Source: an uncultured Clostridia bacterium
GTDB lineage: Bacteria > Bacillota > Clostridia > Christensenellales > Pumilibacteraceae
Reading direction: 5' to 3'
Length of the DNA stretch: 64,000 nt
NCBI GenBank assembly: GCA_944372345.1
Contig: CALVYT010000005.1
Coordinates: 1-64,000 of the forward strand
A program made the position numbers and the translations under genes. The notes below the pieces were generated by a model, which worked only from the letters and a program-made list of their open reading frames with translations, was not told where the DNA came from and ran no database searches. Position 1 is the stretch's first letter, and each line of letters begins with the position of its first letter. Shown here in pieces: positions 1-64,000 of this stretch.

Positions 1-340
1 GCACACTATGCCCCACCGCAAGGCGGTCCTGGCGGACGGCGGTCCTTGCGGACGGCAAATGACAGACTGACGATTGAACAGGCATTGTCCGTACCGCAAG
101 CGCACACTATGCCCCACCGCAAGGCGGTCCTGGCGGACGGCGGTCCTGGCGGACGGCGGGGTGACGAAACCGGCGATTGAACAAGCATTGTCCGTACCGC
201 AAAGCTCACACTTCGCCCCACCGCAAGGTGGCCCCGCCGCAAGGCGGTCCTGGCGGACGGCGGAGTGAACAGACTGACGATTGAACAAGCATTGTCCGTA
301 CCGCAGGCGCACACTACGCCCGCCGCAAGGTGCGCAACCT
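1..340. repeat. Tandem array of a ~103-bp intergenic repeat (about 3.3 copies)
   Basis: Units begin with GCACACTATGCCCCACCGCA-like sequence at 1, 102, 204 and 309, so the period is 101-105 bp. Each unit holds short GGCGGTCCTGGCGGAC runs and ends with a GATTGAACAAGCATTGTCCGTACCGCA-like stretch (shown in part: CATTGTCCGTACCGCA). The first unit has the extra GCGGACGGCAAATGAC segment that recurs in the repeat block at 9469-9531; a diverged copy lies at 59243-59330. The array is cut by the window edge. Open frames across it are low-complexity and have no ribosome binding site, so I call no gene here. Confidence 0.85.
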
Positions 341-350
341 CCCTATGCGC

Positions 351-379
351 TTGACGGGCGGGTGAATTTGGGATATAAT
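351..379 (+). promoter_or_regulatory. Sigma-A promoter of the PflX-like gene
   Basis: TTGACG (351-356), 17-bp spacer, TATAAT (374-379). Only six bases separate the -10 box from the ATG at 386, so transcription should start at or next to the start codon (leaderless). Confidence 0.8.
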
Positions 380-385
380 ACGGAT

Positions 386-1282
386 ATGCATCGGGAGTAT
401 GAAAACTGCGTTCTGTGTCCGCGCGGGTGCGGAGCGGACAGAACGTCGGGCAGGGGGTATTGCGGCGCGGGCGCGGAAACGACCGTAGCGCGGGCAATGC
501 CGCACTTCTGGGAAGAGCCGTGCATAAGCGGCAGCCGCGGCAGCGGAGCGATCTTCTTTTCGGGCTGTAACCTGCGCTGTTCGTACTGCCAGAACCGCGA
601 CATATCTTTCGCCGTCAGGGGCGAACGAATGACGGATCGCGGGCTTGCCGACGTAATGCTCGGTCTGCAGGCACGCGGCGTACATAATATCGATCTCGTC
701 ACGGCGACTCCGTACCTGCCTGCGGTCATCGCCGCGCTCGGCATAGCGAAAGCGCGGGGACTGCATATCCCCGTCGTGTACAATACGGGCGGGTACGAGA
801 GCGAAGCCGCCGTGCGCGCGCTCGCGCAGTACGTCGACGTGTGGCTGCCCGACCTCAAATACGCGTCGCCGCGGCTCGCCGCTGAATATTCGCGCGCGGA
901 GGATTATCCCGAAACGGCGTTTGCCGCGATCTCGCTGATGACGGAGCTTGCGGGTGCGCCGACATACGACGCCGACGGAATAATGACGCGCGGCACGATC
1001 GTGCGCCACCTCGTGCTCCCGGGGCACAGGGACGACTCGAAAGAGGTCGTGCGGCGTATAGCGTCGTTGGGTACGGACCGCGTCGTGCTGTCGCTTATGC
1101 GGCAATATACGCCCGAGTTCGCGGGCGAGGGCTGCGACCTGACAAGGCGGGTCACGTCGTTCGAGTATAACGCCGTGCTCGGCGAAGCTATGCGGTTGGG
1201 GCTGCGCGGCTATTTCCAGTCGGCGGAGTCCGCCACATCGGCATATACCCCCGACTTCGGCGGAACGGGAACGAACGAATAA
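386..1282 (+). CDS. pflX: Radical SAM protein, PflX-type (COG1313)
   Basis: A 298-residue radical SAM protein of the PflX group, annotated in the family as a pyruvate formate-lyase-activating-like enzyme; the true substrate is not known. The N-terminus has a cysteine set C8, C11, C15, C26 in a LCPRGCG...GYCGAG context, followed by HFWEEPCISG and the cluster-binding CX3CX2C motif C61/C65/C68 in SGCNLRCSYCQN, all diagnostic of the group. I start at ATG 386: upstream in-frame codons run into the tandem repeat and precede the promoter -10 box. There is no ribosome binding site, consistent with a leaderless mRNA. It stands alone, 36 bp before the PEBP gene, which has its own Shine-Dalgarno. Confidence 0.88.
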   Translation: MHREYENCVLCPRGCGADRTSGRGYCGAGAETTVARAMPHFWEEPCISGSRGSGAIFFSGCNLRCSYCQNRDISFAVRGERMTDRGLADVMLGLQARGVHNIDLVTATPYLPAVIAALGIAKARGLHIPVVYNTGGYESEAAVRALAQYVDVWLPDLKYASPRLAAEYSRAEDYPETAFAAISLMTELAGAPTYDADGIMTRGTIVRHLVLPGHRDDSKEVVRRIASLGTDRVVLSLMRQYTPEFAGEGCDLTRRVTSFEYNAVLGEAMRLGLRGYFQSAESATSAYTPDFGGTGTNE

Positions 1283-1318
1283 ATTTCAAGCGCGGCAACG
1301 CGCGCAAGGGAGGAAAAT

Positions 1319-1831
1319 ATGAATATCAGAATACCGCTTGATAACGGATACCTGCCCGACGAGTACGGAAAATACGCGCCGGAGCGCTTCAAGCTCGACG
1401 GGAATCCCGTGGTCAGTTTTCCGTTTTCGATAGAGGACGCGCCCGCGGGAACGCGGTCGTTCGCGCTGACAGTTATCGACTACGACTCCACGCCGGTGTG
1501 CGGCTTTCCGTGGATACATTGGATAATGTGCGACCTTTCGGGCGAGTCGCGCGGACTGCCCGAGAACGCGTCCGCGAGCGGCGCGGGCGGCATAGTGCAG
1601 GGGCGCAACAGCAGCGCGTCGCGCTTCGTCGGCGAGCGCGATCCCCGCGTGTTCTGTCGCTACTGCGGTCCGATGCCGCCGGATAAGGACCACGAATACA
1701 CCGTCACGCTGTACGCTCTCGACGTGCCGTCGACGGGGCTGAAAGAGGGTTTCTTCCTCTCCGACCTTCTCCGCGCGATGAAAGGGCATATCCTCGGATC
1801 CGCGTCCGCCGGCGTCATGTCGAGGAAATGA
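1319..1831 (+). CDS. YbhB/YbcL family PEBP (Raf kinase inhibitor-like) protein
   Basis: A 170-residue phosphatidylethanolamine-binding-protein fold. The two ligand-pocket signatures are visible: a DYDSTP...WIHWI stretch near residues 53-70 and YCGPMPPDKDHEYTVTLYAL near 119-138. Bacterial members are small soluble proteins of unclear physiological ligand. The start ATG 1319 follows GGGAGG with good spacing. It probably shares a transcript with the PflX-like gene 36 bp upstream. A clear intrinsic terminator follows at 1923. Confidence 0.85.
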   Translation: MNIRIPLDNGYLPDEYGKYAPERFKLDGNPVVSFPFSIEDAPAGTRSFALTVIDYDSTPVCGFPWIHWIMCDLSGESRGLPENASASGAGGIVQGRNSSASRFVGERDPRVFCRYCGPMPPDKDHEYTVTLYALDVPSTGLKEGFFLSDLLRAMKGHILGSASAGVMSRK

Positions 1832-1922
1832 TCCCCGCGCTTTCGTAAACAGACAGACCCGCGGCTTTACGCCGCATATCTTCGTAAATGTTCCGCGGCT
1901 TTTGCCGCGTATCACGGCTGCC

Positions 1923-1953
1923 GCCGCATACATCGCGTATGCGGCGTTTTTCT
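1923..1953 (+). terminator. Intrinsic terminator after the PEBP gene
   Basis: Nine-bp perfect stem GCCGCATAC (1923-1931) / GTATGCGGC (1937-1945), 5-nt loop, then a T-rich tract. A smaller GC hairpin lies just before it near 1896-1911. Confidence 0.75.
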
Positions 1954-1984
1954 TGCCGCCTTTTTGTCATAACGGGTGCTTTTC

Positions 1985-2014
1985 GCATAATACGACATTT
2001 TCCGTGGCAAGATA
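1985..2014 (+). promoter_or_regulatory. Weak forespore (sigma-G-like) promoter candidate for gerA
   Basis: GCATA (1985-1989), 18-bp spacer, CAAGATA (2008-2014), resembling the sigma-G pattern GNATA/CATNNTA with one mismatch. No good sigma-A promoter is visible. The start codon follows after 7 nt. Speculative. Confidence 0.3.
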
Positions 2015-2021
2015 TGCGTAT

Positions 2022-3452
2022 ATGGAAAGAGCGGAAAGACTGCTGGATAAAATGGCGGCGCGATCGCTTTACGTCCGCACGGATTTCGAGGCGGGCGGCA
2101 GGCGCGGCTGTCTGCTCGCGACGACGGATCTGTCCGACCATAACGCGCTGCTCGAATGTCTGCGCGCTCTGCGGGAAGCGGGGAAGAAGATAACGGGGTA
2201 CGACGTTTTGCAGACGAAAGTGCTGACTACGTTCGAGCGCACGTTCGTAGAAACCGAGGAGGAGGCTCTCGGGTATCTGCTCTCGGGCGACGGACTGATC
2301 TTCCTCGACGGCGAGCCGGGCTGTATCCGCCTTGCCGTGCGCAAATACGAAACGCGCGCCGTTTCCGAGCCGCCGACGGAGGGTATAGTCAAGGGACCGA
2401 GAGAGGGGTTCGTGGAGAATATCAAGACCAATCTGTCTATGATAGAGCGCAAGCTGCGCACTCCCGACCTGAAAGTGGAGCGGCTGAAAATAGGCAGACG
2501 GACGATGACGGACGCCGCGATAGTCAGCATACGCGGCGTGGCGGATCCGCGCGTAGAGGAGGAGATAAAGCGGCGGCTCGGCGAGATAGATACGGACGGG
2601 ATCATCGATTCGCAGTACTTGCAGTCATATCTCGAACCGCGGCGTTATTCCGTGTTCAATCAGTCGGGGACGTGCGAAAAGCCGGACATAGTCGCCGCAA
2701 AACTGCTCGAAGGCAGAGTGGCGGTATTGTGCGACGGCACGCCGATAGTCATCACGTTGCCGTATGTGTTTTTTGAGGACGTGCAGTCGAGCGAGGACTA
2801 TTACGAGCGTTCGACCTACGCGACGTTCGTCAGGATCATCCGAATGATCTCGCTGGCGATAGGTCTGCTGCTGCCGGGAGCGTTCGTTGCGCTCGAGATA
2901 TATCACTTTTCCGTACTTCCTCTCAGACTGCTGCTGACCGTCATAAACGCGACGAAGGGCGTGCCGTTTCCGCCGCTCGCGGAGATACTGTTCGTGATGT
3001 TCCTGTTTGAGATCATACGCGAAGCGGGCGTGCGTATGCCTCAGGCGATGGGGCTGGCGATGAGCATAGTGGGCGCGCTCGTGCTCGGCGAAACGGCGGT
3101 CAAGGCGGGAATGATAGGCTCTCCCGCCGTGATGATAGTCGCGCTGTCGTCCATCTGCACCTACACCGTGCCGAACGCCGCGGGGTCGAGCACGGTGCTG
3201 CGGCTGCTGTTTACCGTCGCGGGAGGTCTGCTCGGGCTTTACGGAATGCTCGTCGCCGTGACCGCCGCGCTGCTCTACGTCTTTTCGCTGGACAGTTACG
3301 GCGCGCCGTTCGCGTCGCCGTTCGCGCCTCATATAGGCACGGACGGGCAGGACGGGCTGCTCAAAGCCCCCGCGGCGGATATGATGAAGCGGCCGCGCGG
3401 CATACCCAACGTCAATGCGACGCGGCAGAGGAGGAAAAATTGGACAGAGTGA
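2022..3452 (+). CDS. gerAA: Spore germination receptor subunit A (GerAA/GerKA family)
   Basis: A 476-residue GerA-family subunit of a nutrient germinant receptor in the spore inner membrane. The N-terminal half is the soluble GerA domain with the typical VEGPREGF-like segment (here VKGPREGFVENIKTNLSMIERKL, residues ~122-145, given in part) and a central FEDVQSSEDYY turn. The C-terminal part, roughly 280-450, holds four to five membrane segments with the family's VNATKGVPFPP-like loop. It is the first gene of gerA-B-C; its stop overlaps the gerAB start by 13 bases. I chose ATG 2022; no Shine-Dalgarno precedes it. Confidence 0.9.
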   Translation: MERAERLLDKMAARSLYVRTDFEAGGRRGCLLATTDLSDHNALLECLRALREAGKKITGYDVLQTKVLTTFERTFVETEEEALGYLLSGDGLIFLDGEPGCIRLAVRKYETRAVSEPPTEGIVKGPREGFVENIKTNLSMIERKLRTPDLKVERLKIGRRTMTDAAIVSIRGVADPRVEEEIKRRLGEIDTDGIIDSQYLQSYLEPRRYSVFNQSGTCEKPDIVAAKLLEGRVAVLCDGTPIVITLPYVFFEDVQSSEDYYERSTYATFVRIIRMISLAIGLLLPGAFVALEIYHFSVLPLRLLLTVINATKGVPFPPLAEILFVMFLFEIIREAGVRMPQAMGLAMSIVGALVLGETAVKAGMIGSPAVMIVALSSICTYTVPNAAGSSTVLRLLFTVAGGLLGLYGMLVAVTAALLYVFSLDSYGAPFASPFAPHIGTDGQDGLLKAPAADMMKRPRGIPNVNATRQRRKNWTE

Positions 3453-4552
3453 GCCTGCGGCAGTTCATACTGCTGACGTTTCTGATAGGCATGGCGATGA
3501 AGATGTTCAACCTGCCGGTGCTTATGCTGAGATTGTGCGGCAGAGACGCTTTTTCCGTGCTTATTGTCGAACTCGTCATAGATCTCGCGCTTCTCGCGCT
3601 CGTAGTCGCGGTAGTCTCGTCGAGCGGCGGGCTGGGATTCTATGAACTCCTCGCGGCGTCGTTCGGCAATGTATTCGCCAAAGCGGTCGCCGCCGTGAGC
3701 GGCGCGTTCTGGCTGATCAAGCTGTACTTTATGCTTGTGGACGTGCGCCTGTTCTTTTCCAACACGGTGTTTCCGTCGTCCGTGGGCGCGCTGCACCTGC
3801 TGCCGCTGATCGTCGTACTCGCGTATTTCGCGTCGCGGCCGCTGTCTTCGGCGGGGCGGCTGGGCGAGATATTCGCGCCGCTCGCCGCGGCGGGAATGAT
3901 ACTGCTCGGACTGCTGACGTTTCCGCACGTCGACTTCGGCGGACTGCGCCCCCAGCTTGCGGACGGAGCGGCGAATCTCGGAAAGGGACTTGTTTCGCTG
4001 CCGATGTGGTTCGGGGATTTTACGCTGCTGCTGACGGCGACGGGCAAGGCGGACGGCGGCAGGAAACTCGCGTTTTCGATGATAGCCGCCGTCGTGTCGT
4101 TCGCCGCGCTGACGCTGTTCAGCGCCGTGCTGTTCGCCTCTTACGGGGACATGCCAGACCTTCTGACGTACGGGCACAGCATAAGCAGCATAGCGCAGTA
4201 CGACGTAGGCAGTTTCAGGTTCGGGCGGTTCGACCTCGTCGTGTTCTGTATGTGGCTGAGCGCGGTGTTCCTCTCCGCGGGTATGATCGCCGCGTTCTTT
4301 TCGCGGAGCATGGCGTATCTGTTCGGCGGCAGAGCGGGCGCGGTCGTATCGGCGGCGGGAGGCGTCGCTCTGCTGGCGGCGATGGCGCTGTCCGTCAATC
4401 TCAATCTCGCGACGGAAGCGGCGATGAAATACTTTGCACTGTCCGCGGCGATCGTGCAGTACGGACTGCCGGTGCTCGGCGCGGCGGCGTGTGCCGTTAA
4501 GGCGGCAAGGAGGAAAAGAGGTGAAAAAACCGGACGCAAAGACCGTAAATAG
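3440..4552 (+). CDS. gerAB: Spore germination receptor subunit B (GerAB, permease-like)
   Basis: A 370-residue integral membrane protein of the GerAB/endospore germination permease family (APC superfamily), which carries the germinant-binding site in known receptors. About ten hydrophobic segments span the whole chain, starting with LRQFILLTFLIGMAMKMF. The start is a TTG at 3440 with a strong GGAGG just upstream; it lies inside the 3' end of gerAA. The 3' end overlaps gerAC by 32 bases, so the three subunits are translationally coupled. Confidence 0.9.
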   Translation: MDRVSLRQFILLTFLIGMAMKMFNLPVLMLRLCGRDAFSVLIVELVIDLALLALVVAVVSSSGGLGFYELLAASFGNVFAKAVAAVSGAFWLIKLYFMLVDVRLFFSNTVFPSSVGALHLLPLIVVLAYFASRPLSSAGRLGEIFAPLAAAGMILLGLLTFPHVDFGGLRPQLADGAANLGKGLVSLPMWFGDFTLLLTATGKADGGRKLAFSMIAAVVSFAALTLFSAVLFASYGDMPDLLTYGHSISSIAQYDVGSFRFGRFDLVVFCMWLSAVFLSAGMIAAFFSRSMAYLFGGRAGAVVSAAGGVALLAAMALSVNLNLATEAAMKYFALSAAIVQYGLPVLGAAACAVKAARRKRGEKTGRKDRK

Positions 4553-5687
4553 ACTTATCTCCGCTGCGTTCGTCGCGCTGTTTGCGCTGCTCGCGCTCAC
4601 TCCGCTCGTGCCGGAAGCGGAAGTCGGTTCGCGCATGATGATATCCGCTCTCGGCATAGACAGCTCCGGCGGAGTCGTGACGCTCACCGCGGAAACGGCG
4701 GGCGGGAGCGGGTCGGAGACCGTGCGCGGCGAGGGTGCGCGCGTGACGGACGCGTTGCAGGATATGAACGAACGGTACGGCAGAAAAGCCGAGCTCGGGC
4801 ATTGCGGCGCGATAGTTATGGGCGGCGGTATGGCGGCGGAGGATACGGCGTTCGCGCTGATGTCGCTGCTGTCCGAAGCGGCGATCGGAGCGGGCTGCGC
4901 CGTTGTGTCGGCGGAGGGCAGCGCGGAGGAGTTCGTGTGCGCCGCGGTCAGGCTCGGCGAGGAGAGCGGCGACGGCGTCACGTCGTATATAGGTTTCGCG
5001 GATTCGTCGTCGTCCGTGCCCGTGCCTACCGCGCTGACCGCGCTCGCGGACTTGAAGAGCAAGTCGGGCGCGACCGCTCTGCCCGTGTTCGCGGCGGAAA
5101 AGAAGCAAGGGGAAACGGCGGACAAGGATTCGCAGAACTCCGGTTCGGACGACGGCGGGCAGAGCTCGGGCAAAAGCGGCGGCGAAACGGAGCTGATCCC
5201 GCCGCGCGTTGCCCGGGTAGTGGGCGGGACGGTGTTCGATCTGTCGGAGGACGCTACCGTGGGGCTTATGCTGTTCTCTCCGCGCGCGCTCGGCGGGCTG
5301 ATAGACGCGGTGTGGCGTTACGGCGGAGAGGAGTATCTGTTGCAGGGCGAGATAGGCGGCAAGGACTGCGGCATAACCGTTTCGGCGGACGGCGGACTCC
5401 GCGTCACTATGAAAGCGGACGTCACTATGCGCTTTAAGGATCGTTTTATCGTCATAGAGCGCGCGGGCGGGGAGAACGTACTGTCCGAACTGACGGATAC
5501 GCTGAACGCCGCTTTTACCGAAACGCTGACGCGCTGCGCGCTTGCCGCGGCGGAGAGCGCGCGCATTGAGGATTTCCTCGGTTTGCGCACGGAGTTCTAC
5601 CGCTCGCACCCGCGCGAGTATAAGGAAACGAACGGCGATCTGTCGTCGGCGGTGACGGAAACGGAGATAAAGGTCGAGGTATACTGA
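4521..5687 (+). CDS. gerAC: Ger(x)C family spore germination protein (GerAC), without lipobox
   Basis: A 388-residue GerAC-type subunit, third gene of the receptor operon. GerAC proteins are normally lipoproteins on the outer face of the spore inner membrane. Here the N-terminus has a hydrophobic segment (FVALFALLALTPLVP) but no cysteine that could be lipidated, so it may stay as a signal anchor. The family pattern after the signal (MMISALGIDSSGG) and the conserved central domain VGGTVFDL...VTMKADVTMRF are present. A low-complexity Gly/Ser/Asp/Lys linker sits around residues 195-225. The start is GTG 4521 with AGGAGG 8 nt upstream, inside gerAB. Confidence 0.82.
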   Translation: MKKPDAKTVNRLISAAFVALFALLALTPLVPEAEVGSRMMISALGIDSSGGVVTLTAETAGGSGSETVRGEGARVTDALQDMNERYGRKAELGHCGAIVMGGGMAAEDTAFALMSLLSEAAIGAGCAVVSAEGSAEEFVCAAVRLGEESGDGVTSYIGFADSSSSVPVPTALTALADLKSKSGATALPVFAAEKKQGETADKDSQNSGSDDGGQSSGKSGGETELIPPRVARVVGGTVFDLSEDATVGLMLFSPRALGGLIDAVWRYGGEEYLLQGEIGGKDCGITVSADGGLRVTMKADVTMRFKDRFIVIERAGGENVLSELTDTLNAAFTETLTRCALAAAESARIEDFLGLRTEFYRSHPREYKETNGDLSSAVTETEIKVEVY

Positions 5688-5728
5688 ACCGCGCTCGACG
5701 GAGTTCGGCACGCTTCGGCAATATCCGC

Positions 5729-5758
5729 TTAAAATATCCGCGTCGGATATGGTATCAT
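5729..5758 (+). promoter_or_regulatory. Candidate promoter of spoIIE
   Basis: TTAAAA (5729-5734), 18-bp spacer, TATCAT (5753-5758). The -10 lies 7 nt before ATG 5766, again leaving no room for a ribosome binding site. I see no clear Spo0A box. Confidence 0.45.
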
Positions 5759-5765
5759 CCGTGTG

Positions 5766-7985
5766 ATGAACAGACGACGGATAATGAAAACGATCGCCGT
5801 CCACGCGCTGACGTTCGCGTTTCTGCTCGCGGGCGCGTGCGCGGAAATGCTGACGGTGCGACCGTTCGGCTACGGACTGCACCTCGCGGTGCTTCTTGCA
5901 GGGGGCAATCCGCTTGCGTCGGCGTACTATCTCGCCGCGTCGGCGATAGCTTCGTTCGACCTGCTTTCGTTCGCGCTCGCGGCGGGGACCGCCGTAGCGG
6001 GGGCTGCGGCGGGGTTCGTGATCTCGGCTTGCCGCAGGATAAAACGCAAACGGCTGTGGCGCTTCGTCGTACACCTGACGTTGCAGCCGCCGCTGTGCTT
6101 CGTTCTCGTGTATTTTACGGGCGGCACTGTGCTCGCGTCCCTTCTGACCGTTTTTCTCGGCACCGCGGCGGGCGTGCTCGCGTCGTTCGCCGTACCGCTG
6201 CTTGCGGGCAGGGATCTGCTGTCGCCCAACAGTATGCAGTGCGCGGGCGCGGGGGTCATATGCGTGATAGCGTTCGCTGGGCTGGGCAGAGCGGAGATCT
6301 GCGGCTATCCCGCGGCGTATACCGTGTTCGCGCTGCTGACGCTGCTTGCGTGCAAGTGCCGCTCGCCCGAAACGGGACTGCTGCTGGGCGCGCTCGCCGC
6401 GCTCGGCTGTTCGCTGTCCGAGCGGGACTCGCTCGCGTTCGTCCCGCTCGCGCTCGCCGCGCTCGCGTGCAGGGCTTTCGCGCGCGGAGCAAGACCGATC
6501 CCCGCAGCGGCTCTCGCGCTCGGCTGGGCGGGAGGCGCGTATTTCTTCTTTCCCGTCCCGCCCGATCCGCTGCTGCCCGCGTCCGTCTGCGCGGGCTGTC
6601 TGCTGTTCCTGCTCGTGCCCGGGCGGGCAGTGCGCGCGCTTGCCGCGTATTTCCGTTCGGCAGGCAGTCTTTCGGACATAGCCGCGGCTTCGGGCATGGG
6701 CAGACTGCTTCCCGAACGGCTGGTCAACGCGGGAGAGGCGATCGGGGAAATGAGCGCGCTTTTGTCGTCGGGCGGCAGAGAGGCGTATGCCGCCGACCGC
6801 ATAGGCGACGCGCTCGTCGGGGTGTGTTCGTCCTGCCGCAGAAAGGAGATATGCGGTATGACGGAGGATCTGCGCAGGCTTTCGGCGGACTACGCTTCGG
6901 GCGGGAGCGCGCTGAAAAGCGCGGTGCTCGGCGAACCGTGCGTGAGCGGCGGCAGGCTGCTCAAACTCGCGGGGGACGTTATGCGCGAGGTGCGCGGCAG
7001 AGCGGAAGCCGCGGAGCGGGAAAAGCGCAACGCCGAAAGCTACGCCCGCAGGCTGGACAGTCTGCGGCGGCTCATAGGGAGAATGGCGGACGAGCTTGCC
7101 GCCGACTACCGTTTTGACGCGGCTTTGTCCGAAAAACTGCGTCGCGACCTGCCCGAAACGGGCATGGCTTGCGGCGGGTGTCTGGTGACCGCTGCGCGCC
7201 GCGGTATCGCGCTCATCCCGCGTTCGGAAAGCGCGGAAAACGCCGAACGCTGCATAGGGCGGGTGCTCGGCAGTGTGAGAGTGGAACGCATCGACGACGT
7301 GACTCCGACGTGGCAGGCGGCGGCGTTTGCGCCCGCGCCGTCGCTCGGGGTGATATACGCCTGTGCGAGCAAACCCAAAGACGGCAATGTAGTCAGCGGC
7401 GACGGATATTCCGTGACGGGTACGGGCAGCCGTGCCGTCATATCGCTGTGCGACGGGAGCGGAAGCGGCAGGGGCGCTTCGCGGCTGACGCAGACGGCGC
7501 TGTCGCTCATCGAAAACGAATACCGCGCGGGTTTCGATGCGGGCGAATGCGTTGATTCCGTCAATTCCTTTCTCGCTTCGCGCCCGGGCGAGGAGTTCGG
7601 AGCAATGGACGTAGTGTCAGTCGATCTCGAAACGGGCGAGGCGGACGTGATCAAAGCGGGTTCTCCGCCCACTCTCGTGTTCCGCGGCGATACGGTGACG
7701 GTCATCGGCGGGTCGTCGCTGCCCGTAGGGGCGCTGGAAACTGCGTCGTATTCGCTGGACAGGCGGCGGCTGGAAGCGGGGGATTACATAATCATGGCTA
7801 CGGACGGCGTGACGGACGTGCTGCGCGACCTTCCCGCCGCAGCTGCGGCGGCTCTCGGACCGAACGTGCGCAAAACGGCGGAGAGCATACTTGCCGCAGC
7901 GGAAAAGGCGGGACCCTGCCGCGACGATATGAGCGTGCTCGTCGTCCGTATCATTCCCGCGGAGAGCGCGGCGCAAAACGGTTGA
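5766..7985 (+). CDS. spoIIE: Stage II sporulation protein E (membrane-bound PP2C phosphatase)
   Basis: A 739-residue SpoIIE, the phosphatase that dephosphorylates the anti-anti-sigma factor SpoIIAA at the sporulation septum and so activates sigma-F. The first ~300 residues contain about ten membrane segments, then a coiled/helical linker (about 400-450 is rich in Arg/Glu), then the PPM-type phosphatase domain from about residue 535: the metal-binding Asp is in ISLCDGSGSGRGA (~563) and the C-terminal pair in CRDDMSVLVV (~720). GTG 5763 directly precedes ATG 5766; I use the ATG. It follows gerAC by 78 bp with its own promoter. Confidence 0.92.
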   Translation: MNRRRIMKTIAVHALTFAFLLAGACAEMLTVRPFGYGLHLAVLLAGGNPLASAYYLAASAIASFDLLSFALAAGTAVAGAAAGFVISACRRIKRKRLWRFVVHLTLQPPLCFVLVYFTGGTVLASLLTVFLGTAAGVLASFAVPLLAGRDLLSPNSMQCAGAGVICVIAFAGLGRAEICGYPAAYTVFALLTLLACKCRSPETGLLLGALAALGCSLSERDSLAFVPLALAALACRAFARGARPIPAAALALGWAGGAYFFFPVPPDPLLPASVCAGCLLFLLVPGRAVRALAAYFRSAGSLSDIAAASGMGRLLPERLVNAGEAIGEMSALLSSGGREAYAADRIGDALVGVCSSCRRKEICGMTEDLRRLSADYASGGSALKSAVLGEPCVSGGRLLKLAGDVMREVRGRAEAAEREKRNAESYARRLDSLRRLIGRMADELAADYRFDAALSEKLRRDLPETGMACGGCLVTAARRGIALIPRSESAENAERCIGRVLGSVRVERIDDVTPTWQAAAFAPAPSLGVIYACASKPKDGNVVSGDGYSVTGTGSRAVISLCDGSGSGRGASRLTQTALSLIENEYRAGFDAGECVDSVNSFLASRPGEEFGAMDVVSVDLETGEADVIKAGSPPTLVFRGDTVTVIGGSSLPVGALETASYSLDRRRLEAGDYIIMATDGVTDVLRDLPAAAAAALGPNVRKTAESILAAAEKAGPCRDDMSVLVVRIIPAESAAQNG

Positions 7986-8010
7986 TTTTATTTTCCGTCG
8001 GTGGTATCAT
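7982..8010 (+). promoter_or_regulatory. Sigma-A promoter of the histidine phosphatase-trmL pair
   Basis: TTGATT (7982-7987), 17 bp, TATCAT (8005-8010). The -35 box overlaps the spoIIE stop codon. A GGAGACGG ribosome binding site follows before ATG 8032. Confidence 0.65.
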
Positions 8011-8031
8011 ATTCGCGTAACGGAGACGGAT

Positions 8032-8583
8032 ATGGTAACTCTGATGATTGTAAGACACGCGAAAACGCCCTGGAACCTCTCGGGGCGCATACAGGGCAGG
8101 AGCGACATTCCGCTCGCGCCCGAGAGCGAGCGGCTCACCCGTGAGGCGGGGAAGGATCTGCCGCGCCCCGACGCCGCGTTCTGTTCGCCGCTTGTCCGCG
8201 CGCGGCGCACCGCCGAACTGCTGCTCGAAGGCAGCGGTGTGACTGCGACGGCGGACGCGCGTCTGACGGAGCGGGACTTCGGCGAGCTGGAAGGCAGGAC
8301 GTATGCCGAACTCGGTATGCCCGATCATACCGAACTGTTCTACGCTCTCGGCAGCGCAAAGGGCGCGGAGAGCAGCGAGGATATATTCGCGCGCGTGCGG
8401 TCGTTCCTCACGGACGTCGCGGCGACGTGCGACGGCAAACGCGTGCTCGTCGTTTCCCACGGCGTGTGCATATCCTACCTTATGTACGCGCTCACGCACG
8501 ACGAATGGGATCCGTCCGACTATACTCTCGAATACATAAAAAATCTCGACGTCGCCGTGCGCCGTTTCGGAGGCGGAGTATGA
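8032..8583 (+). CDS. Histidine phosphatase family protein (phosphoglycerate mutase-like)
   Basis: A 183-residue two-histidine phosphatase. The phosphohistidine motif is MIVRHAKTPWN (RHG replaced by RHA, residues 7-9), the catalytic acid region is LTERDFGELEGRTY (~80-95), and the second histidine is in VLVVSHGVCISYL (~140). Such proteins include phosphoserine, cobalamin and broad-specificity phosphatases; the substrate cannot be read from sequence. GGAG precedes ATG 8032. It overlaps trmL by ATGA and probably forms a two-gene operon. Confidence 0.85.
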   Translation: MVTLMIVRHAKTPWNLSGRIQGRSDIPLAPESERLTREAGKDLPRPDAAFCSPLVRARRTAELLLEGSGVTATADARLTERDFGELEGRTYAELGMPDHTELFYALGSAKGAESSEDIFARVRSFLTDVAATCDGKRVLVVSHGVCISYLMYALTHDEWDPSDYTLEYIKNLDVAVRRFGGGV

Positions 8584-9041
8584 TAAGCATAGTGCTCGTC
8601 GAGCCCGAGATACCCGAAAACACGGGCAATATCTCCCGCACCTGCGCGTGCACGGGAATGCCGCTCTATCTCGTCGGCAAACTCGGCTTCGAGATAACCG
8701 AATCGCGCCTGCGCCGCGCGGGACTGGACTATTGGGACAAGCTGACCGTCGAACGCGTGCCCGACCTGTCCGTTCTTACCGAACGCTTCGGCGAGGATAA
8801 ATTCTGGTATTTTTCCTCCAAAGCGCGCCGTTCCTTTGCGGACGCCGCCTATCCGTCCGACGCGTTCCTCGTGTTCGGAAAGGAGACCAAAGGTCTGCCG
8901 CCCGAACTCATAGCCGCCCATCCCGACCGCGCCGTGCGCATCCCCATGCGCCCGACCCTGCGCTGTCTGAATCTTTCCAACAGCGTGGCGGTGGCGGCGT
9001 ATGAGGCTTTACGCCAACACGATTATTTTAATATGCAGTAG
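8580..9041 (+). CDS. trmL: tRNA (cytidine(34)-2'-O)-methyltransferase TrmL
   Basis: A 153-residue minimal SPOUT methyltransferase that methylates the ribose of the wobble base of tRNA-Leu isoacceptors using SAM. Family signatures are LVEPEIPENTGNISRTC at the N-terminus (N14 region), FGKETKGLP in the middle (motif 2, ~98-106), and IPMRPTLRCLNLSNSVAVAAYE near the C-terminus, which forms the knot (quoted in part: LRCLNLSNSVAVAAYEALR). The length is normal. The start ATG 8580 overlaps the upstream stop (ATGA) with GGAGG before it. It is followed directly by a repeat block, not by a typical terminator. Confidence 0.93.
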   Translation: MISIVLVEPEIPENTGNISRTCACTGMPLYLVGKLGFEITESRLRRAGLDYWDKLTVERVPDLSVLTERFGEDKFWYFSSKARRSFADAAYPSDAFLVFGKETKGLPPELIAAHPDRAVRIPMRPTLRCLNLSNSVAVAAYEALRQHDYFNMQ

Positions 9042-9044
9042 GAG

Positions 9045-9640
9045 GGGAAGCCGCATAGCACCGCTGATGCGGGCTACGAGCTCAGTCACATACTCCGCCT
9101 CGTGCTACCGCACTTCGGCGACGATAGTATGCTCCTTCGCCTGTTGCCCGCCTGAGCGGCACTCTGCGCCTTCCGCTGTATCGGGGAATAGGATAAGACG
9201 GTCATAAATCGCCCGTTTGAATGACGGCAGGGCGGGCGGAGCAAATACAGCCCTTTCCGCCATAGCCATTTTTACGGGGCAGCAAACAGAGTAAACTTGC
9301 CTCCTGTGCCTCAATGCTTGAAACTCAAATAAGAAATCGCGCGCGGCTCGCCGCGCGCGTCTTATTCCTGTGTGAAACCTGTCTGCTGTTTAACGGAATT
9401 CGCAGCGAATGCGCAGAGATTTTTGTAGTGAATGCGGCGGTTATCGGAGCGTGCGGAGCGATAGCGGTCGGCGGTCCTTGCGGACGGCAAATGACGAGCC
9501 GACGATGAAACAGGCATTGCCCGTACCGCAGAAGTTCACAGCACCCGCCGTTAGGCGTGCGCCGACCCGAAACCGCCGCAGATTCGCAAAAAGATCGCGC
9601 AGGCGCGTCATAAGGGACGCGCCGTAGGCGCAACCGAAAG
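9045..9640. repeat. Composite dispersed intergenic repeat module, copy 1
   Basis: This 799-bp gap between convergent genes (9042-9840) has no credible gene. From left to right it holds: a 130-bp element bounded by imperfect inverted ends GGAAGCCGCA / TGCGCCTTCC (9045-9174); a ~140-bp segment starting ATAAGACGGTCATAAATC (9193-9330); a perfect 10-bp GC hairpin CGCGCGCGGC/GCCGCGCGCG (9339-9360); a TTCGCAGCGAATG stretch (9400-9412); a copy of the 1-340 repeat unit (9469-9560); and a GATTCGCAAAAAGATCGCGC-type end (9580-9640). The same parts occur in the same order at 58611-59440. Confidence 0.85.
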
Positions 9641-9830
9641 GGGTTTTTAAGTTTCTCGGAAAGGGTTCGGGGAGAACCATTTTTTCAAAGAGGGTTCTCC
9701 CCGATAAACACTTTTCCGAAAAAATTATAAATGCACTTTTAAGTTTCTCGGGAAAGGGTCAAGGAAAAACCGCTCTTTACAAAGAGGGTTTTCCCTTGAA
9801 AATTTCTCGGAAGAAAATTATAAAAGATTT
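9641..9830. repeat. Two tandem copies of a nested hairpin repeat
   Basis: Each copy starts TTAAGTTTCTCGG and ends in TTATAAA. Copy 1 has an 11-bp perfect stem CGGGGAGAACC (9668-9678) / GGTTCTCCCCG (9693-9703). Copy 2 has TCAAGGAAAAACC / GGTTTTCCCTTGA (one mismatch) capped by CTCTTT/AAAGAG. Three more copies with different stem sequences lie at 23626-23880. On the minus strand copy 2 could end the alarmone synthetase transcript. Confidence 0.8.
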
Positions 9831-9840
9831 TGAGTCGCTT

Positions 9841-10536
9841 CTACATTATACGGTCGCGCAGGGACTGCATGCGCACGTCGAGGGAGTAGGCGATGTCGGC
9901 GCATTCTTTGAGGTCGGCGGCGAGCAGTTCGGGCTCGGGTATCTCCTTTTTATATTTGATGTCGTGTTCGAGCGACGCCCAGAAGTCCATGGCGATCGTG
10001 CGGAACTGTACTTCCACGCGCACGAAATGTTTCTTTTCCGAGAAAAAGACGGGGACTTCGACGACCATATGATAGCTGCGGTAGCCGTTGGACTTGGGAT
10101 TTTTTATGTAGTCCTTGATCTTTATTACGGTGATGTCGTCCTGCTTGCCGAGCATGCCGGCGACGGTGTATATGTCGTCTATGTACTGGCAGATGATGCG
10201 TATGCCGGCGATGTCGTTGAGGTTCTGCGTCATGGACGCGAGGCTGAATTCGTGACCGCCGCGGCGCAGCTTGTCCATTATGCTTTCGGGGGACTTGACG
10301 CGGCTTTCGATATGATCTATCGGATTGCGCACGCGGCTTATAGACAGCTCCTCGTCGAGCACTTCGAATTTGGTCTGCACTTCGCGTATGGCGCAGCGGT
10401 AGAGCGTCATATGCCAGCGGAAGCCTTTGAGCGTTTCTATGACGACGGACGAATCCTTATCTTCGCCGAGCGCGTCGGCGAGCAGGCGGCGCACGTCTTT
10501 CGCGTTTGCGGGCAGAGCGTTGCGTTTTTCGGACAT
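9841..10536 (-). CDS. relQ: Small alarmone synthetase, RelQ/YjbM-type GTP pyrophosphokinase
   Basis: A 231-residue single-domain (p)ppGpp synthetase without hydrolase, TGS or ACT domains. Family motifs: SLASMTQNLNDIAGIRIIC (~100-118), GYRSYHMVVEVP (~150), and VEVQFRTIAMDFWASLEH (~173-190), including the acidic and Arg residues used for ATP/GTP binding. It would add to the long RelA/SpoT enzyme encoded elsewhere. The start at 10536 (MSEKRNALP) has GGAGAATAAC before it; longer upstream frames pass through the promoter. Its 3' end abuts the hairpin repeats. Confidence 0.9.
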   Translation of the reverse strand: MSEKRNALPANAKDVRRLLADALGEDKDSSVVIETLKGFRWHMTLYRCAIREVQTKFEVLDEELSISRVRNPIDHIESRVKSPESIMDKLRRGGHEFSLASMTQNLNDIAGIRIICQYIDDIYTVAGMLGKQDDITVIKIKDYIKNPKSNGYRSYHMVVEVPVFFSEKKHFVRVEVQFRTIAMDFWASLEHDIKYKKEIPEPELLAADLKECADIAYSLDVRMQSLRDRIM

Positions 10537-10597
10537 GTTATTCTCCTTATTTTCATTCGTATCCGCCGCGTCCGTGCGGTGCGGCGGTAACGAAAAC

Positions 10598-10626
10598 ATT
10601 ATACCACTTATTTTACCGCAGGTCAA
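10598..10626 (-). promoter_or_regulatory. Sigma-A promoter of relQ
   Basis: On the minus strand TTGACC (10626-10621), 17 bp, TATAAT (10603-10598), about 60 bp upstream of the start codon. Confidence 0.8.
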
Positions 10627-10706
10627 CCCGCTGCCGCTGATACGGCGGCGTGCGCAAAAGGTAATACGGCAGTGTGCGTGCAAGCGGGAAATTTGCCCCA
10701 ATTTGC

Positions 10707-10736
10707 TTGACTTATGGGCGCGGATTCATATATAAT
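10707..10736 (+). promoter_or_regulatory. Promoter of the rpmH operon
   Basis: TTGACT (10707-10712), 18 bp, TATAAT (10731-10736), 57 bp before the rpmH ATG. Confidence 0.75.
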
Positions 10737-10793
10737 GAGTCGGTAACATTATGCCCGACAGGGCAAATAACGGATAAAAGGAAGTCGACTTAA

Positions 10794-10946
10794 ATGAAAA
10801 GAACTTACCAGCCCAAGAAAAGAGCTCAGCGCAAAGTGCACGGGTTCAGAGCCAGAATGAAGACCGCGGCGGGCCGCAGAGTGCTCAAACGCCGTCGCGC
10901 CAAGGGCAGAAAGAATCTTACGCCCAAGCCCCTCGGCAGAGGCTGA
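10794..10946 (+). CDS. rpmH: 50S ribosomal protein L34
   Basis: A 50-residue basic protein beginning [19 protein letters not shown] and containing the family core [21 protein letters not shown]34 is usually 44 residues; this one carries a short extra tail ending [14 protein letters not shown] precedes ATG 10794. Its TGA shares a base with the rnpA start (TGATG). The rpmH-rnpA-yidD-yidC-jag order is the conserved block found next to the replication origin in most Firmicutes, but no dnaA or DnaA-box cluster is visible upstream here. Confidence 0.97.
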
Positions 10947-11287
10947 TGCTTGCAAAAGCGTTCAGACTGCGGCTGCGCGGCAGTTTCGCATATGTCAGAG
11001 CGCATGGAACGAAGTATAACGAACGTGCGCTCTCTTATGTCGTTGTGCGCGGCAGGGGAAAGCGCATAGGTTTTATCGTATCCAACAAAATAGGCAAGGC
11101 GACGAAGCGCAATCTCGTCAAGCGCCGTATGCGCGCCGCTGCGGGAGAACTGCTCGGTCGGGTACGCGACGGGCAGATGATATTCATAGCGCGCGGCGGC
11201 ATAACCTCGCTCGGTTATGCGGAGATAAAGCGTCAGATGGTATCCGTGCTGACGAAAGCGGGAATGTTCGCGGGCGGCGGAAAATGA
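10946..11287 (+). CDS. rnpA: Ribonuclease P protein component
   Basis: A 113-residue RnpA, the protein subunit that helps the RNA enzyme bind and cleave the 5' leader of pre-tRNAs. The fold's features are visible: an aromatic/basic N-terminus, and the RNR-type motif [21 protein letters not shown] (~52-72, Arg/Lys-rich helix; quoted in part as [13 protein letters not shown]). Length matches the family. The start overlaps the rpmH stop and the 3' end overlaps yidD by ATGA. Confidence 0.95.
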
Positions 11288-11586
11288 TACTTCGGAACAA
11301 AAAAAAGCTCACGCCGCTCCGCGTCGTGATCGGGATAGTAACGCTGAAATGGTTGTTTCAGGGGCTCATCCTACTGTATAAAAAGACGCTTTCGCGCGCG
11401 ATCGGCAAGTCGTGCATATATTACCCCACCTGTTCGAGCTATATGTATCAGGCGATAGAGGACTGGGGTACGATACCAGGAATAGTTATGGGAACGGCGC
11501 GGATACTGCGCTGCAACCCGCTGGCGGCGGGGGGCTACGATCCCGTTCCGTACAATCCCAAAGGAGATATGAAATGGCTGTATTGA
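11284..11586 (+). CDS. yidD: Membrane protein insertion efficiency factor YidD
   Basis: A 100-residue YidD. The diagnostic cysteine-rich core [19 protein letters not shown] and the following [17 protein letters not shown] are intact (about residues 43-61 and 74-90). Known members assist membrane insertion by YidC at the inner face of the membrane. It overlaps rnpA by ATGA at its start and yidC by 13 bases at its end. Confidence 0.95.
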
Positions 11587-13028
11587 GCGGCATAGTCGCC
11601 GTGGTATGTTCCGCGGCAGCCGACATAACGGTTGATCCGTATACCACGTTCCCGTGGGCGTTGCTGCTCAACGGGGCGATGGGGGGCATAGGCTTCTATG
11701 CTCTTCGGATCATACTGCTCACCGTATGCCTCAAACTCATACTTTCGCCGCTCGACTTTTTCCAGCGCTATAAAATGCGCAAGAATCAGCTCATCACGAT
11801 GCGGCTCAAACCCCAGATGGAGAATCTGGAAAAGGCTTACGGCAACAATCCCAAAGTCTTGCAGCAGAAGCAGGCGGAACTCAACAAGCGCGAGGGTATG
11901 AGTTATCTCGCGAGCTGTCTGCCGATGATAGTCACTCTCGTCGTGTTTATGTGGCTGTGGTCTGCGATGCGCACGAATGCGGAATACAAGCAGTTCGACA
12001 ACTACGTTCGCATATACGAGCGTTACGACGCCGCGTACGTCCAGTCGTTCGGAAGCTACGACGACGGCGGCACGGAGGTCGGCTGGTTCGACGAAGAAAC
12101 GGACAAACTGCGCGCGTCTTACGGCGACGAGTTCATAGTCGCGTTCGACGAGGCGTTCGCAGCCGCTTACGACGGCGACGCGGAAGCGGCGAAAGACGCC
12201 GCGTATGCGGTCGCGGCGGCGGACGAAACGGTGACGGGCGCGGCGGAATCTGAAACGTCGTACTTCGAGCTTTTCGCGAAGTCGTATGCGGATACTTTTG
12301 CGGACTTCGTCGCCGACCACTCGGAGAGCGCGGGCGAAACTCTGTATGCCGCGGCTTCGGAAACGGCAAGGCTGAACGCGGCGGACAGGGTAACGAACGA
12401 TTACTGCACGGTCGCGGCGCAGACGGAAGCGTATGAATACTTCAACGGCATCGGCAAGTACGAGGGCGCGGGGTACGACTACGACTCCTTCCTGTGGATA
12501 CGCGACATATGGTCGCCGGACACGCCGTGGTCGAGCTCGGTCGCGGAGGACGGCAGCGATTTCGTTTCGCGCGTCGGAGCGTACGCTACGGACGCGTCCC
12601 GTTCGGGACTGACGCAGGAGCAGCTCGACGAGATCGTATCCTCTTACGATACGGTAATGGCGAAAGTGCTGGAAAGCGACGATACGGGGGTCAACGGCTA
12701 TCTCGTTCTGCCCGTGCTCGCGGTCGCGCTCAACATAGTTTCGCAGCTCATAATGCGTCGGCAGCAGAAAAAGAGCGGGCAGGACAACCAGCTCGGTCAG
12801 AATAAAGGCTGTATGACCGCTATGGTATTCGCGATGCCGCTGCTGATGGCGTACTTCGCATTCATCTACTGCGCGGCGTTCACGCTGTATATGGTGCTCA
12901 ACTCGACGATGAGTTTGCTGATAAACCTCGTGACCACCGCGATAACGCGTAAAATGATCCCCATCGAGGGCGCGCGCGGCGGAGTGGAGAAGCACGGCAG
13001 ACCGGATGTCGGAAACGCAAAGAAATGA
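11574..13028 (+). CDS. yidC: Membrane protein insertase YidC/Oxa1 with a large acidic insertion
   Basis: A 484-residue YidC, roughly 200 longer than usual Gram-positive members. Core features are present: first membrane helix (~37-58), the cytosolic hairpin with the groove Arg in [10 protein letters not shown] (~65-73), TM2 (~112-132), the FLWIRDIW...DTPW signature (~306-319), and three C-terminal helices to ~470. Between TM2 and that signature, residues ~140-305 form an Asp/Glu/Ala/Tyr-rich hydrophilic segment predicted outside the membrane. No convincing lipobox is seen. The start ATG 11574 has AAGGAG and lies inside yidD. Confidence 0.92.
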
Positions 13029-13059
13029 TCGCCCGTAACGCAAAGAAATGATCGCCCGT
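13014..13059. repeat. 23-bp tandem duplication spanning the yidC stop
   Basis: AACGCAAAGAAATGATCGCC... is repeated exactly (13014-13036 and 13037-13059). The first copy contains the yidC stop codon; the second lies in the yidC-jag gap. Confidence 0.9.
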
Positions 13060-13079
13060 CCGGGCGGAAGAGGTCGGAT

Positions 13080-14258
13080 TTGAAAGAGATAGTAGCCGTA
13101 GGAAAAGACATAGAACAGGCGCTTGCCGCAGGGCTCAAAGAGCTGGACTGCAAGCTGGACGACGTGGAAGTCAAGATACTCGAACATCCGGGCATTTTCT
13201 CCAAAGCGCGCGTTCGGCTCACTATCGGCGACGGCGGCAGACAGTCCGTTTCGGACATAATGCGCGACCTCGAAAAACGTGCGAAGAAAGACCGCCGCGG
13301 CGATAAACAGTCCGCGGACAGCCGCGATCGCCGCGACGGGCGCAACGAGCGCGCCGGTCAGCCGAATGCCGACAGACGTCAGGGCGCGGAAAAACAGCTG
13401 CAAAAGGGCGCTCAGCCGCAGCAGCAGGACAGACAGCTCCGCAGGGACGAGCAGCGCAGGCAGCAGAACTCGCAGCAGCCGCAGAAGAACGCTCAGCCGC
13501 AGCAGGATAAACAGTTGCAGAAGAGCTCTCAGCCGCAGCAGGATAAACAGCCGCAGAAGAGCGCACGGCAGCAGCCGGACGGACAGCAGAGCGAGCGCGG
13601 CGGATTCCGCAACGATTTCCGCGCGCAGCTCGAAGCGGCGAAGACGGACGGACAAATCCGTACCGACGCGGCGGAAAAGGCGGTAAGGTCCGAAAAGCAG
13701 GAGAAGCCGGATCGTCCGCGCGCGCAGCGCGACGTTCCTACCGAGGCGGTGAAAGCGGCGGAGGAATATCTGACGAAAGTGGTTTCGCTTATGGGTATAA
13801 CCTCGGAAACGGCGTGCACTGTGGAAAACGGCGAGATACACATAGAACTCAAATGCGACGACGCTCTCGTAATAGGGCGCAAGGGCGAAACGCTGGACGC
13901 GCTCGAATACCTTGCGACGCTCGCGGCGGCGGACGGGGACAAGTATTACCACGTCGATCTCGACTGCGGCGAATACCGCGTCCGCAGGAATGAAGCCATA
14001 CGCGCCGAAGCGATCGCGGCTGCGGACAAAGCGGCGGCGACCGGCAGACGCGTCGAGCTCGAACCGATGAGCAGCGCGAGCAGAAAGGAGGTCCACGCCG
14101 CTCTCGGCGGGCGCGACGACGTTATGACGCGCAGCGAAGGCAGAGAGCCCAACCGATACGTCGTGATAGTCCCGCGCACGCGCGGAGGCAAGAAAGGCGG
14201 CAGGAACGGAAAACACCGCCGCGGCAAACCGTCCTCCGGCGGAGCCGACAAACAATGA
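13080..14258 (+). CDS. jag: RNA-binding protein Jag (KhpB/EloR), with glutamine-rich linker
   Basis: A 392-residue Jag. Domains in order: Jag-N (~1-55, AVGKDIEQALAAGLKEL), a long Gln/Lys/Arg-rich linker (~65-200) built partly of imperfect QPQQDKQ repeats, a KH domain (~215-290, with GRKGETLDALEYL) and a C-terminal R3H domain (~300-370, RNEAIRAEAIAAADKA ... SEGREPNRYVVIVP). Jag binds RNA and influences cell elongation and division. The start is TTG 13080 after AAGAGG. The linker is much longer than usual; its DNA repeats could slip in replication. It overlaps the next gene by ATGA. Confidence 0.92.
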   Translation: MKEIVAVGKDIEQALAAGLKELDCKLDDVEVKILEHPGIFSKARVRLTIGDGGRQSVSDIMRDLEKRAKKDRRGDKQSADSRDRRDGRNERAGQPNADRRQGAEKQLQKGAQPQQQDRQLRRDEQRRQQNSQQPQKNAQPQQDKQLQKSSQPQQDKQPQKSARQQPDGQQSERGGFRNDFRAQLEAAKTDGQIRTDAAEKAVRSEKQEKPDRPRAQRDVPTEAVKAAEEYLTKVVSLMGITSETACTVENGEIHIELKCDDALVIGRKGETLDALEYLATLAAADGDKYYHVDLDCGEYRVRRNEAIRAEAIAAADKAAATGRRVELEPMSSASRKEVHAALGGRDDVMTRSEGREPNRYVVIVPRTRGGKKGGRNGKHRRGKPSSGGADKQ

Positions 14259-14830
14259 AAAAAACGATAATAGTCATAGTGGCAGGAGCGGCGGCAGCCG
14301 CTCTGTCATTCTTATTGGCGGGTATCGATAGCGAGATCGCGCAGAATATCCGCTGGGCGATGTTCACTGCGGGGCTGATAACGGTGTTCGTTGGCACGGT
14401 CGCGCTCGTATTCGTCATACGGTCGGGACAGAAACGCAAACTGCTGCCCGACGGCGCGGAATACCGCGTCAAAAGCTCGCTGATGTCCGCGCCCGAGATC
14501 TCGCTCTACCGCGTGCTTTGCGGTATGACGGAACGAACGAAATACGTCGTGCTGCCGCAGATCGCGCTCGTCTCCGTCATAGACAAGGTCAAAGGCGGCG
14601 GATTTCGCAACGAACTGTTCCGTATCGCCGATTTCTGTATCGCAGACGGGCGCACGTTCGAGCCGCTGCTCCTCATAGAGCTCAACGACGCGTCGCACAA
14701 GCGGGAAGAGCGCAAACTGCGCGACGACAAAGTGAACGCCATCTGTGAAGCCGCGGATCTGCCCGTCCTGACGATAGAACAGGGCGAACAGCCGCAGAAG
14801 ATCAGATCGATGCTCAAAAAATACCTGTAA
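14255..14830 (+). CDS. DUF2726 membrane protein
   Basis: A 191-residue protein with two N-terminal membrane segments (~5-22 and ~33-55) and a cytosolic DUF2726 domain (~70-190). The end of the domain shows the pattern IELNDASHKREERKLRDDK followed by EAADLPVLTI, which resembles a PD-(D/E)XK nuclease core; function is unknown. It overlaps jag by ATGA and is the last gene of the rpmH operon. Confidence 0.75.
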   Translation: MKKTIIVIVAGAAAAALSFLLAGIDSEIAQNIRWAMFTAGLITVFVGTVALVFVIRSGQKRKLLPDGAEYRVKSSLMSAPEISLYRVLCGMTERTKYVVLPQIALVSVIDKVKGGGFRNELFRIADFCIADGRTFEPLLLIELNDASHKREERKLRDDKVNAICEAADLPVLTIEQGEQPQKIRSMLKKYL

Positions 14831-14973
14831 CGGCGGAGCGTTCGGCAAGAGCCCGACGGCATTTGCAAGCCCGCGCCGCAAAACGCGAAATCCGCGGACG
14901 CCGCGCGAGCGGCGGGCGGGGGAGCGGTCGTTTCCGCGCTGCCCGTCGGCAAACGAGCCGCAAACAGGAGCGT

Positions 14974-15060
14974 AAAACGAAAAAGCTCCCGGATCGCGAA
15001 CGCAAAACGAAAAAGCTCCCGGATCGCGAACGCAAAACGAAAAGCCGCATAGACCGCGAT
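14974..15060. repeat. 30-bp tandem repeat (2.9 copies)
   Basis: Unit AAAACGAAAAAGCTCCCGGA... at 14974-15003 and 15004-15033 is identical; a partial, diverged third copy follows. The 326-bp gap 14831-15156 otherwise holds only the terminator at 15075. An Arg/Lys-rich open frame across it looks like a by-product of the repeat. Confidence 0.8.
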
Positions 15061-15074
15061 CGGAAATGCAAACG

Positions 15075-15105
15075 AAAAACAGCCCCTTTCGACGGGCTGT
15101 TTTTG
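15075..15105. terminator. Bidirectional intrinsic terminator
   Basis: AAAACAGCCC / GGGCTGTTTTT with a short loop; the A-tract and T-tract let it serve the rpmH operon from the left and the 83-residue gene from the right. Confidence 0.75.
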
Positions 15106-15156
15106 TAGTTTCCGCATTGTCGTTACTGTAAGGTCTGCCGACTGCAAGGTCTGCCG

Positions 15157-15408
15157 TCAGGCTTTCTTCGCGGACTTTTTCGCGGCGGGCTTTTTCTCCG
15201 CGGCGGGTTTCTTCGCAGTTGCTTTCTTCGCGGCGGGTTTCTTCGCAGCGGACTTCTTCATCGCGTCGTAAGCCTTGGCGCAGGGATTCTCCGCGGTCTT
15301 GTCGCACTTCGCGCAGAAATCGAAATCTCCGCAAAGGTCGTGCCCCGCCTGCTCGCTTTTGAGCCACTTATCGACGTCGAGCTCCGCCTGTTTCTTCGTA
15401 AGAGCCAT
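15157..15408 (-). CDS. Small protein with CXXC pairs and a lysine/alanine-rich histone-like tail
   Basis: An 83-residue protein. The N-terminal half (~1-50) is acidic to neutral with three cysteines, CGDFDFCAKC, plus one further Cys (AENPCAKAY), possibly binding a metal. The C-terminal third is almost only Lys and Ala in KKPAAKK-type repeats, like the tail of histone H1 or of bacterial histone H1-like proteins, suggesting DNA or RNA binding. I recognise no family. GGAGG precedes ATG 15408 and there is a good promoter upstream, so the gene is likely real and well expressed. Confidence 0.72.
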   Translation of the reverse strand: MALTKKQAELDVDKWLKSEQAGHDLCGDFDFCAKCDKTAENPCAKAYDAMKKSAAKKPAAKKATAKKPAAEKKPAAKKSAKKA

Positions 15409-15446
15409 TTTACCGTCCTCCTTCCTTTCACTTGTGATATACCGTG

Positions 15447-15475
15447 ATTATAGCTCTTGTGCGTCAATAAGTCAA
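15447..15475 (-). promoter_or_regulatory. Sigma-A promoter of the small basic protein gene
   Basis: Minus strand TTGACT (15475-15470), 17 bp, TATAAT (15452-15447). Confidence 0.8.
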
Positions 15476-15629
15476 GAAAAGGTGACGGCGCGGTAATAAA
15501 AGAATGCAAGTCGGCATAAAAGTGCTATAAAATGCCGCTATCGTTTCAGCCCGCCGCAGCGCCTTGTCTGCGCTTCCGCGCCTCCGCGGAAAAATTTTGA
15601 AAAATGCGTGCAAAGCGGGTCAAAATCGT

Positions 15630-15659
15630 TTGACTTTTCCCGCCGCCGCGGTATATAAT
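15630..15659 (+). promoter_or_regulatory. Promoter of glnA
   Basis: TTGACT (15630-15635), 18 bp, TATAAT (15654-15659); predicted start of transcription near 15666. The 362-bp gap 15409-15770 holds this promoter, the leader hairpin at 15667 and the promoter of the minus-strand gene. Confidence 0.75.
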
Positions 15660-15666
15660 ACGTGCG

Positions 15667-15712
15667 TAAGGCAAAGGTGCTGACGGTTTTTCCGTTAGTG
15701 CCTTATTTTTTT
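15667..15712 (+). promoter_or_regulatory. Terminator-like hairpin in the glnA leader
   Basis: TAAGGC (15667-15672) pairs with GCCTTA (15700-15705); inside, GCTGACGG pairs with CCGTTAGT (one or two G-T pairs) across a TTTTT loop; seven T follow (15706-15712). It sits right after the promoter and about 60 nt before the glnA start, so it would end transcription unless overridden. I see no match to a known riboswitch; antitermination of the ANTAR type, known for some clostridial glnA genes, is one possibility. Confidence 0.65.
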
Positions 15713-15770
15713 GGGAACGGGCGGCGTCCGCCGCGCGCGGAGCAAGACACGACAAAAGGAGAACGGAACA

Positions 15771-17861
15771 ATGAACGTACCCGAACTTTTCGGAAGCATG
15801 GTATTCAACGACAGGGAGATGAAGAAACGGCTTTCTCCCGAAACTTATAAGGCGCTTAAAACGACCGTTTCGTCGGGAGCGGCGCTCTCGCCTAAACTTG
15901 CCGACGAGATAGCGGAAGCGATGAAGGAATGGGCGATAGAAAAGGGCGCGACGCATTTCACGCACTGGTTCCAGCCGATGACGGGGCTGCCCGCCGAAAA
16001 ACACGATTCATTCATCGATCCGCAGCCGGGCGGCTCGGTCATAATGACTTTCAAGGGCAAGGAGCTGATCAAGGGCGAGCCCGACGCGTCGTCCTTCCCG
16101 TCGGGCGGTATGCGCGCGACGGCGGAAGCGCGCGGATATACGATATGGGATCCGACGAGCTATGCGTTCGTCATAGGCACGACGCTGTATATCCCGACGT
16201 GTTTCGTATCTTTCACCGGCGAAGTGCTGGATAAAAAGACCCCGCTGCTGCGCTCGATGGACGCTCTCGGCAACGTTGCGACGCGCTTTGCGCGGGCATT
16301 CGGCGTGGATTGCGAACGGGTGAGCTGCACCGTCGGTTCGGAGCAGGAATATTTTCTCATAGACAGAAAGATGTACAACGCCCGCAAGGATCTGCGCTAT
16401 ACGGGAAGAACGCTGTTCGGCGCGGAGCCGCCCAAGGGACAGGAACTCGAAGACCAGTATTTCGGCTCGATCAGAACGCGCGTGATGGCGTTTATGGAGG
16501 ACGTGGACAAGCAGCTGTGGCGGCTGGGCGTTTCGGCAAAGACGCGCCACAACGAAGTCGCGCCTTCGCAGCACGAGCTCGCTCCCGTATACGCGACCGT
16601 CAACGTCGCGACCGACCATAACCTGCTGACTATGGAGGTGCTCAAAAAGACGGCGGAACGCCACGGACTCGCATGCCTGCTGCACGAAAAACCGTTCAAG
16701 GGCGTCAACGGCAGCGGTAAGCACAACAACTGGTCCATATCCACGGACACGGGCGTGAACCTGCTCAGCCCGGGCAAAGACCCCGCGAACAACCTGCTGT
16801 TCCTTGCGACGGTCGCCGCCGTGATCAGAGCGGTGCACGAACATTCCGATTTGCTCCGTCTGTCCGTGGCGACGGCGGGCAACGACCACCGTTTGGGCGC
16901 GAACGAAGCGCCCCCCGCGATCATCAGCGTATACCTCGGCGATCAGCTCACCGAGATATTCGAAGCGGCGGCGTCGGGGAAGAAGTACAAGGGCGCGGCG
17001 TCGGAAAAGGCGATGGTAGGCGTTTCCGCGGTGCCCGATTTCATCAAGGATAACTCCGACCGCAACAGAACGTCGCCGTTCGCGTTCACGGGCAATAAGT
17101 TCGAGTTCCGCGCTCTCGGCAGCTCGCTCAACATAGCCTGCCCGAATATGATGATAAACGTCGCCGTGGCGGACGCTATGGAATCCATGCTCGGCACGCT
17201 GGAAAAGGCGAAGCCCGCCGACTTTGAAAAGACGGCGCGCAAACTGATAAAAGACACCTATCTCGCGCACAAGGCAGTAGTGTTCAACGGCAACAACTAT
17301 TCGTCCGAATGGATAGACGTCGAGAGCAAGAAGCGCGGTCTGCCCGAGATCAGGTCCACGCCCGAAGCCCTGCCGTACTACACGCTGCCGAAGAACGTCG
17401 AACTGCTGGCGCGTTACGGCGTGATGAACGCGCGCGAATGCGCGGCGAGAAAGGAGATACTGCTCGAACAGTACGCCAAGGTCATCAATATCGAAGCGTA
17501 TACGATGTATAAGATGACGGCGAAGATGATACTGCCCGCGTGCGTGGAGTTTATGAACGTGCTTTCCGAGTCGGTTGCGAACAAGAAGGATCTCGGAATG
17601 ACTTACGACTACGAGGGCAGTATCCTCTATAAGGCGGGCAAGCTCACAGACGAGGCGTACGCCCGCAACAACAAGCTGGAAGAGCTCCGCCGCACCGCGG
17701 CGGGCATAACGGACGTCGAGAAGCAGACGATGTATCTGCACGACGTCGTGCTGTCGGAGATGGAGGATCTCCGCAGCGTCATAGACTCGCTCGAACTGCT
17801 CATCAGTTCGGATTACTGGCCTCTGCCGTCCTACGGCGACATGCTGTTCTACGCCGACTGA
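15771..17861 (+). CDS. glnA: Glutamine synthetase type III (GlnN)
   Basis: A 696-residue GSIII, the large ATP-dependent enzyme making glutamine from glutamate and ammonia; length is normal for type III (about 700). Family landmarks: the N-terminal [13 protein letters not shown] segment, [22 protein letters not shown] (catalytic-domain Glu), the [14 protein letters not shown] strand, [17 protein letters not shown] (~313-329) and [23 protein letters not shown] lies 10 nt before ATG 15771. The ammonium transporter-PII gene follows 149 bp later with no terminator between, so nitrogen uptake and assimilation are probably co-expressed. Confidence 0.96.
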
Positions 17862-17920
17862 CGGGTGCGGCAAAGCAATAGCCTCGCCGACTGACGGGGA
17901 GCAGATAAAGCAATATCCTC
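17851..17920. repeat. ~34-bp imperfect tandem duplication at the glnA stop
   Basis: GCCGACTGACGGG followed by ...AAAGCAATA(G/T)CCTC occurs twice. The first copy contains the glnA stop codon, as in the yidC duplication. Confidence 0.75.
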
Positions 17921-18010
17921 TTCATTCCGGAAATGCGGAACGAAGATCTCTTTCGAGGGAATATGGGGGATCGGGAAATTCCGAAAATTTCTTTTTGGGA
18001 GGATATAAAT

Positions 18011-19735
18011 ATGGAAACCGGAACGGTATCCGTTCTCGGTGCGGGCAGCCTTTGGTACATAGTGGGCGCGATCGTCGTATTCTTTATGCAATGCGGATTC
18101 GCCATGCTGGAAACGGGACTGACCCGCGCGAAGAACGCCGGCAACATCATCATGAAAAACATGATGGATTTCTGTATAGGGACCGTTATGTTCATGCTGA
18201 TAGGGTATTCGCTGATGGGTATCGGCGACGCCGCCGCAAACGCTTTTATCGGCAAACCGATGACGATATTCACGATGAGCGGCGACAGTTTCGCGCAGTT
18301 CTTTTTCAACCTCGTATTCTGCGCCACCGCCGCCACGATAGTCTCCGGCGCGCTTGCCGAGAGAACGCGGTTCTCCGCTTACTGCGTATACAGCGCGGTC
18401 ATAAGCCTTATCGTCTATCCCGTGGAAGCGGGCTGGGTGTGGGGCAGCGAAGGCTGGCTCGCGAAGTGGGGATTCATCGATTTCGCGGGCAGCGGCGTGA
18501 TACACGCGGTGGGCGGACTGTGTGCTCTGATCGGAGCGGCGATCCTCGGACCGCGTATCGGCAAGTACACCCGCGACGAACGCGGCAGAGTGACGAAGGT
18601 CAACGCCATTCCCGGGCATAACCTGACGCTTGCGGCACTCGGCGTGTTCATACTCTGGTTCTGCTGGTACGCGTTCAACGGAGCGGCGGCGACGAGTCTC
18701 GAACAGCTCGCGCGAATCAGCGTCAATACGACGATAGCTCCGTCGGTCGCGGCATGCGTGACGATGGTATTCACCTGGGTGCTCAATAAAAAGCCCGACG
18801 TATCGATGTGCCTGAATGCCGCTCTCGCGGGATTGGTCGCCGTGACGGCGTCCTGCCATATAATAGAATTCTGGGCGGCGGCGGTCATCGGGATCGTTTC
18901 GGGATTTCTCATCGTCGGAGCGTGCAATCTCATCGATCAGAAGCTGCACATAGACGATCCCGTCGGCGCGGTCGGCGTGCACTTCGTGCACGGCGTATGG
19001 GGCATAATAGCCGTAGGGCTGTTTGCCGTACCCGAGCTTGCGGGCAACGACGGCGGCTTGTTCTACGGCAGCGGAGTGCTGCTCGGCAAGCAGATCGTCG
19101 GCGAACTCGCCGTGCTCGGCTGGACGGGAGCGCTCATAACCGCGACGTATTTCGCGATCAAATATCTGCCCCGCGCGGTGGGCGCTCTCAAAGAGGGCAA
19201 CGGGCTGCGCTGCTCGGCGGAGCATGAAATATCCGGTCTGGATATTTCCGAACACGGGCTTGCCTCGGCGTATGCGGACTTCTTGCCGTCCGCGCCGTCC
19301 TACGGCGAAACGGGCGAGCATATCGACCTTTCGGGCATACGTCCCGTTCCCGTCGGCGGGATAGCCGGCGAGAAGTATACGAAGATAACCGTTATCTGCA
19401 ATCAGGACAGGCTGCCGCTGCTGCGCGACACGATGGCGGAGATAGGCGTGCAGGGCATGACCGTCACTCCCGTTATGGGCTGCGGCGTGCAGAAAGGGCA
19501 CACGGCTCAATACCGCGGCATAAAGAGCGCCGTCAACCTGATGCCCAAAGTGCAGGTAGACATAGTGGTGTCCGTCGTCGATCCGGGACTCGTGGTCGCC
19601 GCGGCGCAGAAAGCGCTGAACACGGGCAGCGTGGGCGACGGCAAGATATTCGTTTCGGGCGTGGAGGACGTTATGCGCGTCCGCACGGGAGAGCGGGGAA
19701 TAGCCGCTCTCGACAACGAAGCGAAACAGGAATAG
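18011..19735 (+). CDS. amt: Ammonium transporter fused to a C-terminal PII signalling domain
   Basis: A 574-residue fusion. Residues ~1-415 form an Amt/MEP/Rh channel with about eleven membrane helices; recognisable pieces are MQCGFAMLETGLTRAKNAGN and VGVHFVHGVWGIIAVG with the pore histidine. Residues ~453-560 are a PII (GlnB/GlnK) domain: QKGHTAQYRG is the T-loop start and NTGSVGDGKIFV the B-loop. The residue matching the uridylylated Tyr51 appears to be Ser (YRGIKSAVN), so control by uridylylation is unlikely; direct ATP/ADP/2-oxoglutarate gating of the attached channel is the inference. GGGAGG precedes ATG 18011. Confidence 0.93.
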   Translation: METGTVSVLGAGSLWYIVGAIVVFFMQCGFAMLETGLTRAKNAGNIIMKNMMDFCIGTVMFMLIGYSLMGIGDAAANAFIGKPMTIFTMSGDSFAQFFFNLVFCATAATIVSGALAERTRFSAYCVYSAVISLIVYPVEAGWVWGSEGWLAKWGFIDFAGSGVIHAVGGLCALIGAAILGPRIGKYTRDERGRVTKVNAIPGHNLTLAALGVFILWFCWYAFNGAAATSLEQLARISVNTTIAPSVAACVTMVFTWVLNKKPDVSMCLNAALAGLVAVTASCHIIEFWAAAVIGIVSGFLIVGACNLIDQKLHIDDPVGAVGVHFVHGVWGIIAVGLFAVPELAGNDGGLFYGSGVLLGKQIVGELAVLGWTGALITATYFAIKYLPRAVGALKEGNGLRCSAEHEISGLDISEHGLASAYADFLPSAPSYGETGEHIDLSGIRPVPVGGIAGEKYTKITVICNQDRLPLLRDTMAEIGVQGMTVTPVMGCGVQKGHTAQYRGIKSAVNLMPKVQVDIVVSVVDPGLVVAAAQKALNTGSVGDGKIFVSGVEDVMRVRTGERGIAALDNEAKQE

Positions 19736-19756
19736 CCCCTTTATTCCCTCTTAAGG

Positions 19757-19806
19757 CGGGTAACATTCCGTCCGATGCGGCGGCGGAATGTGCCCGTCGT
19801 ATTTTT
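19757..19806 (+). terminator. Probable terminator after amt
   Basis: CGGG-ta-ACATTCCG (19757-19770) pairs with CGGAATGT-g-CCCG (19784-19796), followed by TCGTATTTTT. Confidence 0.5.
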
Positions 19807-19820
19807 AAGGAGAACGATCT

Positions 19821-20378
19821 ATGTACGACAAAAATACCGAACATATTCCGTGCGGGCGACGCGGCAGACCGCTGCCGCCGTCCGACGTCGGCTGGCAGGC
19901 GGCGTTAAAGCGCGCGGCGACAGCCGGCGGGATCGGCGCGGTTCTGCTCCCCGCGGGGATAGTGTTGCAGAATTCGGTGCTCCTGCCCGACGGAGCGGGC
20001 GCGCTCGCGTTTGCGTTCGCGCTGATGATATTCCTCGGCGCGCTGCTGATATTGTATTCGATCGCGCTGCTCGTGCTCGGACTGACGCGCCGTGCGAAAT
20101 GTCCGCCGCGCGAAAGCGAGATAGCGGACGTCACGGAGCACGGCGAGACCGCTTACGCGACGGTGACCGCGGTGGAGAAACGAACCCGCCGCGTCCGCGG
20201 CGAGGCTGTAGAAGTGACGCGCGTCCGCGCCGAATACTACGACGATCTTTACGGGTATAAGCGCAGGTTCGTGTCCGACTGGTCGGAGAAGCCGTTCGCG
20301 GAAAAGGGCGGGCGCGTCAGGGTATATTACCGCCCTGACAGCAACCTCGGCTATTACGTCGAGCCGAAAACGCCGTGA
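19821..20378 (+). CDS. Membrane protein of unknown function (DUF3592-like tail)
   Basis: A 185-residue protein with two membrane segments (~30-50 and ~62-92) and a soluble C-terminal domain (~100-185) of beta character: ATVTAVEKRTRRVRG ... RVRVYYRPDSNLGYYVEP. The last part resembles DUF3592-type domains, which follow the same TM-beta layout, but I am not certain. AAGGAG precedes ATG 19821. It stands alone between a terminator-like hairpin and the galT promoter. Confidence 0.6.
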   Translation: MYDKNTEHIPCGRRGRPLPPSDVGWQAALKRAATAGGIGAVLLPAGIVLQNSVLLPDGAGALAFAFALMIFLGALLILYSIALLVLGLTRRAKCPPRESEIADVTEHGETAYATVTAVEKRTRRVRGEAVEVTRVRAEYYDDLYGYKRRFVSDWSEKPFAEKGGRVRVYYRPDSNLGYYVEPKTP

Positions 20379-20445
20379 CCGTGCGGTTTTTGCGCCGCAA
20401 AAGAGCTTAAACGGAGAAAATCGCATAAAAAATCCGCGCCGCGCC

Positions 20446-20474
20446 TTGACAAAACGTCGGCGCGGTGTTATTAT
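20446..20474 (+). promoter_or_regulatory. Distal galT promoter
   Basis: TTGACA (20446-20451), 17 bp, TATTAT (20469-20474). It would give a ~270-nt leader. The 376-bp gap 20379-20754 holds only the two galT promoters; I recognise no riboswitch in it. Confidence 0.7.
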
Positions 20475-20678
20475 AATATAAAAGTGTGCGGCGGACGACA
20501 AGCCCGCGCGCGGACTTTTCGGAAAAACCGCCTGCGCTCGCCGACGAGGAAGGGTGCATTACGGGCGGCGGATTTTCATACTGTTTTTTCAGTCGAACTT
20601 TCGGTCGCCGTCCGTTTTTCCCGAATAATTGACGCCGCGCGTCGGGTCTTTCGGGAGCACGGGAGCGGTCCTGCCGTT

Positions 20679-20707
20679 TTTACGTCTGCGTTTCATAGCT
20701 TTATTAT
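20679..20707 (+). promoter_or_regulatory. Proximal galT promoter
   Basis: TTTACG (20679-20684), 17 bp, TATTAT (20702-20707), about 40 bp before the ribosome binding site. Confidence 0.5.
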
Positions 20708-20754
20708 GCGCATATCCGGCGCGGTATATCCCGCGCGGGAAAGGAGAATACATT

Positions 20755-22701
20755 ATGGATATAAACACATCTCTCGACGAGCTGCTCGCATACGCGAAAG
20801 AGCGGCTGATGCTCGACGAACTCGACGAAATATACGCGCGCAACACCGTGCTCGGCATACTGCGCGCGGGCGGTTACCGCCCCGGCGATCCCGATACGGC
20901 GAAAGCGGAAAGCGCGGAAGAGCCGTCTGCGCTCGTTGACGCTCTCGTTTCGGCGGCGGTCGCCGCGGGAACGATAAGCTCTGACGAAGCGGAGCGCGCG
21001 GGCAAGCGCATTCTCGAAGCGATAGCGCTGCGCCCCTCCGCGGTCAACGATATGTACGCCGAAGCGGGCGGTGCGTCGAGCGCGAAAGCGAAGGAATTTC
21101 TCGACGACTACGTCAGGGCGAGCGGGTTCGGCGCGTCGTCCAATCCCGCTTTTATTGAGGAGATCGCCGACGACGGGCTCGTCGTCAGGGCGACGGGCGA
21201 AGGCAGGGAAGAGCTTATCGGCGTGTACCTCGCGATCGACGAACTGATATATTACGCGGAGAATTGCCTGCTGCTAGACGAATACGATTTCGACTATGCG
21301 CGCCGCGAGATATGCAACATCCTCGGCATAGACAGCTACGCTCCGCAGGAAATAGACTACGAAAAGGTGGACGCGCTCGACCGTCCCGATACGCTCGTTA
21401 CCGCTCTGACGGATATTTCCGTCGGACTGGGGCTGATCGGCGCGGACGAGGCGGAAGAGACCGCCGACAGAGTAATGGGCGCGCTGTCGCTGCGCCCGAG
21501 CGAGATCAACGACATCTTCCATTCCCTCGGCGGCAAGAAGGCGACTGATTTCCTCTATGACTATTCGGTCAAGAACCGTTATGTGAAAAAGAGCGCGCTC
21601 GAACGCAATATCCGCTTCAAGTCGGGCTACACCCGTCTGGGACTGGAAATAACGATAAACAAGGCGCGCCCCGAGTATGCGAGCGCGGAAGAAGCGGCGG
21701 AAGGCAATACGCCCGAGGGCGGCTATCCCGAGTGCTCCATATGCGCTTCGAATGAGGGCTGGTCGGGCACCGGCAAGTGCGCGCTCCGCACCGTGCGCAT
21801 AACGCTGGGCGGCAAAGAGTGGTTCTGGCAGTATTCGCCTTACGGGTATCTCGGCAAGCACGGCATAGCCGTCACTCTCGACCACACGCCCATGCGCGTC
21901 GACGACGCCACGGCTGGCGAGCTGATGGATTTCGTGGATATGTTCCCGCATTTCTTCATCGGCTGTAACGCCGCTCTGCCCGGAGCGGGCGGCAGCGTGC
22001 TCTCCCACTGCCATTTCCAGGGCGGAGAGGAAATGCTGCCCATAACCAAGGCAAAGACCAAATTGCGCCTGACCTATCCCAAATATCCGCTCGCGGACAT
22101 AGAAGTGCTCGACTGGTACGACTCCGTGATCCGCGTGACGTCGCAGTCGCGGCTGGTGATGAGCGAGATCGCTTCTGACATCCGCCGCGGCTGGGAAAGC
22201 TATACGGATAAGCAGCGCGGGATAATCGCGGAGGACGCGGACGGCAGGCATAACGCCGTTTCGATGACGATGCGCAAGATAAGCAACGGCAGATACTGCC
22301 TCGACATAACGCTCCGCTCCAACGTGCGCAGCAAGCAGTATCCGGACGGCGTGTTCCATACCCACCCTGAATTCTATGCTCTTAAAAAAGAGCCGAACGG
22401 TCTGCTCGAAGCGCAGGGTCTGTTCGTGCTGCCCGGCAGGCTGGAAGAGCAGATGGAGAAGCTGAACGAGTGCCTCGTGAATAAGCAGCCGCTGCCCGAG
22501 GATATGCGCGATTTCGCGCTCGTATACGACGAGATCGTGCGCGACAACGGCAGCGAGATGAGCAAGGTGGACGCGGGGATATATATCAAAGAGGAGTTCG
22601 GCTCCGTGTGCGAGCGCATACTCGGCAATATCGCGGTGTTCAAGACCCCCGAAGAGACCGCCGATTTCCTCGTCGGACTGGGCAGTTTCGCGCTCAGATG
22701 A
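20755..22701 (+). CDS. galT: UDP-glucose--hexose-1-phosphate uridylyltransferase, class II, with duplicated N-terminal domain
   Basis: A 648-residue GalT of the class II (Firmicutes) type, which exchanges UDP between glucose-1-P and galactose-1-P in the Leloir pathway. The class usually has about 500 residues. Here the ~120-residue helical N-terminal domain occurs twice: residues 7-125 (LDELLAYAKERLMLDELDE ... ALRPSAVNDMY) and 161-277 (IDELIYYAENCLLLDEYDF ... SLRPSEINDIF). The catalytic part follows from ~285, with ECSICASNEGWSG, LSHCHFQGG and FHTHPEFYALKKEPNGLLE. AAGGAG precedes ATG 20755. An unknown gene follows 18 bp later. Confidence 0.9.
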   Translation: MDINTSLDELLAYAKERLMLDELDEIYARNTVLGILRAGGYRPGDPDTAKAESAEEPSALVDALVSAAVAAGTISSDEAERAGKRILEAIALRPSAVNDMYAEAGGASSAKAKEFLDDYVRASGFGASSNPAFIEEIADDGLVVRATGEGREELIGVYLAIDELIYYAENCLLLDEYDFDYARREICNILGIDSYAPQEIDYEKVDALDRPDTLVTALTDISVGLGLIGADEAEETADRVMGALSLRPSEINDIFHSLGGKKATDFLYDYSVKNRYVKKSALERNIRFKSGYTRLGLEITINKARPEYASAEEAAEGNTPEGGYPECSICASNEGWSGTGKCALRTVRITLGGKEWFWQYSPYGYLGKHGIAVTLDHTPMRVDDATAGELMDFVDMFPHFFIGCNAALPGAGGSVLSHCHFQGGEEMLPITKAKTKLRLTYPKYPLADIEVLDWYDSVIRVTSQSRLVMSEIASDIRRGWESYTDKQRGIIAEDADGRHNAVSMTMRKISNGRYCLDITLRSNVRSKQYPDGVFHTHPEFYALKKEPNGLLEAQGLFVLPGRLEEQMEKLNECLVNKQPLPEDMRDFALVYDEIVRDNGSEMSKVDAGIYIKEEFGSVCERILGNIAVFKTPEETADFLVGLGSFALR

Positions 22702-22719
22702 CGGTTGCGGGAGGATGAG

Positions 22720-23304
22720 ATGACCGCAAAAGAACAGAAATTCCTCGCGCTGTTCGCGGAAACGGCGCGCATCGAACTGCCGCGCGACGGCGAAGAGTTC
22801 ATCCGCATAATGCGCGAACTGCTCGCGTTCGACGTGCAGAAAGCGATACTCGTGTGGGAATATCATCTTGCGGCGCATTCCGCGTCGCTCGCGGGCGATA
22901 AAGCGCTTGCGTCGCTGCTCGCCGACGGAGTCCGGACGGAGTTCGGCAGGAGCGCGGGCAGGCTCGCCCGCGCCGTGACGGACAGCCGCGCCGTTCGTGA
23001 AGCGGTATACCGTTTCGGACCGACGTCGCTGTCGTCGGCGGAGACCGCCGCGGTCGCCGCGCAGCTTATGCTGGCGGGGAAGGCGGAGAGCGACGACGTG
23101 CTGAAAAACGCGATGAAGAATCCGTTCGGCGAGTTCGGCGCGTTCATGGCGGCGGTCACGGACAGGCTGATAATCGAACTGTCCCGCAAGAACCCGTCGG
23201 GCGCGTCTTTCCCCAAAAAGCTCGCCGCGCAGGTGCTCTCGTATTCGGAGAAGATCAGGGGCGCGGAGCGGGCTTTCATTGCCCAACGCATAAGAGAATT
23301 ATAA
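22720..23304 (+). CDS. Unknown helical protein encoded with galT
   Basis: A 194-residue protein with no membrane segment or signal peptide that I can see; it looks all-helical, with alternating Ala/Leu/Arg. I do not recognise the family. Its middle (HLAAHSASLAGDKALASLLADG, quoted in part) suggests a helical repeat. GGGAGG precedes ATG 22720 by 5 nt; a TTG at 22705 is the only longer choice and fits less well. It follows galT by 18 bp and is followed directly by a strong terminator, so it is the second gene of a galT operon. Confidence 0.65.
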   Translation: MTAKEQKFLALFAETARIELPRDGEEFIRIMRELLAFDVQKAILVWEYHLAAHSASLAGDKALASLLADGVRTEFGRSAGRLARAVTDSRAVREAVYRFGPTSLSSAETAAVAAQLMLAGKAESDDVLKNAMKNPFGEFGAFMAAVTDRLIIELSRKNPSGASFPKKLAAQVLSYSEKIRGAERAFIAQRIREL

Positions 23305-23312
23305 TGCAAATT

Positions 23313-23336
23313 AAAAACTCCCCTCGGGGAGTTTTT
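23313..23336 (+). terminator. Terminator of the galT operon
   Basis: Perfect 11-bp palindrome AAAAACTCCCC (23313-23323) / GGGGAGTTTTT (23326-23336) with a 2-nt centre. Confidence 0.85.
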
Positions 23337-23339
23337 AAT

Positions 23340-23600
23340 AAGAAATTATTCGCCCGCGGCAAGCCGCGGGCGGCTTTCTTATGAGTGATTATGCGTGAAG
23401 CGGCAGACGCGGTAAATGCAACCGAACGGGCATAGGACGCGGCTTTGCTCTGTCTGCTGCTCGCGGAAACAGCTATGGCGGAAAAGACAAGGTTTGCTCC
23501 GCGCCCGCTCCGCTTGCCCTGCGGCGTTCAGGCGTAATGCCTTTCCGCAAATCCCGCCGCGCCCGTAAGATACCGAAGCGCGTCTGCCTCATTCGGCAAG
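23340..23600. repeat. Partial, partly inverted copy of the composite repeat module
   Basis: The gap 23305-23885 has no gene. CGCCCGCGGC-AA-GCCGCGGGCG (23351-23372) matches the hairpins at 9339 and 59158 in position and flanks (AGAAAT before, TTATGCGTGAA after) but with different paired bases. The stretch 23448-23535 (CTGCTGC...GCTATGGCGGAAAAG...GCCCTGC) is the reverse complement of the ATAAGACGG segment found at 9193 and 58999, much diverged. Confidence 0.65.
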
Positions 23601-23625
23601 AGCGCTTCTATATTATACGGAAAAG

Positions 23626-23885
23626 AATTTTTAAGTTTCTCGGAAAGGGGTTCGGGGAAAACCCTCTTTTCAAAGAGGGTTTTCCCCGCCAAACACTTCC
23701 CGAAAAAATTATAAATGCACATTTAAGTTTCTCGGGAAGGTGGGGTGCGGGGCGGAAACCCCTCTTTGGCGAAAGAGGGGTTGCCGCCGCGAGGTAAAAT
23801 ATTTTTAAGTTTCCCCGAGGGGGAGCGCGAGGGGGCGCCTCTTTGAAAAGAGGCGCCCCCTCGCAAAAACACTCTCCCGAAGACA
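23626..23885. repeat. Three tandem copies of the nested hairpin repeat
   Basis: Copy a: 17-bp perfect stem CGGGGAAAACCCTCTTT (23653-23669) / AAAGAGGGTTTTCCCCG (23672-23688). Copy b: AACCCCTCTTT / AAAGAGGGGTT extended by GGCGG/CCGCC. Copy c: 18-bp perfect stem GCGAGGGGGCGCCTCTTT (23827-23844) / AAAGAGGCGCCCCCTCGC (23847-23864). The TTAAGTTT-type start and the CTCTTT/AAAGAG tip are constant; the body of the stem varies with its partner. Same family as 9641-9830. Confidence 0.85.
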
Positions 23886-24176
23886 TTACCCGGAGGTTTC
23901 TGTTTTCGGCGCCGTTTTGGGCAGAATGAAATGGGTGATGACCGCGCCGCCGAGGAAGAACACGGCGTAAAAGACGCGGACGGAGCCGGCGACGAGGAAG
24001 CAGGTGACGAACATTACGCCCGCGCCGAGCAGGGCGACGAGGACGTCGCAGGCGACGGCGAGCGGTTTGCGTTTGATCCTGCCGCGCGGTTTTTCCGTCC
24101 ATTTATAGATCAGACGGACGAGCGCTCCCTCGGCGACGAGGGCGAAAAAGAGTATTATCTGCATGCTTACGGTCAT
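23886..24176 (-). CDS. yabQ: YabQ-like spore cortex protein
   Basis: A 96-residue membrane protein with three or four hydrophobic segments (IILFFALVAEGALVRLIYKW, VACDVLVALLGAGVMFVTCFL, VFYAVFFLGGAVITHFIL in part). Position directly after yabP, with an ATGA overlap, and next to ftsB/divIC matches the yabP-yabQ-divIC cluster of spore formers, where YabQ localises to the spore membrane and is needed for cortex synthesis. It is short and sequence similarity within the family is low, so the name rests largely on context. Confidence 0.7.
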   Translation of the reverse strand: MTVSMQIILFFALVAEGALVRLIYKWTEKPRGRIKRKPLAVACDVLVALLGAGVMFVTCFLVAGSVRVFYAVFFLGGAVITHFILPKTAPKTETSG

Positions 24177-24445
24177 TTGAATATCCTCCCGAGAAGCGGT
24201 TTTTTGGCGCGGGCATACGTCAGCGAGTCCACGCGCCCTTCAAACGTCAGGTCGCCGTCCGCGGCGGAGAACGAGTGTATGCGCAGTCCCTCGCCTTTGA
24301 CGGTAAGCGGACCTTCGCTCGTTGTCATATCAATGGCGGCGGGCGAGGAATTGATCACTTTTTCCACGCCGGTGATCAGCGTGCGCGAGCGTGATTCCAC
24401 TGTCAGCGAATGTTTGATCTTTACGTTCGATACGTTTCCTTCCAC
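24173..24445 (-). CDS. yabP: Sporulation protein YabP
   Basis: A 90-residue YabP/YqfC-family protein. The family signatures are clear: HSLTVESRSRTLITGVEKV near the start, MTTSEGPLTVKGEGLRIHSF in the middle and FEGRVDSLTYA near the end. In Bacillus it is made in the mother cell under sigma-E and is needed for cortex formation. The start is GTG 24445; no ribosome binding site precedes it and a sigma-E-like -10 box ends 6 nt upstream, so the mRNA may be leaderless. Confidence 0.88.
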   Translation of the reverse strand: MEGNVSNVKIKHSLTVESRSRTLITGVEKVINSSPAAIDMTTSEGPLTVKGEGLRIHSFSAADGDLTFEGRVDSLTYARAKKPLLGRIFK

Positions 24446-24451
24446 ATTGGA

Positions 24452-24480
24452 ATGATATGCCGCAGCGGCGCGGAATATGC
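24452..24480 (-). promoter_or_regulatory. Sigma-E-like promoter of yabP-yabQ
   Basis: Minus strand GCATATT (24480-24474) fits the sigma-E -35 pattern KMATATT; after 14 bp, CATATCAT (24459-24452) partly fits the -10 pattern CATACANT. Confidence 0.5.
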
Positions 24481-24506
24481 CGGAACGTGCGCGGAGCGAA
24501 AACGGC

Positions 24507-24535
24507 TTGACAAAACTTTGCAGATGAGGTATAAT
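24507..24535 (+). promoter_or_regulatory. Sigma-A promoter of ftsB/divIC-ppx
   Basis: TTGACA (24507-24512), 17 bp, TATAAT (24530-24535). It is divergent from the yabP promoter. Confidence 0.85.
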
Positions 24536-24592
24536 GACCGTACTCGGAAAAGACCGCGCGTTTCAGGTCTTTTCTTTCGGAGGCAGAGAACA

Positions 24593-24964
24593 ATGAGAAT
24601 ACGATCGGACAACGGGAAAAACGGAGCGACGGGCTCCGCCGCTCCGGCGAAAGAAAAAATGACGGAAAAACAGCGCAGGATCGCGATCGTATGCACGGTC
24701 ACGGGCGTACTGCTGCTGCTCATCGCCGTGTTTGCGCTGATATATAACCTCGTTTCCATAGGGCGGCTCTCCGCCCGCCGCGCAGAGCTGGAAAGCAGGA
24801 GCGCGGAGCTTTCCGCGGCGATAGCCGCGGGCGAGGACAGGCTCGACTATATGGCAACGGAAGAATTCTTCGAGCGGTATGCGCGCGAATACCTCGGCTA
24901 CGTCTATGAAGGCGAAGAGATCTACGTCGGTACATCCGCCGCGGAGACTGACGGGGAGGCGTAA
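24593..24964 (+). CDS. divIC: Septum formation initiator, FtsB/DivIC family
   Basis: A 123-residue bitopic division protein. A basic cytosolic N-terminus (~1-35) is followed by one membrane helix (IAIVCTVTGVLLLLIAVFALIY, quoted in part, ~31-52), a coiled coil (~57-85, RRAELESRSAELSAAIAA) and the family ending YAREYLGYVYEGEEIYV. DivIC/FtsB forms a complex with FtsL and DivIB/FtsQ at the septum. GGAGG precedes ATG 24593. It lies 4 bp before ppx and probably shares its transcript. Confidence 0.88.
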   Translation: MRIRSDNGKNGATGSAAPAKEKMTEKQRRIAIVCTVTGVLLLLIAVFALIYNLVSIGRLSARRAELESRSAELSAAIAAGEDRLDYMATEEFFERYAREYLGYVYEGEEIYVGTSAAETDGEA

Positions 24965-24967
24965 GGC

Positions 24968-25825
24968 TTGGCTGCGGCGGTCATAGACATAGGCAGCGGA
25001 AGCGTGCGGATGCTGCTCGGCGGCAGGAAGCGCACGGTAATGACGAAGCTCGGCGAGGGATTGTGCTCGACGGGCAGGCTGTGCGGAGCCGCGATAAAGC
25101 GCACCGTAGCCGCGCTCAAACGGTTCGTGGACGAAGCCAGACGTTCCGCGAGCGACATTTACGTCTTTGCAACGGAAGCGGTCAGAGCGGCGGAGAACAG
25201 AGCGGAATTCCTCGGCGCGGCGGAGCGCGAATGCGGAGTGCCCATAGAGGTAATAAGCGGCAACGAGGAGGCGGAGATAGCTTTGCTCGGCGCAAGCGGC
25301 ACGGGCGATTCGACGGTCGTCGACATAGGCGGCGCGTCCGCGGAGATAGTCAGCGGCGACGGCTCGCAGCTGCTTTACGTCAAATCGCTCCCGCTCGGCG
25401 TGGTGCGGCTGACCGAACAGGCGGACGGCAACCCCGAACTTATACGCGCGTATGCCGCGAGCGGCATAGTCAGGTACGGCGACGTCAAACTGCGCGGCGA
25501 GCTTATCGGCGTGGGCGGCACGCTGACCTCGCTCTCGGCGATGAAACTCGGCTTGAAAAAGTACGACGCCGAAGCGGTGGACGGCACGCGGCTGACCAAG
25601 GACGACATATCCGCTCTCGCGGAAAAACTGATCTTGCTGGGCAGCGCGGAAAGGATCGGAGAGGAATATCCCGTGCTCCCCGAAATGCGCCGCGGACTGA
25701 TAACGGCGGGCGCGATATTCGCCGACGAACTGCTCGGGTACCTCGGCGCGGACGGACTGAACGTCAGCGAATCGGACAACCTCGACGGCTATCTGAAATA
25801 CAAACAGCGCGAAAGCGCGAAATAA
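24968..25825 (+). CDS. ppx: Ppx/GppA phosphatase family protein
   Basis: A 285-residue protein of the exopolyphosphatase/pppGpp phosphohydrolase family (sugar-kinase/actin-like fold), which hydrolyses polyphosphate or the gamma-phosphate of pppGpp. Motifs: AVIDIGSGSVRMLLG (residues 4-18), FATEAVRAAEN (~75), EEAEIALLGA, STVVDIGGASAEIV (~113) and the Gly-rich GVGGTLTSLSAMKLG (~180). At 285 residues it corresponds to the catalytic core without the C-terminal HD part of long Ppx. The start is TTG 24968 after GGGGAGG. A strong terminator follows. Confidence 0.87.
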   Translation: MAAAVIDIGSGSVRMLLGGRKRTVMTKLGEGLCSTGRLCGAAIKRTVAALKRFVDEARRSASDIYVFATEAVRAAENRAEFLGAAERECGVPIEVISGNEEAEIALLGASGTGDSTVVDIGGASAEIVSGDGSQLLYVKSLPLGVVRLTEQADGNPELIRAYAASGIVRYGDVKLRGELIGVGGTLTSLSAMKLGLKKYDAEAVDGTRLTKDDISALAEKLILLGSAERIGEEYPVLPEMRRGLITAGAIFADELLGYLGADGLNVSESDNLDGYLKYKQRESAK

Positions 25826-25836
25826 AAGCGTAAAAC

Positions 25837-25876
25837 AAAAGAGCGACCGGCGTCAATAAAGTCGGTCGCTCTTTTT
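25837..25876. terminator. Terminator between ppx and the minus-strand operon
   Basis: AAAAGAGCGACCG (25837-25849) / CGGTCGCTCTTTTT (25863-25876); A- and T-tracts on both sides make it usable in both directions. Confidence 0.85.
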
Positions 25877-25886
25877 CCGTGCTCCG

Positions 25887-26015
25887 TCATTCCGCCGCAG
25901 CCGCGCTGTAACCGCGCTCACCGCCGCACGAAACGGTACCGCATCCCGCCGCCGCGGCGGGAAGGACAATGCACAGCGCGATCAATACGATCGCGATCGT
26001 CTTTTTCGGTCTCAT
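25887..26015 (-). CDS. Small putative lipoprotein
   Basis: A 42-residue peptide: a basic start MRPKK, a hydrophobic stretch IAIVLIALCIVLPAAAAGC with the lipobox-like AAAGC, and a short tail CGTVSCGGERGYSAAAAE. If processed, only ~20 residues would remain, anchored outside. GGAGGG lies 8 nt before ATG 26015. It is the last gene of a four-gene minus-strand operon, 43 bp after the 218-residue membrane protein. No family is recognised; it might be a chance frame, but the ribosome binding site and signal argue for a gene. Confidence 0.5.
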   Translation of the reverse strand: MRPKKTIAIVLIALCIVLPAAAAGCGTVSCGGERGYSAAAAE

Positions 26016-26058
26016 CCATAACGCCCTCCGCGCCGAGTATGCGCGGACTGACGGGATA

Positions 26059-26715
26059 TTATTCGTTCTCCGCGCGGGGAGGCTCGCAGTCGACGATACG
26101 GACGGACGCGCCGTTTCGCTCAATGCGGCGCAGACCTTCTCCGCCCTCGGCGAGCGCGCGCCGCACTTCGCCGCCGCATACGCCGAGCTCCGCTTCGTCG
26201 AAGCACAGCCCGCAGAGATCGCCGAACTCTATCGCGAGCATGCCGTCGAATTCCAGCCCCGAGCAGTCGGCGAGAGGTACGACCGTCCGCTCGCCGCCGA
26301 GATCCACTATGACTTCCGTTTCGGTGAACTCCGCAAAGAACGGGCAGGGCGAGGGGAGCGCGCCGAGCGTCTGCTCGAATCTCCCGAAAAAGCGGGGAAG
26401 TATCTTTTTGCGCTTGGAGCGCGCTATCACTATATCCGTTATCGCAGCCGTAAGCGCGGCGGCCGCTATGACCGCGGCGCCGACGGCGAGAACGGCGAAG
26501 TGCGTATGCTCGTCGTCCGTCAGTGCGAAGAACGGCGCGAAAAGCGCGGCGGCGATGACGCCGACTGCGAGTTCGACCGCCGTTTTCACCGTAAACGCGC
26601 GCACGCAGCGGGAGAGGAGCGACCATTCCTCCGTCTGCCGCGCTTTCTGCACGCCGCGGTCGAACGTGCAGTTTATGACCGCGTCGTCCGCGGCGCAGGT
26701 TGTCGTTTCCGTCAT
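26059..26715 (-). CDS. Membrane protein of unknown function, YcxB-like layout
   Basis: A 218-residue protein: a short N-terminal domain (~1-40), two membrane segments (~44-66 and ~73-96), a basic turn ARSKRKK, and a beta-type C-terminal domain (~100-210) including FFAEFTETEVIVDLGGERTVV, which resembles the YcxB-type domain. Function unknown. It starts 4 bp after the 67-residue gene, with GGTGA as weak ribosome binding site, so translation is probably coupled. Confidence 0.6.
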   Translation of the reverse strand: MTETTTCAADDAVINCTFDRGVQKARQTEEWSLLSRCVRAFTVKTAVELAVGVIAAALFAPFFALTDDEHTHFAVLAVGAAVIAAAALTAAITDIVIARSKRKKILPRFFGRFEQTLGALPSPCPFFAEFTETEVIVDLGGERTVVPLADCSGLEFDGMLAIEFGDLCGLCFDEAELGVCGGEVRRALAEGGEGLRRIERNGASVRIVDCEPPRAENE

Positions 26716-26719
26716 ATCG

Positions 26720-26923
26720 TCACCAATCCAGTTTGGACAGACGCTTGGAGTTGTTCACCTTCACGTCGTCGTATTTGGAAAAATATTTTTCCTTGAAGCT
26801 GACGGGCAGGTCCTCCTCCGTTTCCGCTGCGATGAGGTCGGCAAGCTCGTCGGGCGTGAAGTCGGACATGCTCACTTCGCCGTCGTACTTTTCAAACAGC
26901 CGCATTATATCCCTTTCCGTCAT
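26720..26923 (-). CDS. Unknown 67-residue protein
   Basis: A small acidic-basic mixed protein, MTERDIMRLFEKYDGEVSM at the start, then DFTPDELADLIAAET and a C-terminus ending KLDW. No cysteine, signal or membrane segment. The start overlaps the stop of the MmcQ/YjbR gene by ATGA, and the next gene follows after 4 bp, so it is kept inside an operon and likely real. No family recognised. Confidence 0.6.
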   Translation of the reverse strand: MTERDIMRLFEKYDGEVSMSDFTPDELADLIAAETEEDLPVSFKEKYFSKYDDVKVNNSKRLSKLDW

Positions 26924-27306
26924 TCTTCCTCGCCTCCCGCGGGGCGCTTTTTGGGTTCGGTCAGCCGATAGCTGACGGACACGAGCGCCATTATCTCGTT
27001 TACGTCCGTGCTTTCGTCGAGCGGTACGGAGATCCAGTGCCGCTTGTTCATATGGTATGCGGGGAATATCTTCTTCCCGTCGCGTATGCCGTCGGCGAGC
27101 AGCGGATCGCATTTGAGATTGAGCGCGACCACGCTTTCCTTTCTCCCGAAATACCCGCCGGGCGCGTCCGTCAGCACGATCGCGAACCACTTCCTGTTCG
27201 TCGGGTGGCGGAATACGGGATAGTCGCCTTCGCCGAACGGATAGTCGGGGGAAATACCGTATTCATCGAATATCGCCTTTTCGAGTTTTACGAGCGGAGT
27301 ATCCAT
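26920..27306 (-). CDS. MmcQ/YjbR family protein
   Basis: A 128-residue MmcQ/YjbR protein. Typical features: an N-terminal helix with FDEYGISPDYPF, then DYPVFRHPTNRKWFAIV, LNLKCDP, and AYHMNKRHWISVPLD. The fold resembles DNA-binding CyaY-like domains, but the function in most bacteria is unknown. AAAGGAGG lies just before ATG 27306. It is the first gene of the minus-strand operon and its promoter faces away from that of hisH. Confidence 0.87.
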   Translation of the reverse strand: MDTPLVKLEKAIFDEYGISPDYPFGEGDYPVFRHPTNRKWFAIVLTDAPGGYFGRKESVVALNLKCDPLLADGIRDGKKIFPAYHMNKRHWISVPLDESTDVNEIMALVSVSYRLTEPKKRPAGGEEE

Positions 27307-27346
27307 ATCCGCCTCCTTTGCCGCGCGGCGGCGTTCTTCAACGAAT

Positions 27347-27375
27347 AATATACCACAATCGGCGGGACAATGCAA
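27347..27375 (-). promoter_or_regulatory. Promoter of the MmcQ/YjbR operon
   Basis: Minus strand TTGCAT (27375-27370), 17 bp, TATATT (27352-27347). Confidence 0.65.
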
Positions 27376-27384
27376 ATATTTGGC

Positions 27385-27413
27385 TTGACCTGCGCGGCGA
27401 TTTATTATATAAT
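27385..27413 (+). promoter_or_regulatory. Sigma-A promoter of hisHF-gatCAB
   Basis: TTGACC (27385-27390), 17 bp, TATAAT (27408-27413). The predicted start of transcription (27419-27421) falls on the GTG/ATG start codons, so the mRNA should be leaderless. Confidence 0.85.
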
Positions 27414-27421
27414 GGAGCGTG

Positions 27422-28021
27422 ATGATAACCGTGATAGATTACGGTGCGGGCAACCTGATGAGCGTTTCCAACGCGCTCGCCGCGCTCGGCGAAAAGTCCG
27501 AAGCGACGGGCGACGCGGACAGGGTGGCGCGCGCCGACAAACTCATACTGCCCGGCGTGGGCGCGTTCGGCGAATGTATGAAACGGCTGCGCGCGCTTTC
27601 GCTCGACGAGGCGATAAAGAGCGCCGTGCGGCGGGGAACGCCCCTGCTCGGCATATGCCTCGGCTTGCAGCTGCTGTTCGAGCGTTCGGAGGAGTTCGGC
27701 ACGCACGAAGGGCTGGGACTGCTGCCGGGCGGCGTTACGAAGCTGAAAGCGGGGAACAGACCGCTGCCGCACATTGCGTGGACGAGCATAGAGAACGTCC
27801 GCGGCAGACTGCTCGGCGGCATAGAGAGCGGCGAGTATTTCTATTTCGTTCACAGCTACTGCGTCCACGCCGCATGCCCCGGCGACGAGGCTGCGACGGC
27901 GGATTACGGCGAGACGTTCACGGCGGCGGCGGAACGCGACAACGTGTTCGGAGTGCAGTTCCACCCCGAAAAGAGCGGCTCGCGCGGGCTGGCGATCCTG
28001 AAAAATTACATCGGGATATGA
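27422..28021 (+). CDS. hisH: Imidazole glycerol phosphate synthase subunit HisH
   Basis: A 199-residue glutamine amidotransferase subunit that supplies ammonia to HisF in histidine and purine (AICAR) synthesis. The class I triad is intact: Cys in [12 protein letters not shown] (~79), His and Glu in [11 protein letters not shown] (~181-183). It begins [15 protein letters not shown], typical of HisH. GTG 27419 lies directly before ATG 27422; I use the ATG. hisF follows 13 bp later. No other his gene is near, so only the synthase pair is encoded here. Confidence 0.95.
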
Positions 28022-28034
28022 CGGGAGGTGAGCC

Positions 28035-28799
28035 GTGACATCGGTAAGGATAGTGCCGTGCCTGGACGTCAAGGACGGGCGCGTGGTAAAAGGAGTCAAT
28101 TTCGTCGATCTCGTCGACGCGGGCGACGCGGTGGAGAACGCCGTGCAGTACGAGCGGGCGGGCGCGGACGAGATAGTGTTTCTCGACATAACGGCGACGT
28201 ACCGCGGCGAAAACACCGTTGCGGATATGGTGCGCCGCGTCGCCGAACGGCTGTTCATCCCGTTCACCGTGGGCGGCGGAGTGCGCAGCACGGAGGATAT
28301 GAAAAACATCCTGCGCGCGGGCGCGGATAAAGTGGGGATAAACAGCGCGGCGGTCAGACGCCCCGAACTGATAAGCGAGGGCGCGGAACTGTTCGGCAGT
28401 CAGTGCGTCGTGCTGGCTGTGGACGCGCGCCGCCGGGCAAGCGGCGGCTGGACGGTGTATACGGCGGGCGGCAGACACGACGAGGGCATAGACGCCGTCG
28501 AATGGTGCGTCCGCGGCGAACGGCTCGGAGCAGGCGAGATACTGCTCACGAGCATGGATGCTGACGGCACGAAAAACGGCTTCGATCTCGAACTGCTCGA
28601 AAGCGTTACGAGAGAAGTGCGTATCCCCGTCATAGCGTCGGGCGGAGCGGGGAAAAAAGAGCATTTCGCGGAGGCGTTCGGCTGCGGAGCGAGCGCGGCT
28701 CTCGCGGCGTCGCTTTTCCACTTCCGCGAACTGGATATAGGCGAACTCAAAGAATATCTCGCGGCGCGCGGCATCCCCGTGCGTCCCGTGCGGAAATAA
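28035..28799 (+). CDS. hisF: Imidazole glycerol phosphate synthase subunit HisF
   Basis: A 254-residue beta-alpha barrel cyclase. Both catalytic aspartates are visible: [15 protein letters not shown] (Asp11) and LAVDARR (~Asp130); phosphate-binding loops are [10 protein letters not shown] and IASGGAG. It turns PRFAR plus ammonia into imidazole glycerol phosphate and AICAR together with HisH. The start is GTG 28035 after GGGAGGTGA. gatC follows 20 bp later, so the histidine pair and the amidotransferase genes form one operon. Confidence 0.96.
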
Positions 28800-28819
28800 C
28801 GGTTTTCGGAGCAGATCGT

Positions 28820-29113
28820 ATGGAAACGAAAATAACGAAAGAGATAATCGCGCATACCGCGAAGCTCAGCCGTCTGGAACTGACGGAGGAAGAAGAAAAA
28901 GGTATGGAAAAACATTTCGCGTCCGTTCTGGGCTGGGTGAAAACGCTGGACGCGTTCGACGCGTCGTCCGTCCCCGCCACGGCGCACATTTCCGACGCCG
29001 TGAACGTGCTTCGCGACGACGTGCCCGGCGAGCCGTTCGGCAGGGAGAAACTGCTCTCCTGCGCGCCCGAACGCAGCGAGGATTCCTATATCGTGCCGAG
29101 GGTGGTGGAGTGA
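28820..29113 (+). CDS. gatC: Asp-tRNA(Asn)/Glu-tRNA(Gln) amidotransferase subunit C
   Basis: A 97-residue GatC, the small clamp subunit of GatCAB. The family start IIAHTAKLSRLELTEEE and the C-terminal part LRDDVPGEPFGREKLLSCAPERSEDSYIVPRVVE (quoted only by ends: LRDDVPGEPF ... IVPRVVE) are as expected. The gene ends right at the start of gatA. Confidence 0.93.
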   Translation: METKITKEIIAHTAKLSRLELTEEEEKGMEKHFASVLGWVKTLDAFDASSVPATAHISDAVNVLRDDVPGEPFGREKLLSCAPERSEDSYIVPRVVE

Positions 29114-29115
29114 GT

Positions 29116-30543
29116 ATGAAAATAACGGATATGACTTTGCTCGGGCTCGTGCGCGCTATGGACGCGGGCGAGGTGACTTCCGTCGAAGCTACGGAAGCGA
29201 CCCTGAAAGAAACAGAGGAAAAGAAAGACCTCGGCGCATACGTCACGGTGTGCGCGGAGCGCGCGCTCGAAGAAGCGAAAGCGGCGGACGCAAGGCGCAG
29301 AGCGGGCGAAAGACTGCCCCTGCTCGGCGTGCCGATCGCAGTCAAGGACAATATCTGCACGGAGGGCGTGCGCACCACCTGCGCGTCGCGCTTTCTCGAA
29401 AACTACGTTCCGCCGTATGACGCGTTCGTCGTGAAAAAGCTGAAAAGCGCGGGCGCCGTTACGGTGGGCAAAGCCAATATGGACGAGTTCGCGATGGGGT
29501 CGGGGAGCGAATATTCCGCGTTTTACCCCGTTAAGAACGCCGTCGACAAGACGCGCGTCGCGGGCGGCAGCAGCGGCGGCAGCGCTGTCGCCGCGGCGTC
29601 GTACCAGGCGTTCGCCGCGCTCGGTTCGGATACGGGCGGTTCGATCCGCCAGCCTGCGTCTTTCAACGGCGTGGTCGGGCTCAAACCGACGTATTCCGCC
29701 GTGTCCCGCAACGGGCTGATCGCGTTCGCGTCCTCGCTCGACCAGATAGGTCCCATCGCCCGCACGGTCGGCGACTGCCGCGCGGTATACGACGTCATAA
29801 AGGGTCACGACGCGGGCGATTCCACGTCTTACGCGGGCGATCTCGACAAGGGCGAAAGGGTAACCTCGCTCAAAGGCAGACGCATAGGCGTGGCGAAGGA
29901 GTTCTTCGGCGAGGGGCTGGACGGCGAAGTGCGCGCCGCGGTGGAAAGGGCGATCGCGTTTTACGCGGAGCAGGGAGCGGAGATAGTCGAAACGAGCATA
30001 CGCAGCTTCGATATGGCGCTCGCGTGCTATTATATCCTGTCGAGCGCGGAAGCGTCGAGCAATCTGTCGCGCTACGACGGAGTCAAATACGGCAGGCGCG
30101 CGGAGGGTTGCAGGACGATAGACGACATATATTACAAGTCGCGCACGGAGTTCTTCGGCGCGGAGGTCAAGCGGCGCATAATGCTCGGCAACTTCGTGCT
30201 CTCGTCGGGATATTACGACGCGTTCTACCTGCGCGCGAGCAAGGCGAGAACGCTGATAAAACGGGATTTCGAGCAGGCTCTTTCGGGCTGCGACGCACTC
30301 ATAGGACCGACGGCGCCGACGACGGCGTACAGGTCGGGAATGAGCGAGGCGGATCCCGCGGCGGCGTATCTCGGCGACGTTTACACCGTCCCGGTCAATA
30401 TCGCGGGGCTGCCCGCGATCTCCGTCCCGTGCGGCAACGGCGGCAGCGGACTGCCGATAGGCATGCAGCTTATAGGCAGACCGTTCTGCGAGGAAACTCT
30501 GCTTTCTCTTGCGGAGATATACGAAAAGGAGTGCGGAAGATGA
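29116..30543 (+). CDS. gatA: Asp-tRNA(Asn)/Glu-tRNA(Gln) amidotransferase subunit A
   Basis: A 475-residue amidase-signature subunit that releases ammonia from glutamine. The Ser-cisSer-Lys triad is visible: Lys in GVPIAVKDNIC (~76), Ser in GGSSGGSAVAAASYQ (~152) and Ser in GSDTGGSIRQPAS (~176). Ammonia then goes through a channel to GatB. I use ATG 29116 with GGAG 5 nt upstream; a GTG at 29110 overlapping the gatC stop would add two residues. It overlaps gatB by ATGA. Confidence 0.96.
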   Translation: MKITDMTLLGLVRAMDAGEVTSVEATEATLKETEEKKDLGAYVTVCAERALEEAKAADARRRAGERLPLLGVPIAVKDNICTEGVRTTCASRFLENYVPPYDAFVVKKLKSAGAVTVGKANMDEFAMGSGSEYSAFYPVKNAVDKTRVAGGSSGGSAVAAASYQAFAALGSDTGGSIRQPASFNGVVGLKPTYSAVSRNGLIAFASSLDQIGPIARTVGDCRAVYDVIKGHDAGDSTSYAGDLDKGERVTSLKGRRIGVAKEFFGEGLDGEVRAAVERAIAFYAEQGAEIVETSIRSFDMALACYYILSSAEASSNLSRYDGVKYGRRAEGCRTIDDIYYKSRTEFFGAEVKRRIMLGNFVLSSGYYDAFYLRASKARTLIKRDFEQALSGCDALIGPTAPTTAYRSGMSEADPAAAYLGDVYTVPVNIAGLPAISVPCGNGGSGLPIGMQLIGRPFCEETLLSLAEIYEKECGR

Positions 30544-31964
30544 GCGGATATGTGCCTACGATAGGGCTGGAAGTGCATTGCGAACTGAAAACGGAAACCA
30601 AGCTGTTCTGTTCCTGCCGCAATAAATTCGGCAGCGAGCCGAACACGAACACATGCCCCGTGTGCGCGGGACACCCCGGCGTACTGCCCGTGCTCAACCG
30701 CAAGGCGGTGGAATACACCGTGCGCGCGGGCTGCGCGATAGGCTGCAAAATCAGCCGTTACAGCAAGTGGGACAGGAAAAACTATTTCTATCCCGATCTG
30801 CCCAAAGCATGGCAGACCAGTCAGTACGATCTCCCGCTTTGCACGGGCGGGGAAGTGAAGATAACCGTCGGCGGCGAGGAAAAGACGGTGCGGCTCAACC
30901 GCATACACCTCGAAGAGGACGCGGGCAAGCTCGTCCACGGCGCGGGCGGCACGGCGGTGGACTACAACCGCTGCGGCGTGCCGCTGATGGAGTGCGTGAC
31001 CGAGCCGGATATGCACAGCGCGGACGAAGCCGTAGCGTTCCTCGAAGAACTCGCATCGGTGTTCCGTTTCGCGGGGGTGTCCGACTGCCGTATGCAGGAG
31101 GGCTCCATACGCGCCGACGTCAATCTTTCGATGAGCCGCCCCGGCGAGCCGCTCGGCACGCGCACGGAGACCAAGAATCTCAACTCCTTCCGCAGCGTCC
31201 GCCGCGCAATAGAGGCGGAGATCCGCCGCCAGACGGAAGTGCTGGAAAGCGGCGGTAAAGTGGTGCAGGAAACCCGACGTTTCGACGACGCGACGGGCGA
31301 GGGGTACGGCATGCGCGGCAAAGAGGACGCGCAGGATTACAGATATTTTCCCGAGCCCGATCTGATGCCGGTCGTACTTTCGGACGACGACGTCGGGCGC
31401 ATACGCGCCTCTCTTCCCGAGCTTGCGAGGGACAGGCGGAAGCGATATACCGAACGGCTCGGCTTGCCGGCATACGACGCGGAGCAGCTTACCTGCGATC
31501 CCGCGGTGGCGGAACTGTTCGACGGCGCGGTGAACGCGGGAGCGAACGCCAAAAAAGCCGCCAACTACGTTATGAGCGAGATAATGCGCAAGGGCAAGAC
31601 GGCGGGCGAGGACGGAATAATAGTCGGCATAAGCGGAACGCAGCTCGCGGAACTGCTCGCGCTCGTGGATAAGGGCGAGATCAACCTTGTGTCCTCCCGC
31701 GACGTGCTGGACCGCATATGGCTGACGGATGAAACGCCGTCCGCGGCGGTGGACGCGCTCGGACTGCGCCAGAACAACGACGAGGGCGAGATAGAGAAAC
31801 TCGTCAGGGACATCGTGGCGGCGAACCCCGGACCCGCGGACGATTTCCGCAAGGGTAACGAAAAGGTGCTGTCGTTCTTCGTCGGTCAGCTTATGAAGGC
31901 GACGAAGGGCAAGACCAATCCGAAGATAGCGGGAGAACTCGTAAGGAAGGTGCTTTCGGAGTGA
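30540..31964 (+). CDS. gatB: Asp-tRNA(Asn)/Glu-tRNA(Gln) amidotransferase subunit B
   Basis: A 474-residue GatB, the kinase/transamidase subunit that activates and amidates mischarged Glu-tRNA-Gln or Asp-tRNA-Asn. Start GYVPTIGLEVHCELKT, zinc-type cysteines in CSCRNKFG ... CPVCAGHPG, YPDLPKAWQTSQYDLP, and the C-terminal tRNA-binding YqeY-like tail ending GKTNPKIAGELVRKVL. The organism therefore probably lacks a direct GlnRS and/or AsnRS route. It overlaps the next gene by GTGA. Confidence 0.97.
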   Translation: MSGYVPTIGLEVHCELKTETKLFCSCRNKFGSEPNTNTCPVCAGHPGVLPVLNRKAVEYTVRAGCAIGCKISRYSKWDRKNYFYPDLPKAWQTSQYDLPLCTGGEVKITVGGEEKTVRLNRIHLEEDAGKLVHGAGGTAVDYNRCGVPLMECVTEPDMHSADEAVAFLEELASVFRFAGVSDCRMQEGSIRADVNLSMSRPGEPLGTRTETKNLNSFRSVRRAIEAEIRRQTEVLESGGKVVQETRRFDDATGEGYGMRGKEDAQDYRYFPEPDLMPVVLSDDDVGRIRASLPELARDRRKRYTERLGLPAYDAEQLTCDPAVAELFDGAVNAGANAKKAANYVMSEIMRKGKTAGEDGIIVGISGTQLAELLALVDKGEINLVSSRDVLDRIWLTDETPSAAVDALGLRQNNDEGEIEKLVRDIVAANPGPADDFRKGNEKVLSFFVGQLMKATKGKTNPKIAGELVRKVLSE

Positions 31965-32812
31965 ACGTATACGACGAAGCCGAAAAGGCGCTCGGCGAAG
32001 CGCGCGCCGCGTTCGCGGACGCGTTCGGGCGGGTGAAAAACGCGAAGATAATCAAGTCGCAGCGCAACGAGTTCGCAATGCGGCTGAAATATCCGCTGCT
32101 TATGCTCGCGTGCTTTGCGATAGTCGCGGCGCTCGTCGTGATGCAGGTCGTGTTCGCCAATTACGACGCGCTCTATATCGTCTGCGAGTGCATCATATGC
32201 CTGGCGATGGCGGCTACCGTCGTGCTGCTTTCGATAACGTGGCATATCACGCGGCTGAACGCGCGCGCGGCGGAAACGATAACGTATTATGTAGGCGAGA
32301 GCGGCTCTCCGATATTGTATACGGAGATAACGAAAGGCGGCTGCAAGGTGGAATGGAAGGACGCGTGCCTGTACTTCCGCGGCGACGCGGCGGAGCTGTT
32401 CGAAGGCAACGGCAAGCAGTACGATCCGTTTTTGTATAAAAAGGTGCGCGGGCATTCGCGCGGTTACGCCCTGCTCGACTGCGGCAACCTGACTGAAACG
32501 TTCTTCAAGGGCTGCGAGGTGACGGAAGCTGAGGGCGGCAGGTATCGCCTCTCGTCGGGATTTTCCTTCGAGGTGGCGGAGGACGGCACGCTGTCGCGCT
32601 TTGCGATAGACGGTATGTACAGCGAGTGTTACGAGAACAACTTTCCGCTTTATGCGATCTTTTCGGTATCGCGCAGGTATCTGTTCTCGTACGAGTTCAC
32701 CGAGGTCAACGCGCCGAATTTCCGTATGCACCTGCCTGAGATCACCCGCACGGCGTGTGAATTTTATTTCGTCGATCCTCCCGAGGATCCGAAAGTGGTC
32801 GTCCCGAAATGA
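31961..32812 (+). CDS. Unknown membrane protein at the end of the hisHF-gatCAB operon
   Basis: A 283-residue protein with an N-terminal amphipathic region (~1-40), two membrane segments (~45-65 and ~70-95) and a soluble C-terminal domain (~100-280) rich in beta-type residues and aromatic pairs (YFRGDAAELFEGNGKQY, FSFEVAEDG, PLYAIFSVSRRYLFSYEF). No family recognised. It starts with GTG overlapping the gatB stop, so it is translated with the operon. A GC-rich hairpin follows. Confidence 0.65.
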   Translation: MNVYDEAEKALGEARAAFADAFGRVKNAKIIKSQRNEFAMRLKYPLLMLACFAIVAALVVMQVVFANYDALYIVCECIICLAMAATVVLLSITWHITRLNARAAETITYYVGESGSPILYTEITKGGCKVEWKDACLYFRGDAAELFEGNGKQYDPFLYKKVRGHSRGYALLDCGNLTETFFKGCEVTEAEGGRYRLSSGFSFEVAEDGTLSRFAIDGMYSECYENNFPLYAIFSVSRRYLFSYEFTEVNAPNFRMHLPEITRTACEFYFVDPPEDPKVVVPK

Positions 32813-32835
32813 CGGACGCATAAACGACGCGAGCA

Positions 32836-32865
32836 GCGGCTCCGCCTTTTACCGGGCGGAGCCGC
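32836..32865 (+). terminator. Probable terminator after the gatCAB operon
   Basis: Eleven-bp stem GCGGCTCCGCC (32836-32846) / GGCGGAGCCGC (32855-32865), then CGTTTGCGTTTTG; the T-tract is interrupted. Confidence 0.6.
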
Positions 32866-32897
32866 CGTTTGCGTTTTGAGCAGCGCGTTCCACATAT

Positions 32898-33578
32898 TTA
32901 TTTTTCCGTAGCGTCGTCAAGAAGCGTCATCGGATCGACGTAATTACCGCTGCCGTCGAGTATTTCGAGGTGCAGATGCGCGCCCGCGTTCTGTTCGCTC
33001 GTCATACTGTCGGAAACGTATCCGATCGTGTCGCCCATAGCTACGGTCTGTCCCTCTTCGACGGGTATGTCGGCGGACAGCGACTTATACACTGCGGTAT
33101 AGCCGTCCGTCTGCGCGACGGTTACGGTATATCCGTCGCGGGTCGTATATCCGACGCTTTCGACCTCGCCGTCGTGTACGGACGCCACCGCGGTCCCCGC
33201 TTCGGCGGTGAAGTCGGCGCCGTTGTGCGTGGCGTACCATTGCAGCGTATCCGACCAGACGAGTTCTTCGAGGCTGCAAGCCGCGCCGAGCACGCAGTCG
33301 GAAAGAGGCAGGGAGTATTCGGGCACCGTTACCGTCGGTTCGTCGGGGTCGTCGGTATCGTCGGGGTCGTCGGTATCGTCGGGGTCGTCCGATTCGTCGG
33401 GCTTGTCCGTATCGTCCGGAATGTCGACCACGGTATTGCTGGGTCCGACGGGTTCGTCCACGCCGCGGAGACCGACGGCGAGCGATACCGCCACTATAAC
33501 GACGATCGCCGCCGTGATGCACGAGATCAGAGCTATATACAGCTTTTTGTTGATGGGTTTGCGTTCTTTGTTATCCAT
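32898..33578 (-). CDS. spoIIQ: M23 (LytM-type) peptidase, SpoIIQ-like
   Basis: A 226-residue bitopic protein: cytosolic start, one membrane helix (~15-36), an Asp/Pro-rich linker (~50-82, DDTDDPD repeats) and an M23 domain. The zinc ligands are intact: H118 and D122 in ATHNGADF, H203 in AHLHLEI with H201, so unlike Bacillus SpoIIQ it keeps the metal site, as clostridial SpoIIQ proteins do. SpoIIQ in the forespore membrane joins SpoIIIAH across the intermembrane space during engulfment. The SpoIIQ name is supported by a sigma-F-like promoter; a general cell-wall peptidase remains possible. Confidence 0.72.
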   Translation of the reverse strand: MDNKERKPINKKLYIALISCITAAIVVIVAVSLAVGLRGVDEPVGPSNTVVDIPDDTDKPDESDDPDDTDDPDDTDDPDEPTVTVPEYSLPLSDCVLGAACSLEELVWSDTLQWYATHNGADFTAEAGTAVASVHDGEVESVGYTTRDGYTVTVAQTDGYTAVYKSLSADIPVEEGQTVAMGDTIGYVSDSMTSEQNAGAHLHLEILDGSGNYVDPMTLLDDATEK

Positions 33579-33610
33579 TTTCAGGCGTTCCTCCGTTTCA
33601 TTTGTAAGCG

Positions 33611-33639
33611 GATTATTGCCGCCGCGGCGCAAAATATAC
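33611..33639 (-). promoter_or_regulatory. Sigma-F-like promoter of the SpoIIQ-like gene
   Basis: Minus strand GTATA (33639-33635), 14 bp, GGCAATAATC (33620-33611). This fits the forespore sigma-F pattern GYWTA / GGNRANAHTR at all but the last position; the spacer is one base short. Confidence 0.55.
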
Positions 33640-33657
33640 ATATTCCGTGAAAATCGT

Positions 33658-33686
33658 TTGCCATTTCTCCGCATTTATGCTATAAT
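33658..33686 (+). promoter_or_regulatory. Sigma-A promoter of citrate synthase
   Basis: TTGCCA (33658-33663), 17 bp, TATAAT (33681-33686); predicted start near 33693, giving a ~115-nt leader. Confidence 0.8.
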
Positions 33687-33731
33687 ATGCGGGTTACCGA
33701 TGATCGGAGGGCAAAGCGGCATGGCATAAAT

Positions 33732-33764
33732 TGCGAGCGTCACGAGAGTCCGTTCGCATTTTTT
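33732..33764 (+). promoter_or_regulatory. Terminator-like hairpin in the citrate synthase leader
   Basis: TGCGAGCG (33732-33739) / CGTTCGCA (33751-33758; one G-T pair), 11-nt loop, then six T (33759-33764). It lies between promoter and gene, about 45 nt before the start codon, as an attenuator would. No known riboswitch is recognised. Confidence 0.55.
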
Positions 33765-33809
33765 ATACGATACTACAAGCACGATAACTCAGAAAAGGAG
33801 GCAAGAACT

Positions 33810-35174
33810 ATGGCAATAAGCAGCGCAGACTCGCCGGAGATAAGACGGCTCACTTCGGTATGCAAGAACAATTCCACCATAGACTCACAGCTTTTTTCCG
33901 ACTATAAAGTATACCGCGGACTTCGCGCTCCCGACGGCAGGGGAGTTCTCACCGGACTGACGGAGATCTCCGACGTCATGGTGAACGTGGAAAAGGACGG
34001 CAAGGTGACCCCTTGCGCGGGCGAACTCTACTACCGCGGTTACAACGTGAAGGATATCGTCGCCGACGTGATAGGTCACGAGCGTTTCGGATTCGAGGAG
34101 ATAATATATCTGCTCCTGTTCGGCAAACTGCCCGACGAGACCGACCTTGCGAGCTTCAAGGATCTTCTCGGGTCTTACCGCAAGCTCCCGCAGGCGTTCT
34201 TCCGCGATATCATAATGAAGTCGCCCAGCGTGGACCTGATGAACAGTATGGCGCGCTCGGTGCTCACTCTGTATTCCTACGACGCTTCGGCGGACGATCT
34301 TTCGCTTTCCAACGTGCTCAATCAGTGTTTGTATCTGATCGCGACGTTCCCGATGCTCGCCGTATACAGCTACCAGGCATACGCGTATTACAAGTCGGAC
34401 AGCAACAGCTTTTTCATCCACGATCCCGACCCGTCGCTCAGCACGGCGGAGAATATCCTGCATATGCTGCGCATAGACAGCAAATACACCAACCTCGAAG
34501 CGCGCGTGCTCGACCTCGCCCTGATACTCCACGCGGAGCACGGCGGCGGCAATAACTCGACGTTCACGACGCGCCTCGTCACGAGCACGGGCACGGACAC
34601 TTATTCGGCGATCGCGGCGGCGATGGGCTCGCTCAAAGGACCCAAGCACGGCGGCGCGAATATCAAGGTGTGCCGTATGTTCGAGGACATCAAGTCGCAC
34701 GTCCAGAACTGGCAGGATAAGGACGAACTCCGCGCGTATCTGACGAAGATACTCGACAAGGAGGCGTTCGACGGCAGCGGGCTGATATACGGGCTCGGGC
34801 ACGCCGTCTATCAGATCTCCGACCCGCGCGCCGAAGTGTTCCGCAACAGCGTCGGCAAACTCTCGCGCGAAAAGGGCAGGGCGGACGAGTTCGCGCTTTA
34901 CAGCGCGATAGAGGAAGTGGGAGCGGATCTGCTCCGCGAGCGCCGCAAGACGGACAAGGGCGTATGCGCCAACGTCGACTTTTACAGCGGCTTCTGCTAT
35001 CAGATGCTCGGGCTCCCGATGGAGCTGTTCACCCCGATGTTCGCCGTGGCGCGTATCGTCGGGTGGAGCGCGCACCGTCTGGAAGAGCTGATAAATTCCA
35101 GCAAGATAATGCGCCCCGCATACAAGTACGTCGGCACGCACAAGGAATATTCGTCGCTGGAAAACAGGAAGTAA
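33810..35174 (+). CDS. gltA: Citrate synthase
   Basis: A 454-residue citrate synthase of the kind found in clostridia, condensing acetyl-CoA and oxaloacetate. The catalytic residues can be placed: His in SLKGPKHGGAN (~278), His in GLGHAVYQISDPRAE (~333) and Asp in NVDFYSGFCYQMLG (~390). The front part TEISDVM ... LYYRGYNVKDIV is also typical. AAAGGAGG lies 8 nt before ATG 33810. It is a single-gene unit with its own promoter, leader hairpin and terminator; 2-oxoglutarate supply for the nearby nitrogen genes is the likely role. Confidence 0.93.
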   Translation: MAISSADSPEIRRLTSVCKNNSTIDSQLFSDYKVYRGLRAPDGRGVLTGLTEISDVMVNVEKDGKVTPCAGELYYRGYNVKDIVADVIGHERFGFEEIIYLLLFGKLPDETDLASFKDLLGSYRKLPQAFFRDIIMKSPSVDLMNSMARSVLTLYSYDASADDLSLSNVLNQCLYLIATFPMLAVYSYQAYAYYKSDSNSFFIHDPDPSLSTAENILHMLRIDSKYTNLEARVLDLALILHAEHGGGNNSTFTTRLVTSTGTDTYSAIAAAMGSLKGPKHGGANIKVCRMFEDIKSHVQNWQDKDELRAYLTKILDKEAFDGSGLIYGLGHAVYQISDPRAEVFRNSVGKLSREKGRADEFALYSAIEEVGADLLRERRKTDKGVCANVDFYSGFCYQMLGLPMELFTPMFAVARIVGWSAHRLEELINSSKIMRPAYKYVGTHKEYSSLENRK

Positions 35175-35246
35175 AACGAAAAGCGTCCGTTTGTAGAACG
35201 GACGAAATGCAAAACGAAGTGCGGTGCGTTTGGAACGGGCGTACCA

Positions 35247-35286
35247 AAAAGAGCAAGGCGCGCCCCGCGGCGCGCCTTGCTCTTTT
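35247..35286. terminator. Bidirectional terminator between citrate synthase and the sensor kinase
   Basis: Fourteen-bp perfect stem GAGCAAGGCGCGCC (35251-35264) / GGCGCGCCTTGCTC (35269-35282), flanked by AAAA and TTTT. A smaller stem CGTCCGTT/AACGGACG lies before it (35184-35204). Confidence 0.9.
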
Positions 35287-35329
35287 GCGGCAGTAAATAT
35301 GTCGTTTTGAGCGCGGCGAAAGCCGCGGT

Positions 35330-36472
35330 TTACTGCGCCTTGCGGCTCTGCACGGGCGTTTTTTCGTCGTCCTTGCCCGTTTTGCCGTCGGCGTCGGGCA
35401 ATACGGTGGTGAAAGTCGAGCCTTTGCCGGGTTCGCTCTGCACCCTGATCTCGCCGCCGGCTATCTGCGCTATGCGTTTGACTATGCTCAGCCCTATGCC
35501 GTTGCCGGACACCGAGCGGGACGCGTCGCCCTGCCAGAACTTGTCGAAAATGTGCTTCTGCGTTTCCTCGTTCATTCCCGCGCCGCTGTCGCGCACGCTG
35601 ACGGAAACGCAGCCGCCGGAGGAGGAAACGGAGATCTCTATATTGCCGCCGTCGGGAGTGAATTTGACGGCGTTGCCTATGAGGTTCGTCCACATCTGCT
35701 GCATCAGATCCTCGTTGCCGTAATACATAACGTTCTCTCCCGAAAGCGACAGGTCGATGTTCTTCGCGTCCATTTCGCTCTGGAACATCAGCGCGCATTT
35801 GCGGAGCTGCTCGTCCAGCCTGTACGGTTTTTTCTCGTAGACCGTTTCCTGGTTTTCCAGCCGCGTGAGGTCGAGAGTGTTCTGCGCGAGCTGCGTCAGG
35901 CGATTGGATTCGGAGATGATTATGTCTATGTACTCCCGTTTTTCCTCTTCCGTCAGCCCGCCTTTTTTAAGCAGTTTGGCAAAGCCGTAGATAGAAGCTA
36001 TCGGCGTTTTGAACTCGTGCGAGAAGTCGGATATGAACGTCTCTTTAAGCGTTTCTATGGAGCGCAGCGAGCGCACCATCGCGTTGAACCCCGCGTTCAG
36101 ATCGTGCATATATCCCTCTTCGGAATCGGGGAGGGTCACGTCGAAGTCCCCGTTTTCCACCCGTTTCATCGCCGACTGGAACGTATTGAGCTCCTTGAAC
36201 GACAGACTGTAAAGCGCGACGGACAGCAGACAGCCGATGAGCGCGCTGACGATGATGAGTATGATTATGAGCAGCACGGGGCTGATCGCGGGGGCGCCTC
36301 CGTCGGGGGAGAAGCCCGTGTAATAGAATATGCCCATCAGCGTCAGAGCCACGGTGAGCGTGACGAGCATGAGCACGAACATATACGACACTATGCGGAA
36401 CGTCAGCGAATTGAATTTGCGCCTGAGTCCGAGAGGTCTGCCTTTCGCGCGTTTCTTATCCGTTCTTTTCAT
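35330..36472 (-). CDS. Two-component sensor histidine kinase (HAMP-HisKA-HATPase)
   Basis: A 380-residue membrane kinase. Two membrane helices (~27-50 and ~64-90) enclose only a short outer loop, so sensing is probably within or near the membrane. HAMP (~90-140) is followed by the H-box SDFSHEFKTPIASIYGF (phosphorylated His ~151), N-box QQMWTNLIGNAVKFTP, and G-boxes SVRDSGAGM and GNGIGLSIVKRIAQ. Its start overlaps the response regulator by 17 bases, so the pair is cotranscribed. The signal is not known. Confidence 0.93.
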   Translation of the reverse strand: MKRTDKKRAKGRPLGLRRKFNSLTFRIVSYMFVLMLVTLTVALTLMGIFYYTGFSPDGGAPAISPVLLIIILIIVSALIGCLLSVALYSLSFKELNTFQSAMKRVENGDFDVTLPDSEEGYMHDLNAGFNAMVRSLRSIETLKETFISDFSHEFKTPIASIYGFAKLLKKGGLTEEEKREYIDIIISESNRLTQLAQNTLDLTRLENQETVYEKKPYRLDEQLRKCALMFQSEMDAKNIDLSLSGENVMYYGNEDLMQQMWTNLIGNAVKFTPDGGNIEISVSSSGGCVSVSVRDSGAGMNEETQKHIFDKFWQGDASRSVSGNGIGLSIVKRIAQIAGGEIRVQSEPGKGSTFTTVLPDADGKTGKDDEKTPVQSRKAQ

Positions 36473-37139
36473 TTTTTCTGACCGCCTTGAATCCTATGCC
36501 GCGCACCGTGACGATCTCGAAATCCACGTTGTTTTCAAAACGGTTGCGCAGTCTGTTTATATGCACGTTGAGCGTATTGTCCGACTCGTTCTCGAATCCC
36601 CATATCTCGTCGAGGAGCTGGTATTTTGTGAATATCTGCCCGGGATAGGAGAGCAGCTTATACAGCAGATAGAACTCCTTTTTGGGCAGGGAGAACGAGC
36701 CGTCGGGCGTATCGACGGTGAGGCTGTCGTAGTGCAGCACCGTCGAGCCTATTTCCAGCCTGCGTTCGGAAACTATCTTGCTCCGCCGAAGCAGCGCCTT
36801 TATGCGCAGCAGCATCTCCTCCTCGTCCACGGGCTTGGTCATATAGTCGTCTATCCCGACGAGGAACCCCGTGCGCTTGTCCTCTCTTTCGGACTTGGCG
36901 GTGATCATCAGGATGGGCATTTCGCTGCCGCCCTGGCGGAGCACGTCCGTCAGTTCGTAGCCGTCCATAACGGGCATCATCACGTCGAGTATCATCAGGT
37001 CGACGTGCTCTCTCCCGAGGACTTCGAGAGCCTCTTCGCCGTTGCCCGCGGTCAGCGTCGTATATCCGCTGCCGCGCAGTATGGCGGAGTACAGCTTTTG
37101 CAGATTTTCATTGTCTTCGACTATGAGTATCTTGAACAT
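36456..37139 (-). CDS. OmpR/PhoB family response regulator
   Basis: A 227-residue regulator: receiver domain (~1-120) with acidic pocket EDN near the start, phospho-acceptor Asp in LMILDVMMPVMDGYE (~52) and Lys in DDYMTKPVD (~102); winged-helix DNA-binding domain (~130-225) ending NVHINRLRNRFE ... VRGIGFKAV. It lies divergent from the GH3-like gene, so that gene is a plausible target. The -10 box ends 6 nt before the start codon (leaderless) and TTAAT direct repeats 11 bp apart (37162, 37173) may be its own binding sites. Confidence 0.94.
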   Translation of the reverse strand: MFKILIVEDNENLQKLYSAILRGSGYTTLTAGNGEEALEVLGREHVDLMILDVMMPVMDGYELTDVLRQGGSEMPILMITAKSEREDKRTGFLVGIDDYMTKPVDEEEMLLRIKALLRRSKIVSERRLEIGSTVLHYDSLTVDTPDGSFSLPKKEFYLLYKLLSYPGQIFTKYQLLDEIWGFENESDNTLNVHINRLRNRFENNVDFEIVTVRGIGFKAVRKNEKNG

Positions 37140-37145
37140 ACCGTT

Positions 37146-37176
37146 ATTATAACATATATTTTTAATTTTGTGTTAA
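37146..37176 (-). promoter_or_regulatory. Promoter of the two-component operon
   Basis: Minus strand TTAACA (37176-37171), 19 bp, TATAAT (37151-37146). The start codon (37139) follows after AACGGT. Confidence 0.6.
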
Positions 37177-37246
37177 TCAAAACGAAAAAATTTCCGTTAA
37201 ATTTTCGTTCGGGCGGGAAAACCCGCCGCCTTTTCCGCCGCCGCCC

Positions 37247-37275
37247 TTGACATACCCGCCGCTTTATGGTATTAT
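37247..37275 (+). promoter_or_regulatory. Sigma-A promoter of the GH3-like gene
   Basis: TTGACA (37247-37252), 17 bp, TATTAT (37270-37275). Confidence 0.85.
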
Positions 37276-37297
37276 TTACTCGGTCGGAGGGCGGCGA

Positions 37298-40270
37298 ATG
37301 AAGAGATTATCCGTCAAAAAGACAATAACCCTGTGCGCGGTGAGCGGAGTGCTCATCGCCTGTATCGTCGTCAGCGCGGTGCTCACGACGGTATACAAGC
37401 AGGCTATCTCCGATTATTTCGGGCAGGAAACGTCGCGTATCGTCAATCCCGGCGACCCGATATACACGAGCGACTTTTCGTCTGACGCCAAACGCCGCAT
37501 ACACGCCGAAGCGGTGTGCCGCGATATCGAGGCGGAGGGCATAGTCCTGCTTAAAAACGGCGACGTGCAGACGGAGAACGGCTCCGCGCCGTCCCTGCCG
37601 CTCGCCAAGTGCGCGCGCGTCAGCGTGTTCGGCGTCGGAGCGAGGGACTTCCTTTACGGCGGCACGGTATCGGATACGGCGTCCGTTTCCGACCCCGTGA
37701 CGTTTTACCGCGCTCTCGTAGAATCGGGATTTTACGTCAATCCGACGCTGCGCGATTTTTATTCGTCGGGCGCGGGCAGGAATTACGGCAGGAAGGTCAC
37801 GCAGTATCCCGCCGATCTCGACATAGGCGAAGTGCCCGTCGGAGAGTATTTCGCCGACGGCGGGCTTGCGGCAAGCTATAACGAATTTTCCGACGCGGCG
37901 ATAGTCGTTATCGGCAGGAGCGGGCTGGACGGCTACGACGTGCCGCAGGAAATGCGCGATTACCGCGCGCTCGACGACAACGAGCTCGCGCTCCTTTCCT
38001 ATGTGAACGATAATTTCGACAACGTGGTGCTTGTGATCAATTCCGCCGAGCCGATGATGATCGGGGAAGCGGAGGCGGATTCCGTGCTCTGGGTGGGCAA
38101 TCCCGGCACGACGGGCGCGCGCGCGATAGGGTATGTGCTCAACGGCTACGTATCTCCGTCGGGGCGGCTCACCGACACCTGGGCTTACGACCAATCGTCC
38201 GCGCCGTCCTCCGTCAATACGGGAACGTTCCGTTTCGACTGGCCGGTCTCGGGCGCGCCGAACGCGGACGACTCGGACCATTACGTCGTGCTCGCAGAGG
38301 GCGTGTACGTCGGTTACCGCTATTACGAAACGAGATACGAGGACTACGTTCTCGAAGCCGGCGACCCCGGCGGGTACGACTACGGGCAGACCGTGATATA
38401 TCCGTTCGGGCATGGGCTGAGTTATACGGAATTTGAATATTCCGCGGTGGACGTGACCCCGTCCGCCGACGGGTATGTCGTTTCGCTCATCGTCGCCAAC
38501 GTCGGGAACGCCGCGGGGAAGGAAGCGGTGCAGATATATATGCAGGCGCCGTACGACGCGGAGTCGGGCGTCGAACGCCCCTCCGTCGAGCTCGTCGGTT
38601 TTGCCAAAACGGAAACATTGCAGCCGGGCGGAGGCGAGGACGGCAGGGCGGCGGTGACGGTCAGCGTTCCGCGTTCCGCACTCGAAGTCTACGACTCGTC
38701 GGCTCGCGGCGGCGAGGGCGCGCACGTCATACAGGGCGGCGAATATTATTTCACGGCTGCGCCCGACGCGCACGCCGCGGTCAACAATATACTCGCATAC
38801 AAAGCCGCAAACGGCTCGGAGTTCGACTCTTCGCGCGCGGACGCTTCGTATGCCGAAGCGGACGCCGCTCTCGTCGGCTCCGTAACGATAGCGGGCGACG
38901 CGGAAGACACGGACGCTCCTACGGATGCGCAGGCGGAGCAGGCGGATGAGGATACGGACAGCGGCTCCGAAAGCGCGCCGCAGGAGCCGGAAGAGGGCAA
39001 TAAGTTCACCGAGGCGGACATAAGGACTTACGACGAAGGATTCGAATATCTTTCGCGTTCGGACTGGGCGGGGACTTATCCGACGGAGGCGTATGCGGGA
39101 GGCTCGTGGCTCGCGAGCGCGGAGCTTGCGGAGAACATGGCTGTCGATACGTCGTATATGGAAAGCGGCCCGGCGGGAGCCGACTCCGTCGCGCCCGCGG
39201 GAGATCTGAAAGCGTTCGATCTGATCGAGGCGGAATACGGCGACGAGCGGTTCTCCGAGCTTGCGGCGATGATGTCGCGCTCGGAAAAGGCGGAGTTCGT
39301 GCATATGGGCGGCTATACGATAAACGGCGTGGAAAAGATCTCGATGCCGTCGGCGAGCTGCCGCGACGGAGCGACGGGAGTCAGCGGCGCGGGAGTAGGG
39401 TCGTATTCCCCCGAAACGTCGTACCCGACGCCGTCCGTAGTCGCCGCGACGTGGAACACGGAACGCGCCGAGCAGCTCGGCGTATGCCTGTCCGAGGACT
39501 CGCTCGGGCTGGACGTCAGCGGAGTGTTTTTGCAGTCGTTCGGTCTGCGCCGCAGCCTGAATGCGGGCGGCGGGCACAGGTCGTTCGGCGAAGACCCGCT
39601 GCTTTCCGGCGTTATAGGCGCGGCGGAAGTGCGCGGCATCCGCACTAAGATGAGCTTTGCGGTCATAGGCGATCTCGCGTTCTCCGTTCAGCTCGATCAC
39701 GCCCGCGGGCTTGCCGTGTTCGGCAGCGAACAGGCGTTCAGGGATATTTATCTGCGTCCGTTCGAGATCGCGGTGAAAGAGGGAGACGCGGGCGCGGTGA
39801 TACAGTCCGCTTCTCGCGTCGGCACGCGCTGGGTAGGCGCGCACTCGGGGCTGATGACGGATATACTCCGCAGCGAATGGGGTTTCGAGGGAATGACTAT
39901 GACTTCGCGCGACAGCCGCGGCGGGCTGATGGATATAGCGTCGGGCTTGTGCGCGGGGACGGATATGTGGTTCAACAGCAGCGCGGCGGTGTTCCTGCTG
40001 ACGGGCGAGCAGCTCGGTTGCTCGGCTGTCGCGGACGCGCTCACGCGCGCGGCTTATAACGTCGTATACACGGTCGTTACGTCCAACGCGATGAACGGGA
40101 TGACGGAGAACTCGGGAGTTGAGGAAGGCATAATACCGCCGTGGCAGATCGTGTATATCGTCATAGCGTCGTTAGTGGCTGCGGGCGCGGCAGTGATGCT
40201 GCTTATTGTCGTGATAAACCGCATAGCGACGAGGAAAAAACATCCCGAAACGACGGTCGCCGTCGGGTGA
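37298..40270 (+). CDS. Membrane-anchored, circularly permuted GH3-family protein with a degenerate active site
   Basis: A 990-residue protein with a membrane helix at each end (~9-34 and ~945-970). Between them the glycoside hydrolase 3 domains occur in swapped order: C-terminal alpha/beta domain first (~55-360, e.g. VLWVGNPGTTGARA, SPSGRLTDTW, YPFGHGLSYTEFEY), FnIII-like domain (~370-490), acidic linker (~560-600), then the barrel domain (~640-925). In the barrel the nucleophile position of the usual GFxGxVxxD motif is Ser870 (GFEGMTMTSRD) and the usual KHF motif reads GDL, so catalysis by the standard mechanism is doubtful. Start ATG 37298 follows GGAGG. Confidence 0.82.
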   Translation: MKRLSVKKTITLCAVSGVLIACIVVSAVLTTVYKQAISDYFGQETSRIVNPGDPIYTSDFSSDAKRRIHAEAVCRDIEAEGIVLLKNGDVQTENGSAPSLPLAKCARVSVFGVGARDFLYGGTVSDTASVSDPVTFYRALVESGFYVNPTLRDFYSSGAGRNYGRKVTQYPADLDIGEVPVGEYFADGGLAASYNEFSDAAIVVIGRSGLDGYDVPQEMRDYRALDDNELALLSYVNDNFDNVVLVINSAEPMMIGEAEADSVLWVGNPGTTGARAIGYVLNGYVSPSGRLTDTWAYDQSSAPSSVNTGTFRFDWPVSGAPNADDSDHYVVLAEGVYVGYRYYETRYEDYVLEAGDPGGYDYGQTVIYPFGHGLSYTEFEYSAVDVTPSADGYVVSLIVANVGNAAGKEAVQIYMQAPYDAESGVERPSVELVGFAKTETLQPGGGEDGRAAVTVSVPRSALEVYDSSARGGEGAHVIQGGEYYFTAAPDAHAAVNNILAYKAANGSEFDSSRADASYAEADAALVGSVTIAGDAEDTDAPTDAQAEQADEDTDSGSESAPQEPEEGNKFTEADIRTYDEGFEYLSRSDWAGTYPTEAYAGGSWLASAELAENMAVDTSYMESGPAGADSVAPAGDLKAFDLIEAEYGDERFSELAAMMSRSEKAEFVHMGGYTINGVEKISMPSASCRDGATGVSGAGVGSYSPETSYPTPSVVAATWNTERAEQLGVCLSEDSLGLDVSGVFLQSFGLRRSLNAGGGHRSFGEDPLLSGVIGAAEVRGIRTKMSFAVIGDLAFSVQLDHARGLAVFGSEQAFRDIYLRPFEIAVKEGDAGAVIQSASRVGTRWVGAHSGLMTDILRSEWGFEGMTMTSRDSRGGLMDIASGLCAGTDMWFNSSAAVFLLTGEQLGCSAVADALTRAAYNVVYTVVTSNAMNGMTENSGVEEGIIPPWQIVYIVIASLVAAGAAVMLLIVVINRIATRKKHPETTVAVG

Positions 40271-40286
40271 TGTAACAGGTATGGTC

Positions 40287-40319
40287 AAAAATGCGCGCGG
40301 GTGCTCCCGCGCGCATTTT
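40287..40319. terminator. Bidirectional terminator between the GH3-like gene and clcA
   Basis: ATGCGCGCGGG (40291-40301) / CCCGCGCGCAT (40306-40316) with flanking A- and T-tracts. Confidence 0.85.
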
Positions 40320-40339
40320 CGCATATTGTTATCGGATTT

Positions 40340-41734
40340 TTATCGGAGCCGCGCTTTGCCGCCGGGAAAGACGTAACCGACGAGCAGCGCGTCGTACAGC
40401 GGACGGACGCGCATAAGCGACGACAGCAGGTACGCCGTCGCGACAGCCGCCGCAGTCGGCAGGAGCAGCGCGAAGTTATAGCTGCCCGTCAGTTCGAATA
40501 TCATTACGGCGGAAGTCACCGGAGCTTTGACGACGGCGGAGAAAAACGCCGCGACGAACAGCATCACGACCGTGTCCGAATACGCCGCGGGCATTCCCGC
40601 CGCGGCTGCGGCCTGTGCGGCGAGCGCGCCCGCGCACGCGCCGATCGCGAGCATGGGCACGAACGCGCCGCAGGGGACTCCCGCGCCTATATTGCACGCC
40701 GTCGCCGCAAATTTCATCACGAGCAGGACGGCGAGCGCGACGGCGAGAGGGGACGCGAAATTGAGCGCGGCACTCATTTCTTGCGTACCGCCCGAAGTTC
40801 CGACCGCCTGAACGAGGGAGTGCCCTCCGCCCATAACGAGCAGCGAGATCATACCCAGCGCGCCTGCGAGCAGGAAGGGGACGGTCATCCGCCCCGCGCC
40901 TTTGAGGAACGTCAGTTTCCCGAGCAGTTTTTTCAGCGCGAATACGGACGCGTAAAACGCCGCGCCGAGCGCAGCCGCAAGTACGGCTACGGCGAGAGCC
41001 GCTCCGAGCATTGCGAAGATCTCCGCGAACGTGTCCGCCGCCGTCAGGTCGTAGGCGGAGAACGTCGGAGCGAACGGCGCGATCTCGGGATCGGCGAGCG
41101 ATATGAGCTTGCGCAGACCTCCGCGCACGACGAGCGCGGAAACTACGGCAATCAGCGCGGAAACGACGACGGACGGGTCGATCTTTTTCTTTGCTTCTTC
41201 GGCGGCAAACAGCACCCCCGTCAGCGGCGCGTTGAATGCGACGGCAAGCCCCGCGCCAGCGCCGGCCGCGACGAGCGCGCCGCGGTTGCGTTTGTCGGCT
41301 CCGGACAGGTCGGCTGCGCATTCTCCGAAACAGCCGCCCATCAGCACGCTCGGTCCCTCCGTGCCCGCGCCCAGTCCGAGGAACACGGCGGCGAGCGACG
41401 CGGCGAACATGGTGCACAGAGCCGAATACCATTTGAGTCGGAACAGCCCGCGCGCCGCGCCCTCCGCCTGCGGCACTCCGCTGCCCCGCGCCATAGGAAC
41501 GAAGCGCACCGCGGTGCCGATCGCTATCGCGGTAAGCAGCAGCGCGGCAAGCAGCAGCGGAATGAAATACGGGCGCGCGAATATCTCCGCATACAGCGAA
41601 ACGGAACACGACTCGCCGTAGTGCGCGAGCACCGTATACAGCGTGACGACTACGCCCGCCTCCGCTCCCGTAAGCAGCGAGAACAGCGCGAGCACGGATA
41701 AGTCTGCTATTTTACGTTTGACCTGCGCTCTCAT
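40340..41734 (-). CDS. clcA: ClC family chloride channel/antiporter
   Basis: A 464-residue membrane protein with the three ClC filter motifs: GSGVPQ (~84-89), GAGTEGPSV (~120-128) with the external gating Glu, and GVPCGAFVP (~365-373). A Glu pair in PLTGVLFAAEEAK fits the internal proton glutamate of Cl-/H+ exchangers, so an antiporter is more likely than a channel. No C-terminal CBS or TrkA domain. No ribosome binding site: -10 TAAAAT ends 6 nt before ATG 41734. Confidence 0.93.
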   Translation of the reverse strand: MRAQVKRKIADLSVLALFSLLTGAEAGVVVTLYTVLAHYGESCSVSLYAEIFARPYFIPLLLAALLLTAIAIGTAVRFVPMARGSGVPQAEGAARGLFRLKWYSALCTMFAASLAAVFLGLGAGTEGPSVLMGGCFGECAADLSGADKRNRGALVAAGAGAGLAVAFNAPLTGVLFAAEEAKKKIDPSVVVSALIAVVSALVVRGGLRKLISLADPEIAPFAPTFSAYDLTAADTFAEIFAMLGAALAVAVLAAALGAAFYASVFALKKLLGKLTFLKGAGRMTVPFLLAGALGMISLLVMGGGHSLVQAVGTSGGTQEMSAALNFASPLAVALAVLLVMKFAATACNIGAGVPCGAFVPMLAIGACAGALAAQAAAAAGMPAAYSDTVVMLFVAAFFSAVVKAPVTSAVMIFELTGSYNFALLLPTAAAVATAYLLSSLMRVRPLYDALLVGYVFPGGKARLR

Positions 41735-41740
41735 ACCGTT

Positions 41741-41769
41741 ATTTTATATCTTTTGCTTGCGTTTGTAAA
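41741..41769 (-). promoter_or_regulatory. Promoter of clcA
   Basis: Minus strand TTTACA (41769-41764), 17 bp, TAAAAT (41746-41741); followed by AACGGT and ATG. It overlaps the oppositely directed glf promoter. Confidence 0.65.
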
Positions 41770-41785
41770 GAAAATCCTGTATAAT
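41757..41785 (+). promoter_or_regulatory. Promoter of glf
   Basis: TTGCGT (41757-41762), 17 bp, TATAAT (41780-41785). Its -35 lies inside the spacer of the clcA promoter, so the two probably compete for polymerase. Confidence 0.65.
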
Positions 41786-41818
41786 CGAATGGAAACCGAA
41801 AGACAAAGGAGTGCGAAA

Positions 41819-42937
41819 TTGAAAAAATACGACTATCTGGTGGTGGGCGCGGGACTGTTCGGTTCGGTATTCGCGCGCGAAGCGATGAACGCGGGCAAAA
41901 AAGTCCTCGTCATAGACAGGCGCGATCATATCGCGGGCAATATCTACACGCGCGAGGAGGCGGGCATAAACGTCCACGTCTACGGCGCGCATATATTCCA
42001 CACGTCGGATAAACGCGTGTGGGAATATATCAACTCGTTCGCGGAGTTCAATAACTATATCAACTGCCCGGTGGCGCGGTATAAGGACGAGATATACAAC
42101 CTCCCGTTCAATATGAACACGTTCGCGAAGATGTGGGGGATAAGAACTCCCGCGGAAGCGAAGGAGATCATAGCCCGCCAGCGCGCGGAAGCGGGGATAA
42201 GCGAGCCGCGCAACCTCGAAGAGCAGGCGCTTTCCCTCGTCGGGCGCGACATTTATGAAAAGCTCGTCAAGGGCTATACGGAAAAGCAATGGGGGCGGCG
42301 GGCGACCGAACTGCCGGCGTTCATCATCAAACGCCTGCCCGTGCGCTTTGTGTACGACAACAACTATTTCAACGACAGGTATCAGGGCATACCGGTCGGC
42401 GGGTATACGCGTATCTGCGAAAAAATGCTCGAAGGCGCCGACGTTAAGACGGGAACGGACTATTTCTCGGATAAAGCCGCGCTGGACGCGCTCGCGGAAA
42501 AGACGCTGTTCACGGGCATGATAGACGAATATTTCGGCGGCTGCTGCGGCGATCTCGAATACCGCAGTCTGCGCTTTGAAACGGAAACTCTGGACTGCGA
42601 CAACTATCAGGGCAACGCCGTAGTGAATTACACCGAATACGAAGTGCCGTATACGCGTATCATCGAACATAAGCATTTCGAGTTCGGCACGCAGGAAAAA
42701 ACGGTCGTTACCCGCGAATATCCCGCGGTGTGGAAGAAGGGCGACGAGCCGTATTATCCCGTAAACGACGAAAAGAACGGCGCGGTATACGAAAAATACA
42801 AAGCCCTCGCCGCGCGCGAAAAGAACGTGCTGTTCGGCGGACGGCTGGGTATGTATAAGTATTTCGATATGGACGACACGATCTCCGCCGCATTCGCCCT
42901 GCTCGAAAGCGAGGGGATAACTCCGCGTATCGGCTGA
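41819..42937 (+). CDS. glf: UDP-galactopyranose mutase
   Basis: A 372-residue FAD enzyme converting UDP-galactopyranose to UDP-galactofuranose for cell-surface glycans. Start KKYDYLVVGAGLFGSVFAREA holds the FAD GxGxxG; HIAGNIYT, HVYGAHIFHT, QWGRRATELPAFIIKRLPVR and DRYQGIPVGGYT are family landmarks with the conserved Arg and Tyr residues. The start is TTG 41819 with AAAGGAG; an in-frame ATG at 41789 lies only 3 nt from the -10 box and cannot be within the mRNA. Single-gene unit, ending at a terminator. Confidence 0.95.
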   Translation: MKKYDYLVVGAGLFGSVFAREAMNAGKKVLVIDRRDHIAGNIYTREEAGINVHVYGAHIFHTSDKRVWEYINSFAEFNNYINCPVARYKDEIYNLPFNMNTFAKMWGIRTPAEAKEIIARQRAEAGISEPRNLEEQALSLVGRDIYEKLVKGYTEKQWGRRATELPAFIIKRLPVRFVYDNNYFNDRYQGIPVGGYTRICEKMLEGADVKTGTDYFSDKAALDALAEKTLFTGMIDEYFGGCCGDLEYRSLRFETETLDCDNYQGNAVVNYTEYEVPYTRIIEHKHFEFGTQEKTVVTREYPAVWKKGDEPYYPVNDEKNGAVYEKYKALAAREKNVLFGGRLGMYKYFDMDDTISAAFALLESEGITPRIG

Positions 42938-43000
42938 CCGTGCGCCGCCGCGGATAGAGCAGCGGCAAAGCGTGCGACAAAATAACGACAGGGTAAATTA

Positions 43001-43035
43001 AATGCCGCAAAGCGCGGAACGCTTTGCGGCATTTT
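43001..43035 (+). terminator. Terminator of glf
   Basis: Fourteen-bp stem AATGCCGCAAAGCG (43001-43014) / CGCTTTGCGGCATT (43020-43033), then TT. The remaining gap to the tRNA (43036-43221) shows no gene or repeat that I can identify. Confidence 0.85.
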
Positions 43036-43221
43036 AAGTGCGGTAACGGGGTGGAAAAATACGGACTGCGGACAGCCGCCGGCACTAATAGAAGAGCTGC
43101 CGTTATGATATGCACTTCCAAATGTCTGTCCAAACTTTGGGGTTCACTTCATTACAACTCTTTTATTATTTATTCTTATTGCCGTCAACCGCATCAGGCA
43201 TTACCGCAGCGCAGCCGCAGA

Positions 43222-43263
43222 AAATAAAACGCGGCATATCGCGTATGTTTTGCGATATGCCGT
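43222..43263 (-). terminator. Terminator of tRNA-Pro
   Basis: On the minus strand ACGGCATATCGC (43263-43252) pairs with GCGATATGCCGC (43242-43231), followed by GTTTTATTTT. Confidence 0.8.
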
Positions 43264-43268
43264 GTTTA

Positions 43269-43345
43269 TGGTCGAGGCGACGTGATTCGAACACGCGACC
43301 TCATGGTCCCGAACCATGCGCGCTACCAAACTGCGCTACGCCTCG
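43269..43345 (-). tRNA. tRNA-Pro (anticodon CGG)
   Basis: A 77-nt cloverleaf on the minus strand with encoded CCA. Acceptor CGAGGCG / CGCCTCG, D-stem GCGC..GCGC region with GTTTGGTA, anticodon arm CATGG-TTCGGGA-CCATG giving anticodon CGG (reads CCG), T-arm CGTG-TTCGAAT-CACG, discriminator A. CCG is the expected common proline codon in this GC-rich genome. Confidence 0.95.
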
Positions 43346-43351
43346 TTGCAG

Positions 43352-43375
43352 CTGCCGCTTCGTGCGAAGCGGCAG
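43352..43375. other. Perfect inverted repeat directly before tRNA-Pro
   Basis: CTGCCGCTTCG (43352-43362) / CGAAGCGGCAG (43365-43375) with a 2-nt centre, 7 bp from the tRNA 5' end and downstream of its promoter. In RNA it would be a hairpin in the 5' leader that RNase P removes. Confidence 0.75.
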
Positions 43376-43386
43376 TTACGAATGCT

Positions 43387-43415
43387 ATTTTACTCTATTT
43401 TCGCTCCGTTGTCAA
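43387..43415 (-). promoter_or_regulatory. Promoter of tRNA-Pro
   Basis: Minus strand TTGACA (43415-43410), 17 bp, TAAAAT (43392-43387). Confidence 0.8.
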
Positions 43416-43459
43416 ATTATTTTCGGACTGCGGAGCGTATTTTTTGCGACAGCGGGGAG

Positions 43460-44899
43460 TTATTCCGCGTCTTTCCCGATATTATAGACGCTGATGGCGT
43501 CCTTGATCGTCTTTTCCATCGCCTGACGGCCGTATTTATCCACGTCCGCCTTGTTCTTCGCCTCGTGGGTCAGGCAGCCCGCGCCGCCTATGCAGCCGCC
43601 CACGCACGCCATGCCTTCGATGAAGTTGCCGTCCGCCTTGCCGACCTGCGCTTTGAGCAGCGCGGCTTTGCATTGCTCTATGCCGTCGCAGGAGACCGCT
43701 TTGAGGTCGAAGTCGATGCCGCGCTCTTTGAGCGCTTCGGCGACCGCGTCCGCAAGTCCGCCGCTGCGGGCGAATATCCTGCCGAAGTAGGAGGCGTTAT
43801 CCAGCGCGCTTTCGCCGAGCGTCGTTATGTCTATGTCGCGGCTGTCGAACAGCGCCTGCAATTCCTCGAAGGTTATCGCGCTGTCGATATACGGGCGCAC
43901 GCGGTCGAGCCTGACTTCCATTTTTTTGGCTGTGCACGGTCCGATGAACACTATCTTGCAGTTCGGATCCGTCTCCTTCATATACTTTGCGATGGTCGCG
44001 GCGGGGGAGAGGTTGTGCGAGATGTGCTGCGCCATTTTCGGGAAGGATTTTTTGATATAATCGACGAACGCCGGGCAGCACGAGCTGGTGAGGAATCCCT
44101 TTTCGGCAAGCTCCTTGCATTCGGAGTAGGCGACCATATCCGCGCCGAGAGCGGCTTCGACGCAGTGGAAGAAGCCGAGCTTTTCTATGCCCGAAATGAC
44201 CTGCCCGAGCTTGGCGTAGGTGAAATTGCTCGCGACGGACGGGGCTACGACGGCGTATACCTTATACTTTTCGTTGCCCGAGCTTTTTTTGAGCATATCG
44301 ATGACGTTGAGGATATACGATTTGTCCGATATTGCTCCGAACGGACACTGATATACGCACGCGCCGCACGATATGCACTTGCTGTTGTCTATCTTCGCTT
44401 CGCCGCCCTCCGCCATGCTGATCGCCTTGATCTTGCACGCGTTTTCGCAGGGGCGTTTGCGGTTGATTATCGCGGAATACTGGCACGCCTGCGCGCAACG
44501 TCCGCAGTTGACGCATTTCTGCTTGTCGATATGCGCTTTGTGCTGTTCGTCGAACGTGATGGCCTCTTTGGGACATACGTCCTCGCAGCGGTGCGCAAGA
44601 CAGCCGCGACACGCGTCGGTGACCGAGTAGCCGCTGGCGGGGCACTCGTCGCACGCTATGTCGATGACTTCGATGACGTTGGGGTTCGTCGGATCTCCGC
44701 CCATCGCGATCTTGACGCGTTCGGCGAGGATCGCGCGCTCCTTATAGACGCAGCAGCGCATCGTGGGCGTGCCGCCGGGAACGATCTCCTTGGGTATGTC
44801 GATGAGTTTTTCGAGGAGATCGCCCTTCCATGCGTGGCGCGCGACGGCGCGCAGCACTTTGTATTTGAGATACTGTACTTTGGTGTCGAACTTTCTCAT
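43460..44899 (-). CDS. [FeFe]-hydrogenase, group B type
   Basis: A 479-residue iron-only hydrogenase with N-terminal ferredoxin-like region. Cysteine sets before the catalytic domain lie at ~83-109 (CDECPASG, CRGCLAHRCEDVCP), ~129-139 (CVNCGRCAQAC) and ~175-185 (CISCGACVYQC). The H-cluster motifs are complete: TSSCCPAF (C274, C275), IGPCTAKKME (C322) and MACVGGCIGGAGC. This form (TSCCPAF, GPCTAKK) is typical of group B enzymes, whose physiological direction is not settled. GGGAG precedes ATG 44899. It is the last gene of a five-gene operon. Confidence 0.9.
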   Translation of the reverse strand: MRKFDTKVQYLKYKVLRAVARHAWKGDLLEKLIDIPKEIVPGGTPTMRCCVYKERAILAERVKIAMGGDPTNPNVIEVIDIACDECPASGYSVTDACRGCLAHRCEDVCPKEAITFDEQHKAHIDKQKCVNCGRCAQACQYSAIINRKRPCENACKIKAISMAEGGEAKIDNSKCISCGACVYQCPFGAISDKSYILNVIDMLKKSSGNEKYKVYAVVAPSVASNFTYAKLGQVISGIEKLGFFHCVEAALGADMVAYSECKELAEKGFLTSSCCPAFVDYIKKSFPKMAQHISHNLSPAATIAKYMKETDPNCKIVFIGPCTAKKMEVRLDRVRPYIDSAITFEELQALFDSRDIDITTLGESALDNASYFGRIFARSGGLADAVAEALKERGIDFDLKAVSCDGIEQCKAALLKAQVGKADGNFIEGMACVGGCIGGAGCLTHEAKNKADVDKYGRQAMEKTIKDAISVYNIGKDAE

Positions 44900-44939
44900 T
44901 GTCGCTCCCGGAATTTATTTATTCGATATGTATTATTCG

Positions 44940-46121
44940 TCAGAAATAACTTACTTTTACTTTTTTGCCCATCAGCCGAAGCTGTTCGGACAGCTCTTCG
45001 ACGAGCCGCATCTTGATGTTGAAGTTGATGGGAAGATTGGGGTTCTGGTGGGCGGGGTTGACCGCTCTGCCGACGAAGAAGTCCACGTCGGTGGCGTCCT
45101 CGAACAGCATCCGCGCTATCTTGGACGCGCCGTCCTGCCCGCAGCTCCACTTTTCGTAGTCGCTGTTGTTGCCCGTGTAGTTCTTCGCATATTCGAGTAC
45201 GCGGCTGACGGTGATGACGCCTTCGGTCACGAGGTCGACGCCCTCTATCGTCGCCGTCGGAGGTATCTCCGGATCGAGATATTCGAGGTCGGGGACGAGG
45301 GCTTTGCCGAGATACTCCGCCGCGATCGTGGACGTCGTGCCGCCGCATACTATATGCTTGCCGTCTTTGGAAAAGAACAGCGAGAGCATTCTGTTGTTGT
45401 CCGCTCTGTCGGCGGGCGGACCGAACATCATATTGACCTGGTTGCGCGCGCGTATCTTTACGGTGCAGACCGTGGCGTCGTCGCCCGGCTGACCGTCGTA
45501 GAGGCGGTCGCACTCGTCGAGCAGGATTTTGGTCAGCGTTTTGGCGGTAAAGCCGACGGGCACGAACGTCTTCATAAATTCGATGATGTCCGAGCGTTTC
45601 CAGCCGAAGTTATACTTTATGCCCACTCCCGCGTGCTCCACGCCGTCGCTCATCGCGATGAACACGTCGCCCTCCTGCAAGGCTATGTCCGCGCGGGTGA
45701 TGCGCTTGCCGCCTATGTCGAGCTGCGTGACGGGGTATTCGTAATTCTCCCCGCCGCGGAGCAGTATGACCTTGGGGTTGTCGTACTGGATTATCTCCGC
45801 GCGCCTGCTCGCGACGATACGGATGATCGTGAACGTCGAATACGCCACTCCGCGCACCGAACACACGGGCAGGGTGGCGGCGATAGTTTCCACGCAGTCT
45901 TCCAGTTTCAGCCCCGCTGCGATCATCGTCGAGATTATCTTGCTCGTCAGCGTGGAAAGTATGCTCGCTTTGACCCCGCTGCCCAGTCCGTCGGCAAGCA
46001 CTATGACGGTGGACGGACGGTCCTCCGTTTCTATCATCTCCACATGGTCGCCGCACAGACTTTCGCCCGCGTGGTTGATGCTCATATAGCCGATGTCCGC
46101 GCAGAGATTACTCGTCCTCAT
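44940..46121 (-). CDS. SpoIIE-family PP2C phosphatase of the hydrogenase operon
   Basis: A 393-residue soluble Ser/Thr phosphatase. The PPM domain (~1-225) shows metal-binding Asp in VIVLADGLGSGVKA (~43), IAMSDGVEHAGVG (~155) and GQPGDDATVCTVKI (~215); a C-terminal domain of ~150 residues (GKHIVCGGTTSTIAAEYLG onward) is of unknown function. PP2C genes of this type are known beside sensory [FeFe]-hydrogenases. I start at ATG 46121; a TTG at 46127 would add two residues and sits closer to AAGGAG. It overlaps the hydS gene. Confidence 0.86.
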   Translation of the reverse strand: MRTSNLCADIGYMSINHAGESLCGDHVEMIETEDRPSTVIVLADGLGSGVKASILSTLTSKIISTMIAAGLKLEDCVETIAATLPVCSVRGVAYSTFTIIRIVASRRAEIIQYDNPKVILLRGGENYEYPVTQLDIGGKRITRADIALQEGDVFIAMSDGVEHAGVGIKYNFGWKRSDIIEFMKTFVPVGFTAKTLTKILLDECDRLYDGQPGDDATVCTVKIRARNQVNMMFGPPADRADNNRMLSLFFSKDGKHIVCGGTTSTIAAEYLGKALVPDLEYLDPEIPPTATIEGVDLVTEGVITVSRVLEYAKNYTGNNSDYEKWSCGQDGASKIARMLFEDATDVDFFVGRAVNPAHQNPNLPINFNIKMRLVEELSEQLRLMGKKVKVSYF

Positions 46122-47787
46122 GGGCAATGGACTCCTTGAGCTTGGTCAGCGCGATCTTCGTTTCCGCCGCCGTCTCGCCGAGCAGGGAAGCTATCTCCTG
46201 AACGATGCGCATCTGCTTGTCGACGACCTTGTCCGCTATATCCACGGTCGCGCGGCTGATATTCTCTTTCTTGACGCGCTCCTCCTCCTCGTCGGTTATG
46301 TCGCGGATGATCGTTATCAGGATATGCGAAGTCTTGTCGTGGATTATCGTAAGATCGAAATATTTGCCGTATTCGGCATAGTACTCGCGCCGTCCGCGCA
46401 CCTGCTTGTGCTCGTCGAGCACGTCGAGGAAGGGCAGCGGATCCATTATGCGCACCACCTGCTCGCCCATAATGTCCGCCGCCGACGCGATATTGAACAT
46501 TTTGAGCGCGGCGCGGTTGATCTGCTGGACTTCGAGATCTTCGTTGACGACGAGTATGCCGTTGGGGGTGTTCGCGAGTATGTTGTTGGAGAAGCTCTCC
46601 GCTTTTTTCATCAGGAAGGGCAGGCACATATTGATGTCCGCCTTGCCCTGGAACACGGCGATCGCCTTTTCGCGGCAGGTGTCGTAGCCGCACGTTCCGC
46701 AGTTCAGCTCGTCCGACGGCTTGGTCTTTCCCGTGCTGCGGAGTATCGCCGCGATCTCCTCTTCCGTCGGCGTCGTCTTGGTTACGCCGATATACCCGCG
46801 CTCCTTGTGCAGGAAGTCCGACGCGTAAGAGGGGACGTCGAAGTCGTCTTTGCCTGCGTATTCGAGTATCGCTTTATAGTGGCGCACGGGGGAGTTGCGG
46901 TATTTTTCCATAACGGGTCCGCCTATGCAGCCGCCCGCGCACGCGTTCATCTCGATAAAGCAGTTGTGCACGTTGCCCGCCGCTATGTCGCTGAGCGCGG
47001 CTTTGCAGTTCTCAACGCCGTCCACCGTCAGGTATGTATAACCGTTGTCCGGGCGGTCCATCGTGCGTATCACGCCGCCGACGACGGGGAACAGGCGCGC
47101 CCGCGTTTTGTCGTCCGCGTCCGTGCCGTTATCCACGGCGACTCCCGCTTTTTTCAGCATAAGCGCGAGTTCGCGGAAGGTGAGCACCGCGTCCACCGTG
47201 CCGTTATACGCTTCGTCCTTTTTGGACAGACAGGGTCCGATAAACACGGTCTTTGCGTTCGGCACCCGCTTTTTGATGTCCAGGCAGTGCGCCTGCATCG
47301 GGGACACGACGGGCAGCAGATATTTCATCAGGTTAGGGTAGTATTTCCCGATCAGCAGATTGACGGAATGGCAGCACGACGTTATCATCACGTCCGACCG
47401 CTTTTCCGCGACCGCCTTTTCGTATTCGCGCTTGACGAGGGTCGCGCCCACCGCGGTCTCCTCGACGGCGGCAAAGCCGAGCGAAAGGAGCGCTTTGGTC
47501 AGCGTCGTTATGCTCGCGCCCTCGAAATAGGCTATGAAAGACGGAGCGACGCTGGCGTATACGGGCGCGGACTTGTCCGCGAGCATAACGTCGACGATCT
47601 CCGTTTCGTCCACCGTTTCCTTTGCGTTCTGCGGACAGACGACGTAGCACTGACCGCAGAGTATGCATTCGTCGTAGACGACATGCGCCTGATTGCCCGA
47701 AAAGCGTATGGACTTGACGGGGCAGTGGCGGATGCACTTATAGCAGTTGCGACAGTCCGATTTTTTCAGTTTGAGAAACTCGGGCAT
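46108..47787 (-). CDS. hydS: Sensory [FeFe]-hydrogenase HydS (group C), Fdx-H-cluster-FeS-PAS
   Basis: A 559-residue putative hydrogen sensor. N-terminal 2x[4Fe4S] ferredoxin (C12, C15, C18, C22; C41, C44, C47, C51). H-cluster motifs: ITSCCHS (C138, C139), FIGPCLSKKDE (C186), EMNACAGGCIGG (C283, C287). The Pro usually after TSCC is His140 and the residue before AGGC is not the standard proton-relay setting, as in slow sensory enzymes. Another Fe-S site (C363, C366, C371, C388) leads to a PAS domain (~400-510) and a C-terminal helix, the expected output part. GGAGGG precedes the start. Confidence 0.88.
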   Translation of the reverse strand: MPEFLKLKKSDCRNCYKCIRHCPVKSIRFSGNQAHVVYDECILCGQCYVVCPQNAKETVDETEIVDVMLADKSAPVYASVAPSFIAYFEGASITTLTKALLSLGFAAVEETAVGATLVKREYEKAVAEKRSDVMITSCCHSVNLLIGKYYPNLMKYLLPVVSPMQAHCLDIKKRVPNAKTVFIGPCLSKKDEAYNGTVDAVLTFRELALMLKKAGVAVDNGTDADDKTRARLFPVVGGVIRTMDRPDNGYTYLTVDGVENCKAALSDIAAGNVHNCFIEMNACAGGCIGGPVMEKYRNSPVRHYKAILEYAGKDDFDVPSYASDFLHKERGYIGVTKTTPTEEEIAAILRSTGKTKPSDELNCGTCGYDTCREKAIAVFQGKADINMCLPFLMKKAESFSNNILANTPNGILVVNEDLEVQQINRAALKMFNIASAADIMGEQVVRIMDPLPFLDVLDEHKQVRGRREYYAEYGKYFDLTIIHDKTSHILITIIRDITDEEEERVKKENISRATVDIADKVVDKQMRIVQEIASLLGETAAETKIALTKLKESIAHEDE

Positions 47788-47802
47788 ACATCCCTCCGGG
47801 CG

Positions 47803-48048
47803 TTATTTCAGGCGGGGAAGAACGGCGCTTGAATAGAATTCCTCCACCGTTTCGGGGGAAACGGAGAAGCGTTCGTCGTTTACGAGCACGTTCACTCCCG
47901 TCTGGCACTTGCCGAGGCAGAACGTGCCGGCAAGCTCTATCTTGTCTTTCAGTCCGTCGCGGGCTATCAGCTTCTGTAATCCCTCCACTACCTCGCGGGA
48001 ACCTTTGAGGTGGCAGGAACTTCCTATGCAGATCGTGATCTTCATCAT
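47803..48048 (-). CDS. Thioredoxin-like [2Fe-2S] ferredoxin (NuoE/HndA-like)
   Basis: An 81-residue small ferredoxin of the thioredoxin-like fold. The four ligands are CIGSSC (C7, C12) and CLGKC (C44, C48), the usual CX4C...CX3C pattern. It matches the C-terminal half of NuoE/HndA subunits and of the small ferredoxins found with [FeFe]-hydrogenases, and should carry electrons to or from them. CGGAGAG precedes ATG 48048; ATG 48045 is an alternative. Second gene of the operon. Confidence 0.88.
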   Translation of the reverse strand: MMKITICIGSSCHLKGSREVVEGLQKLIARDGLKDKIELAGTFCLGKCQTGVNVLVNDERFSVSPETVEEFYSSAVLPRLK

Positions 48049-48073
48049 TTACTCTCCGTTTTATTTTATCGTT

Positions 48074-48829
48074 TTATTCGTAATCGACTACGTTGACCCA
48101 TTTCAGGAGCAGTTCGCGCTCTTCCGGTCTGCCCTTGACGGACTGCGCCGCGGCGACGACGGGCAGCCATTTCTGGATGTACTTTTTCGCCGTCCCCGTC
48201 TTTTCGCAGAACAGGTCGAGGTATTTTTCCGCTATGTCGTCCCTCCCCGAAAGCATAAACGTAAGGTAAGTCTGCGCCACGTCCGCCGAAGCGTTGCCCT
48301 GCGTCGCGTGCGCCCAGTCGAGGATATACGGCACGCCGCCGCTCGTCATCACTATGTTGGTGGGGTTGAAGTCGCCGTGGCACAGCTTTTTGTGCTTGGG
48401 CATACTTTCGAGCGAAGTGTGCAGTTCGTAGCGGGTGGTCGCGTCTATGTCCGTTTCGCATATCTTGCGGTCCATCTTGTCCTTGAGCTTGGCGAGGAGC
48501 GGGCAGCTCTTTTCGTGCACTTCCGTTTGCAGTTCGACAAAAAATTCGAGGTATTCGTCCGTGCGCTCGGGATATTTTTCCATAAGCGCCGCGAGCGTCG
48601 TGCCCTCGACGTATTCGGAGCGGATAGCCCATTTCCCGTCCTCGACGAGAACGTCGATGAGGCGGGGGATATTCAGTCCCGTTTCTTCCACGCGCGCCTG
48701 GTTGAGCGCCTCGTTCAGTACGTCCGCCTTGGAGTAGTCCGCGTCGAATACCTTTACGACGGTGTCGCCTTCGCGGTAGATGATCTTGGAAGTTCTGACC
48801 GCGAGGACCCTTCTGTTCTTTGCGTCCAT
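48074..48829 (-). CDS. APH-type kinase (phosphotransferase) heading the hydrogenase operon
   Basis: A 251-residue protein of the aminoglycoside phosphotransferase/choline kinase fold. The ATP-binding strand has IIYREGDTVVKVFD, the catalytic loop is LCHGDFNPTNIVM (~150-162) and the metal-binding Asp is in YILDWAHATQGN (~172). Members of this group are often named aminoglycoside phosphotransferases without evidence. Its place as first gene before the ferredoxin, hydrogen sensor and phosphatase makes a protein or metabolite kinase acting opposite the PP2C an attractive inference. GGAG precedes ATG 48829. Confidence 0.83.
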   Translation of the reverse strand: MDAKNRRVLAVRTSKIIYREGDTVVKVFDADYSKADVLNEALNQARVEETGLNIPRLIDVLVEDGKWAIRSEYVEGTTLAALMEKYPERTDEYLEFFVELQTEVHEKSCPLLAKLKDKMDRKICETDIDATTRYELHTSLESMPKHKKLCHGDFNPTNIVMTSGGVPYILDWAHATQGNASADVAQTYLTFMLSGRDDIAEKYLDLFCEKTGTAKKYIQKWLPVVAAAQSVKGRPEERELLLKWVNVVDYE

Positions 48830-48853
48830 TGCATTCTCCGTGTGTTTTTTACT

Positions 48854-48882
48854 ATTCTATCATAAAAGCGCGGGCAGCGCAA
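48854..48882 (-). promoter_or_regulatory. Promoter of the hydrogenase operon
   Basis: Minus strand TTGCGC (48882-48877), 17 bp, TAGAAT (48859-48854), about 25 nt before the first start codon. Confidence 0.55.
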
Positions 48883-48958
48883 GGAGTTGAGGGGAAATTC
48901 GCAATGAAAATTTTTGCCTTTTGCCGCCGTAAAAAACGCGCGTGTGCGCCTTTATCGT

Positions 48959-48987
48959 TTGCCATTTTTTTTCGTCGGTGGTATAAT
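48959..48987 (+). promoter_or_regulatory. Sigma-A promoter of the shikimate operon
   Basis: TTGCCA (48959-48964), 17 bp, TATAAT (48982-48987). ATG 48996 is 9 bases after the -10 box, leaving no ribosome binding site. Confidence 0.8.
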
Positions 48988-48995
48988 CATTGCGT

Positions 48996-50003
48996 ATGAC
49001 CGAAAAAGACAAAATAGGCATAGTCGGGCTGGGGCTGATAGGCGGTTCGCTCGCCATTGCGCTTAAAGGGCGCTACGCGGTGAAAGGGCTCGCGCACAAG
49101 GCGGAGGACGGCGAGTACGCGCTTTCGACGGGAATGGTCGGAGAGCTCGCGCGCGGGCTCGGCGACTTTTCCGACTGCGCGGCGGTCGTGATATGCACGC
49201 CGCTCTCCCTCGTGCGGGAGACGGCGGAACGGCTCGTATCGCTTTATCCCGACAAGATAATATCGGACGTCGGCAGCGTCAAAGGTATGCTGACGGGGAT
49301 AAAGGGCAGGCTGATAGGCGGGCACCCGATGGCGGGCACGGAACGCAAGGGCGTGCGCGCCGCCAAGGAGCGGCTGCTAGAAAACGCCTGCTATATACTG
49401 ACGGACTATAACGGCGACGCGGAAGCGCTCGCGTTTATGAAGAAACTCGTTTCGGACGCGGGCGCGATCCCCGTCGTGATGGGCGCGGAGGAGCACGACA
49501 GGCTCGTCGGCAGGGTATCGCATCTCGTGCATATGGCGGCGTACTGCCTCGTCGACGCCGCGATTGAGGGCGACGAGGAGATCGTGGGCAGCGGCTTTAC
49601 GGACACCACGCGCGTGGCGTCCTCTCCGCCTGATTTCTGGAACACGGTGGCGGCGCTCAACCGCGGCAATATCGTTGACGGTATGGACGACTATATCGCG
49701 CGGCTGACCGAACTGCGCGGGAAGATCGCCGCGGGCGAGGACATAACCGCATATCTTGCGGCGGCTAAGGACAAACGCGACCGCGTGACGGGAAGGCGGA
49801 AGTCGGCGGGAGGATATATCCTGTACGTCGACGTGCCTGACTGCGTCGGATCGGTGGCTGGCGCGCTCGCCGCGCTGGCGGAAGGAAATATCAGCATAGA
49901 GAACCTGTCCGTGGTGCACTCGCGCGAGGGCGCGGGCGGCGCGCTGCGGCTGGAATTCAAGGACGAAAAAGACTGCGACGCGGCAAGGGAGATTTTACAA
50001 TGA
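48996..50003 (+). CDS. tyrA: Prephenate dehydrogenase with ACT domain
   Basis: A 335-residue TyrA that oxidatively decarboxylates prephenate to 4-hydroxyphenylpyruvate for tyrosine. NAD-binding GIVGLGLIGGSLA at residues ~6-18, GGHPMAGTERKGV (~110) in the catalytic domain, and a C-terminal ACT domain (~270-335, YVDVPDCVGSVAGALAALAE), which usually gives feedback control by tyrosine. I start at ATG 48996; a TTG at 48990 is nearer the -10 box. First gene of a seven-gene operon; overlaps aroC by ATGA. Confidence 0.93.
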   Translation: MTEKDKIGIVGLGLIGGSLAIALKGRYAVKGLAHKAEDGEYALSTGMVGELARGLGDFSDCAAVVICTPLSLVRETAERLVSLYPDKIISDVGSVKGMLTGIKGRLIGGHPMAGTERKGVRAAKERLLENACYILTDYNGDAEALAFMKKLVSDAGAIPVVMGAEEHDRLVGRVSHLVHMAAYCLVDAAIEGDEEIVGSGFTDTTRVASSPPDFWNTVAALNRGNIVDGMDDYIARLTELRGKIAAGEDITAYLAAAKDKRDRVTGRRKSAGGYILYVDVPDCVGSVAGALAALAEGNISIENLSVVHSREGAGGALRLEFKDEKDCDAAREILQ

Positions 50004-51055
50004 GATTGCTTACGGCGGGAGAGAGCCACGGCAAAGGGCTCGTCGGCATACTCGAAGGATTGCCTTCGGGAGCGAAGATAGACATAGGACGCGTGAACGC
50101 GGAACTCGCCCGTCGGCAGGGCGGTTACGGGCGCGGCGGCAGAATGAAGATAGAAACGGATACGATCGAAGTGCTGTCCGGGCTCAACGGCGGGGTCACG
50201 CTCGCCAGTCCGCTCGCTTACTTCATCAAAAACCGCGACTACGAGAACTGGACGGCGGTGATGTCCCCCGAAACGGGCGACATATCGCTGAAAAAGCTCA
50301 CGCGCGTCCGTCCCGGACACGCGGACCTTACGGGCGTGAAGAAATACGGTTTCGGCGACAACGCCCGCCCCGTGCTCGAACGCGCGAGCGCGCGGGAAAC
50401 GGCGGCGAGAGTGGCGGGCGGAGCGATCTGCCGCCAGGTGCTCGAAGCCGTAGGAGTGACGATAAGCAGCCGCGTGCTGCATATCTGCGGCATAACGGAC
50501 GCCGCGGAGCAGCGCGCCGCGATAGACGAAGCCATGCGCGCGGGCGACACGCTGGGCGGCGAGGCCGAGATAACGGTGAAAGGTATGCCGCTCGGCGTGG
50601 GCAGCTATGTGCAGTACGACCGCCGTCTTGACGCGCTCTACGCGTTCCACCTGATGGGGATAAACGCCGTCAAAGCCGTGGGCGTCGGCATGGGGCGCGA
50701 TCTGGCGTATATGAAGGGCAGCGAAGCGCACGACTGCATATATCCCGACGGCAGGCATACCAACCGCGCGGGCGGTTTGGAGGGCGGTATGAGCAACGGC
50801 GAGGACATCGTTCTCACCGCGGCGTTCAAGCCCATACCCACGCTTATGAAGAACGGGCTTGCCACCGTCGATCTCGCGACGGGAAAGCCCGCGTCAGCCG
50901 CGGCGGAGCGCAGCGACTGCTGCGTTATGGAAGCGGCGGCGGTGGTGGCGGAGAACGTCGTCGCGCTCGCGACGCTGACCGCTCTTCTCGACACGTTCGG
51001 CGGCGACACGCTGGAAGAACTGCGCGCACGCACGGACGAAAGGAGGGCGAAGTGA
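50000..51055 (+). CDS. aroC: Chorismate synthase
   Basis: A 351-residue FMN-dependent enzyme making chorismate from EPSP. Family signatures: LTAGESHGKGLVGILEG at the start, RRQGGYGRGGRMKIE, VRPGHADLTG, YIGVG-type segment replaced by GVGMGRDLAYMKGSEAHD and AGGLEGGMSNGEDI near 250. Slightly short (usual 360-390). Overlaps tyrA by ATGA and aroB by GTGA. Confidence 0.96.
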   Translation: MRLLTAGESHGKGLVGILEGLPSGAKIDIGRVNAELARRQGGYGRGGRMKIETDTIEVLSGLNGGVTLASPLAYFIKNRDYENWTAVMSPETGDISLKKLTRVRPGHADLTGVKKYGFGDNARPVLERASARETAARVAGGAICRQVLEAVGVTISSRVLHICGITDAAEQRAAIDEAMRAGDTLGGEAEITVKGMPLGVGSYVQYDRRLDALYAFHLMGINAVKAVGVGMGRDLAYMKGSEAHDCIYPDGRHTNRAGGLEGGMSNGEDIVLTAAFKPIPTLMKNGLATVDLATGKPASAAAERSDCCVMEAAAVVAENVVALATLTALLDTFGGDTLEELRARTDERRAK

Positions 51056-52047
51056 AAGCGGAGATAGGCGACGCGACAGCCGCAGCGGAGCGCATTCTGC
51101 GCTCGGACAATATTTTCACCGTGACGGACTCCAACGTCGCCGACTTCTATCCGTCGCTGTTTGCCGGAGTGCGGCACACCGTTATCCCGGCGGGAGAAAA
51201 GTACAAGACGCTGGATACCGTCGGTAAGATCGTTTCGGATATGGTGAGCGCGGGCTGCGACAGGCAGACGACGCTCGTCGCCGTCGGAGGCGGCGTGACG
51301 GGAGATACGGCGGGGTTTGCCGCGGCGTGCTTTATGCGCGGCGTGAAGTGGATAAACGTGCCGACGACGCTGCTCGCGATGGTGGACAGCGGCATAGGCG
51401 GCAAGACGGGCGTGGACGTGGGCGGCTATAAGAACGTCGCGGGGGCGTTCCATATGCCCGGACGCGTCGTTGTCTGCCGCGATTTTCTGCGCACTCTGCC
51501 CGAGCGCGAATGGCTGTGCGGGTGCGGGGAGATGATAAAACACGCGCTGCTCGACAGGGATATTTACGACGAAACGGTGCGCGGCATAGACGGACTGATC
51601 TCGCGCGGGGAGTGCGCGGGCAGGCTGATAGAGATGTCGGTGAGATATAAGGAGAGCGTGGTCGCCGCGGACTTCAAGGAGAGCGGACTGCGCAAGCGGC
51701 TCAACGCGGGGCATACCGTGGGGCACGCCGTCGAGCGGCTGGACGGATTCCGCCTGTCGCACGGCGAATACGTCGCGCTCGGACTGCTCGCCGAAGCGGA
51801 AATGTTCTCCGATGAGCTGGATCCCGCATACCTCTCCGCGCTGCATATGCTGTGCGGCAAGGTGTGCCGTCATCCGTTCCCGTCGGTGAGCGCGGAGGAC
51901 GTGACGGAGACCGCGAAAGCGGACAAGAAGAACAGCGGCGGGGAGATAGTCGTGATGCTGCCAGTCGGCGGCGGGGACGTGGAAGAGAAGCGTCTGACGC
52001 CCGAAGAGTTTTCGCGGAGGCTGAAAAGATGTTTGTCCGCCCTGTAA
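51052..52047 (+). CDS. aroB: 3-dehydroquinate synthase
   Basis: A 331-residue NAD- and metal-dependent cyclase that converts DAHP to dehydroquinate. Signatures: PAGEKYKTLDTVGKI, AVGGGVTGDTAGFAAACFMRG (quoted in part: GGGVTGDTAGFAA), PTTLLAMVDSGIGGKTGVD, and metal ligands in EMIKHALL, RLNAGHTVGHAVE. The start is GTG 51052 overlapping the aroC stop, with GGAGG before it. The 3' end overlaps aroA by 19 bases. Confidence 0.96.
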   Translation: MKAEIGDATAAAERILRSDNIFTVTDSNVADFYPSLFAGVRHTVIPAGEKYKTLDTVGKIVSDMVSAGCDRQTTLVAVGGGVTGDTAGFAAACFMRGVKWINVPTTLLAMVDSGIGGKTGVDVGGYKNVAGAFHMPGRVVVCRDFLRTLPEREWLCGCGEMIKHALLDRDIYDETVRGIDGLISRGECAGRLIEMSVRYKESVVAADFKESGLRKRLNAGHTVGHAVERLDGFRLSHGEYVALGLLAEAEMFSDELDPAYLSALHMLCGKVCRHPFPSVSAEDVTETAKADKKNSGGEIVVMLPVGGGDVEEKRLTPEEFSRRLKRCLSAL

Positions 52048-53273
52048 AATATTTCGACAGAACGCTCCGGACGGCTCCGGACAAGAGCATAACCCACCGC
52101 GCGGTGATGTTCAACGCGGCGGCGGAGGGCGAGGCGATAGTGACGAACGCCCTGCTCGGCGGCGACTGCCGTTCGACGATAGCGTGTATGAAAAAGCTGG
52201 GCGCGGAGATAGACGTCGACGGCTCGACGGTGCGCGTGCGCGGCTGCGCGAAGTTCCGCGACGCGCGGCTCGACGCGGGCAATTCGGGCACGACGACGCG
52301 CCTGCTTGCGGGGCTGCTCGCGGGGCGGGGCGTGACGGCGAGCATAGACGGCGACGACAGCCTGCGCTCGCGCCCGATGAAGCGGGTGACCGATCCGCTG
52401 TCGCTGATGGGCGCGGACATAACCTCGACGGCGGGCAGAGCGCCGCTCTATATCCGCCCCGCAAAGCTGCACGGCATAACCTACGCTATGCCGATGGCGA
52501 GCGCGCAGGTCAAGAGCGCGATCATCCTCGCAGCGCTCGGCGCGGACGGCGTCACGCGCGTGACGGAGCCCGCTCTTTCCCGTAACCATACGGAGCTTAT
52601 GCTGCGCGCAATGGGCGCGGACGTGGCGAGCGACGGACCGACGGTGACGGTGGTCCCCGGGCGGCTGCGCGCGGCGGACGTGTGCGTTCCCGGCGATATG
52701 TCGGCGGCGGCGTTCCTGTTCGGCGCGGCGGCGGCAGTGCCCGGCGGCAGGGTAACGGTGGAGGACGTGGGTATCAATCCCACCCGCACGGGCGCGCTCG
52801 AAGTGCTGGCGGAAATGGGTCTGAAAATAACGACGGACAACGTTCGCCGCGGCGCGGAGCCTCTGGCGGACGTGACTGCGGAGCGGACGGGGGCGCTTTC
52901 CCCGTTCACGATAACGGCGGCGGACGTGCCGTCGCTGATAGACGAGATACCTTTGCTCGCCGCGGTCGCGGCGTTCGCGGAGGGCGACAGCGTGATAAGC
53001 GGCGCGGCGGAACTGCGCGTCAAAGAGTCGGACAGGATAGAAACGACCGCCGCGATGATCCGCGCGATGGGCGGCGAGGTTGAGACCCGCGCCGACGGAA
53101 TGACGATAAAGGGGCGCGGCGGACTGCGCGGCGGAACGGTTGACTCGTTCGGCGACCACCGCATAGCGATGAGCGCGGCGATAGCCGCCCTCGGCAGCGA
53201 ACGCGGCTGCGAGATAAAGGGCGCGGAGAGCGCGTCGATCAGCTATCCCGGGTTCTGGGAGGTCGTATGCTGA
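52029..53273 (+). CDS. aroA: 3-phosphoshikimate 1-carboxyvinyltransferase (EPSP synthase)
   Basis: A 414-residue EPSP synthase joining shikimate-3-P and phosphoenolpyruvate. Substrate-binding motifs: TAPDKSITHRAVMF (Lys ~19), LDAGNSGTTTRLLAG (~82-96), DGDDSLRSRPM (~110-120), SAQVKSAIIL, and the C-terminal VKESDRIETTA and FGDHRIAMSAAIA. The GNSGTT form with Ser instead of the usual Ala lies in the glyphosate-contact loop; consequences for sensitivity are unknown. GGAGG precedes ATG 52029. Confidence 0.96.
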   Translation: MFVRPVKYFDRTLRTAPDKSITHRAVMFNAAAEGEAIVTNALLGGDCRSTIACMKKLGAEIDVDGSTVRVRGCAKFRDARLDAGNSGTTTRLLAGLLAGRGVTASIDGDDSLRSRPMKRVTDPLSLMGADITSTAGRAPLYIRPAKLHGITYAMPMASAQVKSAIILAALGADGVTRVTEPALSRNHTELMLRAMGADVASDGPTVTVVPGRLRAADVCVPGDMSAAAFLFGAAAAVPGGRVTVEDVGINPTRTGALEVLAEMGLKITTDNVRRGAEPLADVTAERTGALSPFTITAADVPSLIDEIPLLAAVAAFAEGDSVISGAAELRVKESDRIETTAAMIRAMGGEVETRADGMTIKGRGGLRGGTVDSFGDHRIAMSAAIAALGSERGCEIKGAESASISYPGFWEVVC

Positions 53274-54061
53274 AACTCTGCGTGTTCGGCAGCGGCATAA
53301 GCTATACGCTTTCGCCGATCATCCACAAAGCCGTTCTCTGCGAGTTGGGCGTTCCCGCCGAATACGGCGTGCTCGACGTATCCGAGAGCGGATTCGACGC
53401 GGCGGTGCGCAGGCTGCTTGCGGATCTCGATGGATTCAACGTGACAAAACCTTTCAAGCGCGCAGTCATTCCTTATTTGTCCTCTGTGGAAACGGGCGGG
53501 CTTGACGCCGTGAACGTCGTAAAGATAAACGGCGGACGGGCGACGGGGTATAATACGGACGCCGACGGGTTCGCGGCGGCTCTGACGGAGCTGACGGGGT
53601 CCGTCCGCGGAATGAAAACGCTTATGATAGGCGCGGGGGGAGCGGCGGAAGCCGTCGCGTATGCGCTCTCGCGTATGGGAGCGGACGTTGCGATCTGTAA
53701 CAGGACGCACGAAAAGGCGGTGCGGCTCGCGGAGAAATACGGGCTGCGCGCCGTCGCTTCGGCAAAGGACGCGGGAGCGGCGGAACTGATAGTCAACTGC
53801 GCCACGCCGTCGTCCGCGCCCCCTCTTCCCGAGGGCGCCGATCTCGGCAGGGTCAGGTACGCCTACGATCTCGTTTACTCGCCGCGCACGACGCGGTTTA
53901 TGACGGCTTGCGCCGAAGCGGGAGCAAAAACGAGCGACGGACTGGGTATGCTGATATACCAGGCGATAATAGCGGACGAAATATTCACGGGACTCAAAGG
54001 CGACCGCGCCGCGCTGCGTAAGGCGGCGGAGCGCGCGCTCGAAAAGGAGGGACGGATATGA
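53267..54061 (+). CDS. aroE: Shikimate dehydrogenase
   Basis: A 264-residue NADPH enzyme reducing 3-dehydroshikimate. Signatures: GSGISYTLSPIIHKAVL (shikimate-binding Ser/Ser), GFNVTKPFKRAVI (catalytic Lys ~66), YNTDADGF (Asp ~95), the nucleotide loop IGAGGAAEAVAYAL and the NRT motif CNRTHEKA. Its start overlaps the aroA stop by 7 bases; its end overlaps aroQ by ATGA. Confidence 0.95.
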   Translation: MLKLCVFGSGISYTLSPIIHKAVLCELGVPAEYGVLDVSESGFDAAVRRLLADLDGFNVTKPFKRAVIPYLSSVETGGLDAVNVVKINGGRATGYNTDADGFAAALTELTGSVRGMKTLMIGAGGAAEAVAYALSRMGADVAICNRTHEKAVRLAEKYGLRAVASAKDAGAAELIVNCATPSSAPPLPEGADLGRVRYAYDLVYSPRTTRFMTACAEAGAKTSDGLGMLIYQAIIADEIFTGLKGDRAALRKAAERALEKEGRI

Positions 54062-54507
54062 AGATACTCATAATCAACGGACCCAATCTCAATATGCTGG
54101 GGACGAGAGAGAAGAAGATATACGGCGAACGGACGCTCGCCGATATGAACGCGGAGATCGCGGAGTGGTGCGCGGAGCGCGGCATAGACACGGTGTTCTT
54201 CCAGTCGAATATCGAGGGGGAGATCGTGTGTGCGGTGCAGGACGCCGTGCGCCGTTTCGGAGCGGACGGAATAGTCCTCAACGCGGGCGCGTATACGCAT
54301 TATTCGCGGGCGATAGGGGACGCGCTGCCCTGCGTGGATATTCCCAAAGTGGAAGTGCATATCTCCAACGTCCACGCGCGCGAGGATTTCCGCCACGTTT
54401 CCGTGCTGGCGGACAACTGCAACGGCGTGATCTGCGGATTCGGCGCGGACAGTTATAAGCTCGCATGCCTTGCGATCAAGGGCATACTGGACAGGAGCGG
54501 CGCGTGA
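54058..54507 (+). CDS. aroQ: Type II 3-dehydroquinate dehydratase
   Basis: A 149-residue dodecameric-type dehydroquinase. Active-site pieces: INGPNLNMLGTRE, Tyr in KIYGERTLADM (~22), FQSNIEGEIV, LNAGAYTHYSRAIGDAL (Asn/His), VEVHISNVHAREDFR and GFGADSYKLA. Length is normal. ATGA overlap with aroE, GTGA overlap with aroK. Confidence 0.96.
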   Translation: MKILIINGPNLNMLGTREKKIYGERTLADMNAEIAEWCAERGIDTVFFQSNIEGEIVCAVQDAVRRFGADGIVLNAGAYTHYSRAIGDALPCVDIPKVEVHISNVHAREDFRHVSVLADNCNGVICGFGADSYKLACLAIKGILDRSGA

Positions 54508-55022
54508 ACATAGGGCTGATAGGTATGCCCGGCACGATGAAGTCGAGCGTTGGCAAAGCACTTTCCGCGCTGACGGGCATGCCGCTCGTCGACACGGACG
54601 AGGAGTTCGAGCGCGAAGAGGGCAGGAGCATAAGCGACGTTTTTGAAACGGACGGAGAGGCGTATTTCCGCGCGCGGGAGAGGGCGATCGTCGCCCGCGT
54701 CTGCGGCGGGGACGGCGCGGTGATCTCCTTCGGCGGCGGAGCGCCGCTCGACGCGGGCAGCCGCGCGGAGATGAAACGCGGGTGCCTTACGGTGCTGCTG
54801 ACCGCTACGCCCGAATGTATCGCCGAGCGGTGCTCGCACAGCGACGCCCGTCCGCTGCTCCGCGGGGATATGATCGGACGCGTGCGCCGTCTGCTCGCCG
54901 AGCGCGCGGACGTATACGCGGAATGCGCGGACGTCACCGTCGACACTACCGGCAGAAAGCCGGAAGAGGCGGCGGAAGAAATAGCGGCGGCGGTGAAAAA
55001 CTTGCGCGAACGGGGCAAATGA
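54504..55022 (+). CDS. aroK: Shikimate kinase
   Basis: A 172-residue P-loop kinase phosphorylating shikimate. Walker A is GMPGTMKSS (residues 7-15), a slight variant of GxxGxGKS with Met in place of the second Gly; the shikimate-binding Asp is in LVDTDEEFE (~34), Arg in FRARERAIV (~58), and the Gly triplet SFGGGAPLD (~78). The start is GTG 54504 overlapping the aroQ stop. It closes the operon: all steps from DAHP to EPSP/chorismate plus tyrA are here; DAHP synthase is not. Confidence 0.93.
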   Translation: MNIGLIGMPGTMKSSVGKALSALTGMPLVDTDEEFEREEGRSISDVFETDGEAYFRARERAIVARVCGGDGAVISFGGGAPLDAGSRAEMKRGCLTVLLTATPECIAERCSHSDARPLLRGDMIGRVRRLLAERADVYAECADVTVDTTGRKPEEAAEEIAAAVKNLRERGK

Positions 55023-55023
55023 C

Positions 55024-55053
55024 TTGCAAAAAGCCTCCCGCGAATGCTATAAT
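55024..55053 (+). promoter_or_regulatory. Promoter of the transketolase operon
   Basis: TTGCAA (55024-55029), 18 bp, TATAAT (55048-55053), starting right after the aroK stop codon. Confidence 0.65.
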
Positions 55054-55094
55054 AACATCGGAAGAATATTTTTTTCGGACAAAAGGACAGAAAA

Positions 55095-57095
55095 ATGGAC
55101 AATAAGACACTTCGCTATGCGATCGATTCCGTCAGAGTGCTGTCGGTGGAAGCCATCGAAAAAGCCAAGAGCGGACATCCCGGCACGCCTCTCGGCGCCG
55201 CGCCCGCAGTATCCGCGCTTTTCGGCAGGTATCTCAGGCACGATCCCGCAGACCCCGCGTTTTTCGACCGCGACAGGTTCGTGCTTTCCGCGGGACACGC
55301 GTCGAGCATGCTTTACAGCGTGCTGCATCTGTGCGGATACGGCATCACCAAAGAGGATCTCGCGTCCTTCCGTCAGCTGCGCAGCAGACTGCCGGGGCAT
55401 CCCGAATACGGCGCGACGCCCGGCGTGGAAACGAGCACGGGTCCGCTCGGGCAGGGCATAGGCAACGCCGTAGGTTTCGCGCTTGCGGAAAAGATGCTTG
55501 CCGCACGGTTCAACCGCGACGGTTTCCCCGTGGTCGATCATTATACCTATGCGTTCTGCGGCGACGGGTGCCTGATGGAGGGGCTCAGCTACGAAGCGGC
55601 GAGCCTTGCCGGCTCGTGGAAGCTGGGCAAGCTGATAGTCATATACGATAAGAACGACGTCACGATCGAGGGCGCGATAAACGGCGTGTTCGACGACGAC
55701 GTGGCTGCGAGATTTGCGGCGCAGGGCTGGCAGGTGGTCGACGCGGGCGACGGCGAGGACGTCGATGCGTTCGGCGCGGCGCTCACTCTCGCCAAGGCGG
55801 ACAAGGAACGTCCGACGCTCGTCATAATCCACACCGTCATAGGACGCGGCACGTCGAAAGCGAACAGCGAGTCCAGCCACGGCGCTCCGCTCGGCGAGGA
55901 CTGCATAGCGGAGATGAAAGCGGCGATGGGCTGGAAGCAGCCGCCGTTCACCGCTCTGCCCGGCGCGGCGGAGTTTACCCGCGAGGTAAAAGAGCGCGGC
56001 GCGAAAGCGCATTCGGAGTGGAACAGGCTCATGCGCGCATATAAGAACGCGTATCCCGAACTGCACGCGGAACTGACCGGTCGGATGAAAGGGAAGTTTC
56101 CCGACGTCGCTCACGACGAGGAGTTCTGGGCGGCGGCGCCGAAGGGCAACGCGGCGACGCGCGCGCACTCGGGAGCGGTGCTCAACTGGCTGGCGGACAA
56201 CCGTATGCCCGACCTTGTCGGCGGCAGCGCGGATCTCGGTCCGTCCAATATGTCGATAATGAAGTCCCGCGGTTACTATTCGGCGCAGACCCCCGCGGAG
56301 AGCAACATACACTTCGGAGTGCGCGAACTGGCTATGGCGAGCATAGCGAACGGCATAGCCCTGCACGGCGGACTGCATCCGTACTGCGCGACGTTCTTCG
56401 TGTTCTCCGATTACTTCAAGGGTTCGGTCAGAATGACCGCTCTGATGGATCTGCCCGTGCTTTATATTCTCTCTCACGACTCCATAGGCGTGGGCGAGGA
56501 CGGTCCTACTCATCAGCCTGTGGAGCAGCTTGCGATGCTGCGCACGCTGCCCAATCTGCGCGTGTTCCGCCCCTGCGACGGGCTGGAAACCGCGGCTGCC
56601 TACGCGTATTACTGCACGGGCAAGCACCCCGTGGCTGTGGTCACCAGCCGTCAGAAGCTGACGTCGCCCGAGGGCACGGACGGCGCGGGCGCGATGAAGG
56701 GCGGTTATATCCTCTCCGACAGTGAAAAAGACGTTCCCGACGTCATACTTATGGGAACGGGCAGCGAGGTATATCTGCTCGTCGAAGCGAAGAAGCTGCT
56801 GGCGGAAAAGGGAGTGGACGCGCGCGTCGTTTCCATGCCCTGCCTCGAAGAGTTCGACGCACAGCCCGCGGCATACCGCGAGTCCGTACTGCCCGACGCG
56901 GTGCGCGCGCGCGTGGCGGTGGAAGCGGGCAGTTCGGTCTGCTGGTATAAATATGTCGGGCTGGACGGCATGACCGTCTGCAAGGACGATTTCGGGCTTT
57001 CCGCTCCCGCGGGAGTGCTGTTCGAGATCAATCGCTTCACCCCTGCGGATGTGGCGGCGGCGGCGATGAAAACGATAAGGAAGGCGAAAAGATGA
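55095..57095 (+). CDS. tkt: Transketolase
   Basis: A full-length 666-residue transketolase of the pentose phosphate pathway, which supplies erythrose-4-phosphate to the shikimate genes just upstream. Thiamine diphosphate site: EAIEKAKSGHPGTPLG (His ~27), GPLGQGIGNAVG, FCGDGCLMEGLSYEAASLAG (GDG ~154) and the Asn/Asp ligands in YDKNDVTIEG. The pyrimidine-binding part has VGGSADLGPSN, FGVRELAMASIANG (catalytic Glu) and DSIGVGEDGPTHQPVEQ. AGGA-type ribosome binding site; overlaps the next gene by ATGA. Confidence 0.97.
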   Translation: MDNKTLRYAIDSVRVLSVEAIEKAKSGHPGTPLGAAPAVSALFGRYLRHDPADPAFFDRDRFVLSAGHASSMLYSVLHLCGYGITKEDLASFRQLRSRLPGHPEYGATPGVETSTGPLGQGIGNAVGFALAEKMLAARFNRDGFPVVDHYTYAFCGDGCLMEGLSYEAASLAGSWKLGKLIVIYDKNDVTIEGAINGVFDDDVAARFAAQGWQVVDAGDGEDVDAFGAALTLAKADKERPTLVIIHTVIGRGTSKANSESSHGAPLGEDCIAEMKAAMGWKQPPFTALPGAAEFTREVKERGAKAHSEWNRLMRAYKNAYPELHAELTGRMKGKFPDVAHDEEFWAAAPKGNAATRAHSGAVLNWLADNRMPDLVGGSADLGPSNMSIMKSRGYYSAQTPAESNIHFGVRELAMASIANGIALHGGLHPYCATFFVFSDYFKGSVRMTALMDLPVLYILSHDSIGVGEDGPTHQPVEQLAMLRTLPNLRVFRPCDGLETAAAYAYYCTGKHPVAVVTSRQKLTSPEGTDGAGAMKGGYILSDSEKDVPDVILMGTGSEVYLLVEAKKLLAEKGVDARVVSMPCLEEFDAQPAAYRESVLPDAVRARVAVEAGSSVCWYKYVGLDGMTVCKDDFGLSAPAGVLFEINRFTPADVAAAAMKTIRKAKR

Positions 57096-57685
57096 CAGAC
57101 GACAGCGTGTTCTATGCGTTCCTGTCGAGAATGAAATATATCGGCAGGTGGGCGCTTATGCGCAACACGCGGACGGAGAACGTGCTCGAACACAGCGCGA
57201 CCGTCGCAATGTTCGCGCACGCGCTCGCGGTTCTGCACGTCCGCAACGGCGGGGACGTCGATCCCGACCGCGTGGGCATGATCGCGCTGTATCACGAAAC
57301 GGGCGAGGTACTCACGGGCGACCTGCCCACGCCCGTCAAGTATTTCAATTCGGACATCACGAGCGCGTATAAGGACATAGAAAAGCGCAGCGAGAAGAAA
57401 CTCGTCGAGTCTCTGCCGGACGAATTGCGCGGAGAGGTGGACGGGCTGGTCTGCGGCGGCAGCGATACGGAGCGGCGGCTCGTCAAGTATGCGGACACTC
57501 TCGCGGCGTACGTCAAGTGCGTGGAGGAGCTCGCGCAGGGTAATACGGAGTTTGCGGAAGCGGAGCGTTCCACGCTCGCAAAGCTGAAAGCGTATAACAG
57601 TCCCGAGGTGGAGTATTTCCTCGGACATTTCGTGCGGCCGTTCGGAATGTCGCTCGACAGGCTGAGTCTCGGACTGGGCAAATGA
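57092..57685 (+). CDS. HD-domain 5'-deoxynucleotidase, YfbR-like
   Basis: A 197-residue HD-superfamily phosphohydrolase. Metal ligands: His in NVLEHSATVAMFAH (~33 and ~43), the HD-type pair in IALYHETGEVLTGDLPTPVKYFN (quoted in part: LYHETGEVLTGDLPTP, ~69) and Asp in VKYADTLAAYVKC (~137). YfbR removes phosphate from deoxynucleoside 5'-monophosphates; the sequence from YHETGE to PTPVKY is a hallmark. ATGA overlap with tkt suggests coupled expression. Confidence 0.87.
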   Translation: MTDDSVFYAFLSRMKYIGRWALMRNTRTENVLEHSATVAMFAHALAVLHVRNGGDVDPDRVGMIALYHETGEVLTGDLPTPVKYFNSDITSAYKDIEKRSEKKLVESLPDELRGEVDGLVCGGSDTERRLVKYADTLAAYVKCVEELAQGNTEFAEAERSTLAKLKAYNSPEVEYFLGHFVRPFGMSLDRLSLGLGK

Positions 57686-57710
57686 CTTTCGCGTCGGGAG
57701 AGATGCGCGT

Positions 57711-58487
57711 ATGGATAAAGTGGTAGTTATAACGGGCGCGAGCGGCGGACTGGGAAAGGCGATAGCCGACTTATACCGCGCGGGCGGCGACAGGGTATGC
57801 GGTCTGTCGCGCTCGGCATGCGACGAGGAAAAGGACGAGTACCGCTGCGACGTGACGGACGAAGCGCAGGTGAACGCCGCGGTGGAAAAGATCGCGGCGA
57901 AGTACGGGCGCATAGACGTCGTGATAAACAACGCGGGAGCGGGTATGTTCGGCACGGCGGAGCTTGCGCCGATGAGCGAGATAAAGCGGATAATGGACAT
58001 ATCGTATTTCGGCTCGCTGTTCGTCACCCGCGCGTGCCTGAAACATATGGACAGGGGCGGGCGGATAGCGATGATATGCAGTATCTCCGCTATGACGGTC
58101 ACGCCCTATCATTCGGCGTACTGCGCGGCGAAAGCGGCGCAGCTTATGCTCGGCGAGTCGCTGTATATGGAATTGAAGCCTGCCGGTATATCCGTCGTGA
58201 CGATCTGCCCGGGCGAGATAAGTACGGGCTTTACGGCAAACAAGACGGTATACGCGGACACCAACGCGCGCTATCTCGGGCGCGTCGATAAAGCCGCGTC
58301 CGTCGCCGCGTCGAGAGCGGACAAGCGTATGAGCGTCGAAAAAGCGGCGAAAAAGATTTACGACATATGCCGAAAGGGCAAAAAGGCGGTATATATCGTC
58401 GGCGGCAAGTATAAGTTCTTCCGCCTTGCGCAGCGGTTAACGACGGATACTGCTTTCCTCTCTCTGACATCTCATTTTGCCAGTTGA
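57711..58487 (+). CDS. Short-chain dehydrogenase/reductase
   Basis: A 258-residue classical SDR. Cofactor motif VITGASGGLGKAIA (TGxxxGxG, ~6-19), Asp in RCDVTD (~50), NNAGAGMFG (~78), catalytic Ser in ICSISAMTV (~133), Tyr and Lys in YHSAYCAAKAA (~146/150). A C-terminal basic/hydrophobic tail (KYKFFRLAQRL) may bind membrane. The substrate cannot be told. GGGAG lies about 11 nt before ATG 57711, 25 bp after the HD gene. A 21-bp hairpin starts in its last codons. Confidence 0.88.
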   Translation: MDKVVVITGASGGLGKAIADLYRAGGDRVCGLSRSACDEEKDEYRCDVTDEAQVNAAVEKIAAKYGRIDVVINNAGAGMFGTAELAPMSEIKRIMDISYFGSLFVTRACLKHMDRGGRIAMICSISAMTVTPYHSAYCAAKAAQLMLGESLYMELKPAGISVVTICPGEISTGFTANKTVYADTNARYLGRVDKAASVAASRADKRMSVEKAAKKIYDICRKGKKAVYIVGGKYKFFRLAQRLTTDTAFLSLTSHFAS

Positions 58488-58528
58488 AATGCAAATCGCC
58501 CGAATGCTCGGGCGATTTGCATTTCAAC
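58483..58528 (+). terminator. Long hairpin terminator of the tkt operon
   Basis: Twenty-one-bp perfect stem from GTTGAAATGCAAATCG (58483 on) to TTTCAAC (ending 58528) with a 4-nt loop. It overlaps the SDR stop codon. A CCTTTTTCTTT tract follows ten bases later. Confidence 0.75.
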
Positions 58529-58545
58529 TTTATGCCTTTTTCTTT

Positions 58546-58605
58546 GATGGGAAGCCGCATAGCGCCGCTTGAGCGGCTGCGTGCTCGGTCGGGCGGCTTC
58601 CCATC
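58546..58605. repeat. 60-bp element with 13-bp perfect terminal inverted repeats
   Basis: GATGGGAAGCCGC (58546-58558) and GCGGCTTCCCATC (58593-58605) enclose a shortened version of the 131-bp element that starts 6 bp further on. It looks like an internal-deletion copy. Confidence 0.8.
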
Positions 58606-58610
58606 GCAAT

Positions 58611-59440
58611 GGGAAGCCGCATAGCACCGCTGATGCGGGCTGCGTCCTCGGTCACATACTCCGACTTCGCACTACCGTGCTTCGTCGACGCAGGTATGCT
58701 CCCTCGGCAGCTGCCCGCCTGAGCGGCACTCTGCGGCTTCCTTCTTTTCGGGGGAAAGGGAAGAAGATAAAAAAAAGTATATCTCGCCGGTTGTCCGTCT
58801 GAACCCCGTTCTCTGCCTTCGGCTGCCGCCTCGCGCCGATTGTCGGTTTCCGTGCGGCTGTGCCGTACTCAACCGAGCGCGAACGCCAAAGGGCGGGTGC
58901 GCTCGGGGCTGCGCCCCCGCAAAAGCTGCGCTTTTGCTGTCGCGCGAAAAGTCAAATGGCATTGCGGTCAAAGCGGCTTTCGCTGCAATGGGGAAAAGAT
59001 AAGACGGTTATAAATCGTTTGTTTGAGCGACGGCAGGGCAGACGGAGCATTTGCGAAGCAAGTTTAGCTTTTTCCGCCATAGCCATTTCCGCGGGGCAGC
59101 AAAACAGAGTAAACTTGCCTCCTATGCCTCAATGTCTGAAACTCAAATCATTACTTTCGCGCACGGCTCGCCGTGCGCGTCTTTATTATGCGTGAAACCC
59201 GCTTGCTGTTTGGCAGAATTCGCAGCGAATGGTGCTGACGCACGGTAAATGACCCGCTTGTGGTTTTACCAAGTTAGTTTGTACCGCAAAAGCACACAAT
59301 GCCCACCGCAAGGTGCGAAGTGAGCGGCAGCGGAAACGGTCGCCATAGGGTGACCCCATGGCGGCTCGGAAACGCGGTAAATTCGCAAAAAGATCGCGCA
59401 GGCGCGTGAAACGGTCAGCGCGCGGAGCGCGCAACCGAAG
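58611..59440. repeat. Composite dispersed intergenic repeat module, copy 2
   Basis: The 927-bp gap 58488-59414 between convergent genes has no credible gene. In order: the 131-bp inverted-end element (58611-58741, ends GGGAAGCCGC / GCGGCTTCC); a ~250-bp unique stretch (58742-58998); the ATAAGACGG segment (58999-59147); the hairpin CGCGCACGGC-TC-GCCGTGCGCG (59158-59179); the TTCGCAGCGAATG stretch (~59218-59230); a diverged unit of the 1-340 repeat (59243-59330); and the ATTCGCAAAAAGATCGCGC end (59380-59440). The end runs into the GNAT gene and encodes its last residues. Confidence 0.85.
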
Positions 59441-59870
59441 AGTACATTTGTTCGTAGGGCAGGGCGGTGAAGCCGAGGCGTTCGTACAGCCGCCGTGCGC
59501 CGTCGTTGTCCGGCTCGAGTTCAAGACGGTAACGCGCTGCGGGAAAACGCGACCGCACCGCTTCGATGAGCGCGCGTCCCGCGCCCGAACCGCGCGCTTC
59601 GGGACGGACGTAGATCTCGTCGATCCATACGACTCTGCCGCCCGCTTCCTGTGAAAAGGTGAGCGCGAGCAGCGCATAGCCTATCGCCTTGCCGTCGCGT
59701 TCGGCAATAAGCGCGGCGGCATAAGGACTGCCGGAAAGCAGTTCGGAAAACGTCAGATCGATATAGCTTCGCGGTATCTTTTTCATAACGGCGGGGGAGT
59801 CGTAGAACTCCTCCGCCATTGTCGTATAATCCTTGCGGTCGCTGTCCGCGACCGTCCTTATTTTTATCAT
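59415..59870 (-). CDS. GNAT family N-acetyltransferase
   Basis: A 151-residue GNAT. The acetyl-CoA pyrophosphate loop is VRPEARGSGAGRALIEA (~92-108, R-x-x-G-x-G/A), with beta-4 WIDEIYV before it and ELEPDNDGARRLYERLGF (motif B) after. The acceptor is unknown. AAGGA lies before the start at 59870, 55 bp after leuB on the same strand, so both may share a transcript. The final seven residues (SVARSAR) and stop codon are made from the intergenic repeat module. Confidence 0.87.
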   Translation of the reverse strand: MIKIRTVADSDRKDYTTMAEEFYDSPAVMKKIPRSYIDLTFSELLSGSPYAAALIAERDGKAIGYALLALTFSQEAGGRVVWIDEIYVRPEARGSGAGRALIEAVRSRFPAARYRLELEPDNDGARRLYERLGFTALPYEQMYSSVARSAR

Positions 59871-59925
59871 AAGCCTGTCCTTATATATCCGTCATAAACT
59901 GCGGACAAACGTTCACCGCCCGCCG

Positions 59926-60987
59926 TTACGCGAGGTTATCCGCTATGATCCTGCCCGCTTCGCGGCAGCCGACGCGTTTGCCTTCGCCGAGGTCGGGAGT
60001 TCTCCAGCCGTCGGCGATGAACTTCGCGACGGCGCGTTCGACGGCGCGCGCAGAGCTTTCCATTCCTATGTTGTCGAGCAGCATCGCGGCGGCGAGTATA
60101 GTCGCTATGGGGTTGGCGACGTCCTTACCCGCTATGTCGGGCGCGCTGCCGTGTATCGGCTCGAACAGCCCCGCCTTTTCCGTGCCGAGCGACGATGAAG
60201 GCAGCAGCCCTATCGAGCCGGTTATCTGACTCGCTTCGTCGCTTAGTATATCGCCGAACATATTGGGGCAGAGCAGTACGTCGAATTGCGAAGGATCGCG
60301 CACGAGCTGCATAGCGGCGTTATCGACGTACATATGCCCGAGTTCGACGTCGGGATAGCTTTCGTGTACTTCTTCGACTACGCGTCTCCATAACCGCGAG
60401 GACATCAGTACGTTGGCTTTATCAACGCTCGTGACTTTGCCGCGCCGTCCGCGCGCGAGGTCGAACGCGACTTTGGCTATGCGGCGCACCTCGTCTTCCG
60501 AATATATCTCGGTGTCGTAAGCCGTTTTTCCGCCGTTCGTGTCGCCGCGCGGTCCGAAGTAGATACCGCCGATGAGTTCCCTGACGACCATGACGTTCAC
60601 GCCGCGATCCAGCACTTCTTTTTTGAGCGGACTTGCCGCGGACAGCTCGGGATAAATGACCGCGGGGCGGAGATTTGCGAACAGTCCGAGGGCTTTGCGT
60701 ATACCGAGCAGTCCCTTTTCGGGACGTATGTCCGCGGGTAACGCGTCCCACTTGGGTCCGCCTACCGCTCCGAGCAGCACGCCGTCGGACGCCTTGCACG
60801 ACGTGACGGTTTCGTCCGGCAGCGGCACGCCGAATTCGTCTATTGCGCAGCCGCCTATCTTTCTGCGATCGAACGCGAATTTTACTCCGGCTTTTTCCGC
60901 CGCTCTTTCTAATACGTTTATGGCGGCATCGGTTATTTCCGGACCTATTCCGTCTCCGGCAAGGACGGTTATTTTTTTTGTTTCCAT
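59926..60987 (-). CDS. leuB: 3-isopropylmalate dehydrogenase
   Basis: A 353-residue LeuB, the NAD- and Mg-dependent enzyme of leucine synthesis. Signatures: VLAGDGIGPEITDAAINVL at the start, LLGAVGGPKW, the substrate Arg set, the LeuB-type REL-GGIYFGPRG segment, Lys in TSVDKANVL, and Mg/NAD site VDNAAMQLV ... NMFGDILSDEASQITGS (quoted in part). GGAGAAG precedes the start at 60987 (METKKITVLAG). leuC, leuD and leuA are not in the window. Confidence 0.96.
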   Translation of the reverse strand: METKKITVLAGDGIGPEITDAAINVLERAAEKAGVKFAFDRRKIGGCAIDEFGVPLPDETVTSCKASDGVLLGAVGGPKWDALPADIRPEKGLLGIRKALGLFANLRPAVIYPELSAASPLKKEVLDRGVNVMVVRELIGGIYFGPRGDTNGGKTAYDTEIYSEDEVRRIAKVAFDLARGRRGKVTSVDKANVLMSSRLWRRVVEEVHESYPDVELGHMYVDNAAMQLVRDPSQFDVLLCPNMFGDILSDEASQITGSIGLLPSSSLGTEKAGLFEPIHGSAPDIAGKDVANPIATILAAAMLLDNIGMESSARAVERAVAKFIADGWRTPDLGEGKRVGCREAGRIIADNLA

Positions 60988-61053
60988 AATGCTTCTCCGT
61001 GTGTTCCGGGCGCCGCGCGCGTTGTGCCTGCGTCCGCTTTTTTCTTCTATCGT

Positions 61054-61082
61054 ATTGTAGCACAACCGTGCTTTGCCGTCAA
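61054..61082 (-). promoter_or_regulatory. Sigma-A promoter of leuB
   Basis: Minus strand TTGACG (61082-61077), 17 bp, TACAAT (61059-61054). The 346-bp gap 60988-61333 also must hold the promoter of the divergent XRE gene; TTTACA (61130) has no convincing -10 partner, so I do not call one. Confidence 0.8.
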
Positions 61083-61333
61083 GCAATGACGGCTTCGTGA
61101 AAATATTTGCTTCTTTCGTGCGTTAATGCTTTACATCGAGGGGGGAGGGTATGATATGGTATATACACGTGCGTGAGTAACGTTTAACGGCGAAATCGCG
61201 CAAAAAGCGGTCACGGCGCCGTGCGCTGCCGCTGACTCTCATACGACGAGAGAAACAAAATTCGGATTTTCTATTGAAACGGGAGCTGCAATGTGATATG
61301 TTTGTTACGGAACGGCGGCTACGGGAGGGAAAG

Positions 61334-62596
61334 ATGAATGCAGAGATAATAGGCAGGCATATACGCGAATATCGGGAAAAACATAAACTGACGCAGAAGC
61401 AGCTTGCCGAAATGCTGTATGTTTCGGACAGAACGATAAGCCGCTGGGAGCGCGGAAACGGGCTTCCCGACATCGACGAACTGCCCCGTATCGCACGCCT
61501 GCTCGGCATATCGCTCAATGAACTCGTCGGCGAACCGCCGACCGCCGACACGCATACGGCAGACTCGCCTGTCGCAGATCCTTCGCCCGACGGAATCGGG
61601 ACGGCGGAAAAAGGCGGGCGCAACCGGCGAAGCGACGTTTTTTCCGTCGTAATATCGCTTGCGTTGCTTGTTCTTGTCGCCGTCGCGGCGATCGTGACTG
61701 CGGCGGGTTACGGGACGTTTGAAACGAAAGAATCGACGTATGTGTTTGAAGCGGAGGACGCGCTGTTTTCGGATTCGTTCAGAGTGGAGGACGCGGACGG
61801 CGCGAGCGGCGGCAAGGTAGCTGCGTGGCTGCATACGTCCGGAACGAAGATTACATTCAAAGTAAATGCGTCGCGTTCGGCGCGCGCCGTGCTCGGGCTG
61901 CGGGTGAACAGGGCGAAACCGTTCGTATTCGAGGATAAAATGCTGCTTGGCATTAACGGAATGCCGCATGAGGTGGGAGTAGTGCCCGGACTGGGTTTCG
62001 ACGGCAGCGCGGAGGAACTGTACTACAAGTTCGGCGAACCTATAGAGACGGACGTCATACTGAAAAAAGGCGAGAACGTCATTACGATAACCATTGTGGA
62101 CGGGTATAATCTGAATATCGACTGTCTGGAATTTACTACGACGGCAAAACTGTATCTCGCGCTGCGTGATTATGACTTTGAAGCGGAGGACGCGGACGTC
62201 AGCGGACTGTATTCCGTCATAGACTCTGAAAAGGCAAGCGGCGGCAGATATGTCGGCGATCTGGAACGCGACGGAGCAACGGTGAATTTTTCGATAGCGT
62301 CGGATATGACGGCGTATGTTATGATGCGGATATATATCAACCATCCGTTCGATACGACGTTCGAGAGCAGATTCCTGCTGACGGTGAACGGCAGCGCCGT
62401 CACCGTAGGCGAGGCGAAAGGCACCGGATATATGAACGGTGCGGACAGATATACGGAATTTACGTCGCCGTTCACAGTGGGGATAGAACTCAAAGAAGGA
62501 GAAAACGCGATCGCGTTCACGACCGTCGCGGAGGCGAATTTCGACAGGATAAGTTTTTACACGTCGCTGTCGCTCAGTGCGGCGAAGGAGGCATAA
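61334..62596 (+). CDS. Transmembrane XRE-type regulator with two extracellular carbohydrate-binding-like domains
   Basis: A 420-residue one-component membrane regulator. Residues 5-66 are an XRE helix-turn-helix (LTQKQLAEMLYVSDRTISRWERG, quoted in part). A disordered Thr/Asp/Pro linker (~68-100) leads to one membrane helix (~103-124). Outside are two similar beta-sandwich modules, ~136-272 starting YVFEAEDALFSDS and ~283-413 starting YDFEAEDADVSG; the EAEDA start and ASGG(K/R) follow-up are the signature of CBM6/35-like sugar-binding modules. GGGAGGG precedes ATG 61334. The permuted GH3 gene follows 110 bp later. Sugar sensing is inferred. Confidence 0.82.
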   Translation: MNAEIIGRHIREYREKHKLTQKQLAEMLYVSDRTISRWERGNGLPDIDELPRIARLLGISLNELVGEPPTADTHTADSPVADPSPDGIGTAEKGGRNRRSDVFSVVISLALLVLVAVAAIVTAAGYGTFETKESTYVFEAEDALFSDSFRVEDADGASGGKVAAWLHTSGTKITFKVNASRSARAVLGLRVNRAKPFVFEDKMLLGINGMPHEVGVVPGLGFDGSAEELYYKFGEPIETDVILKKGENVITITIVDGYNLNIDCLEFTTTAKLYLALRDYDFEAEDADVSGLYSVIDSEKASGGRYVGDLERDGATVNFSIASDMTAYVMMRIYINHPFDTTFESRFLLTVNGSAVTVGEAKGTGYMNGADRYTEFTSPFTVGIELKEGENAIAFTTVAEANFDRISFYTSLSLSAAKEA

Positions 62597-62706
62597 AAAG
62601 ACAAAGCGGCTCACCGGAAGGAGCGGAACAAGTTACGAAAGGGCACACTCACGGTCTTGTCCGCGTAAAAACGCGGTCGGGATAAATTTACCGTCAAGGA
62701 GGAAGA

Positions 62707-64000
62707 ATGAAAAAAAGATTCGTGATCTTGTGGAGCGTGCTTGCGGGAGTTTTCGCATTACTGCTTATCGCGCTTTGCATAGGAAGCGGCTTCGCGGACT
62801 ATTACGCGAGCCAACTGAACTCGTTTTTCAACATTATCCCTTATGAAAGGATAGAGGACGAGTTCGCGGAAGCGGGGGACACTCAGTACTATAAACCCAA
62901 GTTCTCCCGTCTTGCGTCGGATAGCGAAAAGGAGGAGGCGGAGGAGAACGGACAGCCTGCGTTCACCTACATAGCCGACAAGGAAGCGCTGTACGAATAC
63001 GACAAGGAAGTTGCTCGCGAAGCCGCTGCGAACGGCGCGGTGCTGCTGTGGAACAACGACAAGGCTCTGCCGCTGACGGACAAAACCAAAATCGTCAATT
63101 TCTACGGCGGGCGCAGCGTAAACTGGCTGTATGTGACCGACGGCTCGGGCGGCACCAGAATGAGCGAGCATCCGACGGTACGTGCCGCTTTTGAGGCGCA
63201 GGGGTATACCGTCAACGATGCGCTGTGGACATGGTATCAGTCGCATAGTTACGGTACGGGCACCGGCACGATAAGCGAAACGACGTGGGACTCCGCGATA
63301 GAGAGCAACACCGTGCCGGGCGTCGGTATCTATGTAATATCGCGCAAAGGCTCGGAAGGAGCCGATCTTGCGATGACGGGTACGGACGGCGAGAACGGCA
63401 ATCTGACTGCGCTGTCGCCAAACGAACGCGCTCATCTCGACAACCTCGTCGCGATGAGAGAAGCGGGCAAGCTGAGTAAAGTGATAGTACTGCTCAACAC
63501 AGTTTCGATGGGCGTGCAGTTTGACAGACTGTCGGACTATAAGGACGACATAGACGCGTGTATGTGGGTAGGTCTCGGCGGAACGAGCGGTCCCGACGCC
63601 GTAGCGGATCTTGTGAGCGGCGCCGCAGTGCCGAGCGGCAGGCTGTCGGACACGTTCCTCTATAACAATTTGTCCGCGCCGAGCACGGAAAACAACGGCA
63701 ACTACGACTATCTCGGTATGGACGGATATGCGGGTAACGCGGTGTACGACAAACTGCTGCGCGCGCAGGGAACTACGGACTCGACGGAAAAGAATTTCAA
63801 ATACCTCGTCTATCAGGAAGGCATTTACGTCGGTTACAGGTATTACGAAACGCGTTATGAGGACAGCGTGCTCGGGCGCGGCAACGCCAACGGGTCGGAA
63901 GGCTCGACGAGCGCGGGCAGCTGGGACTATGCGGCGGAAGTGGCGTTCCCGTTCGGCTACGGGCTGAGCTATACTACGTTCTCTTACTCCGATTTCGACG
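62707..64000 (+). CDS. Membrane-anchored permuted GH3-family protein (partial, runs off the window)
   Basis: The first ~431 residues of a gene cut by the window end. After a membrane helix (~5-29) comes the GH3 C-terminal alpha/beta domain placed first, as in the protein at 37298: NGAVLLWNNDKALPL, NFYGGRSVNW, VGLGGTSGPDAVADLV, VPSGRLSDTFLY, YRYYETRYEDSVLG and FPFGYGLSYTTFSY. The barrel domain with the nucleophile would follow beyond 64000, so activity cannot be judged. GGAGG lies just before ATG 62707. It probably forms a unit with the XRE-CBM regulator. Confidence 0.82.
   Translation, partial: MKKRFVILWSVLAGVFALLLIALCIGSGFADYYASQLNSFFNIIPYERIEDEFAEAGDTQYYKPKFSRLASDSEKEEAEENGQPAFTYIADKEALYEYDKEVAREAAANGAVLLWNNDKALPLTDKTKIVNFYGGRSVNWLYVTDGSGGTRMSEHPTVRAAFEAQGYTVNDALWTWYQSHSYGTGTGTISETTWDSAIESNTVPGVGIYVISRKGSEGADLAMTGTDGENGNLTALSPNERAHLDNLVAMREAGKLSKVIVLLNTVSMGVQFDRLSDYKDDIDACMWVGLGGTSGPDAVADLVSGAAVPSGRLSDTFLYNNLSAPSTENNGNYDYLGMDGYAGNAVYDKLLRAQGTTDSTEKNFKYLVYQEGIYVGYRYYETRYEDSVLGRGNANGSEGSTSAGSWDYAAEVAFPFGYGLSYTTFSYSDFD

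Follow-up and report, generated by a model that had tools for sequence, protein, structure and literature searches.

The window, a stretch of 64,000 nucleotides from contig C5 of an uncultured Clostridia bacterium, ends in a gene for a membrane-bound regulator that is followed on the same strand by a gene for a membrane GH3-family protein. The features of this region are as follows.

61274 to 61302, + strand: sigma-70-like promoter match (TTGAAA, spacing of 17, TATGTT, with TG before the -10) ahead of the regulator, a consensus match only.
61323 to 61329, + strand: ribosome binding site GGGAGGG, read from the sequence, before the ATG at 61334.
61334 to 62596, + strand: regulator gene including the stop codon (61334 to 62593 without it), encoding an XRE-TM-CBM-CBM protein of 420 aa.
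61361 to 61525, + strand: HTH_3 (XRE) domain, residues 10 to 64 (Pfam E 2.7e-17; AlphaFold pLDDT about 90).
61640 to 61711, + strand: single transmembrane (TM) helix, residues about 103 to 126 (hydropathy scan, AlphaFold helix, charge pattern).
61739 to 62137, + strand: CBM6/35-like module 1, predicted extracellular, residues about 136 to 268 (profile, pLDDT 92.4, Foldseek 2w47 TMt 0.77).
62171 to 62569, + strand: CBM6/35-like module 2, predicted extracellular, residues about 280 to 412 (profile, AlphaFold, Foldseek 2w1w TMt 0.76).
62707 to 65739, + strand: permuted membrane GH3, 1011 aa, of which the window holds 62707 to 64000 (Glyco_hydro_3_C at 63040 to 63837; TIM barrel past the window).

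The preliminary description of this DNA had proposed that an XRE head is linked through a single membrane helix to two outside modules, and this arrangement was confirmed. The hydropathy scan of the regulator found one TM segment, and the full-chain AlphaFold model gave a confident HTH, a helix at 100 to 125 and a confident second module. Model confidence was low in the cytoplasmic linker (residues 70 to 101) and in the stretch after the TM helix, both of which are probably flexible. Basic residues lie on the N-terminal side of the helix and acidic residues on the C-terminal side, which argues for an N-in/C-out topology with the HTH inside and the modules outside. An HTH_3 domain and one TM helix in a single chain is the structure expected of the membrane one-component regulators known as TTRs. 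The heads of the TTRs ToxR and CadC are OmpR-type winged helices; Pfam gave no match to that fold in the regulator and the significant models were all XRE-type HTH. Pfam also found no histidine kinase domain, receiver domain or RsgI_N in the chain. An ECF52/53 sigma factor was considered and rejected, the sole Sigma70_r4 match over the HTH being at chance level (0.037, Pfam). The gross layout of HTH, TM helix and beta domain is also that of RodZ, and the protein could on this ground be a scaffold whose HTH binds protein rather than DNA and not a transcription factor at all. We regard this as barely credible because the head is HTH_3 (2.7e-17) whereas HTH_25 scored 0.13, the RodZ C-terminal domain was not reported by Pfam, and the gene lies in an inserted GH3 operon away from cell-shape genes.

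The ectodomain consists of two FEAEDA modules, which had been described as sugar-binding-like. A profile was built from 13 FEAE-type modules (the two of the regulator together with modules of its homologue in genome G038, the downstream lipoproteins and other loci) and compared with solved CBM35-type chains, where it matched 5x7o at 5e-19, 2wz8 at 9e-14 and 2w47 at 1.4e-9. Module 1 modelled alone reached a pLDDT of 92.4 and Foldseek TM-scores of 0.77 to 0.80 to 2w47/2w1w, and module 2, taken from the full-chain model, scored 0.76 to the CBM35 2w1w. As a single sequence the score to Pfam CBM_35 was 20.8 bits (4.9e-4), under the curated cut-off (28), and we therefore keep to the term CBM6/35-like. 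An E..E pair near the module N-terminus and a D near the C-terminus are conserved, and the core residues are kept in both regulator modules; we take the conserved residues to be the structural calcium site of the CBM6/35 fold. By profile and structural model the sugar-binding-like description holds: both modules are CBM6/CBM35-like β-sandwiches, and glycan binding is predicted for them.

The neighbour is a permuted membrane GH3, as had been claimed. Its domains run in the order C domain (112 to 377), Fn3-like domain (456 to 531) and TIM barrel (726 to 893) by Pfam, i.e. permuted or domain-swapped, with TM segments at both ends. The nucleophile Asp (SDG), the KH pair and the GRN..EYYSED motif are all kept, as expected of a GH3. 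Among solved GH3 chains, 5wug and 5k6l carry the barrel in their C-terminal half, so a permuted GH3 is an already known kind, and the nearest solved relatives are named beta-glucosidases. The end at 64000 given earlier for the locus is the window edge. Reading the whole contig extended the GH3 to 65739 and revealed an operon of four co-directional genes from 61334 to 69483 with the regulator first. The third gene overlaps the GH3 gene by ATGA and its product, an 830-aa lipoprotein, has Big_3 domains in addition to three FEAE modules; the fourth encodes a 378-aa lipoprotein with one FEAE module, and the operon is closed by a strong 13-bp GC-rich terminator (contig 69514 to 69543). The modules of the regulator are thus of the same type as those of both operon lipoproteins. 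No protease gene was recognised in the operon.

Promoter consensus matches in the region numbered nine against a shuffle mean of 4.5. On the + strand up to the terminator there were only two promoter-like sites, one before the regulator and one within the GH3 gene, both consensus matches only. Searches of 61087 to 61333 and 62597 to 62706 for inverted repeats and for a shared motif or k-mer gave nothing above chance, and an Rfam scan of 60900 to 64000 gave no match. A 10-bp repeat 5' of the homologous regulator gene in G038 was considered as an operator and discounted, as it forms a terminator-like hairpin followed by T.

The operon lies in a discrete insertion. In five congeners leuD stands directly before leuB, and here 10.8 kb separates them (contig C5 61087 to 71885), indicating that the whole cassette, regulator included, behaves as one unit. 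Besides the operon, the insert encodes a small XRE protein and two related membrane proteins, and no recombinase gene was recognised within it. The regulator therefore came with, or joined, a discrete inserted cassette. By the searches made, an XRE-TM-CBM gene was present in 0 of 13 congeners.

Genome-wide, 25 permuted GH3 genes and about 38 CBM6/35-like modules were found in 1.69 Mb. This expansion is spread over contigs C6, C8, C9, C13, C18, C19, C26, C27, C28, C38 and C40 of the genome (G000). One of these genes (37247 to 40270, + strand) gives the window another permuted membrane GH3 and is divergent from the genes of an OmpR-type regulator/kinase pair. Its product has lost not only the nucleophile Asp, where TSR replaces SDG, but also the KH pair and GRN motif, and going by these residues is probably a catalytically dead relative; the other 24 of the 25 GH3s keep the nucleophile Asp. 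The GH3 family includes some members that act on bacterial wall sugars, and the operon GH3 and the proteins encoded with it have membrane or lipid anchors. The ectodomain might instead read the cell's own wall or capsule polymer in the service of envelope homeostasis, in which case the GH3 would remodel glycans of the cell itself and not food. We consider a role in self-surface sensing distinctly unlikely: the closest solved GH3 relatives are beta-glucosidases by name, some 25 GH3s and 38 modules in 1.7 Mb suit the use of diet or host glycans better, and the cassette is an insertion missing at the same site in congeners, unlike core envelope genes.

Control of the sister cassettes was assessed with profiles of the LytTR response regulator and the GHKL kinase, built from pairs beside GH3s (one pair was checked with Pfam), and all components were mapped. 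A LytTR response regulator and a GHKL kinase adjoin 14 GH3/CBM cassettes of the genome, which form PUL-like units under AgrA/AgrC-type control. The cassette of the regulator has no such pair and the XRE-TM-CBM gene occupies that position, which is the strongest argument for its being the regulator of the cassette; this one chain would do the job that a LytTR/GHKL pair probably does at most sister cassettes. The two kinds of system share their place beside the same kind of cassette but differ in build, as the pairs consist of two proteins, one a multi-pass kinase in which no CBM ectodomain was recognised and the other with a LytTR DNA-binding domain. These pairs are also the local alternative to the RsgI-type anti-sigma factors used as comparator in the preliminary description: the RsgI family was absent from the whole genome and the RsgI hypothesis was dropped. 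The proposal that the GH3 is the natural target is well supported by context, as the regulator is the first gene of a co-directional operon, stands in for the pair found at 14 cassettes and shares its module type with the lipoproteins; the promoter acted on would be that of the operon. Counting against this, CBM lipoproteins can do without a CBM-bearing regulator, as is seen at the two-component cassettes.

The regulator is best read as a member of the TTR class that senses the glycan of its cassette, and we think it likely that it works as a transmembrane one-component transcription regulator of its own operon. The outside CBM6/35-like modules would bind, at the cell surface, a glycan or a fragment that the neighbouring GH3 sets free, and binding would alter the dimer state, or the spacing or geometry, across the single TM helix. 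The cytoplasmic XRE head, for which we infer both DNA binding and the sign of regulation, would then change its hold on the operon promoter, and the regulator would control the operon's membrane GH3 and its two CBM lipoproteins, which would act on the glycan being sensed. A different route for the signal is regulated intramembrane proteolysis, in which ligand binding would expose the stalk to a first protease and an M50 site-2 protease would then free the HTH head as a soluble factor. Such cleavage has been proposed or established for the CBM-bearing ECF52 and RsgI proteins (PMC8999054, PMC5826349, PMC12203970), and the low-confidence, probably flexible linker at 70 to 101 and the similar stretch after the helix would suit it. 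The genome does encode M50 proteases, but so did 14 of 14 control genomes, making their presence uninformative. Pfam recognised no autoproteolysis domain or cleavage module between the helix and module 1, and the operon carries no recognised protease gene. By analogy with these systems such a route may operate, but we judge it unlikely and favour dimer rearrangement.

Membrane one-component regulators are widespread, with 50,302 counted in a TTR census in which the single-pass form was the commonest and helix-turn-helix the commonest DNA-binding domain (PMC10269533). Like ToxR, TcpP, CadC and their relatives the regulator joins a DNA-binding domain to one TM helix in one chain (PMC10269533); unlike ToxR and CadC it has an XRE/HTH_3 head, and its sensor is two CBM6/35-like modules as in the operon lipoproteins. 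The main text of the census makes no mention of a carbohydrate-binding ectodomain (PMC10269533). In ECF52 sigma factors a transcription factor is already combined with a membrane segment and a domain for carbohydrate binding (PMC5826349), and the ECF52/ECF53 sigma factors with regulatory extensions (SCO4117) resemble the regulator in having a transcription-initiating domain, one or more membrane helices and an outside carbohydrate-binding domain in one chain (PMC5826349, PMC8999054, PMC10766802). They are, however, sigma factors with a zinc-finger anti-sigma part and are described as exclusive to Actinobacteria, whereas the regulator has an XRE head, is from Clostridia and is encoded in one operon with the enzyme presumed to be its target. 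The RsgI/SigI system of Clostridium thermocellum is also single-pass with outside substrate-sensing modules and informs transcription for glycan degradation (PMC4711584, PMC12203970), but RsgI is an anti-sigma factor acting via a separate SigI and proteolysis. The hybrid two-component systems of Bacteroides PULs combine outside glycan sensing and DNA binding in one chain beside a glycan-degradation locus (PMC10766802, PMC10269533), and differ in having histidine kinase and receiver domains, which the regulator lacks. A review of hemicellulase gene control names three common systems, hybrid two-component systems, ECF sigma/anti-sigma factors and catabolite repression (PMC10766802). The direct HTH-TM-CBM layout that had been singled out earlier is not without parallel given the TTR class (PMC10269533) and ECF52 (PMC5826349). 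Searches of open-licence papers brought up no account of an XRE-TM-CBM regulator. The TTR class is known; the XRE-CBM variant is new and rare. If the proposed reading is true, joining an outside CBM straight to a DNA-binding head would give Gram-positive bacteria a glycan sensor that is very simple and readily rewired. The genome offers a natural comparison of related GH3/CBM cassettes, most under two-component control and one under one-component control, which makes signalling by a membrane-tethered transcription factor directly testable.

A survey for relatives recovered a homologue in another genus of the same family (G038; JAAWDP010000017.1) with 31% identity and an HTH, a TM helix and one module. 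At this locus (contig C9) genes for two module lipoproteins and for a permuted membrane GH3 come after the XRE-TM-module gene. In a species of the same genus (G003, contig C6) an XRE-TM protein with an ectodomain unrelated to CBM stands before a membrane GH3 and a lipoprotein; the ectodomain holds two copies of an unnamed domain that matches a domain of the neighbouring lipoprotein (phmmer 1e-12). With no Pfam match, this repeated ectodomain (L155, 72807 to 74441) is a candidate new surface-binding domain. The pairing of an XRE-TM gene with a membrane GH3 thus recurs twice, once with a CBM ectodomain (G038) and once with an unrelated one (G003). Excluding the given locus, 2 of 8 XRE-TM-ectodomain loci lie beside a GH3, weakly above chance at P about 0.05 by a hand estimate with a 3-kb limit and the GH3 density of the given genome.

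The contig scan for XRE-TM-CBM proteins gave G038 as its only true match; L103, L104 and L106 have modules but no XRE head, and L102 is an XRE protein without modules. Across the order, class and phylum samples (396, 391 and 399 genomes) the architecture was found in at least two species, G000 and G038, a lower bound: most matches were to the HTH, no more than six candidates were scored in each genome, and the architecture may in truth be commoner. The survey for XRE-TM proteins with CBM6/35 modules called for earlier thus added a second species, but with two species from a search of limited sensitivity conservation is thin. In the plasmid search no record spanned 80% of the regulator query, and those listed match the HTH only.

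The regulator ectodomain is homologous to a domain of a co-encoded lipoprotein in four loci: G000, G038, G003 and G064. In the last of these an XRE-XRE-TM protein with a GLUG-like ectodomain adjoins a lipoprotein that shares it (1.1e-21), and no GH3 was present in the stretch fetched. A repressor that merely silences the inserted cassette, with the modules as decoration tying it to the surface, would fit a self-contained leuD-leuB insertion headed by its own XRE gene. This sharing of ectodomain type with the lipoprotein in several loci would be unexpected of decoration, as would two separate CBM modules that both retain their conserved core residues, and we hold simple silencing to be highly unlikely. 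Returning to the glycan-sensing reading, it is possible, and we suggest it tentatively, that XRE-TM proteins in Clostridia form a modular class of 'mirror receptors' whose ectodomain is of the type carried by the surface lipoprotein of their own cassette (two loci have CBM6/35-like modules, G003 has repeats of an unnamed domain around a Big_3-like one, and G064 has a GLUG-like repeat), in which domain swaps would give new specificities and a regulator could replace a LytTR pair wholesale. The pattern is not universal, since at five XRE-TM-ectodomain loci (G036, G057, G070, G089a and G089b) the ectodomain did not recur in a neighbour within the stretches fetched. At G070 (L156, contig C16, 39992 to 43528) the XRE-TM protein is 1179 aa long and the start of its ectodomain resembles, by eye, a trypsin/HtrA-type serine protease. 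At a further locus (L064, contig C15 of G004, 486 to 2857) a membrane-anchored protein with two FEAE modules is encoded directly 3' of an AgrC-like kinase gene and may be a separate partner protein that senses glycan on behalf of a kinase lacking an ectodomain of its own.
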